Under the pieces are notes generated by a model. The model searched no databases, was not told the DNA's origin, and was given only the letters and a program-made list of their open reading frames with translations. The position numbers were made by a program, and so were the translations under genes. Of a DNA stretch of 64,000 nt, positions 1 to 64,000 are shown one piece after another. The first letter of the stretch is position 1. Each line of letters opens with the position of its first letter. This DNA comes from Microcaldota archaeon (lineage in GTDB: Archaea > Micrarchaeota > Micrarchaeia > Micrarchaeales > Micrarchaeaceae): positions 124,001 to 188,000 of the forward strand of contig JAGWHO010000001.1 in the NCBI GenBank assembly GCA_028866715.1. Reading direction: 5' to 3'.

Positions 1-28
1 TTGCGTATATCAGAGGATTTCAGTTAAG

Positions 29-36
29 TTAATATA
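29..36 (+). promoter_or_regulatory. TATA box of the radical SAM gene
   Basis: TTAATATA lies 21-28 bases before the ATG at 57, the spacing expected for a leaderless archaeal transcript. It supports the start at 57 over the ATG at 43, which opens only a four-codon frame. Confidence 0.5.
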
Positions 37-56
37 TTTGGCATGGCCAATTGTTG

Positions 57-1142
57 ATGGTTGATACATTGGGTAATACTAAGAAGTTTGTCGGATTGGG
101 CCTCACTGCTTTAAGGAGCAACGTATCCAGGCTCGACAAGCCGTATAAGCTAAATTTCGCCACGACTTATTGGTGCCAGTCAAGATGCCTAACGTGCAAC
201 ATCTGGCAGATGAAGCCTAAAAACGAGCTCAGGATCGATGAGATAAACGAGTTCGCTAAGAAGAACGATCATTTCAGATGGATAGGCATAACAGGCGGCG
301 AGCCGTTCATGAGAAGCGATGTAGTCGATATAGCTGACGCCTTCATGAAGAGCTCGAAGGACCTTTATCTTGTTACAATACCGACAAACTCCCTGTCAGA
401 TCAGAAGATGGTCATCAGCAAGATAGAAAAGATGCTTCAGCTCGGGATACCTAAGCTCTCCATAACGCTGAGCCTTGACGGGAGCAGGGAGCTGCACGAC
501 AGGATAAGAGGAGTGCCAGGCAACTTCGACAGGGTTATGGGCGTAGCGAGGACGCTTAGAGAGATGCAAAGACAATACAGCAACCTGTTCTTCATATTCG
601 GATATACGATGAGCAGGTACAACCATGGGGCGCTTGGGCATACCTGCAGGTCGGTTATGCATGAGGTTCCCGGCACGAAGTACAGCGACTTCCACATAAA
701 CCTCAGCCACAACTCCAGCATATACTACAACAACATTGGCATGGAGATAGCGGCTGACAGGATGATAAACTCTGCTGAGCTGGAGGGCTTCCTCAACAAA
801 AGAGAGCGAGAGATGAGCGTGATACAGTTGATTGAAACGGTTTTCCTGAAGAACCTGATAAACTATGCAAACACCGGCAAGCCTCCTGTAAAGAGCAGGA
901 GCCTTGACGCATCGCTGTTCATGGACAGCTTCGGGAACGTCTATCCGTCGATACAATGGGATAGGAAGATAGGCAACATACGCGATACTGCATACGACCT
1001 TGCGCCTATATGGAACGGCACGCAGGCGGAACAGGCAAGGAGGATAATAAGCGAGGGCAACGACCCGGGGTCATGGACTGCGTGTGAAGCCTACCAGTCT
1101 ATAGTTGGCCATCTCCCTAGCTTCGCCTCTCTTTTGAGCTAA
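57..1142 (+). CDS. Radical SAM protein with degenerate SPASM-like tail
   Basis: A radical SAM enzyme of about 361 residues. The [4Fe-4S]-binding motif CQSRCLTC (Cx3Cx2C) is at residues 40-47 and is followed by the SAM-contacting GGEP motif. The C-terminal part resembles a SPASM/twitch module (a 'DSFGNVYPSI...GNIRD...IWNG' pattern), but the cysteines that would bind auxiliary clusters are almost all replaced; Ser stands where the usual PC motif has Cys, and only one Cys remains near the end. It therefore probably carries one cluster. The substrate is unknown. The first bases of the window show no other gene, and the gene is convergent with the coiled-coil gene that follows. I chose ATG 57 because a TATA box lies about 25 bases before it; a TTG at 51 would add two residues. 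Confidence 0.8.
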   Translation: MVDTLGNTKKFVGLGLTALRSNVSRLDKPYKLNFATTYWCQSRCLTCNIWQMKPKNELRIDEINEFAKKNDHFRWIGITGGEPFMRSDVVDIADAFMKSSKDLYLVTIPTNSLSDQKMVISKIEKMLQLGIPKLSITLSLDGSRELHDRIRGVPGNFDRVMGVARTLREMQRQYSNLFFIFGYTMSRYNHGALGHTCRSVMHEVPGTKYSDFHINLSHNSSIYYNNIGMEIAADRMINSAELEGFLNKREREMSVIQLIETVFLKNLINYANTGKPPVKSRSLDASLFMDSFGNVYPSIQWDRKIGNIRDTAYDLAPIWNGTQAEQARRIISEGNDPGSWTACEAYQSIVGHLPSFASLLS

Positions 1143-1165
1143 GCCCCAACGCACTTTGAACCGAA

Positions 1166-2527
1166 TTAAGGCGGTAATATTATAGGCTTGCCTTTTTCTT
1201 TCTCCTTCTCCTTGATTAGGCTGTTCATGTACTCGTAGTACGCCTTGTTTATCTTTTTCTCTATCCTTCTCCAGATGAAGTCGTATCTCCCGGGATACCC
1301 CTCCTCGTACCATTTGTTGTCTAGGTACTCTGTTACGAATTCTATGTTTGTCTTTCCTATTGCTGTTGTGTAGGCACTGGGGTTCTCCGAGATTATGAAT
1401 GCGAGCTCCCTCCTGCTCAGCGCCTTCATGCCCATGACATCGTTTAGCATTGCGGTCTCCGTCATGAACTTTGCCTTTTCTAATGTCGAAAATTTGCTGT
1501 TGCGTATCCATATGCTGTTGAGCTGCTTGTACAGGTTTAGAAGTTCGAGGTACGTGCCCTGGCCGTTCGCGAGATTCCTTATCGACTCTGTGAGCATGTC
1601 GCCCACAGTCCCCTGCCTGCCTACAAGCTTGGTATTGAGCTCCTTGTCGGCCCAGCCGGTAGCCTTCATATTGTCGACGAACTGCTCGAGCAATTTCACA
1701 TCATCCATGTCGACTATCTTGCTTGCCTGCAGCTTGCCGTTAGTGAAATCCACTATAGCCTGCAGCTTCTTCGCCGAAGATGCATTGCTTTCCAGGAACT
1801 TGAGCAGTGGGATGGCCTGGGACAGGAAGAGCTTGTTGCCCTCCATGTCGACCATAGTGTCCTCTATTTTCGATATGCTGTTAGAGACGTTCTTGTTGAT
1901 CTGGTTTACTATGTTGTTGATTCTCTTGTCCGGGCCGGTGTTCTTAATCGCGTTGGCAATGCCGTAGATTCCTCCCTTGGCCAGGTGGGTTATTGTGTCT
2001 GAGAGTTTCTTGTCCTCTTCGGAGAGTTGCTCGCCATACTCCTTAAGCTTTTTGGCGTCCTTATCGACTCTGTCCTTCGATTCCTTTATGTTCTCCTTTA
2101 ACGATCCCATTACGTCGGCTAAGTCGCTGCCTGTAGTGAGAAGGCTGCCGCCTGTCGAAGTGAGCATGCTTTTGACGCTCGCTATCTGCGCATCAGAAAG
2201 CCTTTTCGCCTCCGCCTTTAGGGATGCGATATTTGCAGGAGCGCCTATTATCGTATGCGCCACGGTAGGTTTGCCCTTCTGCGGATTGACGAATGCATCC
2301 AACCTATCAGACGTGGCCTTTGCCCTGTTGAAATACGGGTTGTTTATCTGCGTAACGCCATATGCTGAAAATGCATCTAAAGTGTTCTTGGTCTTCTCGA
2401 GCGCGGCGGCCATAGTCCGCTGTATGTCCAAAGATGTATCATACACGTTAACTGCGTTCTCAGAGGTTGTCTTTGGTGTTAGCGTAGCGCGCAGACTTGC
2501 ACGCGCCTTCAACCCTCTAGTACCCAT
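1166..2527 (-). CDS. Coiled-coil protein of unknown function
   Basis: I do not recognise this protein of about 453 residues. It has no signal peptide or membrane segment. The middle (roughly residues 130-300) is rich in Lys, Glu, Asp and Leu, as in coiled coils, and the C-terminal part is more globular with aromatic residues. Codon use is like the neighbours and the frame is unbroken, so it is a real gene. The start is uncertain: the frame is open back to 2620, with ATGs at 2620, 2557 and 2527. A strong minus-strand TATA element at 2557-2568 lies about 30 bases before the ATG at 2527, which therefore fits a leaderless start best. It is transcribed away from the membrane protein at 2735, and the pair could be functionally linked. 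Confidence 0.6.
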   Translation of the reverse strand: MGTRGLKARASLRATLTPKTTSENAVNVYDTSLDIQRTMAAALEKTKNTLDAFSAYGVTQINNPYFNRAKATSDRLDAFVNPQKGKPTVAHTIIGAPANIASLKAEAKRLSDAQIASVKSMLTSTGGSLLTTGSDLADVMGSLKENIKESKDRVDKDAKKLKEYGEQLSEEDKKLSDTITHLAKGGIYGIANAIKNTGPDKRINNIVNQINKNVSNSISKIEDTMVDMEGNKLFLSQAIPLLKFLESNASSAKKLQAIVDFTNGKLQASKIVDMDDVKLLEQFVDNMKATGWADKELNTKLVGRQGTVGDMLTESIRNLANGQGTYLELLNLYKQLNSIWIRNSKFSTLEKAKFMTETAMLNDVMGMKALSRRELAFIISENPSAYTTAIGKTNIEFVTEYLDNKWYEEGYPGRYDFIWRRIEKKINKAYYEYMNSLIKEKEKEKGKPIILPP

Positions 2528-2695
2528 AATCTCATCCAATAAAATTGCGTCATTCATTATATTTATAACTTGCGGAGCAGGATTTGCTTTGGTTTTGTAT
2601 ATATACGGCTTGCTGCGCATACGACATTTGGCACGGCTGAGCTAATCGGTATACGCCTTTCCATAGGATAGACAGGCGCCATATCCAGAAACAGC

Positions 2696-2703
2696 TTTAA
2701 ATA
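2696..2703 (+). promoter_or_regulatory. TATA box for the gene at 2735
   Basis: TTTAAATA stands 32-39 bases before the ATG at 2735, so the predicted leader is only a few bases long. Confidence 0.6.
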
Positions 2704-2734
2704 TTAAGTCTGACGCTATAATACTGTCGAGAAC

Positions 2735-3730
2735 ATGCTTGCATTAATTCCCGTGTTTCTGAGCATAGGCGCAATCTATGCGCTCATCCCTGTGATAGTG
2801 ATAGTAATACTTATAGCAGCGGCTGCAGGGTTCAGGGGTGTCGACAGCATATTCGGCGTGTTTGGGTTCGCAGCTCTGGCCAGTTTCGTCGGTGGCAAGG
2901 GTGCAATCGGAGGTGGCAAGGCAGGGAGAGGGATCTTCGGCGCGAGATACAAGAGCGACACAAAGACGCTGAAGGGCGTAGCCGCAAAGATGGGGCAGAC
3001 TGCGAGGGACGAGAGGCTGAAGAAACAGCACGGCACATTCGGGAAGGATATTAGCGCAACAGAGAAGAGCAAGGGATACAGCACGGCAAAGACGGATTCG
3101 ATGATAAAACAGCAGGTCCCGGGCGGGGCGATGCAAAAGACAACAGTCGACGTGGCGAAAAGCTGGAACAAGATAGGGATGCAGACAAATCCTACAAAGA
3201 CGATGATGGCGGTCAACAGGGAGGTCCAGGCAAGATACAAGAGAGGGATAAGAGGCGAAAAGCTCATACAGAAGAACCTGCCGATAACCGACAGGATAAT
3301 CGGGAGGGCATCGCGCATAGGCTATGCCGGCCAGAATACGATATCGGCGTTTGGTATTACTGCAGGGGCCGGAGCAGCTGTAGAGAACGCCATCTACGGA
3401 AGCATGACGCCGCACAATGTCGAGATGCTTAAACGAAAGAATGAGATCTATGAGGAGGCCAACAGAAACCTTAGTAAAGTAGCTACAGGAGCTTGGTACA
3501 ACGTTGCGTCTACAACAGACAACTGGAGCGAGCGCATTATAGGCAAAAGGATAATAGCCAGCGTCATACCGCCAGCATCTAAACCAGGCTCTGGAGCCCC
3601 GATAGGCGCTGCTCCGCCTCCTGGAATCGGAGCCGCCGGCACGCCGTCAGCTGAACCTGCGTGGAAAACATATCTGGCCTCATGGAAGACGGCGTATGCC
3701 CACAAGGGCATAACAAGTTGGTCGTACTGA
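2735..3730 (+). CDS. Membrane-anchored, Gly/Ala- and Lys-rich protein, unknown function
   Basis: I do not recognise this 331-residue protein. It opens with a hydrophobic stretch (residues 1-33) and a second one (about 38-53) followed by a Gly-rich segment, so it is probably anchored at the N terminus by one or two helices. Residues 60-200 are strongly basic and soluble in character. Another Ala/Gly-rich hydrophobic patch is near residues 195-220. The last 60 residues include a Pro/Gly/Ala-rich linker before a short aromatic tail. No catalytic motif is visible. A good TATA box lies just upstream. It is divergent from the coiled-coil gene ending at 2527 and convergent with the RCK operon. Confidence 0.65.
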   Translation: MLALIPVFLSIGAIYALIPVIVIVILIAAAAGFRGVDSIFGVFGFAALASFVGGKGAIGGGKAGRGIFGARYKSDTKTLKGVAAKMGQTARDERLKKQHGTFGKDISATEKSKGYSTAKTDSMIKQQVPGGAMQKTTVDVAKSWNKIGMQTNPTKTMMAVNREVQARYKRGIRGEKLIQKNLPITDRIIGRASRIGYAGQNTISAFGITAGAGAAVENAIYGSMTPHNVEMLKRKNEIYEEANRNLSKVATGAWYNVASTTDNWSERIIGKRIIASVIPPASKPGSGAPIGAAPPPGIGAAGTPSAEPAWKTYLASWKTAYAHKGITSWSY

Positions 3731-3736
3731 GCAGAC

Positions 3737-4468
3737 TCAACCTATTATCCTCTTCAGTATCTCTTCGCCTATCTTCTCGCCTGCGGTCACTTCAGGCAGT
3801 ATCATCTTATAGGCACCGGCCATGTCAAGCTTCGGTATGTCATCCTCTTTCGTTACCCTTGTTATTATCCTGACCTTCGGGTTCGCGGTCTTTGCCGTTA
3901 TCGTTATGAGCGCGTTCTGCAGGTCGTCATCGCTGCATGCAATCACGTACTTTGCTTTGGATATTCCAGCTGCTTCGAACGTCCCGGATTCTTTTATGTC
4001 GCCGGATATCGCAAGCTCGTTAAGCTTGTAGAGCGGGAGCAGCTCCCTCCTGTTTGTTGCTATCGTGACAGCCTTTATTCCTGAGCCCTTGAATTCTTTC
4101 AGAAGCGTGGCTGCAAACGGGTTGTACGGCACAACGATTATGTGCTCGTGCATGGACTTGAGCCTGCCCCTGACGCCGCGGCCCCTGATGCTGAAGCCGC
4201 TTATGAACTCGTAGAACCATGCCGCGAGTATCACTGTGAGCATGGCGAATATCACGGTATCGATGAGGTTCGCTACCAGCAACAGCGGATCGGTGAGCGG
4301 GTGCTGTATCGTGACTATGCCGTAATAGACCTGGAGCGATCCGAGAAGGTTGATCAGCAGCGCCGCAAACAGATCAGTGCCTGACGCCCAGGTCAGCGCG
4401 ACAGACAGTGCGAACAGTATCAACACCAGATACACCAGATTGAACCATGCCCTGCTTACGTTTGCCAT
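3737..4468 (-). CDS. Membrane RCK (TrkA-N-like) protein with degenerate nucleotide loop
   Basis: A 243-residue protein with two or three N-terminal membrane helices (about residues 8-28, 32-50 and 64-92) and a cytoplasmic RCK/TrkA-N Rossmann domain (about 108-243). Such domains usually gate K+ channels or transporters after binding NAD(H) or nucleotides. The glycine-rich loop expected as GxGxxG reads PYNPFA here (residues 114-119), so nucleotide binding is doubtful. No TVGYG-type selectivity filter is present between the helices. It is the last gene of a three-gene operon, one base after the preceding RCK gene, so the three products probably form a mixed complex. Whether it conducts ions or only regulates is not clear from sequence. 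Confidence 0.75.
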   Translation of the reverse strand: MANVSRAWFNLVYLVLILFALSVALTWASGTDLFAALLINLLGSLQVYYGIVTIQHPLTDPLLLVANLIDTVIFAMLTVILAAWFYEFISGFSIRGRGVRGRLKSMHEHIIVVPYNPFAATLLKEFKGSGIKAVTIATNRRELLPLYKLNELAISGDIKESGTFEAAGISKAKYVIACSDDDLQNALITITAKTANPKVRIITRVTKEDDIPKLDMAGAYKMILPEVTAGEKIGEEILKRIIG

Positions 4469-4469
4469 G

Positions 4470-5243
4470 TCATATCACCGCTTTTGCCACGTTCTCGCCC
4501 ATCTCTAGCCCAGCCACTATCTCGGGTATCAGGCAGTATTCAGCCCCTGCGCGCTGCATCTTCGTAACCGACGATTGTTCCCTTGCCCTTGAGATTATTC
4601 GTATGTGCGGGTCTGTATGCCTGGCGGTCACTATCCCTAGCAGGTTCTCGTAGTCGCTCTCTGTTGCAAAGATTATGGCCTTTGCATTGCCTATGCCTGC
4701 AAGATGGAGTACCGCCTCGTTCCTGAAATCCCCGTTTAGCACGGTGTAGCCCAGCTCCCTTAAGACGTTCGCCTTCTCCGCATCTTTCTCCACCACGACA
4801 AAGCGCCCCCTGACCTTCAAAAGGTCCTTGCACAGCCGTTCGGCAAGCATGGAGTAGCCGCATATTATAGTATGCCTCCTGAACCCGCGCACGGTTATCA
4901 TGCTGAGCCTTGACCTCAAGTCTATGCTGGTCAGGAAATTGATGAATGCAGCGATCACGAAACCGATTATCACCGCTTTGGCTACGCCGTCGAGGATTGT
5001 TATGAATACTACCTCGTCGAAGTTAGCGCTCAGGACAGGCGCCGCGGCGGCGATTGCGGCATCAGAGCCAAAAGGACTGGCATCAAGCAGGGCCGCGAAC
5101 GTGTAGTAGCTTGCGGCATAGAAGTTGTGGGATATGGCCGTCAGGACGGCTATCGACAGTATCGTGAATATGCCTGCAGCGACGAATAGCGCTACGAGCG
5201 CCCTGCCGGCGAGCCCGCCCAAATCTATCTGAATTCCGGCCAT
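4470..5243 (-). CDS. Two-helix membrane RCK (TrkA-N) protein
   Basis: A 257-residue protein with an N-terminal helix at about residues 13-38, an Ala/Ser-rich extracytoplasmic loop (about 55-75), a second helix at about 78-105, and an RCK domain from about 123. The layout is that of two-helix K+ channels with a cytosolic RCK domain, but the loop has no TVGYG-like filter. The dinucleotide loop reads GYSMLA (129-134) instead of GxGxxG, and an acidic residue (VVEKDAE) at the end of the second strand is kept. It lies between two other RCK genes with 1- and 4-base gaps. The likely role is K+ homeostasis or signalling at the membrane; ion specificity cannot be read. Confidence 0.75.
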   Translation of the reverse strand: MAGIQIDLGGLAGRALVALFVAAGIFTILSIAVLTAISHNFYAASYYTFAALLDASPFGSDAAIAAAAPVLSANFDEVVFITILDGVAKAVIIGFVIAAFINFLTSIDLRSRLSMITVRGFRRHTIICGYSMLAERLCKDLLKVRGRFVVVEKDAEKANVLRELGYTVLNGDFRNEAVLHLAGIGNAKAIIFATESDYENLLGIVTARHTDPHIRIISRAREQSSVTKMQRAGAEYCLIPEIVAGLEMGENVAKAVI

Positions 5244-5247
5244 GCGC

Positions 5248-5679
5248 TCATGTTTCGGATTTCAACAATTCCTTTACTATCTCCTTGCTTGCCGCTTTCT
5301 GCGGCATTGCAACATAGTCCGCGCCTGCCTCTATGAGCTTCTCGCGGACAAACTCGTCGTTGGCCCTCGCGGTTATGAATATTTTCTTGTTGAGGTCCCT
5401 TGCGGTGAGCACTATGAACAGGCTCTTAGCATCGTCGTCGATAGCGATCGCTATTGCCTTTGCCGTCTCGACTCCTGCGGCCTTGAGCGTCTTCGAGTGC
5501 GTCGCGTCGCCGTCTATGACCCCCATGCCTAGCTCCCTGAGCTTCTCAACCCTGAGAGTGGTGTTGTCTATTATGACGAACGGGATGCTGTGCTCCGATA
5601 GGACATCCGCAATCTTTTGTCCGACTATGCCGTAGCCGCATATTATCACGTGACCGTTCATGCCCTTGGCCTGCGCCAT
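5248..5679 (-). CDS. Soluble RCK N-terminal (TrkA-N) domain protein
   Basis: A 143-residue soluble protein made of a single TrkA-N/RCK Rossmann domain with a canonical dinucleotide-binding loop GYGIVG (residues 15-20) and an acidic residue at the end of the second strand that would contact the ribose. It has no membrane segment and no RCK-C domain. It is the promoter-proximal gene of the RCK operon. It may supply the nucleotide-sensing subunit for the two membrane partners, whose own loops are degraded; that is inference. The minus-strand reading of the TATA element at 5713-5720 is 34-41 bases before the ATG. Confidence 0.8.
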   Translation of the reverse strand: MAQAKGMNGHVIICGYGIVGQKIADVLSEHSIPFVIIDNTTLRVEKLRELGMGVIDGDATHSKTLKAAGVETAKAIAIAIDDDAKSLFIVLTARDLNKKIFITARANDEFVREKLIEAGADYVAMPQKAASKEIVKELLKSET

Positions 5680-5712
5680 CGTATAACCCTATCGGCATAT
5701 TGTCAAACAAGG

Positions 5713-5720
5713 TTTAAATA
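5713..5720. promoter_or_regulatory. TATA element in the divergent RCK / TrmB-like intergenic region
   Basis: TTTAAATA reads as a usable TATA on both strands. On the minus strand it is 34-41 bases before the RCK operon start at 5679. On the plus strand it is 64-71 bases before the TrmB-like gene at 5784. Divergence from a regulator gene suggests the regulator might act here, but no operator repeat is evident. Confidence 0.45.
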
Positions 5721-5783
5721 CGGTGCTGCCGCAGAAACAAAATGGTTAAGAACCAGGCAGGCGGTAATATCTAAGGTTGTGGG

Positions 5784-6668
5784 ATGGGAAACAGGTACAC
5801 TAAAACAAACCTTTGGGAAACCGCAGATATGGAAACGAAAGCGCTTTCGGAGATGCTTGTGCCATTTGGGCTGACCAGAAGTCAGGCGGTGGCATACCTG
5901 GCCCTGCTAAGACACGGGCCGATGACTGCTACAGAGATATACAAAAAGTTTAATACGCCTAGGACAGAGGCTTACAACCTAATGACTGCGCTTGGAGGCC
6001 TTGGCGTCGTTGAATCGAGCCTTGGCCACCCCATGAAATTCCATGCAGTCAAACCTGGCAAGGCAATTGAAACGCTGATATCGTTCAGAAGGCTCGAGAT
6101 CCGCGAGCTTGAGGGTACAGCGCAGCCTGTCGTTAAGGAGCTTTCGGAGCTCCGGTGGACAGACAGGGCGCGGGAGGAGGCGACGCCACGCTACCTCGTA
6201 CAGATCTATGGCAAAAAGCGGATACACAACAGTATCAGCATGTTGTTACGGGATGCGAAGGACGGCGTCCAGATGCTTGCCGGAAGGTCGCAGCTGAAGG
6301 ATGTGGGGCATAACGGCTTAATGGAGGAGCTTGAAGACGTTGCGCGGGGCGGGATTGAGGTAAAGCTTTTAATCAACGGCTCTGACGGGGGATTGTTCAA
6401 GTACTTTTCCAATTACAATGAAGCTGTAGCGGTAAAGCTCTTGGATAGCCCTTCTGACTGTTGGTTTGCCCTGGAGCCCGGGGTTGATATAGTGTTATCA
6501 ACTGCCGCGCGCGAGCGTGACGATCCATTCGGCAATAATGACCTTGCGGTCCACACCAACGCCAAGCCGATCCTGGATACCCACCAACGGCTTTTTGAGC
6601 TCCTCTGGAATGGCGCTGCGCCTTTTACCCAAGGCAACAAGAAGATAAGCGTGCAGAATAACAGATGA
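5784..6668 (+). CDS. TrmB-family transcriptional regulator
   Basis: A 294-residue protein. Residues about 20-90 form a winged helix typical of TrmB ('FGLTRSQAVAYLALLRHGP', then an 'EIYKKFNTPRTEAYNLM' helix-turn-helix), followed by a helical linker and a C-terminal PLD-like effector region (from about 135). TrmB proteins are archaeal regulators of sugar and other metabolic genes; the ligand of this one cannot be read. It is divergent from the RCK operon. An internal ATG at 5829 (residue 16) lies just before the conserved domain and could be the true start. The stop is directly before the tRNA-Gln gene on the other strand. Confidence 0.75.
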   Translation: MGNRYTKTNLWETADMETKALSEMLVPFGLTRSQAVAYLALLRHGPMTATEIYKKFNTPRTEAYNLMTALGGLGVVESSLGHPMKFHAVKPGKAIETLISFRRLEIRELEGTAQPVVKELSELRWTDRAREEATPRYLVQIYGKKRIHNSISMLLRDAKDGVQMLAGRSQLKDVGHNGLMEELEDVARGGIEVKLLINGSDGGLFKYFSNYNEAVAVKLLDSPSDCWFALEPGVDIVLSTAARERDDPFGNNDLAVHTNAKPILDTHQRLFELLWNGAAPFTQGNKKISVQNNR

Positions 6669-6671
6669 GCA

Positions 6672-6744
6672 TAGCTCCAGCCAGATTCGAACTGGCGTTT
6701 ACGGCTCCAGAGGCCGCCGTCCTTGACCACTAGACGATGGAGCT
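6672..6744 (-). tRNA. tRNA-Gln (anticodon CTG)
   Basis: A 73-base cloverleaf read on the minus strand. The acceptor is AGCTCCA/TGGAGCT with discriminator A, the anticodon stem GCGGC/GCCGT encloses loop CTCTGGA (anticodon CTG), and the T arm is GCCAG-TTCGAAT-CTGGC. No intron and no encoded CCA. An A/T-rich TAAATAG about 30 bases upstream may be its TATA box. Gln-tRNA(Gln) is probably formed from Glu-tRNA(Gln) by the GatDE encoded in this window. Confidence 0.95.
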
Positions 6745-6792
6745 ACATAGTAGCATCGTGTGTTACAAGATACTATTTACCAACGAATATGC

Positions 6793-6800
6793 TTTATAAT
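6793..6800 (+). promoter_or_regulatory. TATA box of the M50 protease gene
   Basis: TTTATAAT lies 21-28 bases before the ATG at 6821, consistent with a leaderless mRNA. Confidence 0.55.
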
Positions 6801-6820
6801 GTTCCCTCAGAAGTAGTTGC

Positions 6821-7546
6821 ATGGCCTTCAGGGAGAATGTCGCGCTCCATCTTGAGATACGGGACATAATAATAGCGGACCTTGTGCTTATAGTCGCGTT
6901 TTCGCTTGCCGCCTCAGGCGGCGTGCTTTTCGGAGGACGGGTCCCAGGCACCTGGCTTCAGACATTCGTCTTTGTGCTGCCGATAGCCGCAGTTGGGGTG
7001 ACGCTGAACTTTGTCCTGCACGAGCTGATGCACAGGACAATGGCTAGGCATTACGGCGCGATAGCAGGCTTCAGGACATCTTTACCCGGACTTTTTGTCA
7101 CCTTGATCACGGGCGCGTTCGGCTTCCTGCTTGGCATACCCGGGGCAACGATGATCTATGCGAGCAGATTCTCGCTGAAGGAGCACGGGATTGTCTCGCT
7201 TGCCGGCCCGCTGACAAACCTTGCGATTTTCCTGATATTCATAGTCGTCTCTTCCGCGCTCGGGGTAATGCCAGGCTATTCCGCAAACGGATCCCTTTCA
7301 AACCTGGAGTTCGCAGTGCAGTTCATAATCTTCATAAGCCTGTGGCTGGCGTTCTTCAACATGCTGCCCATAGGCCCTTTGGACGGACACGCGGTCTTCA
7401 CGTGGAACAAGCCTGTATACTTGGCGACAATGGCAGCCGTGTTCCTGCTGCTGATCTTCTTTACTGCGCTCTCCGTCTGGTCGCTTGTATACGTGCTGAT
7501 AATAGCGCTCATCATGTCCCAGTTCATGCGCTTCACAGTAAGGTAG
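6821..7546 (+). CDS. Site-2-protease-like M50 family membrane metalloprotease
   Basis: A 241-residue polytopic membrane protein with the zinc motif HELMH (residues 67-71) inside a membrane helix and the third-ligand motif NMLPIGPLDG, whose Asp is residue 188. Both are the signatures of M50 site-2 proteases, which cleave substrates within the membrane. About six hydrophobic segments are visible, and no PDZ or CBS domain is attached, so this is the minimal core form. A TATA box about 25 bases upstream supports the start. The gene stands alone between tRNA-Gln and the pilus-like operon. Its substrate is unknown; a membrane-bound regulator or a signal-peptide remnant are the usual possibilities. 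Confidence 0.85.
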   Translation: MAFRENVALHLEIRDIIIADLVLIVAFSLAASGGVLFGGRVPGTWLQTFVFVLPIAAVGVTLNFVLHELMHRTMARHYGAIAGFRTSLPGLFVTLITGAFGFLLGIPGATMIYASRFSLKEHGIVSLAGPLTNLAIFLIFIVVSSALGVMPGYSANGSLSNLEFAVQFIIFISLWLAFFNMLPIGPLDGHAVFTWNKPVYLATMAAVFLLLIFFTALSVWSLVYVLIIALIMSQFMRFTVR

Positions 7547-7569
7547 CTATCGGCGGGGCGTAGGAAGGC

Positions 7570-7577
7570 TTTATAAA
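7570..7577 (+). promoter_or_regulatory. TATA box of the pilus-like operon
   Basis: TTTATAAA is 33-40 bases before the ATG at 7610. No comparable element is seen in the tight junctions of the next four genes, so it probably serves all five. Confidence 0.6.
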
Positions 7578-7609
7578 GTATTTATGCGTTTAGTGAGTAT
7601 AGTGTTTAC

Positions 7610-8929
7610 ATGGCGCCAGCAGACACGCCTCAGAGAGGCGCAGGAGGAGAGGCAAGGACCTCTATCGATGCGCTTGTTGACCTTTTGAAGGCCAGGGGGC
7701 GCTCTGAGCTTAATGAGGTATCGCAGAATCTTGGAGTGGACCCGCTCATAGTGGAGAGCTGGGCGAAGGTGCTCGAAGGCGGAGGCATAGTCAAGATAAG
7801 CTACGAGGTCGGCAAGATGTACCTCGAGCCTGTCACGCTGACCGCGGAGCAGACGGCAAACGTCAAGGCGAAACTTGAGTCTGCAAAGGTGGTGCTCCAG
7901 CACGACATAGCCGCGCACAAGGCGGTGCTCGAGAAGTTCGCTGCAGACCTTGAAGCGATGGGCTCGTCCGTCTCAGAGCTCGAGAAGATATACCAGCAGA
8001 AGCTGCCGGAGGTGCAGCAGATGCTCTCTGAGCTCAACAAGGTGTACGACACCGTAGAGCTGCAAAACAGGAGCGTTACCGACATAAAGAAGAGCGCGGA
8101 AGACACGTACAACGGGATAAACAAGCGCATAACCGACCTAGTCGGCAAGATAGACGCGTTCAACGCGACAAACGAGGCCAAGGGCCTTGAGGAGAGGCTG
8201 AGCTCCGTGAACGACGTGATAAAGAGGGTCAGCGACACGGAGAAGGCCCTAGAGGAGCTTGAGAAGAACAAGAACAAGGCATTCGAGACGATAAAGAGGA
8301 GTGTTGACGAGCAGGTAAAGCAGATAAGGGCGCAGATATCATCGGCAAGCAATGAAGTCGCCGTGCAGCTGAAGCTCAACAAGTCCCAGCTCGACGACCT
8401 GATAAAGCAGCTGAAGCAGCAGTATACGCTCTCGAAGGACATATCCAACCAGATAAACGAGTTCAAGAGGGAGGGAGAGGCTTCCAAGAAGACGCTTGCG
8501 AACGCGAAGACAGCTTTCGATGACAAATACGACAGGCTCAAGCACGACATAGATGGTGGCGCATCCCTCATAGACGCGAGCGCGAAAGGCCTGGTCGAAA
8601 AGGTAAATGCGGTTAAGTCACAGTTCGGCGACGCCGCGAAGATAGACGACGATCTTAAGGGAATGAGGAAGAGCGTCGACCAGGTTGGGAAGGAGATATC
8701 TGACGCAAGGCTCGAGCTTGCCGAGCTTACGGAGCAGGCCAAGGTGCTCGAATCGATTACGAACGCTACGCCGGAGAGGAAGGCGAGCGTTGTTAGCGAC
8801 GTAGAGGAAAAAGATGCAAAACTTAAGGGCAGGCTTGCCGGGCTCAAGAAGTCGATAGAGGACACAAAGGGAAAGGTAGACAAGAGGCAGGGCAAAGGCA
8901 GCAAGGATAACAAAACGAGTGGTAAGTGA
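7610..8929 (+). CDS. Winged-helix plus long coiled-coil protein, first gene of pilus-like operon
   Basis: A 439-residue soluble protein. Residues about 17-75 look like a winged helix ('LVDLLKARGRSELNEVSQNLG...GGIVKISYEVGKMYLEP'). The rest (about 85-430) is almost pure Lys/Glu/Asp/Leu/Ala coiled coil, ending in a basic tail. I know no named family for this architecture. Its stop codon overlaps the start of the GspE/TadA-like ATPase gene, so the two are translated together. It may act as a structural or adaptor element of the assembly machine on the cytoplasmic side. The winged helix need not bind DNA, since small winged helices also serve as protein-binding modules in secretion ATPase complexes. 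Confidence 0.75.
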   Translation: MAPADTPQRGAGGEARTSIDALVDLLKARGRSELNEVSQNLGVDPLIVESWAKVLEGGGIVKISYEVGKMYLEPVTLTAEQTANVKAKLESAKVVLQHDIAAHKAVLEKFAADLEAMGSSVSELEKIYQQKLPEVQQMLSELNKVYDTVELQNRSVTDIKKSAEDTYNGINKRITDLVGKIDAFNATNEAKGLEERLSSVNDVIKRVSDTEKALEELEKNKNKAFETIKRSVDEQVKQIRAQISSASNEVAVQLKLNKSQLDDLIKQLKQQYTLSKDISNQINEFKREGEASKKTLANAKTAFDDKYDRLKHDIDGGASLIDASAKGLVEKVNAVKSQFGDAAKIDDDLKGMRKSVDQVGKEISDARLELAELTEQAKVLESITNATPERKASVVSDVEEKDAKLKGRLAGLKKSIEDTKGKVDKRQGKGSKDNKTSGK

Positions 8930-10431
8930 TGCCGGACAACATCTCTGAGACGCAGGTGCTTGAGGAGTACGACCTCAACGCGCATGAGATGCAGGTCCAC
9001 ATACAGATAGTAAAGACCGGCGACTTCATACCGCAGTACAATCTCACGCTGCCCGGGATAGGAAACGCGACGAAGCTGCTAATAGGTTCCCTCAGAGGGG
9101 AGCTGATATCCCTTGTCCCGATAGACCCGTCAAGGATAGAGGACAAGGCGTATATAGACGAGATAAACTCCAAGACGGTAAACGCAGGCGGGCTCCTGAT
9201 AGACAAGTACATACCAGGAACGACCCCGGAAACAAAGAAGCTGCTCATATCCTATATAGTCAACATGCTGCTCGGGCTCGGAGAACTCGAGGCTCCGCTT
9301 GCTGACGACAACCTTGAAGAGATTGCGGTCAACGGCTCAAAGGAGTACATATGGATATTCCACAAGGTGTACGGCTGGTGCAAGACCAACATAAAGCCAT
9401 CAAACGAGGAGCTCATCTACGACCAGGCGGAGCAGATGGGCAGGAGGGTCGGCCGAGAGATAAACAACCTCACGCCGCTCATGGATGCGGAGCTTGCAGA
9501 CGGCTCGAGAGTGAACGCGACCCTGTACCCGGTATCGCAGATGGGGAACACGATAACGATCAGGAAGTTCGCGAGAAATCCATGGACCATGCCAGCGTTC
9601 ATACTCAACCACACGATAAGCACTGACTTGGCGTCGCTGGTTTGGATATGCATTGAGAACGAGGTGAGCCTTCTCTTCTCGGGAGGGACAGCCAGCGGAA
9701 AGACGAGTTTGCTCAACGCATCGAGCATATTCTTCCCGCCGTCAAGAAGGATCATATCGATAGAAGAAGACAGGGAGCTCACGCTGCCCAATTATCTGCA
9801 ATGGGTGCCGATGCTCACAAGGCAGCCGAACCCAGAAGGAAAGGGAGAGGTGAGCCTCTACAAGCTCATGATAAACGCGTTGAGGCAGAGGCCGGACATA
9901 ATGCTTGTCGGAGAGGTGAGACAGCAGAAAGATGCCGAGACGCTTTTCGAGGCGATACACACAGGGCATGCGGTCTATGGAACTGTCCACGCAGACAGCG
10001 CGCAGGACACGATAGTGAGGATGACCAACCCGCCTATAAACATACCGAAGGTCATGATGAACTCCATAGGAGGGATATTCGTGCTCTTCAGGCACAGGAC
10101 GAAGAGCATAAGGAGGATCATCGAGTTCGGGGAGGTCCTCAGGGACGGCAACGTCAACGTGATGTACAAGTGGAACCTCAGGTCTGACACGTTCGTACAG
10201 ATCGGCGACATGACAAGGCTCGCGGACACGCTCATGCTCTACAGCGGGCTCACTAAGAAGGACATAGGCGACGAGGTGAATGAAAAGTCGCAGATACTCA
10301 ACTGGATGGTAAAGAACAACGTAGTTGGCGTGGATGACGCCGGCTTCGTAGTGGCAAATTACTACAAGAACAAGAGCAAGGTGCTCAAGCTTGCGCAGGA
10401 CGACGTGAAGTTTTCAAGAGATATATTCTAG
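8929..10431 (+). CDS. Type II/IV secretion (GspE/TadA/VirB11-like) ATPase
   Basis: A 500-residue hexameric-type secretion ATPase. The N-terminal half holds the domain found before the motor ('LEEIAVNGSKEYIWIFH', then 'DGSRVNATLYPVS'). The motor has Walker A GGTASGKT (about residues 252-259), Walker B 'IMLVGEVR' with Glu at about 329, and the 'HTGHAVYGTVHAD' His box. This family powers pilus, archaellum or Tad-type assembly by acting on TadC/GspF membrane proteins, two of which follow. The ATG at 8929 overlaps the previous stop; a GTG at 8926 would add one residue. The class (pilus, adhesin export or another filament) cannot be settled from the ATPase alone. Confidence 0.9.
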   Translation: MPDNISETQVLEEYDLNAHEMQVHIQIVKTGDFIPQYNLTLPGIGNATKLLIGSLRGELISLVPIDPSRIEDKAYIDEINSKTVNAGGLLIDKYIPGTTPETKKLLISYIVNMLLGLGELEAPLADDNLEEIAVNGSKEYIWIFHKVYGWCKTNIKPSNEELIYDQAEQMGRRVGREINNLTPLMDAELADGSRVNATLYPVSQMGNTITIRKFARNPWTMPAFILNHTISTDLASLVWICIENEVSLLFSGGTASGKTSLLNASSIFFPPSRRIISIEEDRELTLPNYLQWVPMLTRQPNPEGKGEVSLYKLMINALRQRPDIMLVGEVRQQKDAETLFEAIHTGHAVYGTVHADSAQDTIVRMTNPPINIPKVMMNSIGGIFVLFRHRTKSIRRIIEFGEVLRDGNVNVMYKWNLRSDTFVQIGDMTRLADTLMLYSGLTKKDIGDEVNEKSQILNWMVKNNVVGVDDAGFVVANYYKNKSKVLKLAQDDVKFSRDIF

Positions 10432-10438
10432 TGATTGC

Positions 10439-11113
10439 ATGGCCGAATACGAGGAGTTGCTCAAGGTCGTTGAGCAGATAGAGGGCTCTTCCGCCAAGCA
10501 GGAGCTCAACTTCGTAGACATGTCGTCGATAATGGAGGCGCAGCCGCACGGGGCTGGCGTCAAGTATGCGGACCTCATCGGTATAATAAGCAGGATGGAG
10601 GTTGTCCAGAAGGCCCAGAGAGAGGAGCAGCTAAGGGAGAGACAAAGGCTTGAGATTGCGGCACAGAGGCAGACCGCACAGATTGAGGCGCCGCAGCAGC
10701 CAAGAGAGCCAGCATACGAGAGATATGAGGCGCAGATGGCCAAGGGAGTCGAGAGCGTCAAGGGAGAGCTTGGGTCGCTCGCCACAAGGCTTGGCACCAT
10801 GAAGCCGAAGATTAGCGAGCTTAGGATAAAGAGGATAAACACAAAGGACCTTGTACTGCCGAGCCTTTCGATGTCAGACCAGATATCGGAACTGGAGCGG
10901 ATAATAGAGGGATTGAGGCAGGGCGTTTTCGATTCTGAGCACTTGGACGTGGTCAGGCAGGAGGTCTTCGGGCTCGACCAGGTGATAAAGGACCAGGAAA
11001 GGGCAGCAAAAGGCCCTGTCTACAAGGACCAGATGGAGCAGTCGCTCGCAAGCGTCAGGGCGCAGCGGATAGAGGATGCGGAGTCGTTGCTCAGTGCGAA
11101 GGTCGGTGGATGA
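10439..11113 (+). CDS. Coiled-coil protein of the pilus-like operon
   Basis: A 224-residue soluble protein rich in Gln, Glu, Arg and Lys, with a helical centre (about residues 55-85), a basic segment near 125-145 and a helical C terminus. No known domain is recognised. It sits 7 bases after the ATPase gene, and its stop overlaps the ATG of the first TadC-like gene, so it is very likely a co-translated cytoplasmic component of the same machine. Function unknown. Confidence 0.65.
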   Translation: MAEYEELLKVVEQIEGSSAKQELNFVDMSSIMEAQPHGAGVKYADLIGIISRMEVVQKAQREEQLRERQRLEIAAQRQTAQIEAPQQPREPAYERYEAQMAKGVESVKGELGSLATRLGTMKPKISELRIKRINTKDLVLPSLSMSDQISELERIIEGLRQGVFDSEHLDVVRQEVFGLDQVIKDQERAAKGPVYKDQMEQSLASVRAQRIEDAESLLSAKVGG

Positions 11114-12267
11114 TGTTCGGCAAGAAGAAGAGGACGGTCAGTGTCGACGGCAGGATAGTGGAGCTGCAGCCGAAGCCTGTCGGATTCAAGCTGTTCAGCG
11201 GCGGGAAGAAGAGGCAGCCATCGCCGCAGCTGGTGCCTGAGGCAAAGCCCCAACAGACGGCGGCCCAGCCAAAGCAGGATATAGGCGCCAACCTCACAGT
11301 CCAGCAAAGGCTTGAGCTTGAACTGGAATCAAGAAAACATGCGCGCGCCATGCCTCAGAAGCTGAAATTCGGCGAGGCGCAGCGGCAGCATATGCAGCAG
11401 GGGCAGAGGCCCAGGCAGCGCATAACCACCCCGAGCAGGTGGCGCGTCTACGTTGAGGGCATGGCTGCGAAGCACAAGGGCCTTGAGGACGTGCTGAAAG
11501 CCCAGGGCATAAAGTCCACACCTTATGAGTTCGTGCAGCGAATGATAATATCATCGATGATGCTTGCTGTAGTCATAGGAGTCACAGTCCTAGTGCTGTT
11601 CGCAAGGCTTGGCCTGCCTGTAATCGAGGGGGCGGTTCTCGGGGTCGTTGTCGCGATTGCAATATTTTACACTGCGCTGGGCGCGTTCCTCAACTTCCCT
11701 GCGACAAAGGGCAGCAACACAGCGAAGAACATAGAACGAGACATACTCTTCGCGGTCAGGGACATGATCATATCCCTCAGGTCGGGCATGCCGCTCTTCA
11801 ATGCGATAACCTCGATAAGCACAGGCTACGGCGACGCAAGCAAGGAGTTCGCGAAGATAGTCGAGAGGGTGCAGCTCGGTTCCCCGCTTGAAGAGGCGAT
11901 AGACAGGGTCGTGGCCGAGACTAAGAGCGCGACATTCAGGAGGATAATGCTTCAGGCAGTGGTAAGCATAAGGGCGGGAGCAGACGTGATAAACGCGCTT
12001 CAGAGCGTCATAGACCAGGTATCAGAGGAGCGAATAATAGAGCTTAGAAGGTACGGGCAGAAGCTCAACGCAATCGCAATGTTCTACATGCTCTTCGGCA
12101 TAATACTGCCCAGCATGGGCATAGCCGTAGTGACGATACTCACAACGTTCATCTCCATATTCACCGTTACGAACGGCGTGCTTGCGGCTGCGCTGGTGAT
12201 GATATTCTTTTTGCAGATAATATTCCTGAGGATGGTGATGGTCTCCAGGCCAGTGTTCACGATGTGA
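11110..12267 (+). CDS. TadC/GspF-like membrane assembly protein 1
   Basis: A 385-residue membrane protein. The N-terminal 130 residues are cytoplasmic, basic and Gln/Pro-rich. Two membrane helices follow (about 137-160 and 162-188), then a soluble helical type II secretion F domain (about 205-310, with 'FAVRDMIISLRSGMPLFNAI' and 'LEEAIDRVV'), and two or three C-terminal helices (about 318-376). This is the layout of archaeal FlaJ/TadC platform proteins that transduce ATPase motion to the filament. Paired with a second F-domain protein directly downstream, as TadB/TadC often are. Its ATG overlaps the preceding stop. Confidence 0.85.
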   Translation: MMFGKKKRTVSVDGRIVELQPKPVGFKLFSGGKKRQPSPQLVPEAKPQQTAAQPKQDIGANLTVQQRLELELESRKHARAMPQKLKFGEAQRQHMQQGQRPRQRITTPSRWRVYVEGMAAKHKGLEDVLKAQGIKSTPYEFVQRMIISSMMLAVVIGVTVLVLFARLGLPVIEGAVLGVVVAIAIFYTALGAFLNFPATKGSNTAKNIERDILFAVRDMIISLRSGMPLFNAITSISTGYGDASKEFAKIVERVQLGSPLEEAIDRVVAETKSATFRRIMLQAVVSIRAGADVINALQSVIDQVSEERIIELRRYGQKLNAIAMFYMLFGIILPSMGIAVVTILTTFISIFTVTNGVLAAALVMIFFLQIIFLRMVMVSRPVFTM

Positions 12268-12271
12268 TGCC

Positions 12272-13264
12272 ATGGCGATAAGATACGAAAGGCTCATATC
12301 AAGGAACCTCGCCAGGCATCTCTCTGACGAGATAGACCTTGCAGGGGTGAAGACGACAGTCGACAATATTGTGAGGCTGGGCATCTTCGGCTCGGTCGCC
12401 ATGCTCGTAATTGTATCTGCGCTGACCGCGCTTGCCGGACTTGAGGCGTTCATAGCGTTCGGCCTCGGCATACTCGGCGCTGCTCTGTTCAACGTGCTGA
12501 TATACGCGTTCCTTGAGTACAGGGTGGAGCAGAGGAAGTCCCAGATGGAGGCGATGCTTCCCGATTACCTCCAGATAACTTCAGCAAACCTGAGGAGCGG
12601 CATAGCGCTCGACAGGGCGATGCTGCTTGCAGCAAGGCCTGAATTCAAGTTCCTCAGCGACGACATAAAGGATATGAACAAGAGGGTCTTCAGTGGGGAG
12701 AACTTCGATGTGGCATTGAAGAACTTCGCGAGCGGGTACAGGTCGTATCAATTGAATCACGCGATAAGGATGATGCTTGAGGCCCTCAGGTACGGAGGAG
12801 CCATGTCCGACCTTCTGGACCAGATATCGAAAGACTTGAGGAACCAGCAGCTCATACAGAAAGAGGTTGCAGGCCAGATGTTCATGTACAGCATATTCAT
12901 AGCGTTCGCAGGGCTGATCGCTGCGCCTGTGCTCTACGGGCTCACGAGCCAGATGATAAGCGTGACAGATACAGTATGGAAGGGCATACTGCAGGCAAAT
13001 CCAGGCGGACTTCCGACTACAGGCATATCGTTCCTGAAGCCGCAGCCGCCGCAGATAAGCACAGGCACGTATTTCACGTTCGCGATAGCCGCGATAGCGA
13101 TGATAACAGGATTCGCGAGCCTCATCATGTCGGCGATATCGTCGGGCAGGGCGCTGCGCGGCCTAAGGTACATGCCGGTATTTATAGGCATTGGCATAGT
13201 AATATTCTTAGTGATGAGGGCAGTCGTATCAGGCCTGTTTACAGGCATAGGCGGAGGGGCCTGA
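12272..13264 (+). CDS. TadC/GspF-like membrane assembly protein 2
   Basis: A 330-residue membrane protein with two N-terminal helices (about residues 34-75), a soluble F domain (about 85-200: 'MLPDYLQITSANLRSGIALD', 'ALRYGGAMSDLLDQIS'), and several C-terminal helices between about 205 and 325. It starts 4 bases after the first TadC-like gene. The two probably form the heteromeric inner-membrane platform for the ATPase at 8929. No pilin gene is adjacent; a candidate substrate with a class III signal peptide lies at 50756-53050. Confidence 0.85.
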   Translation: MAIRYERLISRNLARHLSDEIDLAGVKTTVDNIVRLGIFGSVAMLVIVSALTALAGLEAFIAFGLGILGAALFNVLIYAFLEYRVEQRKSQMEAMLPDYLQITSANLRSGIALDRAMLLAARPEFKFLSDDIKDMNKRVFSGENFDVALKNFASGYRSYQLNHAIRMMLEALRYGGAMSDLLDQISKDLRNQQLIQKEVAGQMFMYSIFIAFAGLIAAPVLYGLTSQMISVTDTVWKGILQANPGGLPTTGISFLKPQPPQISTGTYFTFAIAAIAMITGFASLIMSAISSGRALRGLRYMPVFIGIGIVIFLVMRAVVSGLFTGIGGGA

Positions 13265-13343
13265 TGTTGCCGATCTGGCAGGCATTTTGCTCTTTGCCAT
13301 GCAGGCCTCTGCCCGTTGGTCTTCGGAATTGTGGTGGTGCGCT

Positions 13344-15026
13344 TTGGTTGATAGGATCGTTGTCGGCACAAGAGGCAGCAGGCTGAGCATGACACAGACC
13401 AATGAAGTGGTATCGCGCCTGAAGGCACGCTTCCCCGCCATAGAGTTTGATGTGGCCGTGATAAAGACAGAAGGTGACAGAAAACACGACGTCCCACTTG
13501 CCGATATAGCCGGAGACGGGATATTCACTAAAGACATAGAGGACGCGCTCCTTAGCAAGAGAGTAGACATAGCGGTGCACAGCCTGAAGGACCTGCCTAC
13601 AAAGCTGCACCCTGGGCTTCTCGTGTGCGCCGTTACGGAGCGCGAAGACCCCCGCGACGTGGTGATATCGGGAAGCAACATGGGTCTTGACGGCTTGCCA
13701 AGAGGTGCGGTCGTAGGGACGGAAAGCCCGAGAAGGATATCTCAGCTTAAGGCGTATCGGGACGACATCAAGATACTCGGCTTGAGAGGCAACGTAGATA
13801 CAAGGATAAAAAAGCTCGACAACGGAGAGTACGATGCCATAGTCATAGCTGCTGCAGGGGTGATACGTCTCGGTATGAGGGACAGGATAGCGCAGTACAT
13901 ACCAACGAGCATAGTCATCCCGGCGCCAGGGCAGGGCGCGCTCGCAGTGGAAACGAGAAGGAACGATTTAGAGATTAACAGGATAGTGAAAGGCGTAGAG
14001 CACGCAGAGACGAGGATTGCAGTTGACGAGGAGCGAGGGTTCCTCAGCAGCCTTGGGGGGGGATGTGTGGTGCCGATAGCTTCTTACGCCACGGCCGACG
14101 GCAAAGGCATGCTCCTGGAAGGGATGGTTGGCGACGAGTTAGGTAAGACTATAATACGAGGTAGCATCTCCGGCGCGGCAGGGAACACCGCAGGCATTGG
14201 GGCAACCCTCGCTGGGCGGCTGCTTGCCGAGGGCGCCTACAGGCTCCTTGAAGGGGAGATAGACTATATGCCACTTCTCGGCAAAAAGGTCATCGTAACA
14301 TCTGAGAGGCGGCTTGCTGATGTGCTGTCTGTTGAGCTGGCGGCGCTTGGTGCGCAACCTGTGTTGTTGCCAGGCATCGAGGTTAAGCAGCCTTCCGACT
14401 TTTCCATGCTTGACTCTGCGATAAAGGGCGTAGGATCATTTGATTGGGTCATCTTCACAAGCGCCACAGGCGTAAGATACGTCAAGGACAGGTTCGATGC
14501 ACTTGGTGAGGATATTTCAGGCCTGAACAGTGCGCATGTGGCAGTAGTGGGCCCTGCCACGGCAGAGGCGCTGCGCAGGCTCGGAGTGAAAATAGATTAC
14601 ATGCCCAAAAGGTATGTTGCAGACGAGATTGCAGGCGGGCTTGGCGACATCGGCCACAAGCGCGTGCTTCTTCTGAGGACCAGCATAGCTGGGCAGAAGC
14701 TGGCAGAGGCGCTAGGAGCCAAAGGCGCTGTTGTAGTGCATGCCGATGCCTATTCTACGATACCTGCAGACCACAGCATGGGTGAGGTTAACGCCATCAT
14801 GAAAGATGGGGGCGTATCCTATGCTATTTTTACAAGCGCATCCGGAGTCGAGAGCTTGGCCAGAGCGCTTGAGGACAGAAAAAAGGCGGGGTTCTCAGTA
14901 GTCTCTATAGGCCCAGCCACTTCCGACGCGCTAAGGAACCTCGGGATAAATGACATGATCACAGCTGACGAGCACACGGCTGAGGGGATTATTAAGGCGA
15001 TACTCAAGAATCTTATCGGCGCTTAG
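13344..15026 (+). CDS. hemCD: HemC-HemD fusion: hydroxymethylbilane synthase / uroporphyrinogen III synthase
   Basis: A bifunctional fusion making uroporphyrinogen III from porphobilinogen. The HemC half (about residues 1-300) has 'GTRGSRLSMTQTNEV', 'HSLKDLPT', 'LGLRGNVDTRI' and the dipyrromethane-binding Cys in 'LGGGCVVP'. The HemD half (about 310-560) has its two-lobed pattern ('DWVIFTSATGV', 'YAIFTSASGVESL'). The start is uncertain. TTG 13344 puts the cofactor Cys at residue 241, near E. coli Cys242, and begins right before the conserved first strand; an ATG at 13299 and a TTG at 13287 would add 15 and 19 residues with no family resemblance. It abuts hemQ and opens the haem operon. Fused HemCD is known in some bacteria but is uncommon in archaea. 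Confidence 0.92.
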   Translation: MVDRIVVGTRGSRLSMTQTNEVVSRLKARFPAIEFDVAVIKTEGDRKHDVPLADIAGDGIFTKDIEDALLSKRVDIAVHSLKDLPTKLHPGLLVCAVTEREDPRDVVISGSNMGLDGLPRGAVVGTESPRRISQLKAYRDDIKILGLRGNVDTRIKKLDNGEYDAIVIAAAGVIRLGMRDRIAQYIPTSIVIPAPGQGALAVETRRNDLEINRIVKGVEHAETRIAVDEERGFLSSLGGGCVVPIASYATADGKGMLLEGMVGDELGKTIIRGSISGAAGNTAGIGATLAGRLLAEGAYRLLEGEIDYMPLLGKKVIVTSERRLADVLSVELAALGAQPVLLPGIEVKQPSDFSMLDSAIKGVGSFDWVIFTSATGVRYVKDRFDALGEDISGLNSAHVAVVGPATAEALRRLGVKIDYMPKRYVADEIAGGLGDIGHKRVLLLRTSIAGQKLAEALGAKGAVVVHADAYSTIPADHSMGEVNAIMKDGGVSYAIFTSASGVESLARALEDRKKAGFSVVSIGPATSDALRNLGINDMITADEHTAEGIIKAILKNLIGA

Positions 15027-15701
15027 ATGGACATCTCTAACAAATTCGTGCATTTTGCAATACTGAGATTAAGACCAGAATGGAGAGTGCTCGACAGTTC
15101 CAGAAAGAATGCGGATGCGGATCTGCTTGTTGAAGGGCTTAAAGGCACGGAGAGAGTTGCAGTGAACTGCTATACGCTCATCGGGACCGAGCCTGGCGCG
15201 GACCTCATGCTATGGCTGACTGGCGAGACGGCAGACGAGTGCCAAGAGCTCATTGCAAACATCCTGAAAGCAGGGATGGGCAGGTATTTTGAGGTGGTGG
15301 GGGCGCTAATAAGCATAACCGATTCATCGGAATACATCAAGGCGCACAACAGCCAGACGCAGTCGTTGGGTTCAGTCGAACGCGGCAGATACCTTATAGT
15401 GTACCCATTCGCAAAAACGCCAGACTGGTATCTTCTAAGCCATGAGGAACGCGGCGGGATGATGAAGGAGCATGCTCGCATCGGGTCGCAGTACAAGTCT
15501 GTCAGGCAGGTACTCGGATATTCGTTCGGGTTTGACGACCATGAGTTTGTAGTCGCATATGAGACTGACAGCCTGAAGGACTATAAGGACCTGGTAAGGG
15601 CGCTGCGCGGCATAAAGGTGAGAAGGTACACAGCGAAGGAGACTCCGGTATTCATGGGCGTGCACAGAGAGGCAAGGGACGCGATCGGTATGTTTGTGTG
15701 A
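15027..15701 (+). CDS. hemQ: HemQ / ChdC-type coproheme decarboxylase (chlorite dismutase fold)
   Basis: A 224-residue protein of the chlorite dismutase superfamily. HemQ uses peroxide to decarboxylate two propionates of coproheme III, giving haem b. Family landmarks visible are the Tyr in 'YPFAKTPDWYLL' (Tyr126, matching the catalytic Tyr of bacterial HemQ) and the His in 'MMKEH' (His149, matching the proximal haem ligand), with 'WYLLxxEER' between. Start directly after the hemCD stop; hemE follows. The neighbours hemE and hemH make the decarboxylase assignment much more likely than a generic chlorite-dismutase-like protein. This is a bacterial-type enzyme in an archaeal setting. Confidence 0.85.
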   Translation: MDISNKFVHFAILRLRPEWRVLDSSRKNADADLLVEGLKGTERVAVNCYTLIGTEPGADLMLWLTGETADECQELIANILKAGMGRYFEVVGALISITDSSEYIKAHNSQTQSLGSVERGRYLIVYPFAKTPDWYLLSHEERGGMMKEHARIGSQYKSVRQVLGYSFGFDDHEFVVAYETDSLKDYKDLVRALRGIKVRRYTAKETPVFMGVHREARDAIGMFV

Positions 15702-15708
15702 GTTGCAT

Positions 15709-16731
15709 ATGAATGGCAGATTGCTGAAGGCGTGCAGGCGAAAGAAGACGGACAGGACCCCGATATGGATAATGAGACAGGCAGGAAGATACCTTAAGGA
15801 TTACAGGGAACTGCGCAAAACCAACACGTTGATGCAGCTGTTCGAAGACCCGGACAAATGCAGCGACGTGATGAGCATGCCTGTCGAGAGGTTCGGCTTC
15901 GACGCTGCCGTGCTCTTTGCAGACATAATGCTTCCGCTAAAGTCCATCGGGGTCGAGTTCGAGCTGGTCGACAGCATAGGCCCTGTGATAAAGAGGCCCA
16001 TATCTGGGATGCATGGCATAGAAGAGCTCAGGGCAACAGACGTGCGCGACTCTGTGCCTTACGTCTTCGAGTCGATAAGACTGGCGAGGAAGCGCCTTGA
16101 CGTGCCGACCATAGGCTTCTGCGGCGGGCCGTTCACTGTGGCAAGCTACCTGATAGAGGGCGCACCTACAAGGGAGTTCAGGAAAACAAAGTCGCTGATG
16201 CTGCGTCATCCGAAGGAGTGGAGCGCGCTGATGGGAGTCATATCCGACATGAGCATCGAGTACATGAAGCAGCAGGCGCTGGCCGGCATTTCTGCCATGC
16301 AGCTCTTCGACAGCTGGGCAGGATGCCTGACCCCAGCAGAGTATGCCGATAACGTGCATCCGCATTCAAAGCGCATATTGGATTCCATCCCTAACGGCAT
16401 ACCTAAGATCCACTTCAGCGCAAAGAGCTCTGGGATACTTGCGCAGCTGCGTGCCGCCGGCGGGGATGTTATCGGGATAGACTCGAGCGCAGGCATCGAT
16501 GATGCATGGAGGCATGTAGGCTATGACGTCGGAGTGCAGGGCAATCTTGACCCGAAGGCACTGTTGGGCCAGAAGGAATCGGTAGTGAGAGAGGCGAAGC
16601 TCATACTTGATCGGGCCGGAGGCAGGCCAGGGCACATATTCAACCTCAGCCATGGCATACTGCCTGAGACCCCCGAGGAGAATGTCGAATGCCTGGTCGA
16701 GGCTGTGCATAGTTACGGTGCCGATAGATGA
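15709..16731 (+). CDS. hemE: Uroporphyrinogen III decarboxylase
   Basis: A 340-residue HemE, which removes four carboxyl groups from uroporphyrinogen III to give coproporphyrinogen III. Signature motifs are clear: 'PIWIMRQAGRYLKDYRE' near residues 18-34, and the active-site Asp in 'ADIMLP' (Asp72), with the C-terminal 'FNLSHGILPETPEENV'. I chose ATG 15709; a TTG at 15694 would overlap the hemQ stop without adding conserved sequence. The gene overlaps hemH by 4 bases. Ahb-type archaeal haem synthesis does not use HemE, so its presence argues for a non-siroheme route. Confidence 0.95.
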   Translation: MNGRLLKACRRKKTDRTPIWIMRQAGRYLKDYRELRKTNTLMQLFEDPDKCSDVMSMPVERFGFDAAVLFADIMLPLKSIGVEFELVDSIGPVIKRPISGMHGIEELRATDVRDSVPYVFESIRLARKRLDVPTIGFCGGPFTVASYLIEGAPTREFRKTKSLMLRHPKEWSALMGVISDMSIEYMKQQALAGISAMQLFDSWAGCLTPAEYADNVHPHSKRILDSIPNGIPKIHFSAKSSGILAQLRAAGGDVIGIDSSAGIDDAWRHVGYDVGVQGNLDPKALLGQKESVVREAKLILDRAGGRPGHIFNLSHGILPETPEENVECLVEAVHSYGADR

Positions 16732-17651
16732 AAGAGACAATAGGCGTGCTGTTGATGGCTTATGGGAGCCCCAAATCGCTTGATGGCCTGGTGCGGTATT
16801 ACACCCACATACGGAACGGCATCGTGCCGAGTGCAGCCGAGATAGAGAGGCTGAAAGAAAGGTATATGAAGATAGGAGGAAGGTCCCCGTTGCATGAAAT
16901 AACGTTTAAGGAGGCAGAGCTCCTTGCTGCGAGGCTAAACGCAGGAGGCACTTCGGGTTACAGGGTATACGTCGGGATGAAGCACTGCACGCCATTCATA
17001 GAGGACGCGGTGAAGAGGATGGCAGATGATGGTATAACAAGGGCCGTTGCGCTTGTGCTTGCGCCACACTACTCCGGAATGAGTGTCGGAGCCTATTTTA
17101 GAAGGGTAAGCGAGAAGAATGCGTGCAATGGACAAAAGATTAGGATAAGGTATGTCGAGAGCTGGCACACCGACGACAAGTTCATCGAGGCGGTATCAAT
17201 GAACATTGCTAAGGCAACCAAGGAGCTCGATGGAGGCAAGAAGATGGTGATATTCAGCGCGCACAGCCTGCCGTCCGGAATAAGGGACAATGGAGACCCG
17301 TACGAGGCTCAGCTGAATGAGACGTGCAGCCGGGTTGCGGGCCGCTTGCACATAGATGAATGGCGCCTCGCCTACCAAAGCGCGCCGGCAACTGCAGAGA
17401 ACTGGCTAGGCCCAGATATCAAAGATGTGATGCTCGATGCAGCAGACAGCGGCTACAAAGACATACTGGTATGCCCGATCGGGTTCGTCTCGGATCACTT
17501 AGAGATACTGCACGACATAGACATTGAATGCAAATCGCTTGCTTCCAGCATTGGAGTCAAGCTCGTAAGGGCCGCGTCGCTCAACACTGACCCTCTTTTC
17601 ATAGACGCCCTGGCAGGGATAGTGCGGCAGGCGCTGGCCGGGCCAGATTAG
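16728..17651 (+). CDS. hemH: Ferrochelatase, probably coproporphyrin type (CpfC/HemH)
   Basis: A 307-residue ferrochelatase inserting Fe2+ into a porphyrin. The catalytic His is in 'FSAHSLP' (His179) and the Glu in 'DHLEILHDID' (Glu259), matching His183 and Glu264 of the Bacillus subtilis enzyme. The N terminus 'GVLLMAYGSP...VRYYTHIRNG' is strikingly like the Bacillus coproporphyrin ferrochelatase, including Tyr12 where that enzyme has Tyr13. With hemQ next door this points to coproporphyrin III as substrate. The first ATG overlaps the hemE stop. The gene ends against the convergent pentapeptide gene with a 4-base overlap. Confidence 0.93.
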   Translation: MKETIGVLLMAYGSPKSLDGLVRYYTHIRNGIVPSAAEIERLKERYMKIGGRSPLHEITFKEAELLAARLNAGGTSGYRVYVGMKHCTPFIEDAVKRMADDGITRAVALVLAPHYSGMSVGAYFRRVSEKNACNGQKIRIRYVESWHTDDKFIEAVSMNIAKATKELDGGKKMVIFSAHSLPSGIRDNGDPYEAQLNETCSRVAGRLHIDEWRLAYQSAPATAENWLGPDIKDVMLDAADSGYKDILVCPIGFVSDHLEILHDIDIECKSLASSIGVKLVRAASLNTDPLFIDALAGIVRQALAGPD

Positions 17652-18436
17652 GCCCCTGTGGTGCGGTCTGACCCCGACCTTATCTCCACAGGCATCATCT
17701 CTGCCTTTATCAGCAACAGCATAGGCCTGTCGGAAGTGTTCTTGATCACGTGGAGGTTCCCGATCTTGCCGCTTGCCTTTACCGAGTAGAAATTTTCGCC
17801 CGGACCGTACCACTCGCGCTTGGTGTCGCCGCGCGGATCCTTGTACTCGTATAGCAGCGGCTTTGCATTATCGTCGTTCTGCCCCAAATTGTCAGCGTAT
17901 CTCAAGAAGGTTACCTGCTCCCATCTTGTGTTAGGATGCGGCCTCATCCCGTCAATCAGCTCCTCCTTGCTCTTGCCTGCTGCGGTATCGGTATTAGGAG
18001 AAAGCACCAGAAGGACAGTGTTCTTGTCGAGCTGGAGCTTGCCGCCGTAAGGAGTAGCCTCGAACTGGGGGAAGCCAAGAGACGTCAGGAACGTCACCAT
18101 TCCCGAGCTCTCCGCTATCTTCCTCTCTAGCATCTGCCTGTTCTTCTCGTCTATTACCGTGTTGTTGAATATCGCCTTGTCCAGGTTCTTTGCATAGCAG
18201 AGGCCCTTTGCGCCGCTTAGGTCTGCGCCTGAGAAATCAGCACCATCAAGGTCCGTATTAAAAAAGTTTGCGCCATTAAAACCTGTGCAGTTACGGAATA
18301 CCCTGTTCGACAGGTCTAACGAGCTAAGGTCTATGCCTGTGAAGTCGTTGCCGCTAAAGTCTGTCCTGTGGCAGACAAGCGCTTTTGCCAGCTCGAACCT
18401 TGTCATCTTTCTAGTATTCTCGGCGCTAATCGACAT
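17648..18436 (-). CDS. Pentapeptide-repeat protein with unknown C-terminal domain
   Basis: About 262 residues from the ATG at 18436. Residues about 10-100 contain pentapeptide repeats of the A(D/N)LxX kind (such as 'DFSGNDFTGIDLSSLDLSN' and 'NFFNTDLDGADFSGADLSG'), predicted to form a short right-handed beta-helix of four or five coils. The remaining residues are a mixed alpha/beta domain I do not recognise, ending in a beta-rich tail. Pentapeptide proteins mostly mediate protein interaction. A minus-strand TATATATA at 18468-18475 is about 32 bases before the chosen start; the open frame extends to 18499 but upstream of that promoter. Confidence 0.75.
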   Translation of the reverse strand: MSISAENTRKMTRFELAKALVCHRTDFSGNDFTGIDLSSLDLSNRVFRNCTGFNGANFFNTDLDGADFSGADLSGAKGLCYAKNLDKAIFNNTVIDEKNRQMLERKIAESSGMVTFLTSLGFPQFEATPYGGKLQLDKNTVLLVLSPNTDTAAGKSKEELIDGMRPHPNTRWEQVTFLRYADNLGQNDDNAKPLLYEYKDPRGDTKREWYGPGENFYSVKASGKIGNLHVIKNTSDRPMLLLIKAEMMPVEIRSGSDRTTGA

Positions 18437-18467
18437 AATTACCACAGTATAGTAGCGACTCTCCAAA

Positions 18468-18475
18468 TATATATA
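18468..18475 (-). promoter_or_regulatory. TATA box of the pentapeptide-repeat gene
   Basis: TATATATA sits 32-39 bases before the ATG at 18436 and decides that start over the upstream ATG at 18499. Confidence 0.5.
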
Positions 18476-18536
18476 GGTGGCGATTCTGTGCAGAGGCATG
18501 GCTGCAGTCTGTTACTTTGAGCAGGTAAAAAGGTCT

Positions 18537-18656
18537 TGACGGGGGCGAGATTTGAACACGCGACCTCTAGATTTCTCGTCATAGCATATAAATGCTCTGC
18601 ACTCATGATGCTTTGCATATGAGTCTAGCGCTCTAACCAGGCTGAGCTACCCCGCC
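18537..18656 (-). tRNA. tRNA-Met (elongator, CAT) with intron
   Basis: A 120-base gene. Exon 1 is 18656-18618 (acceptor GGCGGGG, D arm, anticodon stem CTAGA and loop CTCATA), exon 2 is 18572-18537 (A, then stem TCTAG, T arm, CCCCGTC, discriminator A). Removing the 45 bases between gives loop CTCATAA and the standard archaeal elongator Met sequence around it. The T stem GCGTG/CTCGC has a T-T mismatch. The acceptor end differs from the archaeal initiator; a tRNA-Ile2 (lysidine/agmatidine type) is less likely but not excluded. A minus-strand TTATATAAA at 18681-18689 is a good promoter. Confidence 0.9.
18573..18617 (-). other. tRNA-Met intron (between positions 37 and 38)
   Basis: The 45-base insertion lies at the canonical archaeal intron position, one base 3' of the anticodon. 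It contains inverted repeats: ACTCAT of the exon can pair with ATGAGT inside the intron around an ATGC/GCAT hairpin, and AGCAT/ATGCT forms a second hairpin. These could build the bulge-helix-bulge substrate of the splicing endonuclease. Exact ends are inferred from the expected mature loop. Confidence 0.75.
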
Positions 18657-18680
18657 GTCATAGTGTATCTATTGTCAAAG

Positions 18681-18689
18681 TTTATATAA
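18681..18689 (-). promoter_or_regulatory. TATA box of tRNA-Met
   Basis: Read on the minus strand, TTATATAAA ends 25 bases before the tRNA 5' end at 18656. Confidence 0.5.
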
Positions 18690-18700
18690 GCTATTGAATC

Positions 18701-19336
18701 TTAGAATTCGATTGCTCTGCCTATTTCCAAAACTTCAAAACGTATGCCTAAAGGCCCAAGGATCTTTGGGGGGATTTCGTTCGTTGAGCCGATTTTCTTA
18801 AGTATGCCATCATGGACTGGAAAACACACCTTTGGCTTGACGATTCTAGCATAGTCTATAGCTTCAGATAGCTTCAGCCATGGCCCAGCTACAGGAAGTG
18901 CAAGAATTGGGACCGGTTTGCTTGGCAACGTCAGCGCGTCTCCTGGGTAGAAGAATTTTTCTGCGATCATATACCCTGTATTTTCTATAGGCGGCAGACT
19001 AGGATAAAGCGGAAGATGCGTTGCCCCGACTGCACTTATCTCTACACCCTTCTCAATGATGTTGCTGCCATTCTCTAAGATAGCGTGAGTTATCTGCTCT
19101 TTTGCTAATTTTGCCCCTACAGCTTTGTTTGTGAAGACCTTTGCCCCAGGGTTGTTATGGATAACGCGTTTGACCGAGGCAATGTCATAATGGTCAGAAT
19201 GTTCATGTGTAATTAGAATTACATCTATGCCATTTATGTCATCTTGGGCTGAGGAGTATGTGCCAGGATCTGTCAGAACCCTTAGGCCATCTTCCTCAAT
19301 AAGCAGACAACAATGACCCAGTTTTGTGATCTTCAA
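18701..19336 (-). CDS. Metallo-beta-lactamase fold hydrolase (UPF0173-like)
   Basis: A 211-residue soluble MBL-fold hydrolase with the metal motif HEHSDH (about residues 44-49) and later His and Asp ligands ('GATHLP', 'YPGDALTLP', 'FPVHDG'). The overall pattern, starting 'KITKLGHCCLLIEEDGLRVLTDPG', resembles the L-ascorbate-6-phosphate lactonase/UPF0173 branch of small archaeal and bacterial hydrolases. The substrate is unknown. It lies alone between tRNA-Met and tRNA-Gly, all on the minus strand. Confidence 0.8.
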   Translation of the reverse strand: MKITKLGHCCLLIEEDGLRVLTDPGTYSSAQDDINGIDVILITHEHSDHYDIASVKRVIHNNPGAKVFTNKAVGAKLAKEQITHAILENGSNIIEKGVEISAVGATHLPLYPSLPPIENTGYMIAEKFFYPGDALTLPSKPVPILALPVAGPWLKLSEAIDYARIVKPKVCFPVHDGILKKIGSTNEIPPKILGPLGIRFEVLEIGRAIEF

Positions 19337-19351
19337 ATACCCACCATAAGG

Positions 19352-19424
19352 TGCGACCGCCGGGATTTGAACCCGGGTTTTTGGCTTGGAAGGCCAAAGT
19401 CCTACCAGGCTAGACTACAGTCGC
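19352..19424 (-). tRNA. tRNA-Gly (anticodon TCC)
   Basis: A 73-base cloverleaf: acceptor GCGACTG/CGGTCGC, anticodon stem TTGGC/GCCAA with loop CTTCCAA (anticodon TCC), T arm CCGGG-TTCAAAT-CCCGG, discriminator A. No intron. An A/T-rich ATTTTAAA element on the minus strand about 35 bases upstream is a plausible TATA box. Confidence 0.95.
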
Positions 19425-19484
19425 ATATTATGTTTTTATAGAATGTGCTTTGATGAATTTAAAATGATAGGTAGCAGCAGATGG

Positions 19485-19889
19485 CTATTCGATTATAGTA
19501 TCGTTATCGACTCTTGTCACTTCCAGAGTTACATTTCCGGTAAGCCATACCTTGCCAGGACGCCTCTTCTTCTCGTCTTCCTCAAAATCGACGTTGTTTA
19601 CAATACCGACAAGCTTGTCGCTCTCCCTGTCGAATACGCCTAGCCCCCCTACGCCCTGCATAAGCCTAAACAGGGTAAGCCTTTCAACAGGGACATATTC
19701 TCGCCCTTTGCCGTCATAGCGCTTGAATGTGTATTTTGCGAAATCGCCGCCTGTTATGTAGAGCGCATTCTCTGATCTAAGCGTCTTGGGCCGTTGGCTG
19801 AGCTCTGAGTCGTCTATGGCCACATAGAAGCCAGTAGTTATACTGACCTCTCTGGTCTCTGCTGGTTTGTCCCTCTCTTTATTCGACAT
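19485..19889 (-). CDS. Hypothetical protein, about 134 residues
   Basis: I do not recognise this protein. It is soluble and beta-rich, with charged termini ('SNKERDKPAETREVSITTGFY' start and an acidic end); residues about 30-110 alternate hydrophobic and polar residues as in a small beta barrel. No cysteines or catalytic motif. The ATG at 19889 is preferred because a minus-strand TTATATAT at 19918-19925 lies about 30 bases upstream; an upstream GTG at 19898 is possible. Confidence 0.6.
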   Translation of the reverse strand: MSNKERDKPAETREVSITTGFYVAIDDSELSQRPKTLRSENALYITGGDFAKYTFKRYDGKGREYVPVERLTLFRLMQGVGGLGVFDRESDKLVGIVNNVDFEEDEKKRRPGKVWLTGNVTLEVTRVDNDTIIE

Positions 19890-19917
19890 CTGTATCACTG
19901 TTAATTCGTCTTCCCAA

Positions 19918-19925
19918 ATATATAA
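19918..19925 (-). promoter_or_regulatory. TATA box of the gene starting at 19889
   Basis: TTATATAT on the minus strand, 29-36 bases before the ATG, lying just downstream of the terminator-like hairpin of the preceding gene. Confidence 0.5.
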
Positions 19926-19932
19926 GCATTAG

Positions 19933-19965
19933 GAAAAGAAAAAGGGCCAGTGCTTTCGCTGGCCC
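19933..19965 (-). terminator. Intrinsic-terminator-like hairpin with T-rich tract
   Basis: Read on the minus strand, a perfect 7-bp GC-rich stem (GGGCCAG/CTGGCCC, 8-base loop) is followed at once by TTTTTCTTTTC. It lies 29 bases after the stop of the small gene at 19994 and just before the next promoter. Archaea usually terminate at T tracts alone, so the strong hairpin is unusual. Confidence 0.6.
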
Positions 19966-19993
19966 GTCTGCCTGCCGTTGCTACTGTGCGCCT

Positions 19994-20266
19994 TCAGGGC
20001 TGAGCCGCTATTATTATCGCTGCGGCTCCCGGCCTCATCCCTCTCTTCTTGGCCACGCCCATCGCCCTCACTGCGTACTCCGCCATTCTCTCCGCAAGGA
20101 TGGTCTTCAGCATCGCCCCCGCTGCCGCTCCGTCCTCCTGGTCACTACCTATTGCCGCCATCACTTCGGAGAGGTCGCAGTCCTCGAGGGCCTCCTGCGC
20201 CTGGTCTCGCACCCTGCGGACCATGTCGCTATTCTCCCCTATTCTTGCTACGTTGTTCCTCCCCAC
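19994..20266 (-). CDS. Small Ala-rich helical protein, unknown
   Basis: A 90-residue protein, mostly helical, Ala/Met/Glu/Arg-rich, with no recognised domain. Support for it being real: a minus-strand TATA (CTTAAATA at 20302-20309) 36-43 bases before the ATG, a terminator-like hairpin directly after its stop, and composition unlike a random frame. The centre has a short acidic stretch and the C terminus is hydrophobic (Ala/Ile-rich), which might allow weak membrane association. Function unknown. Confidence 0.55.
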   Translation of the reverse strand: MGRNNVARIGENSDMVRRVRDQAQEALEDCDLSEVMAAIGSDQEDGAAAGAMLKTILAERMAEYAVRAMGVAKKRGMRPGAAAIIIAAQP

Positions 20267-20301
20267 TCTTCCACCCGTAATATCTATTTTGAAGTTTCGA
20301 G

Positions 20302-20309
20302 TATTTAAG
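20302..20309 (-). promoter_or_regulatory. TATA box of the 90-residue gene
   Basis: CTTAAATA on the minus strand between the GatE stop and the ATG at 20266; it separates this small gene from the MtaB-GatDE operon upstream. Confidence 0.5.
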
Positions 20310-20344
20310 GGTTTTGCGGAACTTTCTCAAAAGGTGTTGGAAAA

Positions 20345-22228
20345 TCAGCCCATCCTGCCTACAAGGATGGAGTTCAGCTCGCTGCCGTCGACGACAAGCC
20401 TGTGCCTTGACATGACTATCTTCCTTGCCTCGTCTATGCCCTTGCCTCCTGATTCCTTCATTGCTTCGTCAACCAGCTTTATTAGGCCCTTGCCCTTGAT
20501 CCTCTCAAGCCTCTCTCTGGCTATTATCTCCATTACGGGCTCGTCTCTCTTTGCCAGCGCCTTGAGAAGCTCGTCTATCGCCTGCTTGGTTATTGTGCCA
20601 TCGTTGTATGCCTTGAATGCCGCCATGATGCCATCATCGAGTATCATCTCTACTTCTACACCAGTGCGCCTGAGTTCTGTCAGCTTTTGGATTATCACGT
20701 TTGCCACAAATTCCGGATCAGCGCCTGTTTCCTGCACTGTGCGCTTGAAGAACAATAGTCTTGGAGACATTATCAGCTGCTCTACAAGTGCCTTGTTCTT
20801 TACGATTGAGCTGAGATATTTTCTCTCGTTATCAAGATTCGGCGCGCTCTGCTCTGCCTTTGCAACCATCTCGCCTGTGACTAGTATGGGCCTTGCGTCA
20901 GTTTCCGGATACATCCTAGAGCCGCTTGGCAGCGGCCTCATGAACTTTGTAGTGTAATACGAGTTGTCGTTTGCTGCCCTCGTCTCTTTTGGCACGCCGA
21001 CAAGCGCGTACTTTGCCCTCCATATCGCATGATTTGCAGCTACTGGAGCCTGTGACTTGCCGCCTGCGATTAATATGAATGAATCGTTGGCAGATACGCC
21101 AAGCTCTTTCCTGAGCGAGACGAGCTCAGACTCGGAGAAGCCGTACTTGTTCATGTCCTCGTCGCTGTGTATGAGACCCTGCACGCCTGCCATCTTGGCG
21201 TAATCGCTTATCTCTGTGCCGAGGCGCTTGTTCGGGTTTACCTCGGTTCCAAGCACGCCCTTGAACCCCCTCAGGCTGAACGCCACAGCAACGCCGTGCT
21301 TCTTGAGCTGGTTCGAGATTATCCCAATGTTTGTGTTTGCAAAAATATGGGTGACGTCCTTTGCAACGCCTACAGTAGCCTCTGCCTTCTTCAGCCTCTC
21401 CCTTATCTCTATCAGCTTCTGCTGCCTTAGTATCTCATTGTCGAGAAACTTGTCTATCAGGTCGAGCTCCTGCACGCCTTTTATCTCAACCCTTGCGCCG
21501 TCCTTTATCGACATGTTGACATCCTGCCTTATCGAGCCTATGCCGCGCTGCACCGCTCCGGATATCCTCAATACCGTTCCTATCTGCAGCGCGACAAGCT
21601 TTGCGACTCTTGGATTTGGTATGTGCGGGTCCGTGTCTATCTCTATGAGCGGTATGCCGAGCCTGTCAGTGTTGTAGACTGCCGTGTTCGCATCTGCGGA
21701 TTCTATGCCGCTTGACTCCTCTTCGAGGAACATCGACGGTATGTTTATCCTGTGACCGTCTACATCTATCGCACCGTTTAAAGCCACGAGCATTGTCCTC
21801 TGGAACGCGCTAGGGTCGCTGCCGTCTACCACTGCTTTTCTCATCGGCTGTATCTCATGGACTATGTGCATGTTCATGGCTTTTGCAAATGAGAGAGCAT
21901 GCGCAACAGCCTCCCTATTCGGGCTGTGCGGCGGCTCTTCATCAAGGTCCACAAGGCAGGTGTTGTCCTTGTACACCCTGTAGACGAATTCCCTGTTCTT
22001 CTGCTCCTCGAACTCGGCACTCACGTCTATGGCGCCAAGCTCGCCTGCGACCGCCTTCTGGTACCTAGACACGTCTGCTATCGGTTTTTCGTCTTTTGAA
22101 GGAATCGATGTGCTGCACGGGCAGAATAATTTCTCTGAAGTAGCTAGCCTCTGGTGTATCTCGAGGCCGCACATGAATCCTAGCGCGCTGTAGCGCTCAT
22201 TTTCCTGCTGATTCGCCGGCATATTCAT
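20345..22228 (-). CDS. gatE: Glutamyl-tRNA(Gln) amidotransferase subunit E
   Basis: A 627-residue GatE, the archaeal tRNA-dependent amidotransferase subunit that phosphorylates the Glu of Glu-tRNA(Gln) and amidates it with ammonia from GatD. Family hallmarks include 'GLEIHQRLAT' near the N terminus, 'DLDEEPPHSPNREA', 'LIEIDTDPHIPNP', the AspRS-like insert in the middle and the C-terminal helical YqeY-like tail. The gene overlaps the end of gatD by 32 bases. Length is normal for the family (about 630). Confidence 0.97.
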   Translation of the reverse strand: MNMPANQQENERYSALGFMCGLEIHQRLATSEKLFCPCSTSIPSKDEKPIADVSRYQKAVAGELGAIDVSAEFEEQKNREFVYRVYKDNTCLVDLDEEPPHSPNREAVAHALSFAKAMNMHIVHEIQPMRKAVVDGSDPSAFQRTMLVALNGAIDVDGHRINIPSMFLEEESSGIESADANTAVYNTDRLGIPLIEIDTDPHIPNPRVAKLVALQIGTVLRISGAVQRGIGSIRQDVNMSIKDGARVEIKGVQELDLIDKFLDNEILRQQKLIEIRERLKKAEATVGVAKDVTHIFANTNIGIISNQLKKHGVAVAFSLRGFKGVLGTEVNPNKRLGTEISDYAKMAGVQGLIHSDEDMNKYGFSESELVSLRKELGVSANDSFILIAGGKSQAPVAANHAIWRAKYALVGVPKETRAANDNSYYTTKFMRPLPSGSRMYPETDARPILVTGEMVAKAEQSAPNLDNERKYLSSIVKNKALVEQLIMSPRLLFFKRTVQETGADPEFVANVIIQKLTELRRTGVEVEMILDDGIMAAFKAYNDGTITKQAIDELLKALAKRDEPVMEIIARERLERIKGKGLIKLVDEAMKESGGKGIDEARKIVMSRHRLVVDGSELNSILVGRMG

Positions 22229-23561
22229 CTTCTTCGAATTCTTCGTAACCAGATCTCTTCTTCATCTCGCCAACAAGATCCCTGTTCAGCAGCCTTGCCG
22301 CCTCTTCCCTCCTGTGGTTGCCCAGAAGCCAGCAGAGCTTCACATAGGCCGTCTCTGGGAGCATGTCGTCACAGTATATGACACCTGCATCACTCAATTC
22401 GCGCGCAGTGCTGTAGACACTGGAGTGGACACGCCCGTTTATGCATTGCGATGTCATCCCAACGACTATGCCCTTGTCCGTAGCGTTGCGTATGTGCTGC
22501 AGCCAGTTGAACTGCCTGTGCTGCGTGGTGGCCGCGACATGCCCCAGCCCTGTGCCCTCGAGTATTATGCCCTTGTAGCCCTTGCTCGAATAGAACTCCA
22601 TTATCTCAGGATTCGAGTTAGGATGTATCTTTACGAGCGCGACCCTCTCCTCGAAACTCGTTTTCGCATCGGTCTTCTTATCGGATGCCCCTGCCCTCTT
22701 GTAATTATTGTTATAGGTTATCTTGTGCGCCCTGTCCACAAACGCTATCGGCGTGTCGTTTATGGATTTGAATGCGTCCCTTCTCGACGTGTGCATCTTC
22801 CTTGCGCGCGTGCCCCTTATCAATGCGCACCTGTCGTCTGAGCTTGACGCATGCATGCAGACAAACACCTCGGCGATATCGGATCTTGCTGCCGCAGCGA
22901 CCGCGCACGTCAGGTTCATGAACGCGTCGCTCGAACCCCTGTCGCTGCTCCTTTGCGCCCCGGTGACCGCTACTGGAGCATTAAGATTTGGAAGCATGAA
23001 GCTGAGCGCTGATGCCGCGTAATGCATGGTGTCTGTGCCTATCGTGACTACTACGCCGTTTGAGCCGCTGTTTAACGATTCGGCAACCTTCTCGGCGATC
23101 TTCTGCCACTCTAGATAGGACATGTCCTCGCTGAATATGCTGAACAGGGGCACGATCTCTATGTTCGCTATGTTCGAAAGCTCCGGAACCTCGTAAAGAA
23201 GCTCTTCCGGCTTTGTTAGGGTATAGACTCCGCCGCTCTTGTAATCTACCTTGCTGCCTATCGTGCCGCCTGTGTAGATTAGCGTTACTTTCGGTAGTCC
23301 TTTCTTCTGCGTTACCTTTGCCTTTGGAAATGAGACCTCTGCCTTGCCGGATGCGAGCTTCTCAATGTCCATGTCTTCAGAGAACTTTATGCCGGTGTTG
23401 TAGCCGCTGTCTAGCTTTATCACGATAGTAGCCCTGTCGCCGGCCTCCGTCTTGGGCATTATCTCGCCCTCCAGCGCCATGTCCCTGGATGATATCGACA
23501 CCCTGTCGCCTATGCTTATGCCCTTCTTCTTGAAGAAATCAAGTATCTCTTTTGAGTACAT
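22197..23561 (-). CDS. gatD: Glutamyl-tRNA(Gln) amidotransferase subunit D
   Basis: A 454-residue GatD, the L-asparaginase-type subunit that releases ammonia from glutamine for GatE. It has an N-terminal beta-barrel of about 90 residues, then the asparaginase domain with the first catalytic Thr in 'YTGGTIGS' and the second active-site loop in 'GTDTMHYAAS'. I chose the ATG at 23561 ('MYSKEIL'); the open frame continues 14 residues to 23603 but into the upstream gene. It follows the MtaB gene by 4 bases and overlaps gatE. Confidence 0.96.
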   Translation of the reverse strand: MYSKEILDFFKKKGISIGDRVSISSRDMALEGEIMPKTEAGDRATIVIKLDSGYNTGIKFSEDMDIEKLASGKAEVSFPKAKVTQKKGLPKVTLIYTGGTIGSKVDYKSGGVYTLTKPEELLYEVPELSNIANIEIVPLFSIFSEDMSYLEWQKIAEKVAESLNSGSNGVVVTIGTDTMHYAASALSFMLPNLNAPVAVTGAQRSSDRGSSDAFMNLTCAVAAAARSDIAEVFVCMHASSSDDRCALIRGTRARKMHTSRRDAFKSINDTPIAFVDRAHKITYNNNYKRAGASDKKTDAKTSFEERVALVKIHPNSNPEIMEFYSSKGYKGIILEGTGLGHVAATTQHRQFNWLQHIRNATDKGIVVGMTSQCINGRVHSSVYSTARELSDAGVIYCDDMLPETAYVKLCWLLGNHRREEAARLLNRDLVGEMKKRSGYEEFEEDEYAGESAGK

Positions 23562-23565
23562 CGCA

Positions 23566-24855
23566 TCACTCGATAGATCCGTAAAGCACGTTGGCCGATG
23601 CATTGGTTATGACGACATTTTGCGTCGAACCAAGCTCAATCTTACCATTGTATGGAACCTTTCTTATAACAACCTGTTTGTATGAAAGGCTTCTGCCGTT
23701 GTATGATTTTTCCGTGTCTTCCGTTATCGTTATTGGCATATGCCTTCCTACGTGCCTGTCGTTGAGCTCATGCTGCACAGACCTTACGACCCTTGAGAGC
23801 ATGAGGCTTCTCGAGTTTATGATGCCCTGCGGATGCTGCGCCAGCTTAGACGCATCGGCATGCGGCCTTGCCCCGAACTTGGATATGTTTGTCACATCGG
23901 GTTTCAGCCTCTTTATCATATCAAGCGTAAGCTCGAAGTCGCTGTCTGTTTCTGTAGGATAGCCGACTATGATGTCTGTCTCTATGGTCGATTCGGGGAT
24001 CCGCTTTCTGAGCTCCAGGACAAAAGCCTCGAATTCCGCTGTTGTGCATGCTCTTCGCATGTCACTGAGAACCCTGTCGCTTCCCGATTGGACTGGAAGG
24101 TGCATGAACTTGTAGAACTTTTCCGATTGAAGGGCTTCAGCAAACCCGTCGAAGTATCTGTGCAGATGTTCTGGGTTGAGCATGCCGACCCTGACCCTGA
24201 AATCTCCTTCAATATCGGTTATCTTTGACATAAGCTCAGCGATATTCGTTTTCCTATCAAGGCCGTATGCGCCCATGTCCTGCGAGGTAAGCTGAATCTC
24301 CTTTGCGCCCCTTGCAACGCTGTATCGTATGGCATCGAGTATTCTTCGCTCTTCGAAGCTGTTCAGCGGACCTCTTGCAAACTTGGTCTCGCAGAACGAA
24401 CAGCTAGAAAGGCAGCCGTCGCTCACGGCTATCCTTGCGACCTTGGATCCGTTCGGATTGTAATATGCTAGCCTGTCGTCCTTCCTGTATTTTGTCAGCA
24501 TTACCTGCTGCCCTGAGTTAGTTGCCGAAACAGCCTGCTGCATTTCCGGGATGTTGCTTGTTGTTACTATGCTTGCTCCTGGAGCATACTTCTTGATAAG
24601 GTCCTGGTTTGCGCCTGCCATGCAGCCGGTGACGACCACGCGCTTGCCTGCTTCCTGCAATTTGCCAAGTTCATATAATATCTTCTGTGATGTTGCCCTC
24701 TTGACAGTGCATGTATTCACTACCACAACATCAGGGTCATGCGCGCTTCCCGTGAGCTCGTTTGTGCCATCATCAAGAAGCGATGCGATAATGTCGCTGT
24801 CTGCCTGGTTGAGCGTGCAGCCATAGGTTTTTATATGTATTCGCACAATTATCAT
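23566..24855 (-). CDS. tRNA-t6A37 methylthiotransferase (MtaB/CDKAL1-like)
   Basis: A 429-residue radical SAM methylthiotransferase. The N-terminal UPF0004 domain has cluster Cys13, Cys49 and Cys78, the radical SAM core has CLSSCSFC (Cys148, 152, 155), and a C-terminal TRAM domain (about 370-429) binds tRNA. The archaeal/eukaryotic branch (e-MtaB, CDKAL1) converts t6A at position 37 of ANN-decoding tRNAs to ms2t6A. It heads an operon with GatD and GatE. The t6A it would act on needs the KEOPS complex, one subunit of which (Cgi121) is encoded at the right end of the window. Confidence 0.9.
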   Translation of the reverse strand: MIIVRIHIKTYGCTLNQADSDIIASLLDDGTNELTGSAHDPDVVVVNTCTVKRATSQKILYELGKLQEAGKRVVVTGCMAGANQDLIKKYAPGASIVTTSNIPEMQQAVSATNSGQQVMLTKYRKDDRLAYYNPNGSKVARIAVSDGCLSSCSFCETKFARGPLNSFEERRILDAIRYSVARGAKEIQLTSQDMGAYGLDRKTNIAELMSKITDIEGDFRVRVGMLNPEHLHRYFDGFAEALQSEKFYKFMHLPVQSGSDRVLSDMRRACTTAEFEAFVLELRKRIPESTIETDIIVGYPTETDSDFELTLDMIKRLKPDVTNISKFGARPHADASKLAQHPQGIINSRSLMLSRVVRSVQHELNDRHVGRHMPITITEDTEKSYNGRSLSYKQVVIRKVPYNGKIELGSTQNVVITNASANVLYGSIE

Positions 24856-24925
24856 CTGAAGTAATATTTCTGATTCTCTTTGGCAGAAGTATTATTAAAA
24901 ATCATAGGTACAATCGGCGAAATAC

Positions 24926-25144
24926 ATGACAGTTATCTGCGAAAGGTGCAAGCGCGAGACATACAAGTACGAGGTCTGCAACTACTGCAACAAGAAGATA
25001 TGCGACCTTTGCGAGAAGAGCTCGCAGAGGAGCCAGAAGGTCGTAAGGCTTGTCATCTGCAAGGACTGCTGGAGCAACCTCAGGAAGAGGTCGGCATTCA
25101 AGAACAAGCGCACAGACACAAGGAAGGTAGAAGCAACAGCCTGA
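24926..25144 (+). CDS. Small four-knuckle zinc-ribbon protein
   Basis: A 72-residue protein with four CxxC knuckles (Cys5/8, 18/21, 26/29, 45/48), enough to bind two zinc ions in a B-box or cross-brace arrangement, followed by a basic tail. No enzyme domain. Such small archaeal zinc proteins are usually nucleic-acid or protein-binding. It is divergent from the MtaB-GatDE operon, whose promoter must share the 70-base gap. Function unknown. Confidence 0.75.
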   Translation: MTVICERCKRETYKYEVCNYCNKKICDLCEKSSQRSQKVVRLVICKDCWSNLRKRSAFKNKRTDTRKVEATA

Positions 25145-25146
25145 TT

Positions 25147-25539
25147 CTATACTAATATCTTAGGTATAGCACTCCTAGGAATTTTTCTGACTTTTACGTA
25201 GCTCATACCTAACGTCTTAGCCTTAACCAGACGGTGGAGACCGTCTAGTATCAGCCATCTCCTCTTATTACGCATCACATCTATGGGGTGTCTTAAGTCG
25301 GCGTGCATGATCCTTCGGTATTCTGCGCTGTAGAGCATTGGCTTTGCCAAAACTTGCTTTGGGGTTAGGTCATAACATCCGTCCTGCTTATCCCAAAATG
25401 GTATGTCGAAATGCCATTCAAGGCTCTTTATCGGCATGGAAGACTCAGGTATTTTTAATTTCCATACTTTCTTTTCGCTCCAATTAAAATCGAAGCCTAC
25501 TTTCTCTATTATCTGGGGTTTGACGTTCTTTCTGCGCAT
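25147..25539 (-). CDS. ParB/sulfiredoxin-like domain protein
   Basis: About 131 residues. The C-terminal half has the ParB/Srx nuclease-fold pattern ('RRWLILDGLHRLVKAKTLGMSYVKVRKIP'-type: Asp-Gly-x-His-Arg followed by an alpha helix and a strand), here in a protein too short to hold a DNA-binding domain. The N-terminal half is Trp-rich and unrecognised. The ATG at 25539 is next to the stop of the GNAT gene, so the two are co-transcribed. It is not a chromosome-partition ParB. Roles for such stand-alone domains include nucleotide-dependent enzymes; none can be assigned. Confidence 0.6.
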   Translation of the reverse strand: MRRKNVKPQIIEKVGFDFNWSEKKVWKLKIPESSMPIKSLEWHFDIPFWDKQDGCYDLTPKQVLAKPMLYSAEYRRIMHADLRHPIDVMRNKRRWLILDGLHRLVKAKTLGMSYVKVRKIPRSAIPKILV

Positions 25540-25540
25540 A

Positions 25541-25993
25541 CTACGCCGCCTTTTTGTTTTTAACAATCTTATAGAAGCACCTATAGGCGCTAGTAGGCGT
25601 CCAGCCATCCTTCTTGTAATACGACTTTAGATCTTCCTTACCATCGTTCACGAAAATAGTAAGTGCTTTAACGCCTGATCTCTTTAGTCTCCTCTCAGCT
25701 TCGCGCATCAGCAACAGCCCTATGCCATGATTCCTGTACTTCTTGCGTACTGCCAATCTGGAGATCAGGCCTGCCCAATGGTCGTCTATAACGAACACGT
25801 TGCCTATGATCCTACCATCCACTTCGGCTATGATGATTGATCCTGGGCTCTTCCTGATCTTCCCCTTAAGATTCGCTCTGCTATCCCATTCCTCGCTGTA
25901 GCCCTTGCCAAAACATTCGATTATGGTCTTCCGCACTTCAGGATAGTCGGAATCCTTATAGTTCCTTAACCTCACCTTGGGTGGATTTGGCAT
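25541..25993 (-). CDS. GNAT-family N-acetyltransferase
   Basis: About 150 residues with the GNAT fold: 'VRLRNYKDSDYPEVR' start, the acetyl-CoA-binding motif 'ISRLAVRKKYRNHGIGLLLM' (R/Q-x-x-G-x-G/A type), and a C-terminal 'SYYKKDGW' strand. Substrate unknown; small GNATs of this type acetylate protein N termini, amino acids or aminoglycoside-like molecules. The ATG at 25993 is preferred because a minus-strand ATAAATAG lies about 20 bases upstream; the frame is open to 26032. Co-transcribed with the ParB-like gene. Confidence 0.8.
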   Translation of the reverse strand: MPNPPKVRLRNYKDSDYPEVRKTIIECFGKGYSEEWDSRANLKGKIRKSPGSIIIAEVDGRIIGNVFVIDDHWAGLISRLAVRKKYRNHGIGLLLMREAERRLKRSGVKALTIFVNDGKEDLKSYYKKDGWTPTSAYRCFYKIVKNKKAA

Positions 25994-26046
25994 GTATTGT
26001 TTTACGCAACACCTATTTATCTGCGTTTCCATATACTACAGAGACG

Positions 26047-26631
26047 ATGAGCGACCAACGTCAAGACGAGCTTTATAGCGGGGACAGCTCCTACAAGTTC
26101 GTAGACGAGCTGATAAAGAACAAGGACAAAACCTTGAGGATAGTCTCCCCGTACATCAGCAACCACTATACACGAATGCTTCTGAACATGAAGCGTAGGA
26201 AGGACATCCGAATCATAACATCGAACATCTCGCTTGAGTACAGGAACTCGCTGCTGAAGGAGTTCCTGGGCCTTGGGAGGTTCAAGAGATACATGCACCT
26301 TATAGCGATATTTACCGTAGCTGCGGTTTTTGCGTTTTGGATCAGGTTCTTGGGCATAGGGCTGCTGGCCACGCTATTCGACATCATCACTATTGCGTTA
26401 TTCTACATGGCGTACAGGAGAAGGATGGAGGCAAGACTGAGAGTAAAGATCGCAGACAAGAAGTTCGTCCACGAGAAGCTTTACATAGGAGATAGCGCAG
26501 CGATAACAGGGAGCGCCAACCTCACATTCAATGGCATGCACAAGAACATAGAGCACATAGAGCGAACCAACGACCAGAGAAAGGTCTCAGAACTGGCGCG
26601 CCACTTTGATGAACTTTGGAAATCTACATAA
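26047..26631 (+). CDS. Membrane protein with a single split PLD (phospholipase D-like) domain
   Basis: A 194-residue protein. An N-terminal PLD-like half ('LRIVSPYISNHYTRMLLN') is followed by one or two membrane helices (about residues 84-122) and then the catalytic HxK motif HEKLYIGD (His142, Lys144, Asp149) with GSAN. One HKD motif per chain means two chains would be needed for activity. The helices sit inside the PLD fold, which is unusual. Could be a nuclease or phospholipid-modifying enzyme held at the membrane; function unknown. It is divergent from the GNAT gene. Confidence 0.7.
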   Translation: MSDQRQDELYSGDSSYKFVDELIKNKDKTLRIVSPYISNHYTRMLLNMKRRKDIRIITSNISLEYRNSLLKEFLGLGRFKRYMHLIAIFTVAAVFAFWIRFLGIGLLATLFDIITIALFYMAYRRRMEARLRVKIADKKFVHEKLYIGDSAAITGSANLTFNGMHKNIEHIERTNDQRKVSELARHFDELWKST

Positions 26632-27711
26632 TCAGAGGAATCGGGCGCCTTTCTTCGTTATCAGCATGTCATCCTCTATCCTTATGCCCCCAAATCCTAC
26701 GATATAGATTCCGGGCTCGTTGCTGAATATCATGTTTTCTTCAACCTTGTTGTCTGCCTTTGTCGTTATATTTATCGGCCCATCATGTACTTCTATGCCG
26801 ATCGAATGGCCTAGTTCATGGAAACGAGGAAATGAATACCTTGCATATCTACCTTTACCCCAATTGTTTAAGAAATCAGCCGCAGCTGTTTGTATATCCT
26901 TACCAGATACCCCATGCCTTGTTATCTTTAGTGCTGCCGCCTGCGAGCCCAGTACCGCGTCTTGCATGTCCTTCATCTTCTTGTACTTTTCTGACCTCTT
27001 GTCTGGCTTAAAGATGAAGGTTCTAGTGACATCAGCGCAATAATTCCTATATCTGGCACCTACATCAAGAAGGACTATACTGTTTGGTTTCAACTTTGTA
27101 TTGTCAGGCATATGATGCGGCAACGCCGAGTTGCTACCGAATTGAATGCAACTTGGGAAAGCCGAGCCATCAGCACCGTGCTTTATGATTATGTATTCGA
27201 ATCTTGCTGCCACGTCCCTTTCAGACATTCCCTCTTTCAGATCCCGCTGTGTCTCTTTTATCGCTTTCTTGGTTATGTTGCTAGCTATGTGTATTCTTCT
27301 TATCTCTTCGTCATCTTTGATTTTTCTTGCCCTGTAAAAGTCTGAGGCCACATCGACTACGCGCTTTGCCTTGGTCAACTCCTTTATCTTCCTATAGTAA
27401 GAGTATGGAAGGTAAAAGCCGTTTATTCCTACAGTCTTGCCCTTGCAGGCTCGTGCAAGCTCGGTAGCAAATTGCTTTGATTTAGTCATAAGCACGACGC
27501 GCATCTCCTTAGGTCTGTTCCTCTTTGCATTCTCGTACTCGAGCGCATTTGTAAGGAGAATCAGCGATTTTCTTGTAGCTATCAGTATGTTCTGCTCGAA
27601 TAAGCCAGACGTGAAGCCGGTAAGGTAACTAAAGTTAGGATCCTGCTCATTTGTGTTGGTGTTTATTAAGACAATGGCATCTGCCTTTGAGTCTTTGAAT
27701 ACCCTGTTCAT
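26632..27711 (-). CDS. M24 metallopeptidase, Xaa-Pro aminopeptidase/prolidase type
   Basis: A 359-residue cytosolic peptidase. The N-terminal creatinase-like domain (about 1-120) is followed by the pita-bread catalytic domain with all five dinuclear metal ligands: Asp in 'LLDVGARYRNY', Asp in 'CADVTRTF', His in 'HELGHSIG', Glu in 'NEPGIY' and Glu in 'RIEDDML'. The pattern is that of PepQ/PepP enzymes releasing N-terminal residues before proline or splitting X-Pro dipeptides. It converges with the PLD-like gene, their stop codons abutting. Confidence 0.9.
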   Translation of the reverse strand: MNRVFKDSKADAIVLINTNTNEQDPNFSYLTGFTSGLFEQNILIATRKSLILLTNALEYENAKRNRPKEMRVVLMTKSKQFATELARACKGKTVGINGFYLPYSYYRKIKELTKAKRVVDVASDFYRARKIKDDEEIRRIHIASNITKKAIKETQRDLKEGMSERDVAARFEYIIIKHGADGSAFPSCIQFGSNSALPHHMPDNTKLKPNSIVLLDVGARYRNYCADVTRTFIFKPDKRSEKYKKMKDMQDAVLGSQAAALKITRHGVSGKDIQTAAADFLNNWGKGRYARYSFPRFHELGHSIGIEVHDGPINITTKADNKVEENMIFSNEPGIYIVGFGGIRIEDDMLITKKGARFL

Positions 27712-27770
27712 TTTGTCGATTACGCTCCTCGTGAAATCACGTTAAGCCTTGTCATGAAAGAGCTAAAAAG

Positions 27771-29048
27771 ATGTTTGCAGAATCAGTAATGGGTGAGGCG
27801 TTGGACCGCGCTGCTATGATTGAGGAACTTGAGAACAAGGGCCTGGTAGCAAAGCGCTCAGACATCGTGTATAGGCACATGAGAGACCCTGCGCTCCTCC
27901 GTTATTACTACAAGATTAAGACCATGCCGCTCATAGACAAGCTCGACATTGCGGGCAGCTCCCCTACTGAGCTCTTCGTCGGCAGGCACGACTACCCTTA
28001 TGTGAACATAGGGCCCATGGTGCCTCCTGAGTTTGGCGATACATCTATTCTTGCCACCCCTGAGCGGTGGAGGAACATGACGATAGACAATATAGTAGAC
28101 ATGAGGTCCAGGATCGTAAGAGGCATGTACAAGACCAAGGTCACGAACGTCGAGAACGGCAGGATGGAGGAGATGGTCAGGGATCTGGCGCTTGCGGACA
28201 GGCCTGCGGAGGCGGAGGTCGCATTCTCGAAGAAGCCGTTTGTTAAGATTGCCATGCGGGATGAGGTGCAGCCGTTCGGGCCCAGCGCCATGGTGAAGAA
28301 CTTTGAGCTTTACAATGTTAGGGCAGACACAATAGTCGAGAAAAGGTACTCCGATACGGATGCGACAGCCAAGACCGCGATGATAGAGCTGTATGACAAA
28401 GGCATACCGGTCTCGAAGATACAGAAAGGCCTGTCTGCCGGGCTGTTTGGGCTTGGAAGGAACAGGAAGTTCGTGCCCACGAGATGGAGCATAACAGCAG
28501 TTGACGACACGCTGTCGAAGTCAAACCTAGAAGAGGTCAAGAGCTACAATTCCGTTGACGCCATACACGCGTATTACCACGAGGCGCTCGACAACAGATG
28601 GCTCGTGTTTCTTATACCAGGCAACTGGCAATACGAGTCAATTGAGGCCTTCTATCCTGGAACGGTATGGAACGAGAACGGGCAGGACATATCGATATTC
28701 GGGTCATATGAGGGGTATAACGGCAGGAAGACATACGCTGAGATGGGCGGTTGCTATTACTCCGGAAGGCTTGCGGTGACTGAGAAGCTGCAGCTGCTGC
28801 AGAAGCAGGCGATTGGCCTAATACTCAGGGAGGTGCACAAGGGTTATATCATGCCAGTAGGGGTCTGGAACGTTAGGGAACACGTCAGGGCAACGCTTGA
28901 GACAGAGCCAGTAATACTGCATGGCCTAAATGAGATGTTCGCTTATACGAGAACTAAGATGGAGATAGGAATCAAGACCTGGGTGCAGAACAGCGCGCTT
29001 TTGAAAGATCTTCTATCTCAGAAGCGCATCCTAGAATACGTTAAATAA
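27771..29048 (+). CDS. nreA: NreA-like archaeal DNA repair protein
   Basis: A 425-residue protein of the archaeal Nre family, linked in haloarchaea to repair of mitomycin-type damage. Matches include 'SSPTELFVGRHDYPYVNIGP' near residues 63-83 and the globular C-terminal half. The C terminus ends in QKRILEYVK, fitting a PCNA-interacting (PIP) box with Tyr at the aromatic position, as NreA proteins have. The N-terminal zinc motif of some Nre proteins is absent. It converges with the MoxR gene with abutting stop codons. ATG 27771 or 27789 are both possible. Confidence 0.8.
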   Translation: MFAESVMGEALDRAAMIEELENKGLVAKRSDIVYRHMRDPALLRYYYKIKTMPLIDKLDIAGSSPTELFVGRHDYPYVNIGPMVPPEFGDTSILATPERWRNMTIDNIVDMRSRIVRGMYKTKVTNVENGRMEEMVRDLALADRPAEAEVAFSKKPFVKIAMRDEVQPFGPSAMVKNFELYNVRADTIVEKRYSDTDATAKTAMIELYDKGIPVSKIQKGLSAGLFGLGRNRKFVPTRWSITAVDDTLSKSNLEEVKSYNSVDAIHAYYHEALDNRWLVFLIPGNWQYESIEAFYPGTVWNENGQDISIFGSYEGYNGRKTYAEMGGCYYSGRLAVTEKLQLLQKQAIGLILREVHKGYIMPVGVWNVREHVRATLETEPVILHGLNEMFAYTRTKMEIGIKTWVQNSALLKDLLSQKRILEYVK

Positions 29049-29954
29049 TCACTTGAGCGTGGCAACTATCCCGTCTATGACGCCGTTGACCCCTATTCCG
29101 CCTGTTGCCCTCACGACTATCCTATGGCTGAGGATCGGCCTTGCAAGGAACTTTATGTCGTCTATCGTTACCTCTGTCCTTCCCTGGAGCAATGCCCTTG
29201 CCTTGCCGCACTGCATGAATGCTATCTCTGCTCTTGGGCTTGCGCCCATGACCATGTGGATGTCGGTCCTTGTTGCGTTCACTATCTTGGCTACGTAATC
29301 TACGACGCTGTCCGATATCTTTATGTCTTTTACATCTTCTTGGAACTTGAGTATGTCCTCCTTGCCTATGACCCGCTCGGTCTTGACCCTCTCCTCGTGC
29401 TCCTTTATCCTGAGCATCTCCTCTTCTTCCTGTATCGTCGGATACGTTACGGCAATCCTCATAAGGAACCTGTCCGCCAGCACCTTCGGCAGTGATGTTG
29501 TGCCCTCTATGTTGAGAGGGTTCTGGGTCGCAAGCGCTATGAACGGTCTCTTTAGCTGCATGGTCTGGTCTGCCACAGTTACCTGGCGCTCCTCCAATGC
29601 TTCGAGAAGCGCGGTCGTTGTCTTCGGAGGCGCCCTGTTCAACTCGTCTATAAGAAGGATGTTGGTGAATATGGGGCCGCTCTTGAGCTTTATCTCATTC
29701 CCTTCCATGTAGGTGTAGCCGATTATGTCTGTTATCTGCAGGTCCGGAGTGCCCTGTATCCTGTTAAACTCTGCATCTATGGCAGCGGCAAGGGTCTTCG
29801 CCATGGTTGTCTTTGCCACACCAGGCACGCCCTCAAGAAGCGCATGGCCGTTGGCTATGAGGGCTATGAACATCAGTTCAATAACCTCGTCCTTGCCTGC
29901 TATGTGCTTCTTTACCTCCTTGAGCACAGCTTCGTATGCTGTCTTGGCGTCCAT
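29049..29954 (-). CDS. MoxR-family AAA+ ATPase
   Basis: A 301-residue MoxR ATPase: Walker A GVPGVAKT (about residues 42-49), Walker B 'LLIDELNRAPP', sensor 1 'ATQNPLNIEGT' and the C-terminal lid with 'GASPRAEI'. MoxR proteins act as chaperones with VWA-domain partners. No VWA gene is adjacent here, which is odd since the pair is usually together. The ATG at 29954 fits best; an ATG at 29960 adds two residues. Confidence 0.9.
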   Translation of the reverse strand: MDAKTAYEAVLKEVKKHIAGKDEVIELMFIALIANGHALLEGVPGVAKTTMAKTLAAAIDAEFNRIQGTPDLQITDIIGYTYMEGNEIKLKSGPIFTNILLIDELNRAPPKTTTALLEALEERQVTVADQTMQLKRPFIALATQNPLNIEGTTSLPKVLADRFLMRIAVTYPTIQEEEEMLRIKEHEERVKTERVIGKEDILKFQEDVKDIKISDSVVDYVAKIVNATRTDIHMVMGASPRAEIAFMQCGKARALLQGRTEVTIDDIKFLARPILSHRIVVRATGGIGVNGVIDGIVATLK

Positions 29955-29962
29955 ACACATAA

Positions 29963-29974
29963 CCTTTATAAAGG
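29963..29974. promoter_or_regulatory. Palindromic TATA-like element between MoxR and RpoF genes
   Basis: CCTTTATAAAGG is a perfect palindrome with a TATA core. On the minus strand it is too close to the MoxR ATG (about 9-20 bases) for a leadered start, so it may serve the plus strand or bind a regulator. A second A/T-rich element lies at 30006-30013 (ATTAAATA), 37-44 bases before the RpoF ATG at 30050. Confidence 0.35.
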
Positions 29975-30049
29975 CTGAATCCCCTAAGTATAATACTCTG
30001 GAAGCATTAAATAGCTGACAGGTAATGAAGAGGAATTTTGTGTGATTTT

Positions 30050-30385
30050 ATGATAGGAAAAGAGACAAAGGGAAACAGGGCAGTAGGCATATCAGAGGTA
30101 CTGGAGATAATAAAGAAGAGAAAGTCATCGCCAAAGGGCTTATCTTACGAGCAGCAGACAGCATTCGAGCACGCTAGCAAGTTCGCGGCTGATGCCGCTG
30201 ACTCAGACAAGCTCAAGAAGAAGCTCGACGACCTCGGAATATTGAACGAGAAGACGATCTTCAAGATAATAGAGATAAGGCCGAAGAACTTCATGCTTCT
30301 GAAGCAGATTCTCGCTTCCGAGAGGAAGACCTTCGACGACGAGACCGTAAACAAGATACTCGCGCTGATCAAGGAGAAGAGTTAA
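30050..30385 (+). CDS. rpoF: RNA polymerase subunit F (Rpo4/Rpb4 homologue)
   Basis: A 111-residue subunit of the RNA polymerase stalk (with subunit E). The C-terminal HRDC-like helical part ('IRPKNFMLLKQILASERKTF') matches archaeal Rpo4, and the N-terminal region is the coil that packs on RpoE. ATG at 30050 is preferred to an upstream TTG at 30038. The DUF655 gene follows, an archaeal gene order. Confidence 0.85.
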   Translation: MIGKETKGNRAVGISEVLEIIKKRKSSPKGLSYEQQTAFEHASKFAADAADSDKLKKKLDDLGILNEKTIFKIIEIRPKNFMLLKQILASERKTFDDETVNKILALIKEKS

Positions 30386-30416
30386 GTGTTTTGATGCAAT
30401 TTGCACGTGAGTTGAT

Positions 30417-30992
30417 ATGGAAACAGAAGAGAGGAGAGAGGAACACGCATTCGTTCTTGACTTCATGCTCACTGGCAAGTCTTTTTCTAACAGGCCGGAG
30501 CCGATAGCGCAGCTTATCGGAGAAGAGAGGTTTACTCTACTTGAGGCCACGCCGAAGCCTGGCGCCACGATGGCCATCGGCGAACGTGTCTACATAGGCA
30601 AGGACGAGCGGGACAAGATAATGCTCATAAAGTCAAGGGTAAGCTACGACGAGCTGACGCAAACTGCAAAGAACGAGCTCAATAATATGATAATGAAGAT
30701 TGTGAAGGAGAAGGAGGCTCATTTTGTCAATATCTTCAACACTGCAGGAGCGCTGAACATAAGGCAGCACTCGCTTGAATTGCTCCCGGGAGTAGGCAAG
30801 CGCCACCTTGAATCGATAATAAAGGCAAGGACCGAGAAGAAGTTCGAGAGCTTCGCCGACATATCCGCAAGGGTGCCGCTGCTGCAAGATCCAGCAAAGC
30901 TCATCACAGAGAGGGTCGTATCAGAGCTGATGGGCAATGAACGTTTCTACATGTTCACGAAGCCGTACAGACGAGACTTCAGGGGCAGATAA
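30417..30992 (+). CDS. DUF655 HhH-containing nucleic-acid-binding protein
   Basis: A 191-residue archaeal DUF655 protein. The N-terminal half is an OB-like or S1-like beta domain ('GERVYIGKDERDKI'), and the C-terminal half holds helix-hairpin-helix repeats ('LELLPGVGKRHLESIIKA', 'FESFADISARV'). It follows rpoF by about 30 bases, an arrangement conserved in archaea, where the block often starts with eL21 and ends with RsmA (KsgA). Here eL21 is inverted and lies 600 bases away, and RsmA is not visible. It is probably RNA- or DNA-binding. Confidence 0.85.
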   Translation: METEERREEHAFVLDFMLTGKSFSNRPEPIAQLIGEERFTLLEATPKPGATMAIGERVYIGKDERDKIMLIKSRVSYDELTQTAKNELNNMIMKIVKEKEAHFVNIFNTAGALNIRQHSLELLPGVGKRHLESIIKARTEKKFESFADISARVPLLQDPAKLITERVVSELMGNERFYMFTKPYRRDFRGR

Positions 30993-30993
30993 T

Positions 30994-31224
30994 TTATTTT
31001 ATTAAGCTCAAGAAATCTTCTTTGGTCGTATCCGCTTGGGAGATGATCGACAACAATGTTCCTGGATCTATTTGTCTGTGATTAGGTACTACGACTATTC
31101 TCTTGCCTTGCTTCTCAAACCTTACCAAGACTATGTGGCTACCGCGCTGCCTGGATACATTGAAGTCTAATTTGGCCAGTGCCTTAACCACATCTAAAGC
31201 AGAAAGCACAGGCAACTTTGCCAT
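30994..31224 (-). CDS. hicA: HicA-type toxin (mRNA interferase)
   Basis: A 76-residue HicA/YcfA-like double-stranded RNA-binding domain with the catalytic His in 'RQRGSHIVLVR' (about residue 30) and the 'VVVPNHRQIDPGTL' turn typical of the family. It follows its antitoxin gene by 4 bases, the antitoxin-first order seen in many HicBA pairs. The pair lies between two genes that are neighbours in other archaea. Confidence 0.88.
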   Translation of the reverse strand: MAKLPVLSALDVVKALAKLDFNVSRQRGSHIVLVRFEKQGKRIVVVPNHRQIDPGTLLSIISQADTTKEDFLSLIK

Positions 31225-31228
31225 GTAA

Positions 31229-31450
31229 CTACCCTATAGATATAGTAGTCACTATCGGCAAATTACTTTTAGCCACCTTCGAATCTCTTGCTTCTTCGAG
31301 GTAGAGGTCTATGGCTTCAGATACGTTCTTCTTTGCCTCTTTGACGGTCCTGCCCTGGCTAGCTATCCCCAATTCTTCACAATAAGCAACAAAAGCGAAC
31401 TTGCCCTTTGTTATTATTATAGTGTATTTACCCTTCATCATATCGCCCAT
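31229..31450 (-). CDS. hicB: HicB-type antitoxin
   Basis: About 73 residues with the HicB partial RNase H fold: 'YTIIITKGKFAFVAYCEELG', then 'SQGRTVKEAKKNVSEAIDLYLEE'. No ribbon-helix-helix or other DNA-binding domain is attached, so autoregulation would need another element. Starts at 31450, 31441 and 31438 are possible; a minus-strand AAATAAATA near 31473-31482 lies about 25-30 bases before 31450, so I choose that one. Confidence 0.85.
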   Translation of the reverse strand: MGDMMKGKYTIIITKGKFAFVAYCEELGIASQGRTVKEAKKNVSEAIDLYLEEARDSKVAKSNLPIVTTISIG

Positions 31451-31574
31451 GAAGATATGGATAGCTGACATATTTATTTGTTTCTAGAAAGAGGCATAAT
31501 GGCATTTGAGGGATTAGGTAATAAATAGAGAAGGGGGTCTAGAAGTGCCTGGCTTAGGTAGCTGGGAGAATAGA

Positions 31575-31886
31575 TTACTCCTTAGCTGTGTTCTTTTGCG
31601 CCACTACCTTCTGCACATGAACCGCAGGGACGACAAGCCTTCTCTTTGCATTGAAGACGTTTATCTCAACAACATAGGCAGATCCTCTTACCTCTATTAC
31701 CTTGCCTACCTTGCCCCTGTACCTTGGATGTGGAATGTTCTTGAAGTTGCCCTTTGGTACTATAGCGACGCTCTCGCCTACCTTGACATCCTTGATTATG
31801 TCCCTTACGCTGAGGGCTGAAGGCTTGTGATGCCTTGCCAGGTGCCTTGTCCTTCCAACGAATAAGCCTCCTGATCTTTCCGACAT
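31575..31886 (-). CDS. rpl21e: Ribosomal protein eL21
   Basis: A 103-residue archaeal eL21: 'SERSGGLFVGRTRHLARHHK' near the N terminus, then a KOW-like beta barrel ('VAIVPKGNFKNIPHPRYRGKVG', 'VIEVRGSAYVVEI'). It is normally the first gene before rpoF-DUF655 in archaea; here it is inverted and separated by hicBA. A minus-strand TTTAAATA near 31931-31938 is its probable TATA box. The ATG at 31886 is preferred to the one at 31895. Confidence 0.92.
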   Translation of the reverse strand: MSERSGGLFVGRTRHLARHHKPSALSVRDIIKDVKVGESVAIVPKGNFKNIPHPRYRGKVGKVIEVRGSAYVVEINVFNAKRRLVVPAVHVQKVVAQKNTAKE

Positions 31887-31984
31887 TAATATCACTGAAT
31901 TAGCACTTACAATACTCTTCTGTAATATGCCTATTTAAACCCTTAGGTATCAACTTATACTGAAGCTTAATCTCAGTGAATCCT

Positions 31985-32308
31985 ATGGCAAAATCGGGTC
32001 AGATATATCCTCCGCACAAGCACGTGGTGCTCAAGCCCACATATAGAGTAGAGAACATAGTGGCAAAGGCAGAGCTCAATGTTGACCTCGACTTATACGG
32101 GCTGGCGAAGCTCTCGCATGATGTTGACTACGAGCCTGAGCAGTTCCCTGGTGCAATCTTCAAGGTTCATGAGCCAAAGGCAGCACTTCTTCTCTTCAAG
32201 AACGGAAAGATAATCTGCACGGGCGCAAGGACAAAGAAGGAGATAGAGAGGGCCATAGACCAGGCCGTCGATCTCGTCAACAAGTACCTGTCCGGAAAGG
32301 CGAAGTAG
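31985..32308 (+). CDS. tbp: Single-repeat TATA-binding protein (half-TBP)
   Basis: A 107-residue protein with one TBP repeat instead of the usual two. Residues about 20-102 match a repeat: 'VENIVAKAEL', 'DYEPEQFPGAIFKV', 'EPKAALLLFKNGKIICTGA', then the amphipathic helix 'KKEIERAIDQAVDLV'. The DNA-contact set is kept (Asn24 of NIVA, Phe54 and Phe59, Phe71, Thr79 in ICTGA). A 19-residue basic N-terminal extension precedes it, and a stop follows with no second repeat in any frame downstream. It could form a homodimer that mimics a full TBP saddle, or be a TBP-related factor beside a normal TBP encoded elsewhere. CTTATACT at 31952-31959 is a candidate TATA box. Confidence 0.85.
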   Translation: MAKSGQIYPPHKHVVLKPTYRVENIVAKAELNVDLDLYGLAKLSHDVDYEPEQFPGAIFKVHEPKAALLLFKNGKIICTGARTKKEIERAIDQAVDLVNKYLSGKAK

Positions 32309-32337
32309 GGTTCGTCAATTGCGTCAGAGGAATCGCA

Positions 32338-32450
32338 AGGTTTATATACCCTTTCTTCAAATACCATACCACGCAACTTTACGCGTATTCTGTAAACCTA
32401 TTCTCATCCACCCAGGCGTATGCTTTGCATACGCCTAATATTTATCCTTC
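32338..32450 (+). ncRNA. Possible small RNA or orphan transcription unit
   Basis: In the 206-base gap between TBP and TrmI a strong TATA (GGTTTATATACC at 32338-32349) has no open frame downstream on the plus strand. About 65 bases later lies a perfect 10-bp hairpin (AGGCGTATGC-TTT-GCATACGCCT, 32414-32436) followed by a pyrimidine-rich tail, as in a terminator. This could be a small non-coding RNA of about 70-90 bases. I cannot match it to a known family, and no C/D or H/ACA boxes are evident. Alternatively the hairpin ends the TBP mRNA. Confidence 0.3.
32414..32436 (+). terminator. Perfect 10-bp inverted repeat with 3-base loop
   Basis: AGGCGTATGC and GCATACGCCT pair perfectly around TTT and are followed by TATTTATCCTTCTTCT on the plus strand. 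It may be a terminator, a protein-binding palindrome or part of a small RNA. Confidence 0.4.
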
Positions 32451-32514
32451 TTCTAAAATTCTAACGACGACAAGGATCTTTGCTGTATTTTATGATTAGA
32501 GGCTTTGCCTACTG

Positions 32515-33081
32515 TTATTTCTGCGCAAATGCGAGATACGCGGTATGCCAGACTCCTTTAGTTGAGGGCCTTACCCCCTCTTTCCTTACCAGCATGTCCC
32601 TGATTATTACCTCAGCAACAAATATGTTGCTGAATTTGTATCGCTCTAACTTTGCTGTAAATGCCTTTACCTGCTCAATGTGCGGCAAATAACCTACGAT
32701 ATAGCCTCCAGGCTTGAGGGCCTTGTGTGCCTTGCTTACTACTTTGTCAGAATTAGGCATGTCAAGCGTTATTATGTCAACGTCCTTCTCGTATATCTTC
32801 TTTGAGATGTCCGCATTTCTTATCGTTAGATTGCTTAACTTCTCGTTCTCCTTGTTCTTCTCGGCTATTTTTATGAACTCAGGGCGCAGCTCATAGCTTG
32901 TTACCTGCTTAGCTACCCTTGCAAGCGATACCGCGAGCCAGCCGCTGCCTGTGCCAGCATCGACGCAGACGCTCTCTCTGTTCAGGCCGGTGTACGCCAT
33001 TATGACGCCGATGTCCTTCGGCAGAATCACCTGCGGGCCTCTCTTCAATCGCTTGTACGGCTGTGGGATAAACATGTTCAT
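32515..33081 (-). CDS. trmI: tRNA (adenine-N1)-methyltransferase, TrmI-like, short form
   Basis: A 188-residue class I SAM methyltransferase: 'VDAGTGSGWLAVSLA' (motif I), 'YELRPEF' and 'DIITLDMPN', with the TrmI signature 'LKRGPQVILPKDIGVIMAYTGL' at the N terminus. Archaeal TrmI makes m1A57/58 in the T loop. Full-length archaeal enzymes (about 250 residues) carry a 60-70-residue N-terminal beta domain before this motif; it is missing here. The ATG overlaps the topA stop by 4 bases. Its target T loop is the part interrupted in the tRNA-Pro of this window. Confidence 0.85.
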   Translation of the reverse strand: MNMFIPQPYKRLKRGPQVILPKDIGVIMAYTGLNRESVCVDAGTGSGWLAVSLARVAKQVTSYELRPEFIKIAEKNKENEKLSNLTIRNADISKKIYEKDVDIITLDMPNSDKVVSKAHKALKPGGYIVGYLPHIEQVKAFTAKLERYKFSNIFVAEVIIRDMLVRKEGVRPSTKGVWHTAYLAFAQK

Positions 33082-35258
33082 GTTGCTGCCTCTTTCTTCT
33101 TTGTAGTTTTCTTAACCTTTGGCTTCGCTGCTTTCGGCTCCTTCTTCGCGACAGCTTTCTTTGCTACAGCTTTCTTCGGCGCTGCCGCCTTCTGCCCTTC
33201 CAGCTCTGCCGCCTTTACCGCCTTTGCCTCCTGCTTCTTCTTCCATTCGGCATGGGTTATGCAGTTCATGTCAAGGTCCATCTCGAATACGCCTTTTGCC
33301 CTCCTTATCACCTTCACTATCGGCGTGTGACAGTGGGGGCATACGTTGCCTGTTGGGACGATCTTTGCGTTCTGCGGCAATGAATATGTAACTGTACACT
33401 TAGGGTAATTGGAGCACGCTGCAAAAGACTTTCCTATCCTCGACTTTCGCACTACCAGCTTGCCTCCGTCCTTCGGGCATGCACCTAGGACCTCCTCGCT
33501 GTCCTGAAGGCCTTTCTGCATCTCCTCGCCTATCTTTGCCTTGTTCTTGTCGAATATCTTGAGTGCCTCGAGGAGCAGGTCCTTGCCCTCCTTTATCACA
33601 TCGTCTTCTGATTTCTTGCCCTCAGATATTTTTTCCATGTCCTCTTCGAGCCTCTTGGTCGTGTCTTCGCTGACGATCATGTTCGCATAATCGTTTAGCG
33701 CCTTGTAGACGCTCATCCCAAAGTTCGTTGCCTTTATCGCAATGCCATCTATGTAGCCGCGCCTGAACAACGTGTCTATTATCGCAGCTCTTGTGGCCTT
33801 TGTGCCGAGGTTCTTCTTTTCAAGCTCTGACAAGAGCATGGCCTTGGAGTACCTTCTGGGCGGCTGCGTCTGGAACTCCTGTATGTACGGATCTGTTGCA
33901 GAGACCTTCTGGCCCTTCGTGAACTTCGGCAGCATCTTCTCGGCCATTGTGGCATAATCATAGAATTCAAGCCAGCCCCTCTCAGTTATCCTTGAGCCGT
34001 TGGCCGAGAATCTCTCTGCGCCTATCTTCGCTGTCACTTTCATCTTCGCTACCTTTGCGTAGCCGGCAAAACACGAAAGGAATCTCTTCGTTATCAGGTC
34101 ATAGACCCTCTCTTCCATCTGGGTGAGGGTCTTCGGCATCACGCCTGTCGGATATATTGCCGGATGCGCAGCATCTGATTTTATGCCCTCGTTAGGCCTG
34201 AACCTCTTCTCTTGTATAAGCCTGTTGGCTATTGGAGCGTATGCCGGGTTCTTGGCAAGCTCGCCTATTATCCTGCTGAGGCCCAAAGTAGGAGGAAGCT
34301 TCTGGGACGATGTCCTGGGATATGATATGTAAGCCTTCTCGTACAGCGATTGCGCTATCTGCAATGTCATAGATGGGTCTATGCGCAGTGCCCTGCTCGC
34401 TTCAAGCTGCAACGACGTTAGATCAAATGGAGGGTACGGCCTTACCATCTGCTCGTTCTCCTCTACGTCTTCTATGAATGCGTCTTTCAGATGCTTCTTT
34501 GTCTCTTCGAGTGCATCGTTGGCCATCTTCTGGTCGAACATGTCGCCCTTGACATTGCTGAATTCTGACTTGTCTACGATTACCGCCACTTTCCAGTAAT
34601 TCTTCGGCACGAAATTTGAGATGTCGATCTCGCGTTTTGCAAGGATTGCCAGAGTCGGGCCCTGCACCCTTCCGATGCTAAGAGGTCTTCTGAAGCTTGT
34701 TGCGGATATCGCGCTCGAGAGGGCCCTGCTCAGGTTTATGCCCCAGAGCCAGTCGAGCATGTGCCTCGCCTCGCCTGCATAGAAGTTGTTCAGGTCTATT
34801 GATTCAAGATGGGCATACGCGTTCTGAAGGTCTGGTATCGTAGTCGTTGAATACTTCATTCGCTGTGCCTTGTCGAGCTTCTTGAAGACAAACTTTATTA
34901 TGTTGGTGCCTATCACTGTTCCTTCTATGTCGTAGTCGCAGCCGTTTATCACCCTGTCGCACTTCGTTGCAAGCATCTGGAACACCTCCAGATACTTCTT
35001 CGTATAATCTGCCTTCGGGTTCTCTTCATATGATGCGACCCATTCCACGTCAAGGACAGGGTAACCGTGCTTCAGGCCCTTCTGCCTTACAGTGTAGATG
35101 TGGCCGACAGCAGCAGCAATGTAGAGCATGCCCTCGTTGCGCTGTATCTCGTAATAGCTTACGCCGTTGACGACCTGCCTCTTCTGCGTGTTCTGGCCCA
35201 AGGCTATGGCTAGCCTTAGAGCGACGCTAGGTTTCTCTGCTATGAGAAGCGTGTTCAT
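33078..35258 (-). CDS. topA: DNA topoisomerase I (type IA)
   Basis: A 726-residue type IA topoisomerase, relaxing negative supercoils. The TOPRIM domain begins 'MNTLLIAEKPSVALRLA' with 'DRVINGCDYDIEG', and the catalytic Tyr is Tyr313 in 'AYISYPRTSS'. 'SIGRVQGPTLAILAKREI' and 'GTKATRAAIIDTL' are further matches. The C-terminal part has cysteine clusters (near 594-620 and 640-675) as zinc ribbons for DNA binding, then a Lys/Ala-rich tail (about 60 residues). Operon with the short TrmI gene; the small membrane protein gene is upstream. Confidence 0.97.
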   Translation of the reverse strand: MNTLLIAEKPSVALRLAIALGQNTQKRQVVNGVSYYEIQRNEGMLYIAAAVGHIYTVRQKGLKHGYPVLDVEWVASYEENPKADYTKKYLEVFQMLATKCDRVINGCDYDIEGTVIGTNIIKFVFKKLDKAQRMKYSTTTIPDLQNAYAHLESIDLNNFYAGEARHMLDWLWGINLSRALSSAISATSFRRPLSIGRVQGPTLAILAKREIDISNFVPKNYWKVAVIVDKSEFSNVKGDMFDQKMANDALEETKKHLKDAFIEDVEENEQMVRPYPPFDLTSLQLEASRALRIDPSMTLQIAQSLYEKAYISYPRTSSQKLPPTLGLSRIIGELAKNPAYAPIANRLIQEKRFRPNEGIKSDAAHPAIYPTGVMPKTLTQMEERVYDLITKRFLSCFAGYAKVAKMKVTAKIGAERFSANGSRITERGWLEFYDYATMAEKMLPKFTKGQKVSATDPYIQEFQTQPPRRYSKAMLLSELEKKNLGTKATRAAIIDTLFRRGYIDGIAIKATNFGMSVYKALNDYANMIVSEDTTKRLEEDMEKISEGKKSEDDVIKEGKDLLLEALKIFDKNKAKIGEEMQKGLQDSEEVLGACPKDGGKLVVRKSRIGKSFAACSNYPKCTVTYSLPQNAKIVPTGNVCPHCHTPIVKVIRRAKGVFEMDLDMNCITHAEWKKKQEAKAVKAAELEGQKAAAPKKAVAKKAVAKKEPKAAKPKVKKTTKKKEAAT

Positions 35259-35270
35259 GAAACATCAGGA

Positions 35271-35534
35271 TTATCTGCGCTTTCTTGCGGCCTTTCCCCT
35301 TCTTGCAGGAGCCTTCCTTGCTATGTTTACTGTGTTAGCCTGCGCTGCAATCGTCTCGCGCTCCCTTGGCGTCTTCGATAGAAGCCAGGTGTTCGAAAAG
35401 CCGACTATGAGCGCTATCAATACGACTGCGTAGAAGATTAACGACGCACCAGAGTATATAAATGTGACTATCGCTATTATAACAAGAATCACTGTGAGCG
35501 CCGACATGGCGAACTCTTTCGACAACATTGCCAT
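35271..35534 (-). CDS. Small two-helix membrane protein
   Basis: An 87-residue protein with two hydrophobic segments (about residues 12-32 and 33-53) and a strongly basic C-terminal tail (Arg/Lys/Ala) that would face the cytoplasm and could contact nucleic acid. I do not recognise it. It lies upstream of topA on the same strand, 12 bases away, so co-transcription is likely. Confidence 0.6.
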   Translation of the reverse strand: MAMLSKEFAMSALTVILVIIAIVTFIYSGASLIFYAVVLIALIVGFSNTWLLSKTPRERETIAAQANTVNIARKAPARRGKAARKRR

Positions 35535-35554
35535 ATAATCATTGGTAGATTATC

Positions 35555-35911
35555 GTGAATATATACCCAATCATATTTATAACCCTTATTGCGGCCCTTA
35601 TAGCATCGTTATCGCAGCTCATGTACAAGAGAGGGTTAAGCAAACGGATCCATGGTGCTAGGGAACTGTTGAAGGTATTCAAGAACAGATGGATAATAGG
35701 CGGGATAGCAGGGTATCTCGTCGCTCTGGCAGTATACTTATATGCGCTCAATCAGGCTGCCCTCTCCATAGTGTATCCCACGTTCGCGAGCACCTTCATA
35801 TTCATAGCGTTGCTTTCCGCGATAGTGCTTAAGGAGAGGGTTAGTAGATTGAGGGCCTTGGGCATAGTAGTGATATTCGCAGGCATAGTCATAGTCGCTA
35901 TGACATTCTAG
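35555..35911 (+). CDS. SMR/EamA-type small multidrug-resistance-like transporter subunit 1
   Basis: A 118-residue protein with four membrane helices and the EamA/SMR pattern ('ASLSQLMYKRGL' in helix 1, 'SIVYPTFASTFIFIALLSAIVLKERVS' across helices 3-4, 'LGIVVIFAGIVIVAM' as helix 4). Starts with GTG at 35555. Followed by a second gene of the same type, as in paired SMR transporters such as EbrAB or in flippase pairs. Helix 1 lacks the usual SMR Glu; Gln is present instead. Confidence 0.7.
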   Translation: MNIYPIIFITLIAALIASLSQLMYKRGLSKRIHGARELLKVFKNRWIIGGIAGYLVALAVYLYALNQAALSIVYPTFASTFIFIALLSAIVLKERVSRLRALGIVVIFAGIVIVAMTF

Positions 35912-35919
35912 GTGTTTGG

Positions 35920-36252
35920 TTGGCTAGCTCGAAGATGAAGTACGTTGCCGTTCTCGTGCTTTCGACGCTACTGGGGGCTGTAGGGCAGCTGCTCTTCAAG
36001 GCGGGGCTCGCACAACAGTCCATGCTCATCCCATACCTAATAGCAGGGCTTGTGGCCTACATAGTCTCTACTGGCTTCTATTTCTTCATACTGAGCAGAG
36101 TGCACCTGAGCTGGGCGTACAGCCTCGGCGGCCTGAGCTACATCTTCACGGTCATATTCGCGAACTTCATACTCATGGAGAATGTGCCTATCTTAAGATG
36201 GGTTGGCGTAGTCGTCATTGCAGTAGGTGTGGCGTTTATAGGGCTGAGCTGA
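35920..36252 (+). CDS. SMR/EamA-type small multidrug-resistance-like transporter subunit 2
   Basis: A 110-residue four-helix protein with the same pattern as the gene before ('LLGAVGQLLFKAGLAQQ', 'AYSLGGLSYIFTVIFANFILMENVPILRWVGVVV'-type sequence). The gap to subunit 1 is 8 bases. The start is TTG 35920 or ATG 35935. The two probably make a heterodimeric transporter; the substrate may be a cationic compound or a lipid-linked sugar, as in ArnEF-like flippases. It ends against the convergent hypothetical gene. Confidence 0.7.
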   Translation: MASSKMKYVAVLVLSTLLGAVGQLLFKAGLAQQSMLIPYLIAGLVAYIVSTGFYFFILSRVHLSWAYSLGGLSYIFTVIFANFILMENVPILRWVGVVVIAVGVAFIGLS

Positions 36253-36852
36253 TCACTTCCTGAGCGTGATCATCTGGTCATGAAGCTGTCTCCTTAGCAT
36301 CATGGTCACCTCTTCGAGCAACGGGTCATTCACTATCGCATCGACAGATATCTGCGAGTCTGCACCCACTGAGGGTGCCTTGAACATGCACCTTACGGTT
36401 GCGCCGGCCGCCTCTCCAGCAAATTCGCGGTCCAATGGGCACGGCCCCTCAAGCCTTATCCTCTTCCCGTTTGCCGCGTCTTCGACATCATTGAACAGGC
36501 TGCTCGCGTTTGGGTGCCTCCTGCCTGTTTCCATTCCATTGTTTGCCGACTCGGCCTCCAGGAACATCGCGAGCGAGAACCCTGCCCCTTGGTTAATCTC
36601 AGGCCTTTCTCTCACCTTCTCGGCTATCAGCGCCACGTTTACGTTCCTGTCTGCGATTAGGCGGCCGATTATCGCTACGCCCTTCGAGATGTGGTCGTAC
36701 CCTGCGGCCCTTGACGGATACGCGATGCGCTCGAACGTGTTCAGGAAGTGCGTATGCTGTCCGAGCTGGAACTCCTCGTTGTATATGGCCTTCGCGTCCC
36801 TCAACTCTAAAGGCTGCCAGCTACGGCTCTGTTCCAGCTTTTTTGTAGTCAT
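36253..36852 (-). CDS. Hypothetical protein, about 199 residues
   Basis: I do not recognise it. It is soluble, with no signal peptide, membrane segment or cysteine cluster. Residues about 40-95 look helical ('GVAIIGRLIADRNVNVALIAEKV') and the C-terminal half looks beta-rich and then helical ('NDPLLEEVTMMLRRQLHDQM'). A minus-strand A/T-rich element at about 36895-36905 is a possible promoter. Start is ATG 36855 or 36852. Adjacent to the eS1 gene on the same strand. Confidence 0.55.
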   Translation of the reverse strand: MTTKKLEQSRSWQPLELRDAKAIYNEEFQLGQHTHFLNTFERIAYPSRAAGYDHISKGVAIIGRLIADRNVNVALIAEKVRERPEINQGAGFSLAMFLEAESANNGMETGRRHPNASSLFNDVEDAANGKRIRLEGPCPLDREFAGEAAGATVRCMFKAPSVGADSQISVDAIVNDPLLEEVTMMLRRQLHDQMITLRK

Positions 36853-36937
36853 CAAGTCGCCCCTTGAAAAATAAACAGAGAGGACTTACGCTGAATGCAT
36901 TTAAATTACTTTTGCAGCTGCAGAATTAGCGGAAGGC

Positions 36938-37507
36938 TTACTGCTCAACTTCAAGCTTTCGTACCTCGAGCTTGTTGAGCGGCGCGATATGCGAGAGCTT
37001 GCCTGCTATCTCGGCCTGGAATCTGCCTTCAATTATCGCGTTGATCGCGGCATCTGAATCGTTTGCCTTGAAGAACTCGCTTGTGAGCTGGTTCATCTCA
37101 GACCTTATGCCGAGTATCTTGCTGTGTGCCGTTCTTCCCTTCGTTATGGCGAGGAGCTTTATCACCATCTTGGTGCCGTTGCTTGTCGTTACCGGTTGTA
37201 CCGACGCGACTATGCTTCTGTACCTTCTTACCAACGATCGGATGTAGCTGTAGAGCTGCTGTATTGATACGATCTTCGTGTGCGCCGCTGTGCCCTCTAC
37301 GTCCGTTACCTTGAGCACAACGTTCGTATAAGCGTGATTGGGGTTCTTTGTCAGATGGTCGAGGCTCACGACTATGTTCCTGTTTATCGCGACCTTGTCC
37401 TCATTAGCTGGCATCTCGCCTACTAGCGCGTTGTTGAATGCCTTCGGCGCGTAAACGGAGTACCACTTCTTGAGCTTCCAGGTGTCTACCTTCTTTTGTA
37501 TTGCCAT
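36938..37507 (-). CDS. rps3ae: Ribosomal protein eS1 (S3Ae)
   Basis: A 189-residue eS1 of the small subunit: 'MAIQKKVDTWKLKKWYSVYAP' start, 'TNVVLKVTDVEGTAAHTKI' and the 'SYIRSLVRRYRSIVASVQPV' helix. Length agrees with archaeal members (about 190-200). It starts 4 bases after the uS15 stop, in the same ribosomal operon. Confidence 0.95.
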   Translation of the reverse strand: MAIQKKVDTWKLKKWYSVYAPKAFNNALVGEMPANEDKVAINRNIVVSLDHLTKNPNHAYTNVVLKVTDVEGTAAHTKIVSIQQLYSYIRSLVRRYRSIVASVQPVTTSNGTKMVIKLLAITKGRTAHSKILGIRSEMNQLTSEFFKANDSDAAINAIIEGRFQAEIAGKLSHIAPLNKLEVRKLEVEQ

Positions 37508-37511
37508 ATGA

Positions 37512-37973
37512 TCACGCTGCTCCCTTTATGATGAGCTCTGCCTGCTTAGGATCGTATCTCCATGTTGCAGGAAGCACTCCTTCTCGAATGTAATACTTTG
37601 TGAGCCTCCATATCTTTGCCTCTATCCTCATGAGCCTTACCCTGTTGTGGACATCCTGTCCGTTTGTTGAGAGATGGCTGTGAAGGTTCACTGCCTTCTT
37701 CATGAGCGTAAGCATGTCTGAAGGTATCTGTGTTGAGAGCTTCTTCTCCTTCAGGACCGTGACAAGCCTCTTGCCGAGCGCCTGCTTGACATATTGCACG
37801 CCGTGTTCCCTCTTGAGCTTCTCTCCTATCATCGCCGGGCTTATGCCCTGCTTTGCGTAGCCGATTATGAGCTCCTCTATCTGATTGTTGGAGAGCTGCG
37901 GCGCAGTAACCTCTGCCGGTACCGGCTTTACGGACTTAGCCTTGCCGTGCTTCTTTGAATGCATTCTTGCCAT
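37512..37973 (-). CDS. rps15: Ribosomal protein uS15
   Basis: A 153-residue archaeal-type uS15. The N-terminal basic extension ('MARMHSKKHGKAKS') and the 'IEELIIGYAKQGISPAMIG' helix are the archaeal/eukaryotic additions, and the conserved core ends in 'HNRVRLMRIEAKIWRLTKYYIREGVLP'-type sequence. Directly upstream of eS1 and downstream of ValRS. Confidence 0.95.
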   Translation of the reverse strand: MARMHSKKHGKAKSVKPVPAEVTAPQLSNNQIEELIIGYAKQGISPAMIGEKLKREHGVQYVKQALGKRLVTVLKEKKLSTQIPSDMLTLMKKAVNLHSHLSTNGQDVHNRVRLMRIEAKIWRLTKYYIREGVLPATWRYDPKQAELIIKGAA

Positions 37974-38004
37974 TGATTCACTTGCTTAAACCTACAAATA
38001 GGGT

Positions 38005-40437
38005 CTATACCTTGATACTTACAGAATAGACTCCTTGGGCAACCTCGACAGCCTGAGCTTTGCAGATCTGGGCTATCTCGCCCTTTGCGGCGATTGCTGC
38101 CTTATAATATTCTTCAGGAACATTTATATTAATTGATGGTATCTCCTTGTTTAGGGCTATCCTGGCGCTTGCCTTGGCCTTCCTGACCTCTGCTATTATC
38201 GTGTTCAGGAACGCGCCCACGTTCTCGTAGTCCTCGTCTATTATGTCGCTGTTGTAGACTATGCCGTTTATCGCATAATCTGGAGGCGCCTTCCTTTCCG
38301 TGTGCTTCGGGAACTCTGCAAGCGTTATGCTGATGTCTGAATTGAACATGGAATTGACCTCCTCGGTTATGTGCGGTATTATCGGAGTGAGGAGCTTCAG
38401 CGTGGTCATAAGCACATGGTGCAGCGTGAACACAGCGGCATGCCTGCTCTTTTCCATCTTCTTGTCTGTTGAATAGACCCTGTGCTTCACGTTCTCAAGG
38501 TAGTAATCGCAGAATTCGTGCCAGTAGAAGTTTATCACCGCGTTTGCGGCCTCGTAGAACGCGAACGTGTCATACGCGTTGTCCGCAAGCTTCGTTATGG
38601 TGTTGAGCCTGTTGAGTATCCATACGTCGAATATGCCCATGTCCTTGGACGGCTCTATCGTAGGCACTTTCTTGCCGTCGATAGCGGTCTTCACGAACGC
38701 GGCTGAGTTGAACAGCTTTATTATGAAGCTCTTCGCATAATCGAAGTCGTTGTAGAGTATGGGCTTGTCCTTCCCTATGGCGCTGCTCAGGGCCGCCCAC
38801 AGCCTTACAGGGCTCACAGGATATTTCTTGAGCAGCTCTTCAGGCGAGATGCCTGTGCCCTTGCTCTTGCTCATCCTCTTCCCGTCTGGCCTGAGCACCA
38901 TGCCATGGACAAGCATCTTCTCGAACGGCTTGTTGTCGGTAAGCGCCCATGACCTGAATATTGTGTAGAATGCCCATGTCCTCACTATCTCGGTTCCCTG
39001 GACGCGGAGATCCACAGGGAACGATCTCTTGAATAGCTCTTTGTTGTCGGGCCACCCGGTTATTACAAGCGGGGTTATCGACGAGTCGACCCAGACATCG
39101 CACGTTGCAGTCTCGCCTACTGCCTTTCCGCCGCATTTTGGGCACTTGTCTAATGGCGATCCCTCCAGTGCCGGGTTCACAGGCAGCTTTGCCTTCTCAG
39201 GCGCGATTATCTCCCCGCACTTCTCGCAGTACCAGAACGGTATAGGGGTCCCGAAGACCCTGTTTCTCGATATTATCCAGTCCCAGTCTATGAAATTGGC
39301 CCAGTCGATAAGATACTGCTTTGTGAATTCCGGGGTCCATCCTATGTCATTCGCTATGTCCTTTATCAGGCCGGCGAATTCCTTCACTTTTATGAACCAC
39401 TGCATAGAGGGTATGAGCTCTATCTCTGTGCCGCACCTGTCGTGCACCTTTACGCTGTGCGTTATCTTCTCAATCTTTACGACAGCGCCCGCTGCCTCAA
39501 GCGCCTTTACTATCTCAGGCCTTGCGTCGGATATCTTCATGCCGCTGAACTTGTCGGCGTTCGCAAGCCTTCCTCTCTGGTCTATCGCCTCTATGTACTT
39601 CAGCTTGTGCCTGTAGTACATCTCGCGGTCAACCTTATCGCCAAATGTGCAGACCATTTCTGCACCTGTTCCGAGCGCAGCATCGACATGGTCATCAGCT
39701 ATTATCTCCACATGCTGCCCGAACAGCGGCACGGCCACCTTCTTGCCGATTATATCCTTGTATCTGTCGTCATTGCCATTCACCGCGAGCGCGACGCACG
39801 CGTGCATGAGCTCCGGCCTTGTGGTTGCGATGGTTATGTGCTTCTTGGTGCCCACAACCTCAAAATTAACATGAACAAAATTTGTTTCCACGCTCTTTTC
39901 CTCTGTTTCTGCATGTGCAATTGCGCTCAAGCACCTGGTGCACCACTCTACAGGGCTCTTCTCCCTGTATATGAGCTTCTTGTCATGCATCATGAGCAAC
40001 GACAGCTGCACCTTGGCCCTGTACTCCGGTGTCATAGTTATGTATTCGTAGCGTTCATCGAACGAACAGCCAAGAAGCCGCATCTGGGCCTTCATTGCAG
40101 CCAGATTTTCATGCGCGATTTCGGAGCATCGCTTGTAGAATTCCTCGCGTGGGAGTGATATGCCGAATTTCGCCTCTGCCGCCTTCTCTGTTGGGAAGCC
40201 CTGGGTGTCCCAACCCTGCGGGTACAGGACATTGAAGCCCTTCATGCGCTTGTATCTTGCCATGAAGTCAACAAACGAGTAGCTTGACACGTGGCCCATG
40301 TGCAAAGTGCCTGACGTGAACGGCGGCGGCGAGTCTATCACGTATATTGGCTTCTCTGCGTCGTTCTCGTCGAAATTGGCTAGCTTGTGCTCTAGCCAAT
40401 ACCTGTTCCACCTCTCATCAACGCTGATGTCGTACAT
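38005..40437 (-). CDS. valS: Valyl-tRNA synthetase
   Basis: A class Ia synthetase of 810 residues. 'LHMGH' near the N terminus is the HIGH motif, 'KRMSKSKGTGISPEEL' the KMSKS loop, and CP1 editing ('TTRPELMHACVALAV') and zinc-binding cysteines ('WYCEKCGEIIAPEKAK', 'CPKCGGKA') are present. The PP-rich 'DSPPPFTSGTLHMGH' and 'DVWVDSSITPL' fix Val specificity over Ile. The start at 40437 (ATG) begins 'MYDISVDERWNRYW'; upstream in-frame codons have no conserved sequence. Archaeal-size enzyme without the bacterial C-terminal coiled coil. Confidence 0.97.
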   Translation of the reverse strand: MYDISVDERWNRYWLEHKLANFDENDAEKPIYVIDSPPPFTSGTLHMGHVSSYSFVDFMARYKRMKGFNVLYPQGWDTQGFPTEKAAEAKFGISLPREEFYKRCSEIAHENLAAMKAQMRLLGCSFDERYEYITMTPEYRAKVQLSLLMMHDKKLIYREKSPVEWCTRCLSAIAHAETEEKSVETNFVHVNFEVVGTKKHITIATTRPELMHACVALAVNGNDDRYKDIIGKKVAVPLFGQHVEIIADDHVDAALGTGAEMVCTFGDKVDREMYYRHKLKYIEAIDQRGRLANADKFSGMKISDARPEIVKALEAAGAVVKIEKITHSVKVHDRCGTEIELIPSMQWFIKVKEFAGLIKDIANDIGWTPEFTKQYLIDWANFIDWDWIISRNRVFGTPIPFWYCEKCGEIIAPEKAKLPVNPALEGSPLDKCPKCGGKAVGETATCDVWVDSSITPLVITGWPDNKELFKRSFPVDLRVQGTEIVRTWAFYTIFRSWALTDNKPFEKMLVHGMVLRPDGKRMSKSKGTGISPEELLKKYPVSPVRLWAALSSAIGKDKPILYNDFDYAKSFIIKLFNSAAFVKTAIDGKKVPTIEPSKDMGIFDVWILNRLNTITKLADNAYDTFAFYEAANAVINFYWHEFCDYYLENVKHRVYSTDKKMEKSRHAAVFTLHHVLMTTLKLLTPIIPHITEEVNSMFNSDISITLAEFPKHTERKAPPDYAINGIVYNSDIIDEDYENVGAFLNTIIAEVRKAKASARIALNKEIPSININVPEEYYKAAIAAKGEIAQICKAQAVEVAQGVYSVSIKV

Positions 40438-40518
40438 GCTAAGCAGCGATATGCATTGCCTTCGCAAAGCTAAATATCAGTATTATAAAAATAAAAGAAA
40501 AAGAAAAGATAAAAGCGA

Positions 40519-40824
40519 TTAGCTTATTATCTCTCCGATCGCGAATCTTGCCTTGACGTCCGTTATCCTGACCTTTATGGTGTCGCCTTCCTTTGCGCCC
40601 TTTATGAAGATCACGAATCCGTCCTTCTTGGCTATGCCGTCTCCCTTCGAAGCAACCGCCTCGACCTTGACCTCAACTTCGTCGCCGACCTTGACAGGCT
40701 TTGGTAGGAAATAGTCAGGCTTTATGTTCATGCCTCCCCTTCCGCCGCGTCCGCCTCTGCCGCCGTAGCCTCCTCTTTCGTTTCCTTCCTGGAACTCTCC
40801 TTCATTTCTTCCTTCGTCTTCCAT
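40519..40824 (-). CDS. TRAM-domain protein with RGG box
   Basis: A 101-residue protein: an N-terminal acidic stretch and a run of RGG/GGRGG repeats (about residues 18-31), then a TRAM domain (about 38-101; 'VGDEVEVKVEAVASKGDGIAK', 'GFVIFIKGAKEGDTIKVRITDVKARFAIGEI'). Single TRAM proteins are archaeal RNA chaperones; the RGG box would add RNA affinity. It stands alone, with ValRS and an unknown gene on either side. Confidence 0.88.
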   Translation of the reverse strand: MEDEGRNEGEFQEGNERGGYGGRGGRGGRGGMNIKPDYFLPKPVKVGDEVEVKVEAVASKGDGIAKKDGFVIFIKGAKEGDTIKVRITDVKARFAIGEIIS

Positions 40825-40925
40825 TACATCTTTTGCTCATACGTAGAATCAGGCTGTCTGCCGTTACTCCGTATATGATAAGGTTGTGAATCTCTGGGTA
40901 TAAAAGGCTTTCTGTGCGTCGACGG

Positions 40926-41411
40926 CTAGAGCCTGACGTACTGGGAGTGGCGCCTGCTGAATCTGGAGCCGCTCTCTAGGGCCATGTCGCGCAGCTCGCT
41001 GTAATGCATCAGTATCAGCGGCGTCCCCTCATTGGAGATGCGGTCGGAAGAGGCTTCGAGTGCAAGCATTTCAATATACCTCTTGGGGTCATCCAGAGCC
41101 CTGCCCAAGAAGTCGGTATCGATATAATCGCTGATGGATTCCTTGAGTGAGCTGGCCTCGAATCTGACCTTCAGCCTCTTAATTACCGAGAGCACTCTCC
41201 TATACGCTGCGGAATCCTTTCCTTCCAGATCCGCGGACGTCTTATACAGCCCGCAGAGCGCTGAAAATAGGTCTTCGCGCACGCTCTTGATCATCTCGCT
41301 TGTATCCTTATGGGGCTGTGCAGCGTGGACTACCTTTCTTGCAAAGAAGCCATCACCGATATTGACCGCGTAAGCATCGCCTCTATCAAAGTTCACACTT
41401 CTTACAGACAT
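40926..41411 (-). CDS. Hypothetical protein, 161 residues
   Basis: I do not recognise this protein. It is soluble and mostly helical, charged, with a beta-looking start ('VNFDRGDAYAVNIGDGFFAR') and a long middle helix region ('EMIKSVREDLFSALCGLYK'). The C-terminal tail is Arg-rich. No motif, signal peptide or membrane segment. Divergent from the PIN-like gene, sharing a 130-base spacer. Confidence 0.55.
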   Translation of the reverse strand: MSVRSVNFDRGDAYAVNIGDGFFARKVVHAAQPHKDTSEMIKSVREDLFSALCGLYKTSADLEGKDSAAYRRVLSVIKRLKVRFEASSLKESISDYIDTDFLGRALDDPKRYIEMLALEASSDRISNEGTPLILMHYSELRDMALESGSRFSRRHSQYVRL

Positions 41412-41488
41412 CCAACCACTTTTGTGTTGGTCTGCTAAAAGATAAAAGCCTTTTGTGCTTACTTAAGGCAAATCCGGCCTTAGTGAAG

Positions 41489-41497
41489 TTATAAATA
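41489..41497 (+). promoter_or_regulatory. TATA box of the PIN-like gene
   Basis: TTATAAATA lies 46-54 bases before the TTG start at 41543, giving a short leader that ends in the purine-rich GGGTGGG. Confidence 0.5.
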
Positions 41498-41542
41498 TTA
41501 CCCCGTGTTTAATCCAAGCGTGGATAGGGAAGACAGGGTGGG

Positions 41543-42322
41543 TTGAGGTTCCTAATAGACGCAAACGTATCTCCGCATGTCTGCGAGATAATCAGATCGT
41601 TCGGGTTCACAGCAACACACGTCTTTGACATAAATCTCAGCAAAGACAAACATATACTCAACCATGCGGTCCAAAAGGGCTGCATTCTTGTTACCAGAGA
41701 CTCGGACTTTGAGCAACTAATAGATGAGATAGAGGAAAGGAATAACAGGCTCCCCAAAGGGCTGGTGATGATAAAGGGGGAGGCGCGCACGGACCAGATG
41801 ATAACCAACAAGAATCTTGAGAAGGCGGTGAGGACCATGCTGGAATGGCTCTCAGGCTGCAGAATAGATGAGCTCGGGTACGTGAGTATCATGATAGACA
41901 AGAGCGGCATAGGTTACAGGTGCATCCCTGAGGGGGTTGCGATAGAAGAGCCTGACGAAGTGCGGCAGGTGTATGACCTAGAGGAGAAATTAGAGTACAT
42001 CGCCGTTAATGCTGCAAGGGACTCGTACAGACGCAACAAGGGGCTGTTCAAGGCACCCGAGGTAACCCTGATCAGCATATTAGACGAACATAGGAATATA
42101 ATCAGGGAAAATCTTGGCTTCATAATGGAGCGCGTAGACTGCGCAATGAAGGCAGGGGTCGAGATATCAAAGTTCGGGATGCTGAACAAGGTGGTCTTCA
42201 CGAACGATCTCGATTATGTGAAATGGCTCAGAGGCTTCGCGTCGCATGAGGCTCTGGAGTCAGAAGAGTTCCAGAAGATAGAGAAAAGGGCCAAGGATAG
42301 GGTTCCGAGAAGCACGCTATAG
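41543..42322 (+). CDS. DUF5615 PIN-like domain fused to a long unknown domain
   Basis: A 259-residue protein. The N-terminal 110 residues are DUF5615/PIN-like ('RFLIDANVSPHVCEIIRSFGFTATHV', then 'ILVTRDSDFEQL'), a fold of toxin nucleases and Mut7-C relatives; acidic residues Asp7, Asp61 and Asp63 are in place. The C-terminal 145 residues are unrecognised and do not occur in the usual 110-120-residue toxin. It starts with TTG: an in-frame stop at 41525 leaves no ATG or GTG option. Convergent with the HAD gene, overlapping by 6 bases. Probably a nuclease; the partner is not visible. Confidence 0.7.
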   Translation: MRFLIDANVSPHVCEIIRSFGFTATHVFDINLSKDKHILNHAVQKGCILVTRDSDFEQLIDEIEERNNRLPKGLVMIKGEARTDQMITNKNLEKAVRTMLEWLSGCRIDELGYVSIMIDKSGIGYRCIPEGVAIEEPDEVRQVYDLEEKLEYIAVNAARDSYRRNKGLFKAPEVTLISILDEHRNIIRENLGFIMERVDCAMKAGVEISKFGMLNKVVFTNDLDYVKWLRGFASHEALESEEFQKIEKRAKDRVPRSTL

Positions 42323-42949
42323 CGCCCTCTTCAGGCCTTCTATGTTATCGAATATGTAGTCAGGTTTCATGCTCTTCAGCGTGTGCCTGCTGTCGAGCCC
42401 GTTCGCTATGGCGCACGAATGGGCCTTGTTGAGCTTGGCGACGATGATGTCATCGGTCATGTCGCCTATGTAAAGGGTCCTTTCCGGCCTCACACCCAGG
42501 GTCTTGATTATCACCTTCAGGCCTGTGGGATTCGGCTTCATCGCCTTTATGTCCATGCCGCTCACTATGACGTCGAAATAATCGGCTATGCCGGCATACG
42601 AGAGCTCCCTTATCAGCCTGGAGCTTCTTCCGTTTGAGAATATCGCGATCTTCTTCCTGTGTTTCTTCAAGGCCTCGAGCAGCTCCCTCGTGTCGTTGTG
42701 GAGCTTCGGCTTGCTGAAGAACATGAGCACGTCAACCAGTGGCATCGCTATGTCGTATTCGATGTTCCCGGCCTTTATCTTCCTTTTTATGTCGTGAGAG
42801 TTTATGTCTATCTTCTTAATTGAGCTGTCTTTGTTCCATATTCCTAAAGCACGTTTAAGTTTCTCGTTGAGCCAGACTGTGAACCTGAGATTGTTAAGCG
42901 TGCCGTCCCAGTCGAAGACAAAGGCATCGTACTTATTCAGCATTCCCAC
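42317..42949 (-). CDS. HAD-superfamily hydrolase (phosphoglycolate phosphatase-like)
   Basis: A 210-residue HAD hydrolase with all four motifs: 'FDWDGTLNN' (nucleophile Asp13 and Asp15), 'IFSNGRS', the Lys in 'KAMKPNPTGL' and 'YIGDMTDDI'. A helical cap domain lies between motifs I and II. Subfamily IA or PGP-like; the substrate is likely a small phosphate ester. It follows the LeuRS gene by 4 bases and is co-transcribed with it. Confidence 0.85.
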   Translation of the reverse strand: MGMLNKYDAFVFDWDGTLNNLRFTVWLNEKLKRALGIWNKDSSIKKIDINSHDIKRKIKAGNIEYDIAMPLVDVLMFFSKPKLHNDTRELLEALKKHRKKIAIFSNGRSSRLIRELSYAGIADYFDVIVSGMDIKAMKPNPTGLKVIIKTLGVRPERTLYIGDMTDDIIVAKLNKAHSCAIANGLDSRHTLKSMKPDYIFDNIEGLKRAL

Positions 42950-42953
42950 ATCA

Positions 42954-45788
42954 TCACTTCCATTCCAGGTCTATGGCAGGCTTGTCCGGCAGGGCCCTCG
43001 AGGCCCTCTGCGACTTTGTCGTTTTCTCAGACTCTACTACAACCTTGCATCCGAATCTGGTTGACAGGTAGTCTGATGCCTCTACAAAGGCCTTCTGGAG
43101 CGTCTCGCTGCCTATGTTTGGAAGCTCCTGCATGCCGTTTAAGTTCTTGGCGAACTGCTTAAGATAGAGAGAGACAACCGCCTTGCCGGCTCCGAAGTCA
43201 TTCGACATAGCCGAGCCGATGCTCCTGCTCTTCGCAAGCGCGTTATAGGCCTTGAGCTTCCAGTCGTCAGCGATTATTATCTTTACCTCAGAGACTTTCT
43301 TGTTCTTGTTCACATCTATTTTCGATGTGAGCGCCATCGTGTTGTTCACGTCAGCAATCGTATCCATTATGACGCTCTCTATTGTGTCTTCCTGCCTGTT
43401 GATCATCTGCTCGTTGGATGCGGGCCATTCCTCCTTAACCACCAGGCCAGACTTCCCGAGCATCTGCCAGAACTCCTCCGCAACGTGCGGCATCACTGGC
43501 GAGAGCATGAGGGTTACCGCCTCGATGAACTCCCTTACCACAATCTCGTTGTTGCCCCCTCTATCCATGTACCACTTCAATTCGTTTATCGAGCTGTAGA
43601 ATATCTCCGTATATGCGGCCTTTATCTCGAGCCTGTCCATGCTTTGTGTTGCAGCTGCGATCTTCGAATGCAGCTTGGAGTAGAGCCAGTAATCAAGGTG
43701 GCCGAGCTCCTTGCTCTTCATGTCCGCGAGCCCTATTATGTATTTGTGCAGCATGTCGACCCTTGTGGTGACGCCTCCGCAGCTGTCGGCACTGAAATCC
43801 GTGTCGGTATCGAGCTCTGCGCCTGCTACGCTCACGAACCTTATCGGATCGGCTCCGTATCTGGCGAGTGCATCGACAAGCGGTATGACATTGCCTATGC
43901 TCTTGCTCATCTTCTGGCCCTCGTAGTTGACGCTCCCGTTCATGATGACCTGGGAGGGCCAGAACTTCCTGTCAAATATCGTGACGTGGTTGAACAGATA
44001 CATCGTAAGGTGGTTCCACAGGAGGTCAGGCCCCGAGTGCCTTGACGAGAAGCCGTACCAGTATTCGAACGAATCCCTGCACTTCTGTATCACGAGCGTG
44101 TCTATGCCTGTCGCTTTCGATGCAGTTTTGATGCTCCCGTTTCCGTTCAGGACGTAATCGAAGAGCTCCGGCTTGAGCTGCTCCGCTGCGACGCCGTTGC
44201 CCCTTATTATGTGTATGAACGTGTAATATGACATGTATATCGTCGAATCTGAGAGCGACTCGATTATATGACCGGGGTTCAGCGGGAACCTGGTCCCTAG
44301 GCCCTGTTCCCTCTCCGCGGCCCTGAGGTTTATCCACTCTATGACCTTCTCGAACGTAGACTTGTACTTAGCCGGGAAGACCTCCAATGAGCTGAGTCCC
44401 TGCCTGGCCGCGTCCTTCCATGCCGGGTCGCCGTAGTTGATGAACCACTGGTTGTCGACTATCTTGACTACGATCCTGTAGCCGCATCTGCAGAACACAG
44501 GTTCGTCGTTGCTTATCGTATAGACATTGAACGCGTCCCTGCTCGCGATGAGGTCGTCCCGTATCCTGTCCCTTGCAGTGACCTCCGGCATGCCGGAATA
44601 TTTTCCTACAAGCATCTTGCCGAAGTGCGCCTCCTCTTTGTAGACGAGTTTCGTTGCCTCATCTATCTTGTCGTCTGGAGAGCTTGCATCGGCGTTGATC
44701 TTCTGCAGATAGAACAGTGCAGGTATCTTCGCCGTTGCTGCATCCGGGTCAGACGGATTGTCTATCTGTATGAGCTTCTTGTACCTGTCTGTTGTTATGT
44801 CATATCCTGCGGGCCTCAGCCTCTCGAGGGCCACGTAGTCGAACGGCGCGTGCGATGGGACGCTCATCACCACGCCTGTGCCTATCGTGCCGTCGACAAA
44901 ATAACCTGGGAACACAGGGATCTCTTCGCCGTTGGCCGGGTTGACCACACTCTTGCCAAGGAGCTCCGCCCCGCTGATCTCTTTCTCGATCGATATCTGG
45001 AATTGATAGCCTAGAGACGACGCCGCATCCTTCGACAGGTAGTAGCTTTCGCCTCCCATCTTCGCCAATACGTACGAGATCTTGTCGTTCACGAATATGT
45101 TTGTCACCCCATATATGGTCTCGGGCCTGTAGGTGGCGCAGGCGAACACCGTGCCGGCGCCCTTCTCCCTGAACTTCACTGCCGTGACCGTGTCTATCTC
45201 TGGCTGGAGGTCATGCTTCGTATCGTGCTGCCCCACAGCGTTGTTCTCGTTGGGGCACCAGCCAACAGGATGGCTGCCTTGGACGATGTAGCCCCTCTCT
45301 TTCAGCTTTGAGAACTGCCACTCTATCAGCTTGCTGAATATCGGTTCTATCGAGATGAGCTTCCTGCGCCAGTCGATGCCGTAGCCTGCGAGCTTCATGC
45401 CTGCTTCGACCTCATTGGAGAAGTAATTGGCTATGAAAACAGGGTCTTTCATCTTTGATATGTTCTCGTCTGAGACATGGTAGAAGGTCTTGAGCTCGTC
45501 TATCAGCTCCTGGTCGTTTGCTGATATCCTCTTAGAAAATGCGATTATAGGAGTGCCGGTCGCGTGGAAGCCCATCGGGTATAGGACGTTCATGCCGCGC
45601 ATGCGCTTGTACCTTGCATATGCGTCGGCCGTGCCGTAGGTCCTGAGATGGCCCATGTGCTGCGGTGCATTCACATACGGGAACGCAGCTGTAACGAGCA
45701 TGCCCTTCTTCTCGTTGGGCTCTACCTCGTAAACCCTTGCCTCGTCCCATGCCTTCTGCCACTTAGCCTCTATTGCCCTGTAATCCAT
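42954..45788 (-). CDS. leuS: Leucyl-tRNA synthetase (archaeal type)
   Basis: A 944-residue class Ia synthetase. 'APQHMGHLRTYG' is the HIGH motif, 'GQKMSKSIGNVIPL' the KMSKS loop, and the archaeal/eukaryotic-type CP1 editing domain ('TYRPETIYGVTNIFVN') sits at about 220-460. The C-terminal anticodon-binding and tail domains are present. Length and arrangement fit the archaeal rather than the bacterial form. Followed by the HAD gene with a 4-base gap. Confidence 0.97.
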   Translation of the reverse strand: MDYRAIEAKWQKAWDEARVYEVEPNEKKGMLVTAAFPYVNAPQHMGHLRTYGTADAYARYKRMRGMNVLYPMGFHATGTPIIAFSKRISANDQELIDELKTFYHVSDENISKMKDPVFIANYFSNEVEAGMKLAGYGIDWRRKLISIEPIFSKLIEWQFSKLKERGYIVQGSHPVGWCPNENNAVGQHDTKHDLQPEIDTVTAVKFREKGAGTVFACATYRPETIYGVTNIFVNDKISYVLAKMGGESYYLSKDAASSLGYQFQISIEKEISGAELLGKSVVNPANGEEIPVFPGYFVDGTIGTGVVMSVPSHAPFDYVALERLRPAGYDITTDRYKKLIQIDNPSDPDAATAKIPALFYLQKINADASSPDDKIDEATKLVYKEEAHFGKMLVGKYSGMPEVTARDRIRDDLIASRDAFNVYTISNDEPVFCRCGYRIVVKIVDNQWFINYGDPAWKDAARQGLSSLEVFPAKYKSTFEKVIEWINLRAAEREQGLGTRFPLNPGHIIESLSDSTIYMSYYTFIHIIRGNGVAAEQLKPELFDYVLNGNGSIKTASKATGIDTLVIQKCRDSFEYWYGFSSRHSGPDLLWNHLTMYLFNHVTIFDRKFWPSQVIMNGSVNYEGQKMSKSIGNVIPLVDALARYGADPIRFVSVAGAELDTDTDFSADSCGGVTTRVDMLHKYIIGLADMKSKELGHLDYWLYSKLHSKIAAATQSMDRLEIKAAYTEIFYSSINELKWYMDRGGNNEIVVREFIEAVTLMLSPVMPHVAEEFWQMLGKSGLVVKEEWPASNEQMINRQEDTIESVIMDTIADVNNTMALTSKIDVNKNKKVSEVKIIIADDWKLKAYNALAKSRSIGSAMSNDFGAGKAVVSLYLKQFAKNLNGMQELPNIGSETLQKAFVEASDYLSTRFGCKVVVESEKTTKSQRASRALPDKPAIDLEWK

Positions 45789-45894
45789 GATAATCGACTT
45801 AGACTTAGCGCCCTGACATTAGGGCTATACGACGAATAGGATATGATTGGGAGTATTTTAATAGTTATTGTGCGGAATTATAATCGGTGAGACG

Positions 45895-46512
45895 ATGAGC
45901 AATTCAGATGGGAAGCACACTGTAAAGGCCATGCCAATCGATTTTGAGAAAGTCAAGGCGCTGATGGACCAGGACACTTACAAATGGCACCATGACACGC
46001 ACTATGCGGGTTATGTCAACAAGCGCAACGAGATAGAGCAGGCGCTTGCCACGGTCGACAGGAGCAAGGCCAACGCCAATTACAGCGCGCTTAGGGCGCT
46101 GAAAGTGGAAGAGACCTGGAATGCGAACGGCATGTTGCTCCATGAAGTGTATTGGGACACGATGGGCGGTGACGGGAAATTCAACGATGAAAGCGATGTG
46201 GTAAAGAAGATGATCGAGGACTTCGGCTCTGTCCAGGCATGGCAGGACGATTTCGTAGCTGTCGGAAAGGCAGGCAGGGGCTGGGTGGTGCTTGCAGTAG
46301 ATCTTCTCAGCGACGGCAAGCTGAGGAACGTGCTTTACGACGTGCACAACCAGGGAGGGATTGTCGGCTCGATGCCGTTGATCGCTGTTGACGTCTTCGA
46401 GCATGCATATTACCACAAGTACGGCCCTGACAGGGCGTCATACCTCAAGGACCTTGCCGGCAACATAGACTGGGCAAAGGTCGATGCGAGGTTCAAGAGC
46501 TACAGGCGCTAG
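45895..46512 (+). CDS. sod: Fe/Mn-type superoxide dismutase
   Basis: A 205-residue cytosolic superoxide dismutase. The metal ligands are recognisable: His32 in 'YKWHHDTHYAGYV', His83 in 'NGMLLHEVYW', and Asp166 and His170 in 'DVFEHAYYHKYG'. The canonical motif is DVWEHAYY, so a Phe replaces the usual Trp. The C-terminal region is complete. The start at 45895 fits a TTTTAATA upstream; the ATG-less extension to 45868 is not used. The A24-like gene starts 3 bases later, so they share a transcript. It suggests exposure to oxygen. Confidence 0.9.
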   Translation: MSNSDGKHTVKAMPIDFEKVKALMDQDTYKWHHDTHYAGYVNKRNEIEQALATVDRSKANANYSALRALKVEETWNANGMLLHEVYWDTMGGDGKFNDESDVVKKMIEDFGSVQAWQDDFVAVGKAGRGWVVLAVDLLSDGKLRNVLYDVHNQGGIVGSMPLIAVDVFEHAYYHKYGPDRASYLKDLAGNIDWAKVDARFKSYRR

Positions 46513-46515
46513 GCT

Positions 46516-47394
46516 ATGGAGCTGCTCCTGATCAGAATCGCAAGCATACTGGTCATAGGAGCAGTGTACACGCTGTTCGATATCCTGAACAAGAGGAATG
46601 TGCCAGAGGTATTCGCATACGGCACGCTTGCCTTCGGCGCCGTGCTCACAGTGCTGTATCTTGACTTCAACTCCATACTTGTCAGCACGGCTATAGCCCT
46701 GGTGGTCCTAGGCCTCGGTTATCTTGTCTACAGGATAGGGCAGATAGGCGCGGCAGACATAATAGAGTTTGCCGCGATATCGCTGATACTGCCATTTCAG
46801 GCGATGCCTTACCTCGGCAACCTCCAGCAATTCGGCCTGCCGTTCGTTCTCTCGGTGCTCGTCAGCTCCGGGATAGTTGCGCTTGCTATGGTGCCGCTGT
46901 ACTATCTGCCAAGGGCAAGGCGCATTCTGAAGATGCCGATAACATCTTACATAGACAACAGGGGGCTCTTCAAGGCGACGCTGATCACGATCGTATATGC
47001 GCTATTCGTCGCGTTCCTTGGCCTTGATTTCGGGACTGGGATTGCCGGCCTCACGATAATAGCCGTGCTTCTCGTCTGCTCTTCAATAGTCATGCTTTTC
47101 GAGAAGCCGATAGCAAATGCGATGGTGGAGATGGTCCCGGTGAGCAAGTTTGATGAAGGGGACATAATAGCGCTTAACCTGATGAGCAAGACAGACGTGC
47201 TAGCGATGAAGAGGAAGGTCAAGGGCTTCGACAGGCTTGTGACGCTAAAGCTATTGCAGCAGATGAGGGCAAAGCGCATCGCGGCGAAGTTCCCGGTCTA
47301 CAAGAAGGCAATGCCGCTTGCGCTGCCAATATTCATAGGCATAGTCATATCGCTGCTTTTCGGCAACATAATCCTGTACCTTCTGCCCGGCTAG
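46516..47394 (+). CDS. Prepilin-peptidase-like (A24 family) membrane protein
   Basis: A 292-residue polytopic protein with six to eight helices. The two A24 aspartates can be placed: Asp22 in 'YTLFDILNKRNVPE', like the D-x-x-x-R-x-I-P-N motif of PibD/FlaK, and Asp81 in 'GQIGAADIIEFAAISLILP', like the GxGD motif (here GAAD). If active it would cleave class III signal peptides of pilins such as the one at 50756-53050. The GxGD glycines are partly changed, which leaves activity in some doubt. Co-transcribed with sod. Confidence 0.65.
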   Translation: MELLLIRIASILVIGAVYTLFDILNKRNVPEVFAYGTLAFGAVLTVLYLDFNSILVSTAIALVVLGLGYLVYRIGQIGAADIIEFAAISLILPFQAMPYLGNLQQFGLPFVLSVLVSSGIVALAMVPLYYLPRARRILKMPITSYIDNRGLFKATLITIVYALFVAFLGLDFGTGIAGLTIIAVLLVCSSIVMLFEKPIANAMVEMVPVSKFDEGDIIALNLMSKTDVLAMKRKVKGFDRLVTLKLLQQMRAKRIAAKFPVYKKAMPLALPIFIGIVISLLFGNIILYLLPG

Positions 47395-47400
47395 ATACCA

Positions 47401-47408
47401 ATTTAAAC
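47401..47408 (+). promoter_or_regulatory. TATA box of the membrane protein at 47436
   Basis: ATTTAAAC 28-35 bases before the ATG at 47436. Confidence 0.4.
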
Positions 47409-47435
47409 CCTTACGTCCCTATTAGACTGGTTGAG

Positions 47436-48128
47436 ATGCACTATGCAAGGCCTCACATAAAGGAGTACTGGAACTTCGCGTACAGAAGAGCACTGGGCAT
47501 ATCGATGATGACGTTCGCCATAGCGCTCGCTATAGGAGTGACATTTTCAACGCTTCTTGGAAGCCTTTCGATAGTGGATTACGGCGCGCAGCTGGTATTC
47601 TGGCTTGCGCTGATAGCAATAACCGCAATCGTGTTCCTTGTGAATTTCGCGCATGCGCATGCGTCTACCGTCAAGTTCATGAACGAGCAGGAGCACAGGA
47701 AACACACGAAATACACAGGCATATGGCTGATAGTGCTTGTGATAGGGGCGATCGCATTCACGATGCCTGTGCTGTTCTTCACGAGCTTCATGGAGCCGCT
47801 AATGCTGCTCTTCGGTTTCGGGGGCATATTCTGGGTGCTTTACTTTTCGGTATATCTGCTCTTCAGGCATCACTATCCCGAAGTCGCCATATCCGCGCTC
47901 GTATTCTGGATAGTATTCGCGATAGGAGTGGTAGGGGTTAACGCCAGCGCGCTCAATGCCGCGACGTATACCGCGTTCGCGCTCTTCATGTCGATAATTA
48001 CTTTGGTGGTGGTATGCGGCTTCACAGGGGTGTCTCTCATCACTAATGCGTCGAGGGAGCTGGTCGTGGATTTCAGGGCAAGGACCGCAAGCGCGAGCAG
48101 AAGCAGGGCGAGAAGGCGCAGAAGGTAA
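47436..48128 (+). CDS. Hypothetical six-helix membrane protein
   Basis: A 230-residue protein with about six membrane helices between residues 20 and 205 and a very basic C-terminal tail (Arg/Ser-rich, last 20 residues). No transporter or enzyme motif seen. It is transcribed in the same direction as its neighbours, with its own TATA box. Function unknown. Confidence 0.6.
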   Translation: MHYARPHIKEYWNFAYRRALGISMMTFAIALAIGVTFSTLLGSLSIVDYGAQLVFWLALIAITAIVFLVNFAHAHASTVKFMNEQEHRKHTKYTGIWLIVLVIGAIAFTMPVLFFTSFMEPLMLLFGFGGIFWVLYFSVYLLFRHHYPEVAISALVFWIVFAIGVVGVNASALNAATYTAFALFMSIITLVVVCGFTGVSLITNASRELVVDFRARTASASRSRARRRRR

Positions 48129-48161
48129 GCCTATTTAGCCTTTCTTGACGCAAAACAATTC

Positions 48162-49034
48162 ATGAACAAGATAGCTGCAATAGCGAGGCTCACAAGGATA
48201 GAGCACAGCGCTATGCTGATAATTGCAGTGCTTGCCGGTGAGCTGATAAGCGGAGGGATACCGCAGCTGCAGACACTTGCCCTCAGCATGATTACGCCGA
48301 TATTCGTCAGCATGGGATCGTTCGCCATAAACGACTACTTCGATGTTGAGGCGGACATAGCCAACAGGCGCATGAACAGGCCGATAGCTGCCGGGCATAT
48401 AAAGATGAAAGAGGCGCTGGCTGTTGCAATCGCAAGCTTCGTCATAGGGGTGGCTGCAAGCGCATTCATAAACGTTTATGCATCCGCCATAGCGCTGATA
48501 TTCGCAGCTCTTGCCGTACTTTACAGTTACAGAATGAAGGAGATGCTGCTCGTAGGCAACGTCTATATAGCGCTGTCCATGGTCATACCGTTCATATACG
48601 GCAACTTTGTTGTGGCCAGCTCTATCAACTACAACATAATCCTCATAAGCATCATAATATTCCTTGCAGGGCTAGCAAGAGAGATACATGGCATGGTGAG
48701 GGATTATGAGGGCGACAAGAAGGCAAGAAACGTGAGGAACCTTGTCTTCCATGTCGGCGAGAGAAAGTCATCCGCATTCGCCCTCACACTGTATTGCGAG
48801 GCCATCGCGATAAGCATATTCATGTTCTTCTTCATGAAGCCGTTCGCAGGCAATATCTTTTACCTGGGTGCAATAACGATAGTGGATGCGATGCTGCTCT
48901 ATGTGGCAATAGGCTCATTGAGGAATGGCAGCTCGCGCAGGTTCTCCGACATGTCGAGGAACATCAGCCTTGGCGCGATGGCCCTGGCGCTCGTCGTCTA
49001 TCTCATATCTCCGCTGCTGCATCTGGCTCTTTAG
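48162..49034 (+). CDS. UbiA-family prenyltransferase (DGGGP synthase-like)
   Basis: A 290-residue protein with about eight helices. The first Asp-rich motif is NDYFDVEAD (residues 57-65), the second is 'REIHGMVRDYEGDKKAR', which follows the pattern of digeranylgeranylglyceryl phosphate synthase. That enzyme adds the second isoprenoid chain in archaeal membrane lipid synthesis. Other UbiA enzymes (haem O synthase, menaquinone) are alternatives, but the second motif favours the lipid enzyme. The gene ends with a 4-base overlap with the convergent GT-C gene. Confidence 0.8.
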   Translation: MNKIAAIARLTRIEHSAMLIIAVLAGELISGGIPQLQTLALSMITPIFVSMGSFAINDYFDVEADIANRRMNRPIAAGHIKMKEALAVAIASFVIGVAASAFINVYASAIALIFAALAVLYSYRMKEMLLVGNVYIALSMVIPFIYGNFVVASSINYNIILISIIIFLAGLAREIHGMVRDYEGDKKARNVRNLVFHVGERKSSAFALTLYCEAIAISIFMFFFMKPFAGNIFYLGAITIVDAMLLYVAIGSLRNGSSRRFSDMSRNISLGAMALALVVYLISPLLHLAL

Positions 49035-50701
49035 CCGTTTGTGGCGTTGCCGAACCTATACAGGTACATGGGTTCCTGGTTTATCTCCCTGACGCTCGTG
49101 GCGTTATTGGGTATGTATGGCAGCGTGACATTGAGGTTGTTTGAGTAATTGAGTATCGTCCCCATAATTGGGATGTAGTTAGGGTGCATTGGCATCGGTA
49201 TCATATCTGCGGCAGGGCAACCCGGAAGCTTGAGGACGCCCTGGCTTGCATACTGCTGGCCTATGGCGATGATGTAGCCGACAGGCCTGGTGCCGGTGCA
49301 GTTTAGCAATGTGGGATGGAACCGCGAGATGTTCGCATAGCCCATGTATGGAAGCACATTGTCAAAAAACCCTGTTGAGTATATCTGAGTGCTGTTGGGC
49401 AATGAGCCTAGATATCCGGCAATGGATATCTGGTTGTAGTTGAGATAGTAGATGGTGTAGTACCACATAACGCTGAGCGGCACAGAGGTTACGGCAAGGA
49501 ACGCGATAATCGCGGACACAGCCGCTAGCCTGTATGCCTTTGGGTACCCCTTATCATCGAGCAGCCTGTGCAGGGCCATGCCAATTATAAGAGTTACAGG
49601 CGCAGCAGCAAGTATCAGGAACCTCAGCATTTTGAACATGGGTATGTAAGAGAGCGGGGCCACGCCAATGTGCATCGGCCCGGCCTCAAGGTAGAGGAAT
49701 GTCGCCAGGAACCAGAATATCGGGAAGTACGCCCTTTTCTCGCGGACAACAACTAGGTACACGATGAACGGGATAAGCGCATAGAAGTAGAACCCGGTGG
49801 GGATAAGGTTGGACAGGTACATCTGGGGCATGGCCGCAACCGGATTCGTGATTTTGTATACGGCAGCGGCGCCGTACTGGAACATCGCGGTTGGATATTC
49901 GAGCAGGTTAAAGCCCGAAGGGGTTACCGACACGTGCATTGGCCCGGTTGTGCCGTAGAATTCGTTGTTGAGCGACAGTGTTAGGAAGGGACTGCCTACG
50001 TTGGCGTAGTTGAAAATTGATATCAGTAGCAATGTCGCGGCGAACCCGTATGCAATGCATGCCGTGCCTCTCGGCAGCCTCTTCGTGCGGACGAATGAGA
50101 ACAGTATGTAGATAGCAAGCACCAGAGAGGTTATCAGCGCTTCGGGCGTAGTCGTGATCGACGCCGAAAGCAAGGCGCCGCATGCGGCATACCAGCCTCT
50201 TGAGCTCCTCTTGAGCCCATAGACGAAGCACAGCATCGCTAGAGTGGTTAGAAACATCATCGTTATGTTGTCGTTTACAGTGCTTGCCCTCGAGACCACC
50301 AGAGGGAATAGGCTGAGGAGCAGCGCTGAAAACAATCCAGCCTTGTTGCCATACAGTTCCTTGCCTATCAGGAATGTAGCGGCTATGGAGCCGAGAAACG
50401 ATAATATGTCCCACATTGCACCAGAAAATATGCCGGCCCCAAAGAGCTTGAAGAAGAGCGCTATAGGCAGCACCTGCATAAGCCGTATGCCGAAGATAGG
50501 GGATCCACCCAGGGCAAGGAAGCCCATTTCCGAGAAGCGGCCTGTCGCGGCCGTATACGCGTAATTCAGGTATATGGAGTCGTCGCCACCATATGGCGTG
50601 GGCGTAGAACCGTACAGGAAGAAAAGCGAGAACGCCAGGGCAGATGAGATTATGATGCCGAGAGCGATATAAGCGCGGAGGTCCTCTGCTGGTTTACCCA
50701 T
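49031..50701 (-). CDS. Membrane glycosyltransferase (GT-C / GT39-like)
   Basis: A 556-residue protein with about ten to twelve membrane helices. 'YGGDDSIYLNYAYTAATG' in the first extracytoplasmic loop carries the acidic motif of GT-C enzymes that use lipid-linked sugar donors (GT39/ArnT-type); the C-terminal 150 residues are a soluble extracytoplasmic domain with several Asn-X-Ser/Thr sequons. The ATG at 50701 is used; a longer frame to 50755 runs into the adhesin gene. It lies 54 bases after that gene, probably co-transcribed, and may glycosylate it. Confidence 0.75.
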   Translation of the reverse strand: MGKPAEDLRAYIALGIIISSALAFSLFFLYGSTPTPYGGDDSIYLNYAYTAATGRFSEMGFLALGGSPIFGIRLMQVLPIALFFKLFGAGIFSGAMWDILSFLGSIAATFLIGKELYGNKAGLFSALLLSLFPLVVSRASTVNDNITMMFLTTLAMLCFVYGLKRSSRGWYAACGALLSASITTTPEALITSLVLAIYILFSFVRTKRLPRGTACIAYGFAATLLLISIFNYANVGSPFLTLSLNNEFYGTTGPMHVSVTPSGFNLLEYPTAMFQYGAAAVYKITNPVAAMPQMYLSNLIPTGFYFYALIPFIVYLVVVREKRAYFPIFWFLATFLYLEAGPMHIGVAPLSYIPMFKMLRFLILAAAPVTLIIGMALHRLLDDKGYPKAYRLAAVSAIIAFLAVTSVPLSVMWYYTIYYLNYNQISIAGYLGSLPNSTQIYSTGFFDNVLPYMGYANISRFHPTLLNCTGTRPVGYIIAIGQQYASQGVLKLPGCPAADMIPMPMHPNYIPIMGTILNYSNNLNVTLPYIPNNATSVREINQEPMYLYRFGNATNG

Positions 50702-50755
50702 GCAATCACGTCTGGAAGACGCTGCCTGGCCGATGCGCATGCTACGCATAGGCAC

Positions 50756-53050
50756 TCATGGCGTCCACGTGTTCTTTGTTATGACTTGGCCCGCAGTGCC
50801 GCCTCCTGTGCTTGCCGTGCCGCTGCCGGTGCCGACCCAGTTGTTGCAGCTTGAGTCGCAGCCTGCGCCGCCTGTGCCTGCATGCGTGCTGGATGCAGGC
50901 TGGCCAGCACAACCGCCTGCAGCGTTAACGCCAGAACTTGCTGAACCGCCAGATCCCGAGGCGCCGACAGCGACATTCGTAGTGCCCAGCGTCAATGAGT
51001 GTGTGTAACCTATGAGTATAGTGCCCCCTGCGCCGCCTGCGCCCGCGCCCCCTGCGCCGCCTCCGCCGCTTGATGATGTATTAGGGCCGGGATAGGAGCA
51101 TGACGTTATGTATCCGTTAGCACCGTTGGTGCCATTGCCGCCGGTGTTGCCTGCTGCAGTTATAGTGCCGGTATTTGTGAAGTTGCCTGCGTATATCTCG
51201 ACTATTCCGCCACCTGGGCCGCCTGTACCTCCACCTTCACCAGGTTCAAGGCCGCCATAACAGCCGTCAGTGTACGTCGTTTCGCACCCTTGCGAGCCAG
51301 AGCTGCCGCCTGCGCCTCCTGTGCCGCCGCTCAATGACTGGCTGAGGTACCTGCTCGTTCTGGACTTGCCGGACGCGCCTGCAGAGCCACCATTGCCTCC
51401 TGGCCATACGCTGTTAGGGCCTCCCGCGCCGCCTGCGCCGCCTGCTGATGTGTCCGTAATCGTTCCGGCTGTGGTGAATGTCCTGTTGGCCTGCATGTAG
51501 AAGCCATTTTCGTTTATGGTCACGCCGCTGTTCACATTGATGTCAGAGGACGTTATCACGTTGCACGTAAGCGTCACGCTCGAAGTGTATGTTATTGATC
51601 CTGCGAACGCCGTAGTGCCCCCGTTCGGGCCGCAGGTCGGATTCGCAGGTATCGTAGTTGTTGAGGTGGAAGTCGAAGTTGAAGTGGTTGATGTGGAGGT
51701 TGTTGTGCTCGTCGTGGAGGTTGATGTGGTGGATGTCGTTGAGGTGCTGTAGTAGTTCGCGGTCTCGCCGATTACTGCGTTGATCGGGAGGGTTGTGGAC
51801 GTTGACGAGCCTGAATAGCACCCGGTGCCTGTGCACGACCACGTGTTGAAGAAGTAGCCTATGGAATTGGCCTCGGAGAGCGTCTCGATTGAGCCGTTGT
51901 CGTACCAATTGGAACCTGGAGTGAGAGTTGCTGCCCCTCCTGAGGGATTGGAAGTCTCTGTAAGGTAGAACTGCGTGGTGTAGTTCGCTATTATGGATTC
52001 GTTTGCAGACGGGCAGATTATCGTGCTGTGGTTCGATGTCGAGGACACGCCGTTCACTATGACCTTGTTGAATATCTCCCGTATTGATGACGATATTGAT
52101 ACTGTTCTCGAGAAGTTGTACGTGTGCGACGAGCCTATGCCGCACGCCAACGGCGTGGATATCCACTGCGAGCACGTGTATGCGATGCCGTCGAAGACAA
52201 CCATCGTCGACGTGTCCTGGCTGCAGTACGCGAATCCGGATGTCGAGAACGATATCGATGTCGGGGACGTGAACTGTATCGTCAATGAGTTGGTTATTCC
52301 CGCATATACCGCATTGACGACGACGTTCCCTGTCCTTGTGCCCCATATGTACGAGAGCGCTATGCCTGTAGTGTTTGTGGTCGTAAGGTTTGGCTGCAGT
52401 TTGTACGATAAGACGTTTTCAGTGAAGTTGACTGTTGCGCCCCTTAGGGGATAACCCAAAAGCAGGACTGTTGCGCGCAAAGGGTCCTTTGCATTGTTGG
52501 CGGGGTTTGTTGCGTTCTGCGCAGTGAAGAGGACAATGTTGTTGGTGTTGATTAACGGCTGCACATGAGAGGTGAAGCTTCCCGTGTACGTCTGCACCTG
52601 ACCGGTGCACTTGTGGGTTACCGAGTAATTGGACGAGAGGCCGCAGTACGTTCCTGTCAGGTAGAATGAACCTGCGAGGAATTGCGACAGGGATGACTGC
52701 ACCGGAAGCGTCACTGTGCATACCACTGAGCCTCCTGCGAGCACGAATGTTGGCGAGCATGCGTATGGCGTCGAATTCACGTTTCCTGTCCTTACTATGA
52801 GCGCTGGATTGGCAAGCGGATAGGATTGGGTATTAGTCAGGAATACAGCAAGTTTGGTGACATGAGTCTGAAGGTTTGTTCCAACTATTATGTTGTTGCA
52901 GTACGCGCCTGAGACGAATGAGCATGTTGAAGGAACTACCGTACTTGGGACTATTACGTACAGATAGAGTAATGACACGACTATTGCGATGATAAGTATG
53001 GCCCAGCCGTACGTGACCAGATATTCCATTGCAGACTGCGCTTTGCCCAA
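50756..53050 (-). CDS. Large pilin-leader surface protein or adhesin
   Basis: A 764-residue secreted protein. The N terminus 'MGKAQSAMEYLVTYGWAILI' is a class III signal peptide (pilin-type, Q-S-A-x-E-Y, then a hydrophobic helix), which archaeal prepilin peptidases cleave before the Gln. Then come beta-rich domains with paired cysteines (about 40-430), a Ser/Thr-only linker (about 435-475), and a C-terminal domain with many Gly-Gly-Ala/Gly-Ser repeats (about 540-750). At least a dozen N-glycosylation sequons are spread over it. Probably an adhesive filament subunit or tip protein. A minus-strand TATTTATA at about 53083-53092 is its promoter. Confidence 0.75.
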   Translation of the reverse strand: MGKAQSAMEYLVTYGWAILIIAIVVSLLYLYVIVPSTVVPSTCSFVSGAYCNNIIVGTNLQTHVTKLAVFLTNTQSYPLANPALIVRTGNVNSTPYACSPTFVLAGGSVVCTVTLPVQSSLSQFLAGSFYLTGTYCGLSSNYSVTHKCTGQVQTYTGSFTSHVQPLINTNNIVLFTAQNATNPANNAKDPLRATVLLLGYPLRGATVNFTENVLSYKLQPNLTTTNTTGIALSYIWGTRTGNVVVNAVYAGITNSLTIQFTSPTSISFSTSGFAYCSQDTSTMVVFDGIAYTCSQWISTPLACGIGSSHTYNFSRTVSISSSIREIFNKVIVNGVSSTSNHSTIICPSANESIIANYTTQFYLTETSNPSGGAATLTPGSNWYDNGSIETLSEANSIGYFFNTWSCTGTGCYSGSSTSTTLPINAVIGETANYYSTSTTSTTSTSTTSTTTSTSTTSTSTSTSTTTIPANPTCGPNGGTTAFAGSITYTSSVTLTCNVITSSDINVNSGVTINENGFYMQANRTFTTAGTITDTSAGGAGGAGGPNSVWPGGNGGSAGASGKSRTSRYLSQSLSGGTGGAGGSSGSQGCETTYTDGCYGGLEPGEGGGTGGPGGGIVEIYAGNFTNTGTITAAGNTGGNGTNGANGYITSCSYPGPNTSSSGGGGAGGAGAGGAGGTILIGYTHSLTLGTTNVAVGASGSGGSASSGVNAAGGCAGQPASSTHAGTGGAGCDSSCNNWVGTGSGTASTGGGTAGQVITKNTWTP

Positions 53051-53114
53051 GGTAATACCTAGAAAGCTTACGCTGCGAAGGTATAAATAGATTTTTAAGA
53101 GGGCTCGTTTGGAT

Positions 53115-53741
53115 TTACTGCTGCCTTATCGGCTTTGCCTCCATTTTGGCCTCAAAGTCAGAGACGTTGAACTTGAACTCGTCATCAGACTTGATTGCCC
53201 CTCTTGCCTTGAGTACTTCTCTTGCAAGCAGGAAGTATATGAATGCGAGCGATCGTCTACCACGGTTGTTCGATGGGATTACCATGTCTATGAACTTAGT
53301 CGAGTTGTCCGTGTCGCTCAGCGCAACAATAGGCATGTTTACCTTGCTTGCCTCCTTTATTGCCTGCTTCTCGTTTCTTGAATCGCTAATCACTATGAGC
53401 TTTGGCTCCATGAAGTCCTGCCTGTTCGGGTTCGTGAATATGCCTGGTGTGACTCTTCCCTTTATGAAGTTGGCCTCTATTATCTCGGCGAACTTCTGCG
53501 CTGCCACGATGGCATAAATTCTTGAAGCGGTTATCACGACTTCTTTGGGGTCGTACCTTGCGATCATGTTAGCAGCTACACGTATCCTTGAGTCTATCGT
53601 CTTGAGATCCAAGAGGTAGAGACCGTCTTCCCTTATCTTGTAGATGAACTTCTTCATGCCGGGGCTCTTGACCTTTGTCGCAATATGTATGCCTGCCTCA
53701 AGATAATCGTTCTGGTTTGCCAGCAATTGTTCTTCCGTCAT
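53115..53741 (-). CDS. rps2: Ribosomal protein uS2
   Basis: A 208-residue uS2 of the archaeal type: 'LEAGIHIATKVKSPGMKKFIY', 'GLYLLDLKTIDSRI', 'RVTPGIFTNPN', 'PKLIVISDSRNEKQAIKEASKVNMP', with 'NNRGRRSLAFIYFLLAREVL'. An ATG at 53741 is used; one at 53750 would add three residues. It follows tRNA-Pro in the ribosomal/RNAP block. The C-terminal tail is short. Confidence 0.95.
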   Translation of the reverse strand: MTEEQLLANQNDYLEAGIHIATKVKSPGMKKFIYKIREDGLYLLDLKTIDSRIRVAANMIARYDPKEVVITASRIYAIVAAQKFAEIIEANFIKGRVTPGIFTNPNRQDFMEPKLIVISDSRNEKQAIKEASKVNMPIVALSDTDNSTKFIDMVIPSNNRGRRSLAFIYFLLAREVLKARGAIKSDDEFKFNVSDFEAKMEAKPIRQQ

Positions 53742-53753
53742 GTTAAACACCTG

Positions 53754-53863
53754 TGGGGCTGCCGAGATTTTCAGGATGTGCCATTTGAATTCCCGTTAGC
53801 ATGATGCCACCTCGGGTCGCTGGCACCCCATGCCAGAAGCCTACCAGACTAGCATACAGCCCC
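53754..53863 (-). tRNA. tRNA-Pro (anticodon GGG) interrupted within the T loop
   Basis: A 110-base gene: acceptor GGGGCTG/CAGCCCC with discriminator A, anticodon stem CTGGC/GCCAG enclosing loop ATGGGGT (anticodon GGG), and T stem CCGAG/CTCGG. The T loop should be 7 bases but is 44: the expected TTCAAAT is present, flanked by 21 extra bases before it and 16 after it. No single cut-out of 37 bases leaves a loop with TTC, so two introns, one on each side of TTCAAAT, seem needed. The anticodon loop itself has no intron. The D stem is weak (a T-T pair at 10-25). Confidence 0.85.
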
Positions 53864-53884
53864 ACAATATTATCATTCAATTGA

Positions 53885-54079
53885 TCACTTTCTGTTGAAG
53901 TTTATGAACTCGTCTATGAGCTCCACATTGCTGATGAACATTCGTCTGCAGCAGTACCTCTTGACGCCCATGTCGTCGAGAACCTTCTCTGCCGGTTCGT
54001 GCTCCTTGTTGACGCGCTTGTCGTACTCGTCCCATTTGTCGGCTATGACCGAGCCGCAACTGAAACACCTGACCGGCAT
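53885..54079 (-). CDS. rpoN: RNA polymerase subunit N (Rpo10/Rpb10 homologue)
   Basis: A 64-residue subunit with the zinc-binding pattern CFSCG near the N terminus and 'RYCCRRMF' later, all highly conserved, and 'VIADKWDEYDKRVN'. It helps assemble the D-L platform of RNA polymerase. The ATG at 54079 starts 'MPVRCFSCG' as in other archaea; two earlier ATGs add only Met residues. The gene order uS9-RpoN is ancestral in archaea. Confidence 0.97.
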   Translation of the reverse strand: MPVRCFSCGSVIADKWDEYDKRVNKEHEPAEKVLDDMGVKRYCCRRMFISNVELIDEFINFNRK

Positions 54080-54096
54080 CATCATCTATATCACCA

Positions 54097-54621
54097 TCAT
54101 CTGTAAGATTTCTGGAACCTGGCCCTTGCCTTCGGCCCCTTGAACTTCTTCGGCTCTACCCTTCTTGAATCGTCGACGAGCATCGCCCTGTCGTACTTCA
54201 TGAGCTCGTTCTTTATTACATCTGTCTCAGCATACTGGGATATGCCCTTTGCTATCGCGCCTCGAACAGCCTGCGCCTGCGAGCTCTGCCCGCCGCCGTA
54301 TACGTTTACGCTTATGTCTACGCCCTTTGCCACCTGTGCAGCGTTATTCGAGAGCTCTATCGGCTCAAGCATTATCTTCCTGAGCTCGATTGGCTGAATT
54401 GTATTTATATCGAAGCTGTTGACCCTTATCCTGCCAGAGCCTGCCTTTATCGAGGCTCTTGCGACTGCAGTCTTCCTCTTGCTCTTGACAAAGACAACCT
54501 TCCCCTTCTTGGATGCCCTCCTCTTCGGAGCTGCCTTCTTCTTTACGGCAGTTTCTGCAGCAGCAGCAGGCTGCGCTGCAGGTGTCTTTGTCAGTTCTAT
54601 TACGGCTTCTCGTTCTGCCAT
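54097..54621 (-). CDS. rps9: Ribosomal protein uS9
   Basis: A 174-residue uS9 with a 40-residue Ala/Lys-rich N-terminal extension before the conserved core ('KRKTAVARASIKAGSGRIRVN', 'GGGQSSQAQAVRGAIAKGI') and the 'KGPKARARFQKSYR' tail ending in the Arg that contacts P-site tRNA. The ATG at 54621 is used; one at 54630 overlaps the uL13 stop. Confidence 0.95.
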   Translation of the reverse strand: MAEREAVIELTKTPAAQPAAAAETAVKKKAAPKRRASKKGKVVFVKSKRKTAVARASIKAGSGRIRVNSFDINTIQPIELRKIMLEPIELSNNAAQVAKGVDISVNVYGGGQSSQAQAVRGAIAKGISQYAETDVIKNELMKYDRAMLVDDSRRVEPKKFKGPKARARFQKSYR

Positions 54622-54629
54622 GTTAATCA

Positions 54630-55079
54630 TTACTTTCTAGTGTAGCCAAGCAGCGTTGATAAATCGCCTACCTTGACATGCCCCACGTATAACTTCTTTG
54701 GTTCCTTCGTTTTTATCTCTATCGGTTTAGCTGATCTCAACTCGTCAGGCACGCCGATATAGACCTTTAATCTTCTGTAAGCGCTCTTGCCTTTCGGCCT
54801 GTTGTACGGCAGCATGCCTCGTATTATCCTCTTTACCAGCATGTCAGGCCTTCTTGACCAGTAAGGCGAGTGCTCAGGGTTTGCCTTCTCTTGGAGGTTG
54901 AGCCTTGTCCTGTACCTAGCTGCAATTGTATGCTTGTTGCCGCTTATGACCGCGTTCTCGGCATTGATGACCGCGACGCTCTTGCCCTGAAGAAGGCTCT
55001 TTGCCGCTGTGCTTGCCAGCCTTCCAAGTATCTTGTCCTTGGCGTCAAATACGATTATATCCTGATTTTGTTTCTGCAT
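54630..55079 (-). CDS. rpl13: Ribosomal protein uL13
   Basis: A 149-residue uL13: 'VFDAKDKILGRLASTAAKSLLQGK', 'YWSRRPDMLVKRIIRGMLPY'-type core and 'RRLKVYIGVPDEL'. It is immediately followed by uS9 (TAATG junction) and preceded by eL18, the conserved archaeal order. ATG 55079 is preferred to 55088. Confidence 0.95.
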   Translation of the reverse strand: MQKQNQDIIVFDAKDKILGRLASTAAKSLLQGKSVAVINAENAVISGNKHTIAARYRTRLNLQEKANPEHSPYWSRRPDMLVKRIIRGMLPYNRPKGKSAYRRLKVYIGVPDELRSAKPIEIKTKEPKKLYVGHVKVGDLSTLLGYTRK

Positions 55080-55088
55080 GTAAAGCAC

Positions 55089-55439
55089 TCATACTATAAG
55101 GTGGACCTTCTCCGCCTTCACCATCTCCTTTATCGGGACTATCTTGCAGTTCGCTGCCTTGAGCCCGTGTTTGGCCTGGGTCGAGAACTCGATTGCCGCG
55201 ACGTTTATCTTGTGGTCCATCGAACCGACAGACAGGACCTTGCCCGGCACAATGACATTGTCCCCGTCCTTCGTGTGCTCGTTGAGCTTGTACAGGTTGA
55301 CCCCGTTCCTCTTCCTTGAAGGTACGGCGACAAGTCCGTGCACCCTCTTCCAGAGCGCAGGATAGTGCTTGCCCTTCGAGGCTTCGCTAAGGACGTCGAG
55401 CCATTCCTTTACATCGTGTTTTTCGACACTTATCTTCAT
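55089..55439 (-). CDS. rpl18e: Ribosomal protein eL18
   Basis: A 116-residue eL18: 'WLDVLSEASKGKHYPALWKRV', 'GDNVIVPGKVLSVGSMDHKINVAAIEFSTQA' type core. It starts just after the tRNA-Leu gene, and uL13 follows. Length is normal for archaea (about 115-120). Confidence 0.95.
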   Translation of the reverse strand: MKISVEKHDVKEWLDVLSEASKGKHYPALWKRVHGLVAVPSRKRNGVNLYKLNEHTKDGDNVIVPGKVLSVGSMDHKINVAAIEFSTQAKHGLKAANCKIVPIKEMVKAEKVHLIV

Positions 55440-55456
55440 GTACTTACCTTAATTTA

Positions 55457-55543
55457 TGCGGGAGGTGAGATTTGAACTCACGCAAGCTCTAAAGCTACTA
55501 ACCCCTCAAGCTAGCGCATTTGACCAGGCTCTGCCACCCCCGC
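55457..55543 (-). tRNA. tRNA-Leu (anticodon GAG)
   Basis: An 87-base class II tRNA: acceptor GCGGGGG/CTCCCGC, anticodon stem CTAGC/GTTAG with loop TTGAGGG (anticodon GAG), a long variable arm (TAGCTTTAGAGCTTG), T arm GTGAG-TTCAAAT-CTCAC and discriminator A. It lies 1 base after the RpoD stop and before eL18, within the operon; haloarchaea have a tRNA-Leu at the same place as I recall, so this synteny may be old. Confidence 0.95.
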
Positions 55544-55544
55544 A

Positions 55545-56138
55545 TCAAAGCTTCTTCGCACTCTTTTCTATGTCCTTTATTTCCTCTTTTATTCTGGTGA
55601 GAGCCTTATTAATTATTTCTTTAGGCGGCATCTGGCCGAATGACTCGACGCTGAAGTTGAATGCATTATCATTTGTCTGATCGTAAGACACGAGCCCAGG
55701 CTGGAACTTCGCGTGCTTCGCCCCCTCGCCGAGCACAGCCTTGCAGTCTATCCTGAGACGCTGCTCTGCGCCTAGTTTTATTATAGGTATGTTCTCGTTC
55801 GCGACCTTTACCCCCTTGTCCTTCGTCTCCAATTCCCTTGAATATACGGTCTTTGGCCCTGTCGCGTCAAGCGTGAAAAGTATCTCGTCTTCTTCCGTGT
55901 AGCCATCAGGCGTCAGGATCGGTATCAGCCCTATCCTGTGCGATATATATTCATCGAACATGGCGCTTGAATTCTCGTAAAATGTGACGCTCTCTATCGC
56001 GAAGCTCTGCACATGGTTCATGGAAATTCTGCGTATGGCGTTTGCATACGCGTTGCTCGCATCCTTGAGCGTGAAGCTCAGTGCCCTTGCATTATCCTCT
56101 AGGACCTCTATTTTCATGAATTTCACTTGTCTTTCCAT
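55545..56138 (-). CDS. rpoD: RNA polymerase subunit D (Rpo3/Rpb3 homologue)
   Basis: A 197-residue subunit, the alpha-like platform of archaeal RNA polymerase. 'NAYANAIRRISMNHVQSFAIE' and 'LAHRIGLIPI'-like 'YISHRIGLIPIL' are the alpha motif regions. No ferredoxin-like domain, so it is the short form without an Fe-S cluster, as in some methanogens. The ATG at 56138 lies about 30 bases after a minus-strand TATTTAGT (56165-56172); an ATG at 56117 would start at 'MKIEVLE'. The gene opens the conserved block. Confidence 0.95.
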   Translation of the reverse strand: MERQVKFMKIEVLEDNARALSFTLKDASNAYANAIRRISMNHVQSFAIESVTFYENSSAMFDEYISHRIGLIPILTPDGYTEEDEILFTLDATGPKTVYSRELETKDKGVKVANENIPIIKLGAEQRLRIDCKAVLGEGAKHAKFQPGLVSYDQTNDNAFNFSVESFGQMPPKEIINKALTRIKEEIKDIEKSAKKL

Positions 56139-56234
56139 ATTCAGAGCAGTGACAATCAGCTAATACTAAATACCTGCCTGTAGAATACAAGATTAATTAG
56201 AATAAGCAGCTTTATATTCCTATATGGTGACCGG

Positions 56235-56864
56235 GTGAGCTTCGAATCCATTCTCAAGAACAGCCTTCTTTCGGATGTTGGCCTTGGCAAGTCGAGGTAT
56301 GTGCAAAACTACATGCACAACTTCAAGGATAGGCAGCACATATCGAGGTTCAGGGCGGATTTATATGGCAGCGCCAAGTACCTGAGCGTCGGCGATTCCG
56401 CCACTCTGCGATACACCGATGAAACAAGCATAAGATATATAGCAGCAGTTGGAATGACCTATGATCTCATGCTCAGCCTCTACGATATCAACTCGAGAAG
56501 CCTCTTTGTCGCAAGATTCGCAAGTTTCGATGACAAGACCAGGCAGTCGGCAGAGAAGTTCCTGGGCTCGACAAAAAACCCTAAGCCGAAGTGGGAGGCG
56601 CGCATAATAGGCATGCAGAACAGCGAGGAGTACAAGGACCTGTACAAGATAGCTGATTTCCTGACAACCAATGGCATAAGTGTATACGAGATAGACCTGT
56701 TCGGCAACGAAATGAGGCATGTCGCAATAGATTCGAAGCTGGGCGTGAGCTACAATATGTTAATGGAAGACAGGCTCTACAGGGCCGGAGAGCTCATCAA
56801 CAAATCGACAGTAGAACAGTTCGAGAAGGAGGTCAGGGCGCAAGCTCCAGCGAGTAAAGCGTAG
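56235..56864 (+). CDS. Hypothetical protein, 209 residues
   Basis: I do not recognise this protein. It is soluble, alternating beta and alpha, with aromatic residues and no cysteine. The start is a GTG at 56235, about 22 bases after TTTATATT, consistent with a leaderless message. Divergent from RpoD and convergent with ThpR, overlapping it by about 32 bases. No domain or motif can be given. Confidence 0.55.
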   Translation: MSFESILKNSLLSDVGLGKSRYVQNYMHNFKDRQHISRFRADLYGSAKYLSVGDSATLRYTDETSIRYIAAVGMTYDLMLSLYDINSRSLFVARFASFDDKTRQSAEKFLGSTKNPKPKWEARIIGMQNSEEYKDLYKIADFLTTNGISVYEIDLFGNEMRHVAIDSKLGVSYNMLMEDRLYRAGELINKSTVEQFEKEVRAQAPASKA

Positions 56865-57381
56865 TGTATTTGGGCACACCCTCTCCGATGGCGCTGCTCT
56901 TGAGCGCTATTGAGCTGCACGTGAATACGCCAAACCTGTCTTTTCCGTGCGCGGTTGCAAATTCGCGCGCCTTTTCCGCTGCGCTGCCTGATCTGACCCT
57001 TGCTATCGTAGCATGGGGGGTAAACTCGCGCTCCTCTGCCGCAAACCCAAGATCGGATATGCTGTGGGCGATGTCGCTATAGATGGCTTTGATCTCTGCC
57101 AATCCATCCCCCACACAAGCGAATACTACCTCAGGGCCCTTATGGCCGAATGCGCCGATGCCCTCTATAGAGATATCGAAGCTTTTCGCCCTTATCTTGC
57201 CGAGCCGTTCCTTGATCGCTTCCAAAGTCTGCTCCCTCACGTCTCCGAGAAAGAGCAGCGTTATGTGTATGTTGTCCTGCGCCACGCATGTTACTCCTCT
57301 GCCAGACAGTTCGCCGGACACAGAGGACAGCTTCGCGCGGATATCTGCGGATAGTTCGATGGCTATGAATGCCCGGATCAT
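56833..57381 (-). CDS. thpR: RNA 2',3'-cyclic phosphodiesterase (ThpR / 2'-5' RNA ligase family)
   Basis: About 182 residues with the two HxT motifs of the 2H phosphoesterases: 'HITLLFLGD' and 'HATIARV'. The fold opens 'IRAFIAIELSADIRAKL'. The enzyme hydrolyses 2',3'-cyclic phosphates of RNA or ligates 2'-5'; it is used in tRNA exon end processing in some archaea. A TTTAAAT on the minus strand at about 57415-57421 is about 34 bases before the ATG at 57381, deciding that start over 57411. Confidence 0.9.
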   Translation of the reverse strand: MIRAFIAIELSADIRAKLSSVSGELSGRGVTCVAQDNIHITLLFLGDVREQTLEAIKERLGKIRAKSFDISIEGIGAFGHKGPEVVFACVGDGLAEIKAIYSDIAHSISDLGFAAEEREFTPHATIARVRSGSAAEKAREFATAHGKDRFGVFTCSSIALKSSAIGEGVPKYTTLYSLELAP

Positions 57382-57462
57382 GCCCCTGTCCACAATGATA
57401 ATATTTGACAAGGATTTAAATAGCTGTCATTCAGTATATTTTAGAAATCTCAAGGTCAGTGA

Positions 57463-58140
57463 ATGGATTATTCTGATACTACTGTTGTAATACCGGTAAA
57501 GGACGAGCCGGCTGTCGGCAGGGTCGCAAGATCCGTGCTCAAGACGCTCCCTAACTGCAAGGCCATAGTCATATACAAGGATGAAAAAGACAAGAGGTAC
57601 GTGAACTTCAAGAGCAAGAACCTGAGGGTTGTTGCGCAGAAGGGCTCAGGCAAGGGGGTCGCCTGCGTCCAGGCGGCAAAGCTCATCGACACTGACATAA
57701 TGTGCTTCATAGACGGGGATGCGACATACGACGCGAACGACCTGAAGAAGCTGGTGAACCTCGTCAGGCACGGCGCGGATCTTGCGCTGGGGAGCAGGTT
57801 CAACAAAACGTATAAGATGGAACGTGAGGCCATGCCGCAGTTCATAAAGTTCGGGAACCGTGTAATAACAATAGTGGCCAACATGCTTTACAATCTCCAC
57901 CTTGTCGACTCGCAGACAGGCCTCAGGGCTATGAAGAAGTCTGCATTTGACGCGCTCGGCCTCCATCAGGAAGGGTTCGGCATAGAGACGGAGATAAACG
58001 TCAAGTCAAAGGCAAAGGGCTTCAAGATAGTCGAGAGCCCGATAAGGTATTACAAGCGCGTCGGAGAATCCAAGCAGGTGAAGGTGCTTGACGGATTCAG
58101 GCTCCTGCTCCTTGATTTCCACTTCCTTTTCAACAAGTAG
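57463..58140 (+). CDS. Family 2 glycosyltransferase (dolichyl-phosphate sugar synthase-like)
   Basis: A 225-residue GT2 with 'TTVVIPVKDEP' strand, 'GSGKGVACVQAAKLIDTDIMCFIDGDATYDANDL' (with the DGD metal motif), and 'VDSQTGLRAMKKSAFDALGL' acceptor region. No membrane helices at the C terminus, so it acts on the cytoplasmic face. Dolichyl-phosphate hexose synthases have this length and layout; the sugar is not readable. Convergent with the flippase; part of a surface-glycan neighbourhood. Confidence 0.85.
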   Translation: MDYSDTTVVIPVKDEPAVGRVARSVLKTLPNCKAIVIYKDEKDKRYVNFKSKNLRVVAQKGSGKGVACVQAAKLIDTDIMCFIDGDATYDANDLKKLVNLVRHGADLALGSRFNKTYKMEREAMPQFIKFGNRVITIVANMLYNLHLVDSQTGLRAMKKSAFDALGLHQEGFGIETEINVKSKAKGFKIVESPIRYYKRVGESKQVKVLDGFRLLLLDFHFLFNK

Positions 58141-58141
58141 C

Positions 58142-59722
58142 TCAGCGTATGAAGCGCTGCGCGTACTGCACAAGGCCGGACATGGCTGCGCCCAATCCAG
58201 GTACAGATGACATGAGCTTGTTGAGCGTTGCCGCGTCCCTGTTTGTTATGCCGCCAAGCAGCGCGAGGAATATTGGGTATATCAGCACCTGTTCGATAGC
58301 TACGCTCGCCAGTATAGGTATGTAATGCCCCTGAAGAAGTAAGATGAGAGGGATTGCGAACGCTATGCTGATCGCTGCTGCCATAACGACCCTCACAAGC
58401 TTCCATGCCTCAACCCTGACGCCCAAGTGCATGTACGCCCCCCTGAAGAACAATATAGACGTTACAAGCGGGGCCACGATGAACAGCGACGTCACCGCGC
58501 CGGCGCCGTTGAACGCCCATGTAAGCAAGAGCAGGGAGGCCAACTGCATGACGAACAGGACGGCGCTGTACTTCATGACCTTTCTGACTAGATTTGCGCT
58601 TATCATCAGCATGGTCGAGTACGCGCCCAAGATGCTGATGAGCACGCCAAGGCTCATGATTGATATGTAAAATGGCGCAAGCGTGTATGTCGGCCCGAAC
58701 ACCGTGAGGGTGAATTGCCTCGAAAGAAGCGCGAGCCAGAATAGGAGCGGGGTCACGAGGATAAAGGACGTATAGACGGAGTAGTTGAATATCCTGCTGA
58801 CGTTCTTCCTCTGCTTTGCCTTCGCCATCGCAGATGCGAACATTGGGAGGAGCGCAAACCCTACCGATTCCGTGAATACGCCTATGAAGGTGTTTGTCTT
58901 GGAGGTTATGCCGAAGTTTCCGACTACGCCGCTCAGTACGAATATTCCAAGCACTATAGGCGTGAGATTGCTCGACACCAGCGTGAAGATGCTTGAAGCG
59001 CCTATCGGCAAAGTGAAATGCAGAATCTTCTTTATTCCTGCAAACGAGGGCGTTCTCAGCCTTGTGCCTCCCCTTAGTATGAGAGCAAGCGCAAGCAGCG
59101 TCGCTGCGGCAAGACCGACAGCCGCGCCTATTATCGGGGATACGGCACCGAACCCGTCAAGCGCCAGCACAACGCTTATGACTGCCTGCAGCGCAGCCTG
59201 GGTAACGAGCATTGCAGTGATGTGCCTGCCGTTGCCGAAGCCGAACAGCGATTGCGAGAATGTGCCGTATATCAATTGCAGGAATACCAAAATGGACACA
59301 TATTGCAGCACACGTATGTAAGCCACGCTGTGCAGCACGTATGTTGAGACCAGCTGGCTAAGCGCGAATGCGATGAGCGTCAGTATGACTGCGCTGATTA
59401 TCTGGATTGCGAGAACGTTCGAGAGAAGGCGGTTTATCTTCTCGCTGCTCTTGCCTGTGAAATACTCGCCTATGAACTTGTTGGCCCCATAGTGCAGGCC
59501 GAGGTCCATTGCCGCGAATACGGCGGCGAACGCGACGGCTATTGTGTATACGCCGTATACGTCGGTGCCAAGGATCCTTGCGACAAGAATAAACGCGACT
59601 CCGCTGAACAGGAATGACATCAGCCTTGCGAAGACTATAGATGACGCCACCTTTGCGGTCTTGGTGCCTACGCTAAGCGCAGCAGCCTCGCTTGCCGAAT
59701 CCAAGCCTTCTTCTATCCTCAT
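58142..59722 (-). CDS. Oligosaccharide flippase (Wzx/MATE/MurJ superfamily)
   Basis: A 526-residue protein with about fourteen membrane helices, the polysaccharide-transport (PST/Wzx) pattern: 'ASSIVFARLMSFLFSGVAFILVARILGTDVYGVY' near the N terminus and 'LDLGLHYGANKFIGEY'. It would flip lipid-linked oligosaccharides across the membrane for N-glycosylation or surface polymer assembly. Between two GT2 genes, sharing the minus strand with the downstream one. Confidence 0.88.
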   Translation of the reverse strand: MRIEEGLDSASEAAALSVGTKTAKVASSIVFARLMSFLFSGVAFILVARILGTDVYGVYTIAVAFAAVFAAMDLGLHYGANKFIGEYFTGKSSEKINRLLSNVLAIQIISAVILTLIAFALSQLVSTYVLHSVAYIRVLQYVSILVFLQLIYGTFSQSLFGFGNGRHITAMLVTQAALQAVISVVLALDGFGAVSPIIGAAVGLAAATLLALALILRGGTRLRTPSFAGIKKILHFTLPIGASSIFTLVSSNLTPIVLGIFVLSGVVGNFGITSKTNTFIGVFTESVGFALLPMFASAMAKAKQRKNVSRIFNYSVYTSFILVTPLLFWLALLSRQFTLTVFGPTYTLAPFYISIMSLGVLISILGAYSTMLMISANLVRKVMKYSAVLFVMQLASLLLLTWAFNGAGAVTSLFIVAPLVTSILFFRGAYMHLGVRVEAWKLVRVVMAAAISIAFAIPLILLLQGHYIPILASVAIEQVLIYPIFLALLGGITNRDAATLNKLMSSVPGLGAAMSGLVQYAQRFIR

Positions 59723-59726
59723 GAAT

Positions 59727-60431
59727 CTACCTGAAAGTCGATCTCAATGTGTTCACGACGTGCTTGAACCTGAACTTCGACTGACCATACTCACGCCTGT
59801 GGAACGTCGAATAATATACCTCTTCGAGCCTATTATTACTATCGCAGAGCCTGAGAATGTCAAGCAAGACCTTGTATCCGTCCGGCACGAATGACCCCCT
59901 GTTCTCGCGTATCAGGCGCTTGAAGACGTCTGCCTTTATCCCGAAGAAGCCTGACATTATGTCGTTGCACACCTTCCTGCCCTGGACAGCAAAAATTGCA
60001 TACGAAAGGTATGCCATGCACTTCGATATGACTCTTCTATGGAAGCCCCAGTTCTCAACAGAGGTCCTGACGCCCACTGCTATGTCGCAGCTGTCAAGCG
60101 CCTTTGAAAGCTCCCCTACTTTTTCCGGAGGGTGCTGCATGTCGCCGTCCATGACTATGATCTTGCTGTTCTTCACTGACATTACCGCATCGAGCACGCT
60201 CACAGTGAGGCCGTGCTGCCTGCTGTTTCTTCTGTCCAAGAATCTTACGCCATTAGAACGCGAGGTCATTGCCATTACCTCTTCGCGCGTCCCGTCGTTG
60301 GAGCCGTCGTCGGATATGATTACGCGTATGCCCGGATACAGCTTGAGAAGCCTGCGTATCAGCCTGCCTATGTTCCTGCGCTCGTTGAACGTAGGTATTA
60401 TCACAGTAGTATCAGAATATGCCCCGCCCAC
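59727..60431 (-). CDS. Family 2 glycosyltransferase (DPM1-like)
   Basis: A 234-residue GT2: 'TTVIIPTFNERRNIGRLIRRLL' with 'ISDDGSNDGTRE', 'IIVMDGDMQHPPEKVGEL' (DGD metal site) and 'CNDIMSGFFGIKADVFKRL' acceptor motif, as in dolichyl-phosphate mannose synthases. No C-terminal membrane domain. The start is GTG at 60431; no ATG is in frame upstream. Upstream of the flippase by 4 bases, so co-transcribed. Confidence 0.88.
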   Translation of the reverse strand: MGGAYSDTTVIIPTFNERRNIGRLIRRLLKLYPGIRVIISDDGSNDGTREEVMAMTSRSNGVRFLDRRNSRQHGLTVSVLDAVMSVKNSKIIVMDGDMQHPPEKVGELSKALDSCDIAVGVRTSVENWGFHRRVISKCMAYLSYAIFAVQGRKVCNDIMSGFFGIKADVFKRLIRENRGSFVPDGYKVLLDILRLCDSNNRLEEVYYSTFHRREYGQSKFRFKHVVNTLRSTFR

Positions 60432-60480
60432 TCCAGCACCGCCATAGGATTAATGGCTATGGTATAATTAACAGTTCAGC

Positions 60481-60488
60481 TTTTATAG
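60481..60488 (+). promoter_or_regulatory. TATA box of the large membrane protein at 60506
   Basis: TTTTATAG is 18-25 bases before the ATG at 60506, giving a leaderless start; it rules out an ATG 87 bases upstream. Confidence 0.5.
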
Positions 60489-60505
60489 CTAAGGCTCGTA
60501 AAGTT

Positions 60506-62848
60506 ATGAGCAGCGTGGGGCTTATGGTTGAGGCTGTAATAAACGCCGAGATGACGCAAAGCGCAGCGCACGCACATGCGCATGAGGAAGATCGCAAAAG
60601 GGAAGGCGGAGCTCTCAAAAGGTATGCGCCGCACATAGCGACAACTGCCATATACCTGTTAATCGCGCTTGTGATGTTCTACCCCATAACGCTGAACATG
60701 ACGAGCGTAGTCCCTGGCACTGGCGGGGATTCGTTCCAGAACCTGTGGGACATCTGGTGGGTTAACTACGCGACATTCAACCTGCACAGCAGCATATACA
60801 TGACGAATCTGCTCTTCTGGCCAGTCGGCGTGAATCTCGCATTTCAGACACTTACGCCGTTGAGCGCCCTCGTATCCGCACCGTTCCAGGCCGTCAATCT
60901 CATATTCGCTTACAATGTGCTGTTCTTCCTGGGCTTTGCCCTCTCAGGACTGACGATGTTCATACTTGCGGATTATCTGGTCAAGAACAAATATGCCGCT
61001 TTCATAGCAGGGATAATATTCGCGTTCAGCGCTTTCCATATAGCGCAATCGTATGCGCACATAGACTTCATAGCCCTTGAATGGGTGCCGCTCTTCCTGT
61101 ACTTCTTCCTCAGGATACTGCACGAGAAGAGAAGCATTGTTAACATAGTCGGAATGTCTGCCTGCTTCGCGTTCGCCACCCTCATGGGCGTGATCCAGAT
61201 AAGCCTGATGCTGCTGCTGATAATGTTCATGATTATTGTGGCTTACCTGATCAACAAGCCTACAAGGAAGACGATACTCAGGGCAGATCTATGGATATCT
61301 CTCGTGATATTCGCTGTCATCGCATTCATAATAGGGGCATGGAACTTCGTGCCCATTCTGCAGGCCATTTCGCATCCTGGCAGCCTTGCCACGGCGAACG
61401 CACTGAACGACGTGCAGCATAATGCGATATGGAGCAACAACCTGCTTGCGTTCTTCGTGCCAAGCTTCTACAACGGGATATTCTACAATGCAGGGATAAG
61501 CTCAGGATTGTTCTACTCGATATACGCGCCGGACCCGTCGGAGCGAGCCGCTTACGTTGGGTATGTGGTGATGGCGCTGGCCCTGTTCGGCATACTAAAG
61601 CACTTCAGGCAGGTGAGGCTCTGGATTGCCGGAACGCTCATATTCGGCTGGCTCTCCATAGGGCCGATACTGCAGATTGGTTCGGCAGTCACGCAGATAC
61701 CGGGATTGTACTACCTCTATCACCTGATACCGGTTATCAACATAATCAGGGAGCCTTCAAGGTTCGGCATGATAATGATAATGTTCATCGCCATACTTGC
61801 GGCATTCGGCGTCAAGAGCCTGATCGAGAGGATTGGAAAGAGCAACGTCCATGTGACAAGAGCAGGCATGTACAAGATAATTTCCGCAGTCGCGGTCATA
61901 GCCCTGCTCATGCTCATAGAGAACAACGGCACGCCGTTTGGCGCGTATGCTCTTGCCCAATACACGACCCACATACAGACACCGCAGGTGTACAAGCTCA
62001 TAGGCAACCTTACCGGGAACTTCTCGACGCTTAGCCTGCCTGCATTCACGCTTGTCAACAGCTCAACGCCGGACCTCTACACAGGAAAGGCAACGTACTA
62101 TTCCACCATAACCAAGAAGCCGCTTGTTGGAGGGTATACATCAAGGAGCAACATCACAGATCAGCTGCTACTGTACAACATACCTCTTGCGGTCCAGGCG
62201 TCTTCAATAGCTGAAGGGGGCAATTTCACGTATGCGTCGCCGGTAGCGCAGAACTACACCAACCAGACCATACTGACGCTGTACAACTACAATACGGAGT
62301 TCATAACGATAGACAAGACCGCTTACAAGAGCCAGAACAATTTGCTAACCCTGATCAACTATATGGTAAGCACATTCGGAAATCCGGTATACAATGACAA
62401 CACCACGCTTGCGTTCAGCACAGTTTCTGCGATAAACAAGACCGTATACAGGAGCTATGTTGCATATCCGGTCATATCGCAATGGAACACTACCGCAGTT
62501 CCGATAAACGGGACTGTAAAGGCGATGTGGGTCCCAATCAACGGCGGCTCTGTTGAGGTATATGCCCCTGTGGCAAAGACCGCTAAGAACTTCACGCTCG
62601 TTAACACTACAATACGGATCAACGCCATGTCCAGCATCAACGGCACCGAGACGCTGCAAATTGGAGAACCGGGCCAGAGCGGAGTGAATTTGCTAGGCAG
62701 CATAAATGTCACAGACAGGCTGTCCAGCTACACCGTTAACGTGCCGCTTGTGTCAGGGCCCGAGGGGACGGCGCTCCTATTCCTGCCGCAGAGCCCGAAC
62801 TATCCTGTGTTTATAACGAACATATCGTTCAGCGCCAGGGGCAAGTGA
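60506..62848 (+). CDS. Large GT-C-like membrane glycosyltransferase or YfhO-like protein
   Basis: About 780 residues. An N-terminal cytoplasmic segment rich in His/Ala/Lys/Arg is followed by twelve or so membrane helices (about residues 45-480) and a soluble C-terminal extracytoplasmic domain (about 490-780) with many Asn-X-Ser/Thr sequons. 'VVPGTGGDSFQNLWDIWWVNYATF' after the first helix carries the acidic motif of GT-C glycosyltransferases that act outside the cell. The C-terminal beta-rich part suggests binding to glycans or to the target protein. An oligosaccharyltransferase role is not supported: no WWDYG motif is seen. Part of the surface-glycan neighbourhood. Confidence 0.65.
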   Translation: MSSVGLMVEAVINAEMTQSAAHAHAHEEDRKREGGALKRYAPHIATTAIYLLIALVMFYPITLNMTSVVPGTGGDSFQNLWDIWWVNYATFNLHSSIYMTNLLFWPVGVNLAFQTLTPLSALVSAPFQAVNLIFAYNVLFFLGFALSGLTMFILADYLVKNKYAAFIAGIIFAFSAFHIAQSYAHIDFIALEWVPLFLYFFLRILHEKRSIVNIVGMSACFAFATLMGVIQISLMLLLIMFMIIVAYLINKPTRKTILRADLWISLVIFAVIAFIIGAWNFVPILQAISHPGSLATANALNDVQHNAIWSNNLLAFFVPSFYNGIFYNAGISSGLFYSIYAPDPSERAAYVGYVVMALALFGILKHFRQVRLWIAGTLIFGWLSIGPILQIGSAVTQIPGLYYLYHLIPVINIIREPSRFGMIMIMFIAILAAFGVKSLIERIGKSNVHVTRAGMYKIISAVAVIALLMLIENNGTPFGAYALAQYTTHIQTPQVYKLIGNLTGNFSTLSLPAFTLVNSSTPDLYTGKATYYSTITKKPLVGGYTSRSNITDQLLLYNIPLAVQASSIAEGGNFTYASPVAQNYTNQTILTLYNYNTEFITIDKTAYKSQNNLLTLINYMVSTFGNPVYNDNTTLAFSTVSAINKTVYRSYVAYPVISQWNTTAVPINGTVKAMWVPINGGSVEVYAPVAKTAKNFTLVNTTIRINAMSSINGTETLQIGEPGQSGVNLLGSINVTDRLSSYTVNVPLVSGPEGTALLFLPQSPNYPVFITNISFSARGK

Positions 62849-62851
62849 GGC

Positions 62852-63508
62852 ATGCAGATGGACAGGTTCAAGGTCGTTGCAGACCAACGGGAGAGAAACT
62901 CTGATCTTTTGGAAGGGCTCAAGAAGAACAACATAGAGCTGAGCATCAAGACAATCCACGTCGGGGATTTCGTGATATCCGACAGGGTCTGCATAGAGCG
63001 CAAGACCATCTTCGACTTCGAGAGCTCCGTAATCAGCGGAAGGCTGTTCGACCAGATAAAGCGCATGAAAGAGCATTATGCGTTTCCCATACTTATCATC
63101 GAAGGAGACGCAGACGACTTCAGGATGAGGAGCAAGGTCATAAACGGCACGATAGCCTCTCTTTACATAGATTATGGGATAGTTGCGATGGTCTCCCGCG
63201 GCCCGGAAACGACAGCAGAGCTTATCGCAAGCATAGCGAAGCACGAACAGGATGGCACGACGAGAGAACCGTCGTTGAAGGGAGGGATGAGGGCGCATTC
63301 GCACGAACAGTATCAGGAGTACGTGATAGGCAACCTTCCGGGGGTGGGCGCCAAGCTTGCGAGAGCCCTTCTCAAGAGGTTCGGGAGCATAAGAGAGATT
63401 GCAGATGCCGAAGTCGAGGAGCTGATGAAGGTAGAGAAGATAGGGAGGATAAAGGCGCAGCGCATACGCGAGACCATGAACAAGAGGTATGACCCGAAAG
63501 AGGATTAG
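62852..63508 (+). CDS. XPF/ERCC4-type structure-specific nuclease (short form)
   Basis: A 218-residue nuclease: ERCC4 domain (about 5-130) with 'VADQRERN', 'HVGDFVI' and the catalytic 'ERKTIFDF' motif, then tandem helix-hairpin-helix repeats (about 155-210; 'NLPGVGAKLARALLKRFGS', 'VEKIGRIKAQRI'). It cleaves branched DNA (3' flaps, forks) and in crenarchaea acts with PCNA. The N-terminal helicase of the euryarchaeal Hef type is absent, so it is the short form. No PIP box is clear at the C terminus. Overlaps Cgi121 by 4 bases, convergent. Confidence 0.93.
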   Translation: MQMDRFKVVADQRERNSDLLEGLKKNNIELSIKTIHVGDFVISDRVCIERKTIFDFESSVISGRLFDQIKRMKEHYAFPILIIEGDADDFRMRSKVINGTIASLYIDYGIVAMVSRGPETTAELIASIAKHEQDGTTREPSLKGGMRAHSHEQYQEYVIGNLPGVGAKLARALLKRFGSIREIADAEVEELMKVEKIGRIKAQRIRETMNKRYDPKED

Positions 63509-63981
63509 TCATCTAGCCTTGAAACTGCGATCTTTTGGAGCATGAAGCTGTCGATATCCCTGCTAACTTTTATGCCGTATCTTTCCGCAACGCCCTTGAT
63601 GTGCTGCTTTGACGGCTTGAAGTCGCTTGATTTTGAGAGAAGCTTGCTTATCCTTGAGAAGGCTGTGCGGTTGCTTGCGAATAATATGAAATCCTTGTTG
63701 GACTTTGCGCCGCAGATCTTTATAGCCTCGCCTATCTGGTTCGTCATAGAAGCGAACAGCAGCATCTCCATGCCTGCGGATCTTGTCCTGTTGGCCTTGT
63801 TCTTGAACGCTACGAGTGAATTGAGATAAGCGGCTTCCAGGTGCATCCTACTTATCACGCTTCCTGGATCGAATATCTGGATAGCCCCACCGCCTGCACG
63901 CCCGCTTGATGACATTGCTTTGAAGATGTCGTCTAGCGTGTATCTGGATTCCGCCCTTACAATCACCGTTTCAGACGCCAT
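63505..63981 (-). CDS. cgi121: KEOPS complex subunit Cgi121
   Basis: A 158-residue Cgi121 ('IQIFDPGSVISRMHLEAAYLNS', 'GMEMLLFASMTNQIGEAIKICG'). It binds the tRNA 3' end and activates Bud32 within KEOPS, the t6A-forming complex. The start at 63981 (ATG) follows a good Shine-Dalgarno match, GGAGGTG, about 10 bases upstream, one of the few clear ribosome-binding sites here. The gene may continue upstream in an operon that extends beyond the window. The downstream end overlaps the XPF gene. Confidence 0.85.
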   Translation of the reverse strand: MASETVIVRAESRYTLDDIFKAMSSSGRAGGGAIQIFDPGSVISRMHLEAAYLNSLVAFKNKANRTRSAGMEMLLFASMTNQIGEAIKICGAKSNKDFILFASNRTAFSRISKLLSKSSDFKPSKQHIKGVAERYGIKVSRDIDSFMLQKIAVSRLDD

Positions 63982-63991
63982 ATGTATGCCG

Positions 63992-63998
63992 CACCTCC
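63992..63998 (-). promoter_or_regulatory. Shine-Dalgarno site of cgi121
   Basis: GGAGGTG on the minus strand, about 10 bases before the ATG at 63981. It is a near-perfect match to the archaeal 16S 3' end and implies that this gene is not leaderless. Confidence 0.55.
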
Positions 63999-64000
63999 AC

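Follow-up and report, generated by a model that had tools for sequence, protein, structure and literature searches.

The micrarchaeon studied here carries a TATA-binding protein (TBP) made of a single repeat (copy A), and it is likely that this protein is its general TBP, which would have been halved in the micrarchaeal stem, would work as a dimer and would have been re-fused in some families. To our knowledge, TBP has been assumed to be a fused repeat pair in every archaeon and eukaryote, derived from a hypothetical single-domain dimer. The gene lies in the window, the 64-kb stretch of DNA that was analysed, in a genome of 878 kb (25 contigs, 94.2% complete; order Micrarchaeales, Ca. Micrarchaeota). 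Residues 20-101 of copy A match positions 2-85 of the 85 positions of the PF00352 profile with 89.1 bits (E 1.7e-25; the curated cut-off is 22.9 bits), and a six-frame search of the genome found no further TBP repeat near the gene, in agreement with the initial annotation, which had described one complete TBP repeat in a gene that ends without a second one nearby. Copy A has all the TBP features that were tested except two tandem repeats per polypeptide (it has one repeat in 107 aa), and it is therefore a variant rather than an ordinary member of the family. Near tbp, two small adjoining ORFs on the minus strand (window positions 30994-31471) resemble, by eye, a HicA/HicB toxin-antitoxin pair.

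Table 1. Features of the tbp locus (window positions) and copy B genes of family f1 with which the ACG start is documented.
Feature	Position	Strand	Details
One-repeat TBP gene, copy A	31985..32308	+	ATG at 31985, stop at 32306-32308, 107 aa
Single PF00352 (TBP) repeat of copy A	32042..32287	+	N24, V26, F54, F71, T79 (DNA contact); E50, E52 (TFB contact)
Putative near-palindromic TATA-like element CTATTTAAACCC	31931..31942	.	between tbp and the divergent L21e gene; predicted from the sequence
Ribosomal protein L21e	31575..31895	-	head-to-head neighbour of tbp
B gene listed for the ACG start	L002, ~1435-1440 (G000:C24)		
B genes listed for the ACG start	L176, L181, L183, L185		
Further B genes listed for the ACG start	L351-L353, L355-L357, L362-L368, L370		

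The only other TBP match in this genome (contig C24, 27125-27370; six-frame search) is also a single repeat, here called copy B, which is unlinked to copy A and 52% identical to it. A two-repeat TBP elsewhere, a possibility that the initial annotation had raised, was thus not found in the 94.2% of the genome that is covered, and a comparison with sister genomes, which it had also proposed, revealed that the one-repeat TBP is typical of whole families. TBP matches were obtained in 57 of 60 relatives and in 272 of 295 genomes of a larger set. Nearly all members of our organism's own family (f1) in the 60-relative set have two unlinked matches, and several genera of the neighbouring family f2 have a single one-repeat gene. 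One-repeat TBPs characterize 15 families (f1, f2, f8-f11, f13-f15, f17, f19, f21, f22, f24 and f25), and two-repeat TBPs, with linkers of 7-16 aa, the other 11 (f3-f7, f12, f16, f18, f20, f23 and f26). A permissive search (E<=10) of nine genomes, including the single-contig G007, G008, G024, G030 and G039, detected one or two one-repeat genes in each and no two-repeat TBP, the sole extra match being one of 12.6 bits within a 581-aa ORF of G030. Since this search added no further TBP, G037, G039 (one contig) and G044 have one one-repeat TBP gene alone. The conservation of the architecture in closed genomes also rules out an assembly error, and with it the sequencing error or frameshift that the initial annotation had considered. 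Furthermore, tbp is arranged head-to-head with the L21e gene, on opposite strands, in one-repeat families (f1, f2, f8, f11, f14 and f19) and likewise in two-repeat families (f6, f12 and f20), which indicates that both forms are versions of one gene that has kept its place, and that B is a derived, unlinked copy. No virus-borne relatives of the one-repeat TBP were found in IMG/VR, and a literature search outside subscription journals and preprints found nothing on a one-repeat TBP in Micrarchaeota.

Gene number and architecture vary in some genomes. Two f11 genomes, G081 (C1) and G086 (L154-L158), have three one-repeat TBP genes each. A single-repeat TBP also occurs within the two-repeat family f6 (L153, G135:C11:137433-137675); its start resembles the N repeats of its kin and its end is slightly nearer to their C repeats, so its sequence may reflect the collapse of a double gene through recombination between repeats. 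One f1 genome with two one-repeat genes contains a two-repeat TBP as well (L005, G009:C43:2733-3251), which we rejected as micrarchaeal: its repeats are 44% identical, it is of the ordinary archaeal type and it is probably contamination.

The residues that contact and kink DNA are strongly conserved. None of N24, V26, F54 and F71 varies among 172 one-repeat sequences, 162 of which also keep T79; of the residues that the initial annotation had singled out, only Phe59 did not hold up, as this position is F, C, L or Y in relatives. E50 and E52 are also invariant in the 172 sequences. An acidic signature in the C lobe of TBP has been described as a TFB contact (PMC7221094), and by our own mapping E50/E52 (YEPE) would correspond to it. 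In addition, TFB is present as an ordinary two-cyclin protein. The AlphaFold monomer model of copy A (pLDDT 80.5, 15-row alignment) superposes over ~70 residues on one TBP lobe (rmsd 0.9-2 Å; Foldseek E 1.7e-5), and its first, central strand is unformed. In normal TBP the two repeats meet in the middle of the saddle, where the first strand of one lies paired with that of the other, so an unformed strand is what is expected in a monomer if the strand needs a partner chain. As to the polymerase, in most Micrarchaeota sampled the C-terminal part of RpoB lies in an ORF of ~600-690 aa (L241-L270; rpoB is apparently split), unlike in G165 (f22), where the rpoB ORF is of 1111 aa.

Regarding the promoters, the TATA boxes that had been noted across the window could be substantiated in related genomes, where a TATA motif has a BRE-like AAG just upstream, but not in the window itself, whose 33 upstream regions are too few for a clean motif. 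In G030, which has copies A and B, the upstream motif is WAAGC-TWTAWAWA, and in the single-gene G039 a similar WAK-TWTAWAWA was found; both are located at ~-45 to -25 and far above shuffles, and both consist of a BRE-like block adjoining a TATA box. No clear TATA motif was detected in G205. The symmetry of the TATA box was discarded as a way to discriminate one- from two-repeat genomes, since both motifs fit palindromes. Divergent gene pairs at 57412-57462, 29961-30037 and 31931-31942 of the window seemingly share near-palindromic TATA elements with BRE-like flanks, e.g. TGACAGCTATTTAAATCCTTGTCA; the element at 31931-31942 is a candidate promoter common to tbp and L21e. Such sharing would be consistent with transcription in both directions from a symmetric TBP.

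We propose that copy A acts as the general TATA-binding protein of this organism, in a form cut down to one repeat. A pair of chains would join through their first beta strands and build the saddle that is normally made by one two-repeat chain, the resulting dimer would kink the TATA box with two Phe per half, and the ordinary TFB would dock on one of two equivalent YEPEQ stirrups. Because this dimer would be symmetric, or nearly so, the direction of transcription would be set by TFB reading the BRE and not by TBP. The homodimer suggested in the initial annotation is plausible, and effectively forced in the single-gene G037, G039 and G044, where it would be A-A; in the genome studied here the existence of two paralogues makes an A-B heterodimer possible as well, and the dimers could be A-A and/or A-B (or B-B).

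A stricter version, in which the working TBP of f1 would be an obligate A-B heterodimer with A and B as two lobes encoded apart, is possible but rather doubtful. The two loci are unlinked, exactly two TBP matches are present in 28 of the 32 f1 genomes at >=90% completeness, and one A and one B were found in all eight genomes where both copies were read. The B orthologues, which keep the contact residues, form a clade common to f1 and part of f2 (100/99-100/100). However, B is missing from many f2 genera, and as A is alone in many f2 genomes, an A-A dimer must be able to function in close relatives. Copies A and B are not a split pair of N-half and C-half genes either, as neither groups with the ancient N or C repeats, and B, which keeps both the DNA and the TFB residues, gives no sign of being a one-role half. 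No clear charge complementarity was observed between A (net charge -1 to 2) and B (1 to 2).

B genes of f1 also have an unusual start. Among the 28 that were read, 20 have ACG at the start position, seven ATG and one GTG. Nearly all of the ACG genes have GGTG plus five nucleotides before the ACG and often GCN after it; the exceptions upstream are one 6-nt spacing with an ATG two codons upstream, one AGTG and one GGAG. An in-frame stop directly precedes the ACG in G002, G011 and G016. The f2 orthologues of B start with ATG or TTG, and the A genes start with ATG at a similar distance from GGTG. In 398 kb of G030, ATG is enriched after GGTGN5 (60 vs 30.5 expected) and ACG is not (17 vs 19.8 expected). 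We infer that the ACG of B is a conserved initiation codon, a candidate for a conserved non-AUG start in archaea, and it probably limits the output of B. A tuned expression of this kind, in a paralogue with conserved contacts that many f2 genera lack, would also suit a separate alternative TBP that forms B-B dimers and serves only some promoters, comparable to the several TBPs found in haloarchaea. We consider this unlikely, as the retention of B in nearly all f1 genomes exceeds what an optional factor would need.

The order of events was addressed with trees of single repeats (87 columns), which included the N and C repeats of M. jannaschii, S. acidocaldarius, P. woesei and haloarchaea. A single clade (100/98, and 98/95 with more families) takes in every micrarchaeal repeat, whether from a one-repeat protein or from either half of a double. 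Descent of the micrarchaeal doubles from the ancient two-repeat form is disfavoured: trees in which the micrarchaeal C repeats are forced to group with the ancient C are worse by 48-57 log units (AU p 0.067 and 0.015 in two trees), and forcing the N repeats with the ancient N gave an AU p of 0.041. Moreover, the N and C repeats of the micrarchaeal doubles are mostly 60-80% identical (49% in f12), compared with 40-54% in other archaea. This similarity, together with the single clade, suggests that the micrarchaeal doubles were either rebuilt from one-repeat proteins or thoroughly homogenised by gene conversion, which could mimic re-fusion. The N and C repeats of f4, f5, f7, f12, f16, f18 and f26 form their own clade (98/96) apart from those of f3, f6, f20 and f23, which suggests at least two fusions, one in each group; a constraint to a single re-fusion was not rejected (p 0.10-0.35). 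In an RpoB tree (32 rows, 623 columns) rooted on two distant outgroups, Pyrococcus and Sulfolobus, the one-repeat families are successive basal branches (a grade) and the two-repeat families are nested, with moderate support at the root (92/81, 93/86). The one- and two-repeat states require four changes on this tree, and none of 500 label shuffles was as low.

All these data favour, between the ancestral state and the secondary simplification that the initial annotation had left side by side, the latter: TBP was apparently halved in the micrarchaeal stem, through loss of half of a two-repeat protein, and in some families the gene would later have been duplicated in tandem and fused in place, giving a two-repeat TBP again. 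That the Micrarchaeota never had a fused TBP, and inherited theirs straight from the single-domain ancestor, is very improbable. One-repeat forms occupy the basal branches of the phylum, copy A is roughly as far from N as from C repeats (33-42%), and the micrarchaeal repeats may attach between the ancient N and C (AU p 0.42, a value obtained with few columns and few outgroups); nevertheless, all the TBPs examined from other archaea and eukaryotes are two-repeat, and such a relic would need Micrarchaeota to lie below all of them, contrary to established trees. It is hardly credible that copy A is accessory or defective, half of a gene truncated through decay, a frameshift or an error of assembly, with the true TBP missing from a 94% complete genome or supplied by a host (Micrarchaeota live with host archaea). 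The same, strongly conserved architecture recurs in closed genomes and in far more than a hundred relatives, the locus is syntenic, and the organism has its own TFB and RNA polymerase.

Halving followed by re-fusion, and the trans partner B, would mean that the ancient TBP duplication has been replayed in nature. Whether the micrarchaeal ancestor ran on a symmetric TBP homodimer, with asymmetry later rebuilt through at least two fusions and through the ACG-limited trans partner B, is in our judgement evenly balanced. Organisms with only single-domain TBPs, beside relatives with re-made doubles, make the origin of TBP testable in living lineages. They allow one to ask if transcription can run on a dimer of one-repeat chains, how a symmetric TBP is compatible with polarity and what is gained from fusing the repeats.

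Copy A has in common with archaeal TBP (M. jannaschii 2z8u, S. acidocaldarius 1mp9, P. woesei 1ais) the repeat fold, the DNA-contact Asn/Val/Phe/Phe/Thr, the TFB-contact glutamates, TFB itself and BRE plus TATA promoters. It differs in having one repeat per chain, which would require a partner chain, and in that both lobes of the proposed dimer would bear the TFB-type stirrup. The micrarchaeal two-repeat TBPs (f3-f7, f12, f16, f18, f20, f23 and f26) have repeats of the same clade as the one-repeat proteins and differ from these in carrying two similar repeats, apparently re-fused, in each chain. Outside the TBPs proper, a TBP-like domain is present in a DNA glycosylase. Another one has been reported in RNase HIII (Brindefalk et al. 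2013, cited in PMC8131849). Both resemble copy A in being a single TBP-type domain per chain but belong to an enzyme, with no TFB/TATA role, whereas copy A consists of such a domain on its own and falls in the TBP family proper (PF00352). Lastly, the poxvirus VITF-3 is a two-chain, promoter-bending factor of the TBP/TFIIB type, in which a TBP/TFIIB-like pair, and not two TBP halves as proposed here, forms a ring (PMC12917281).
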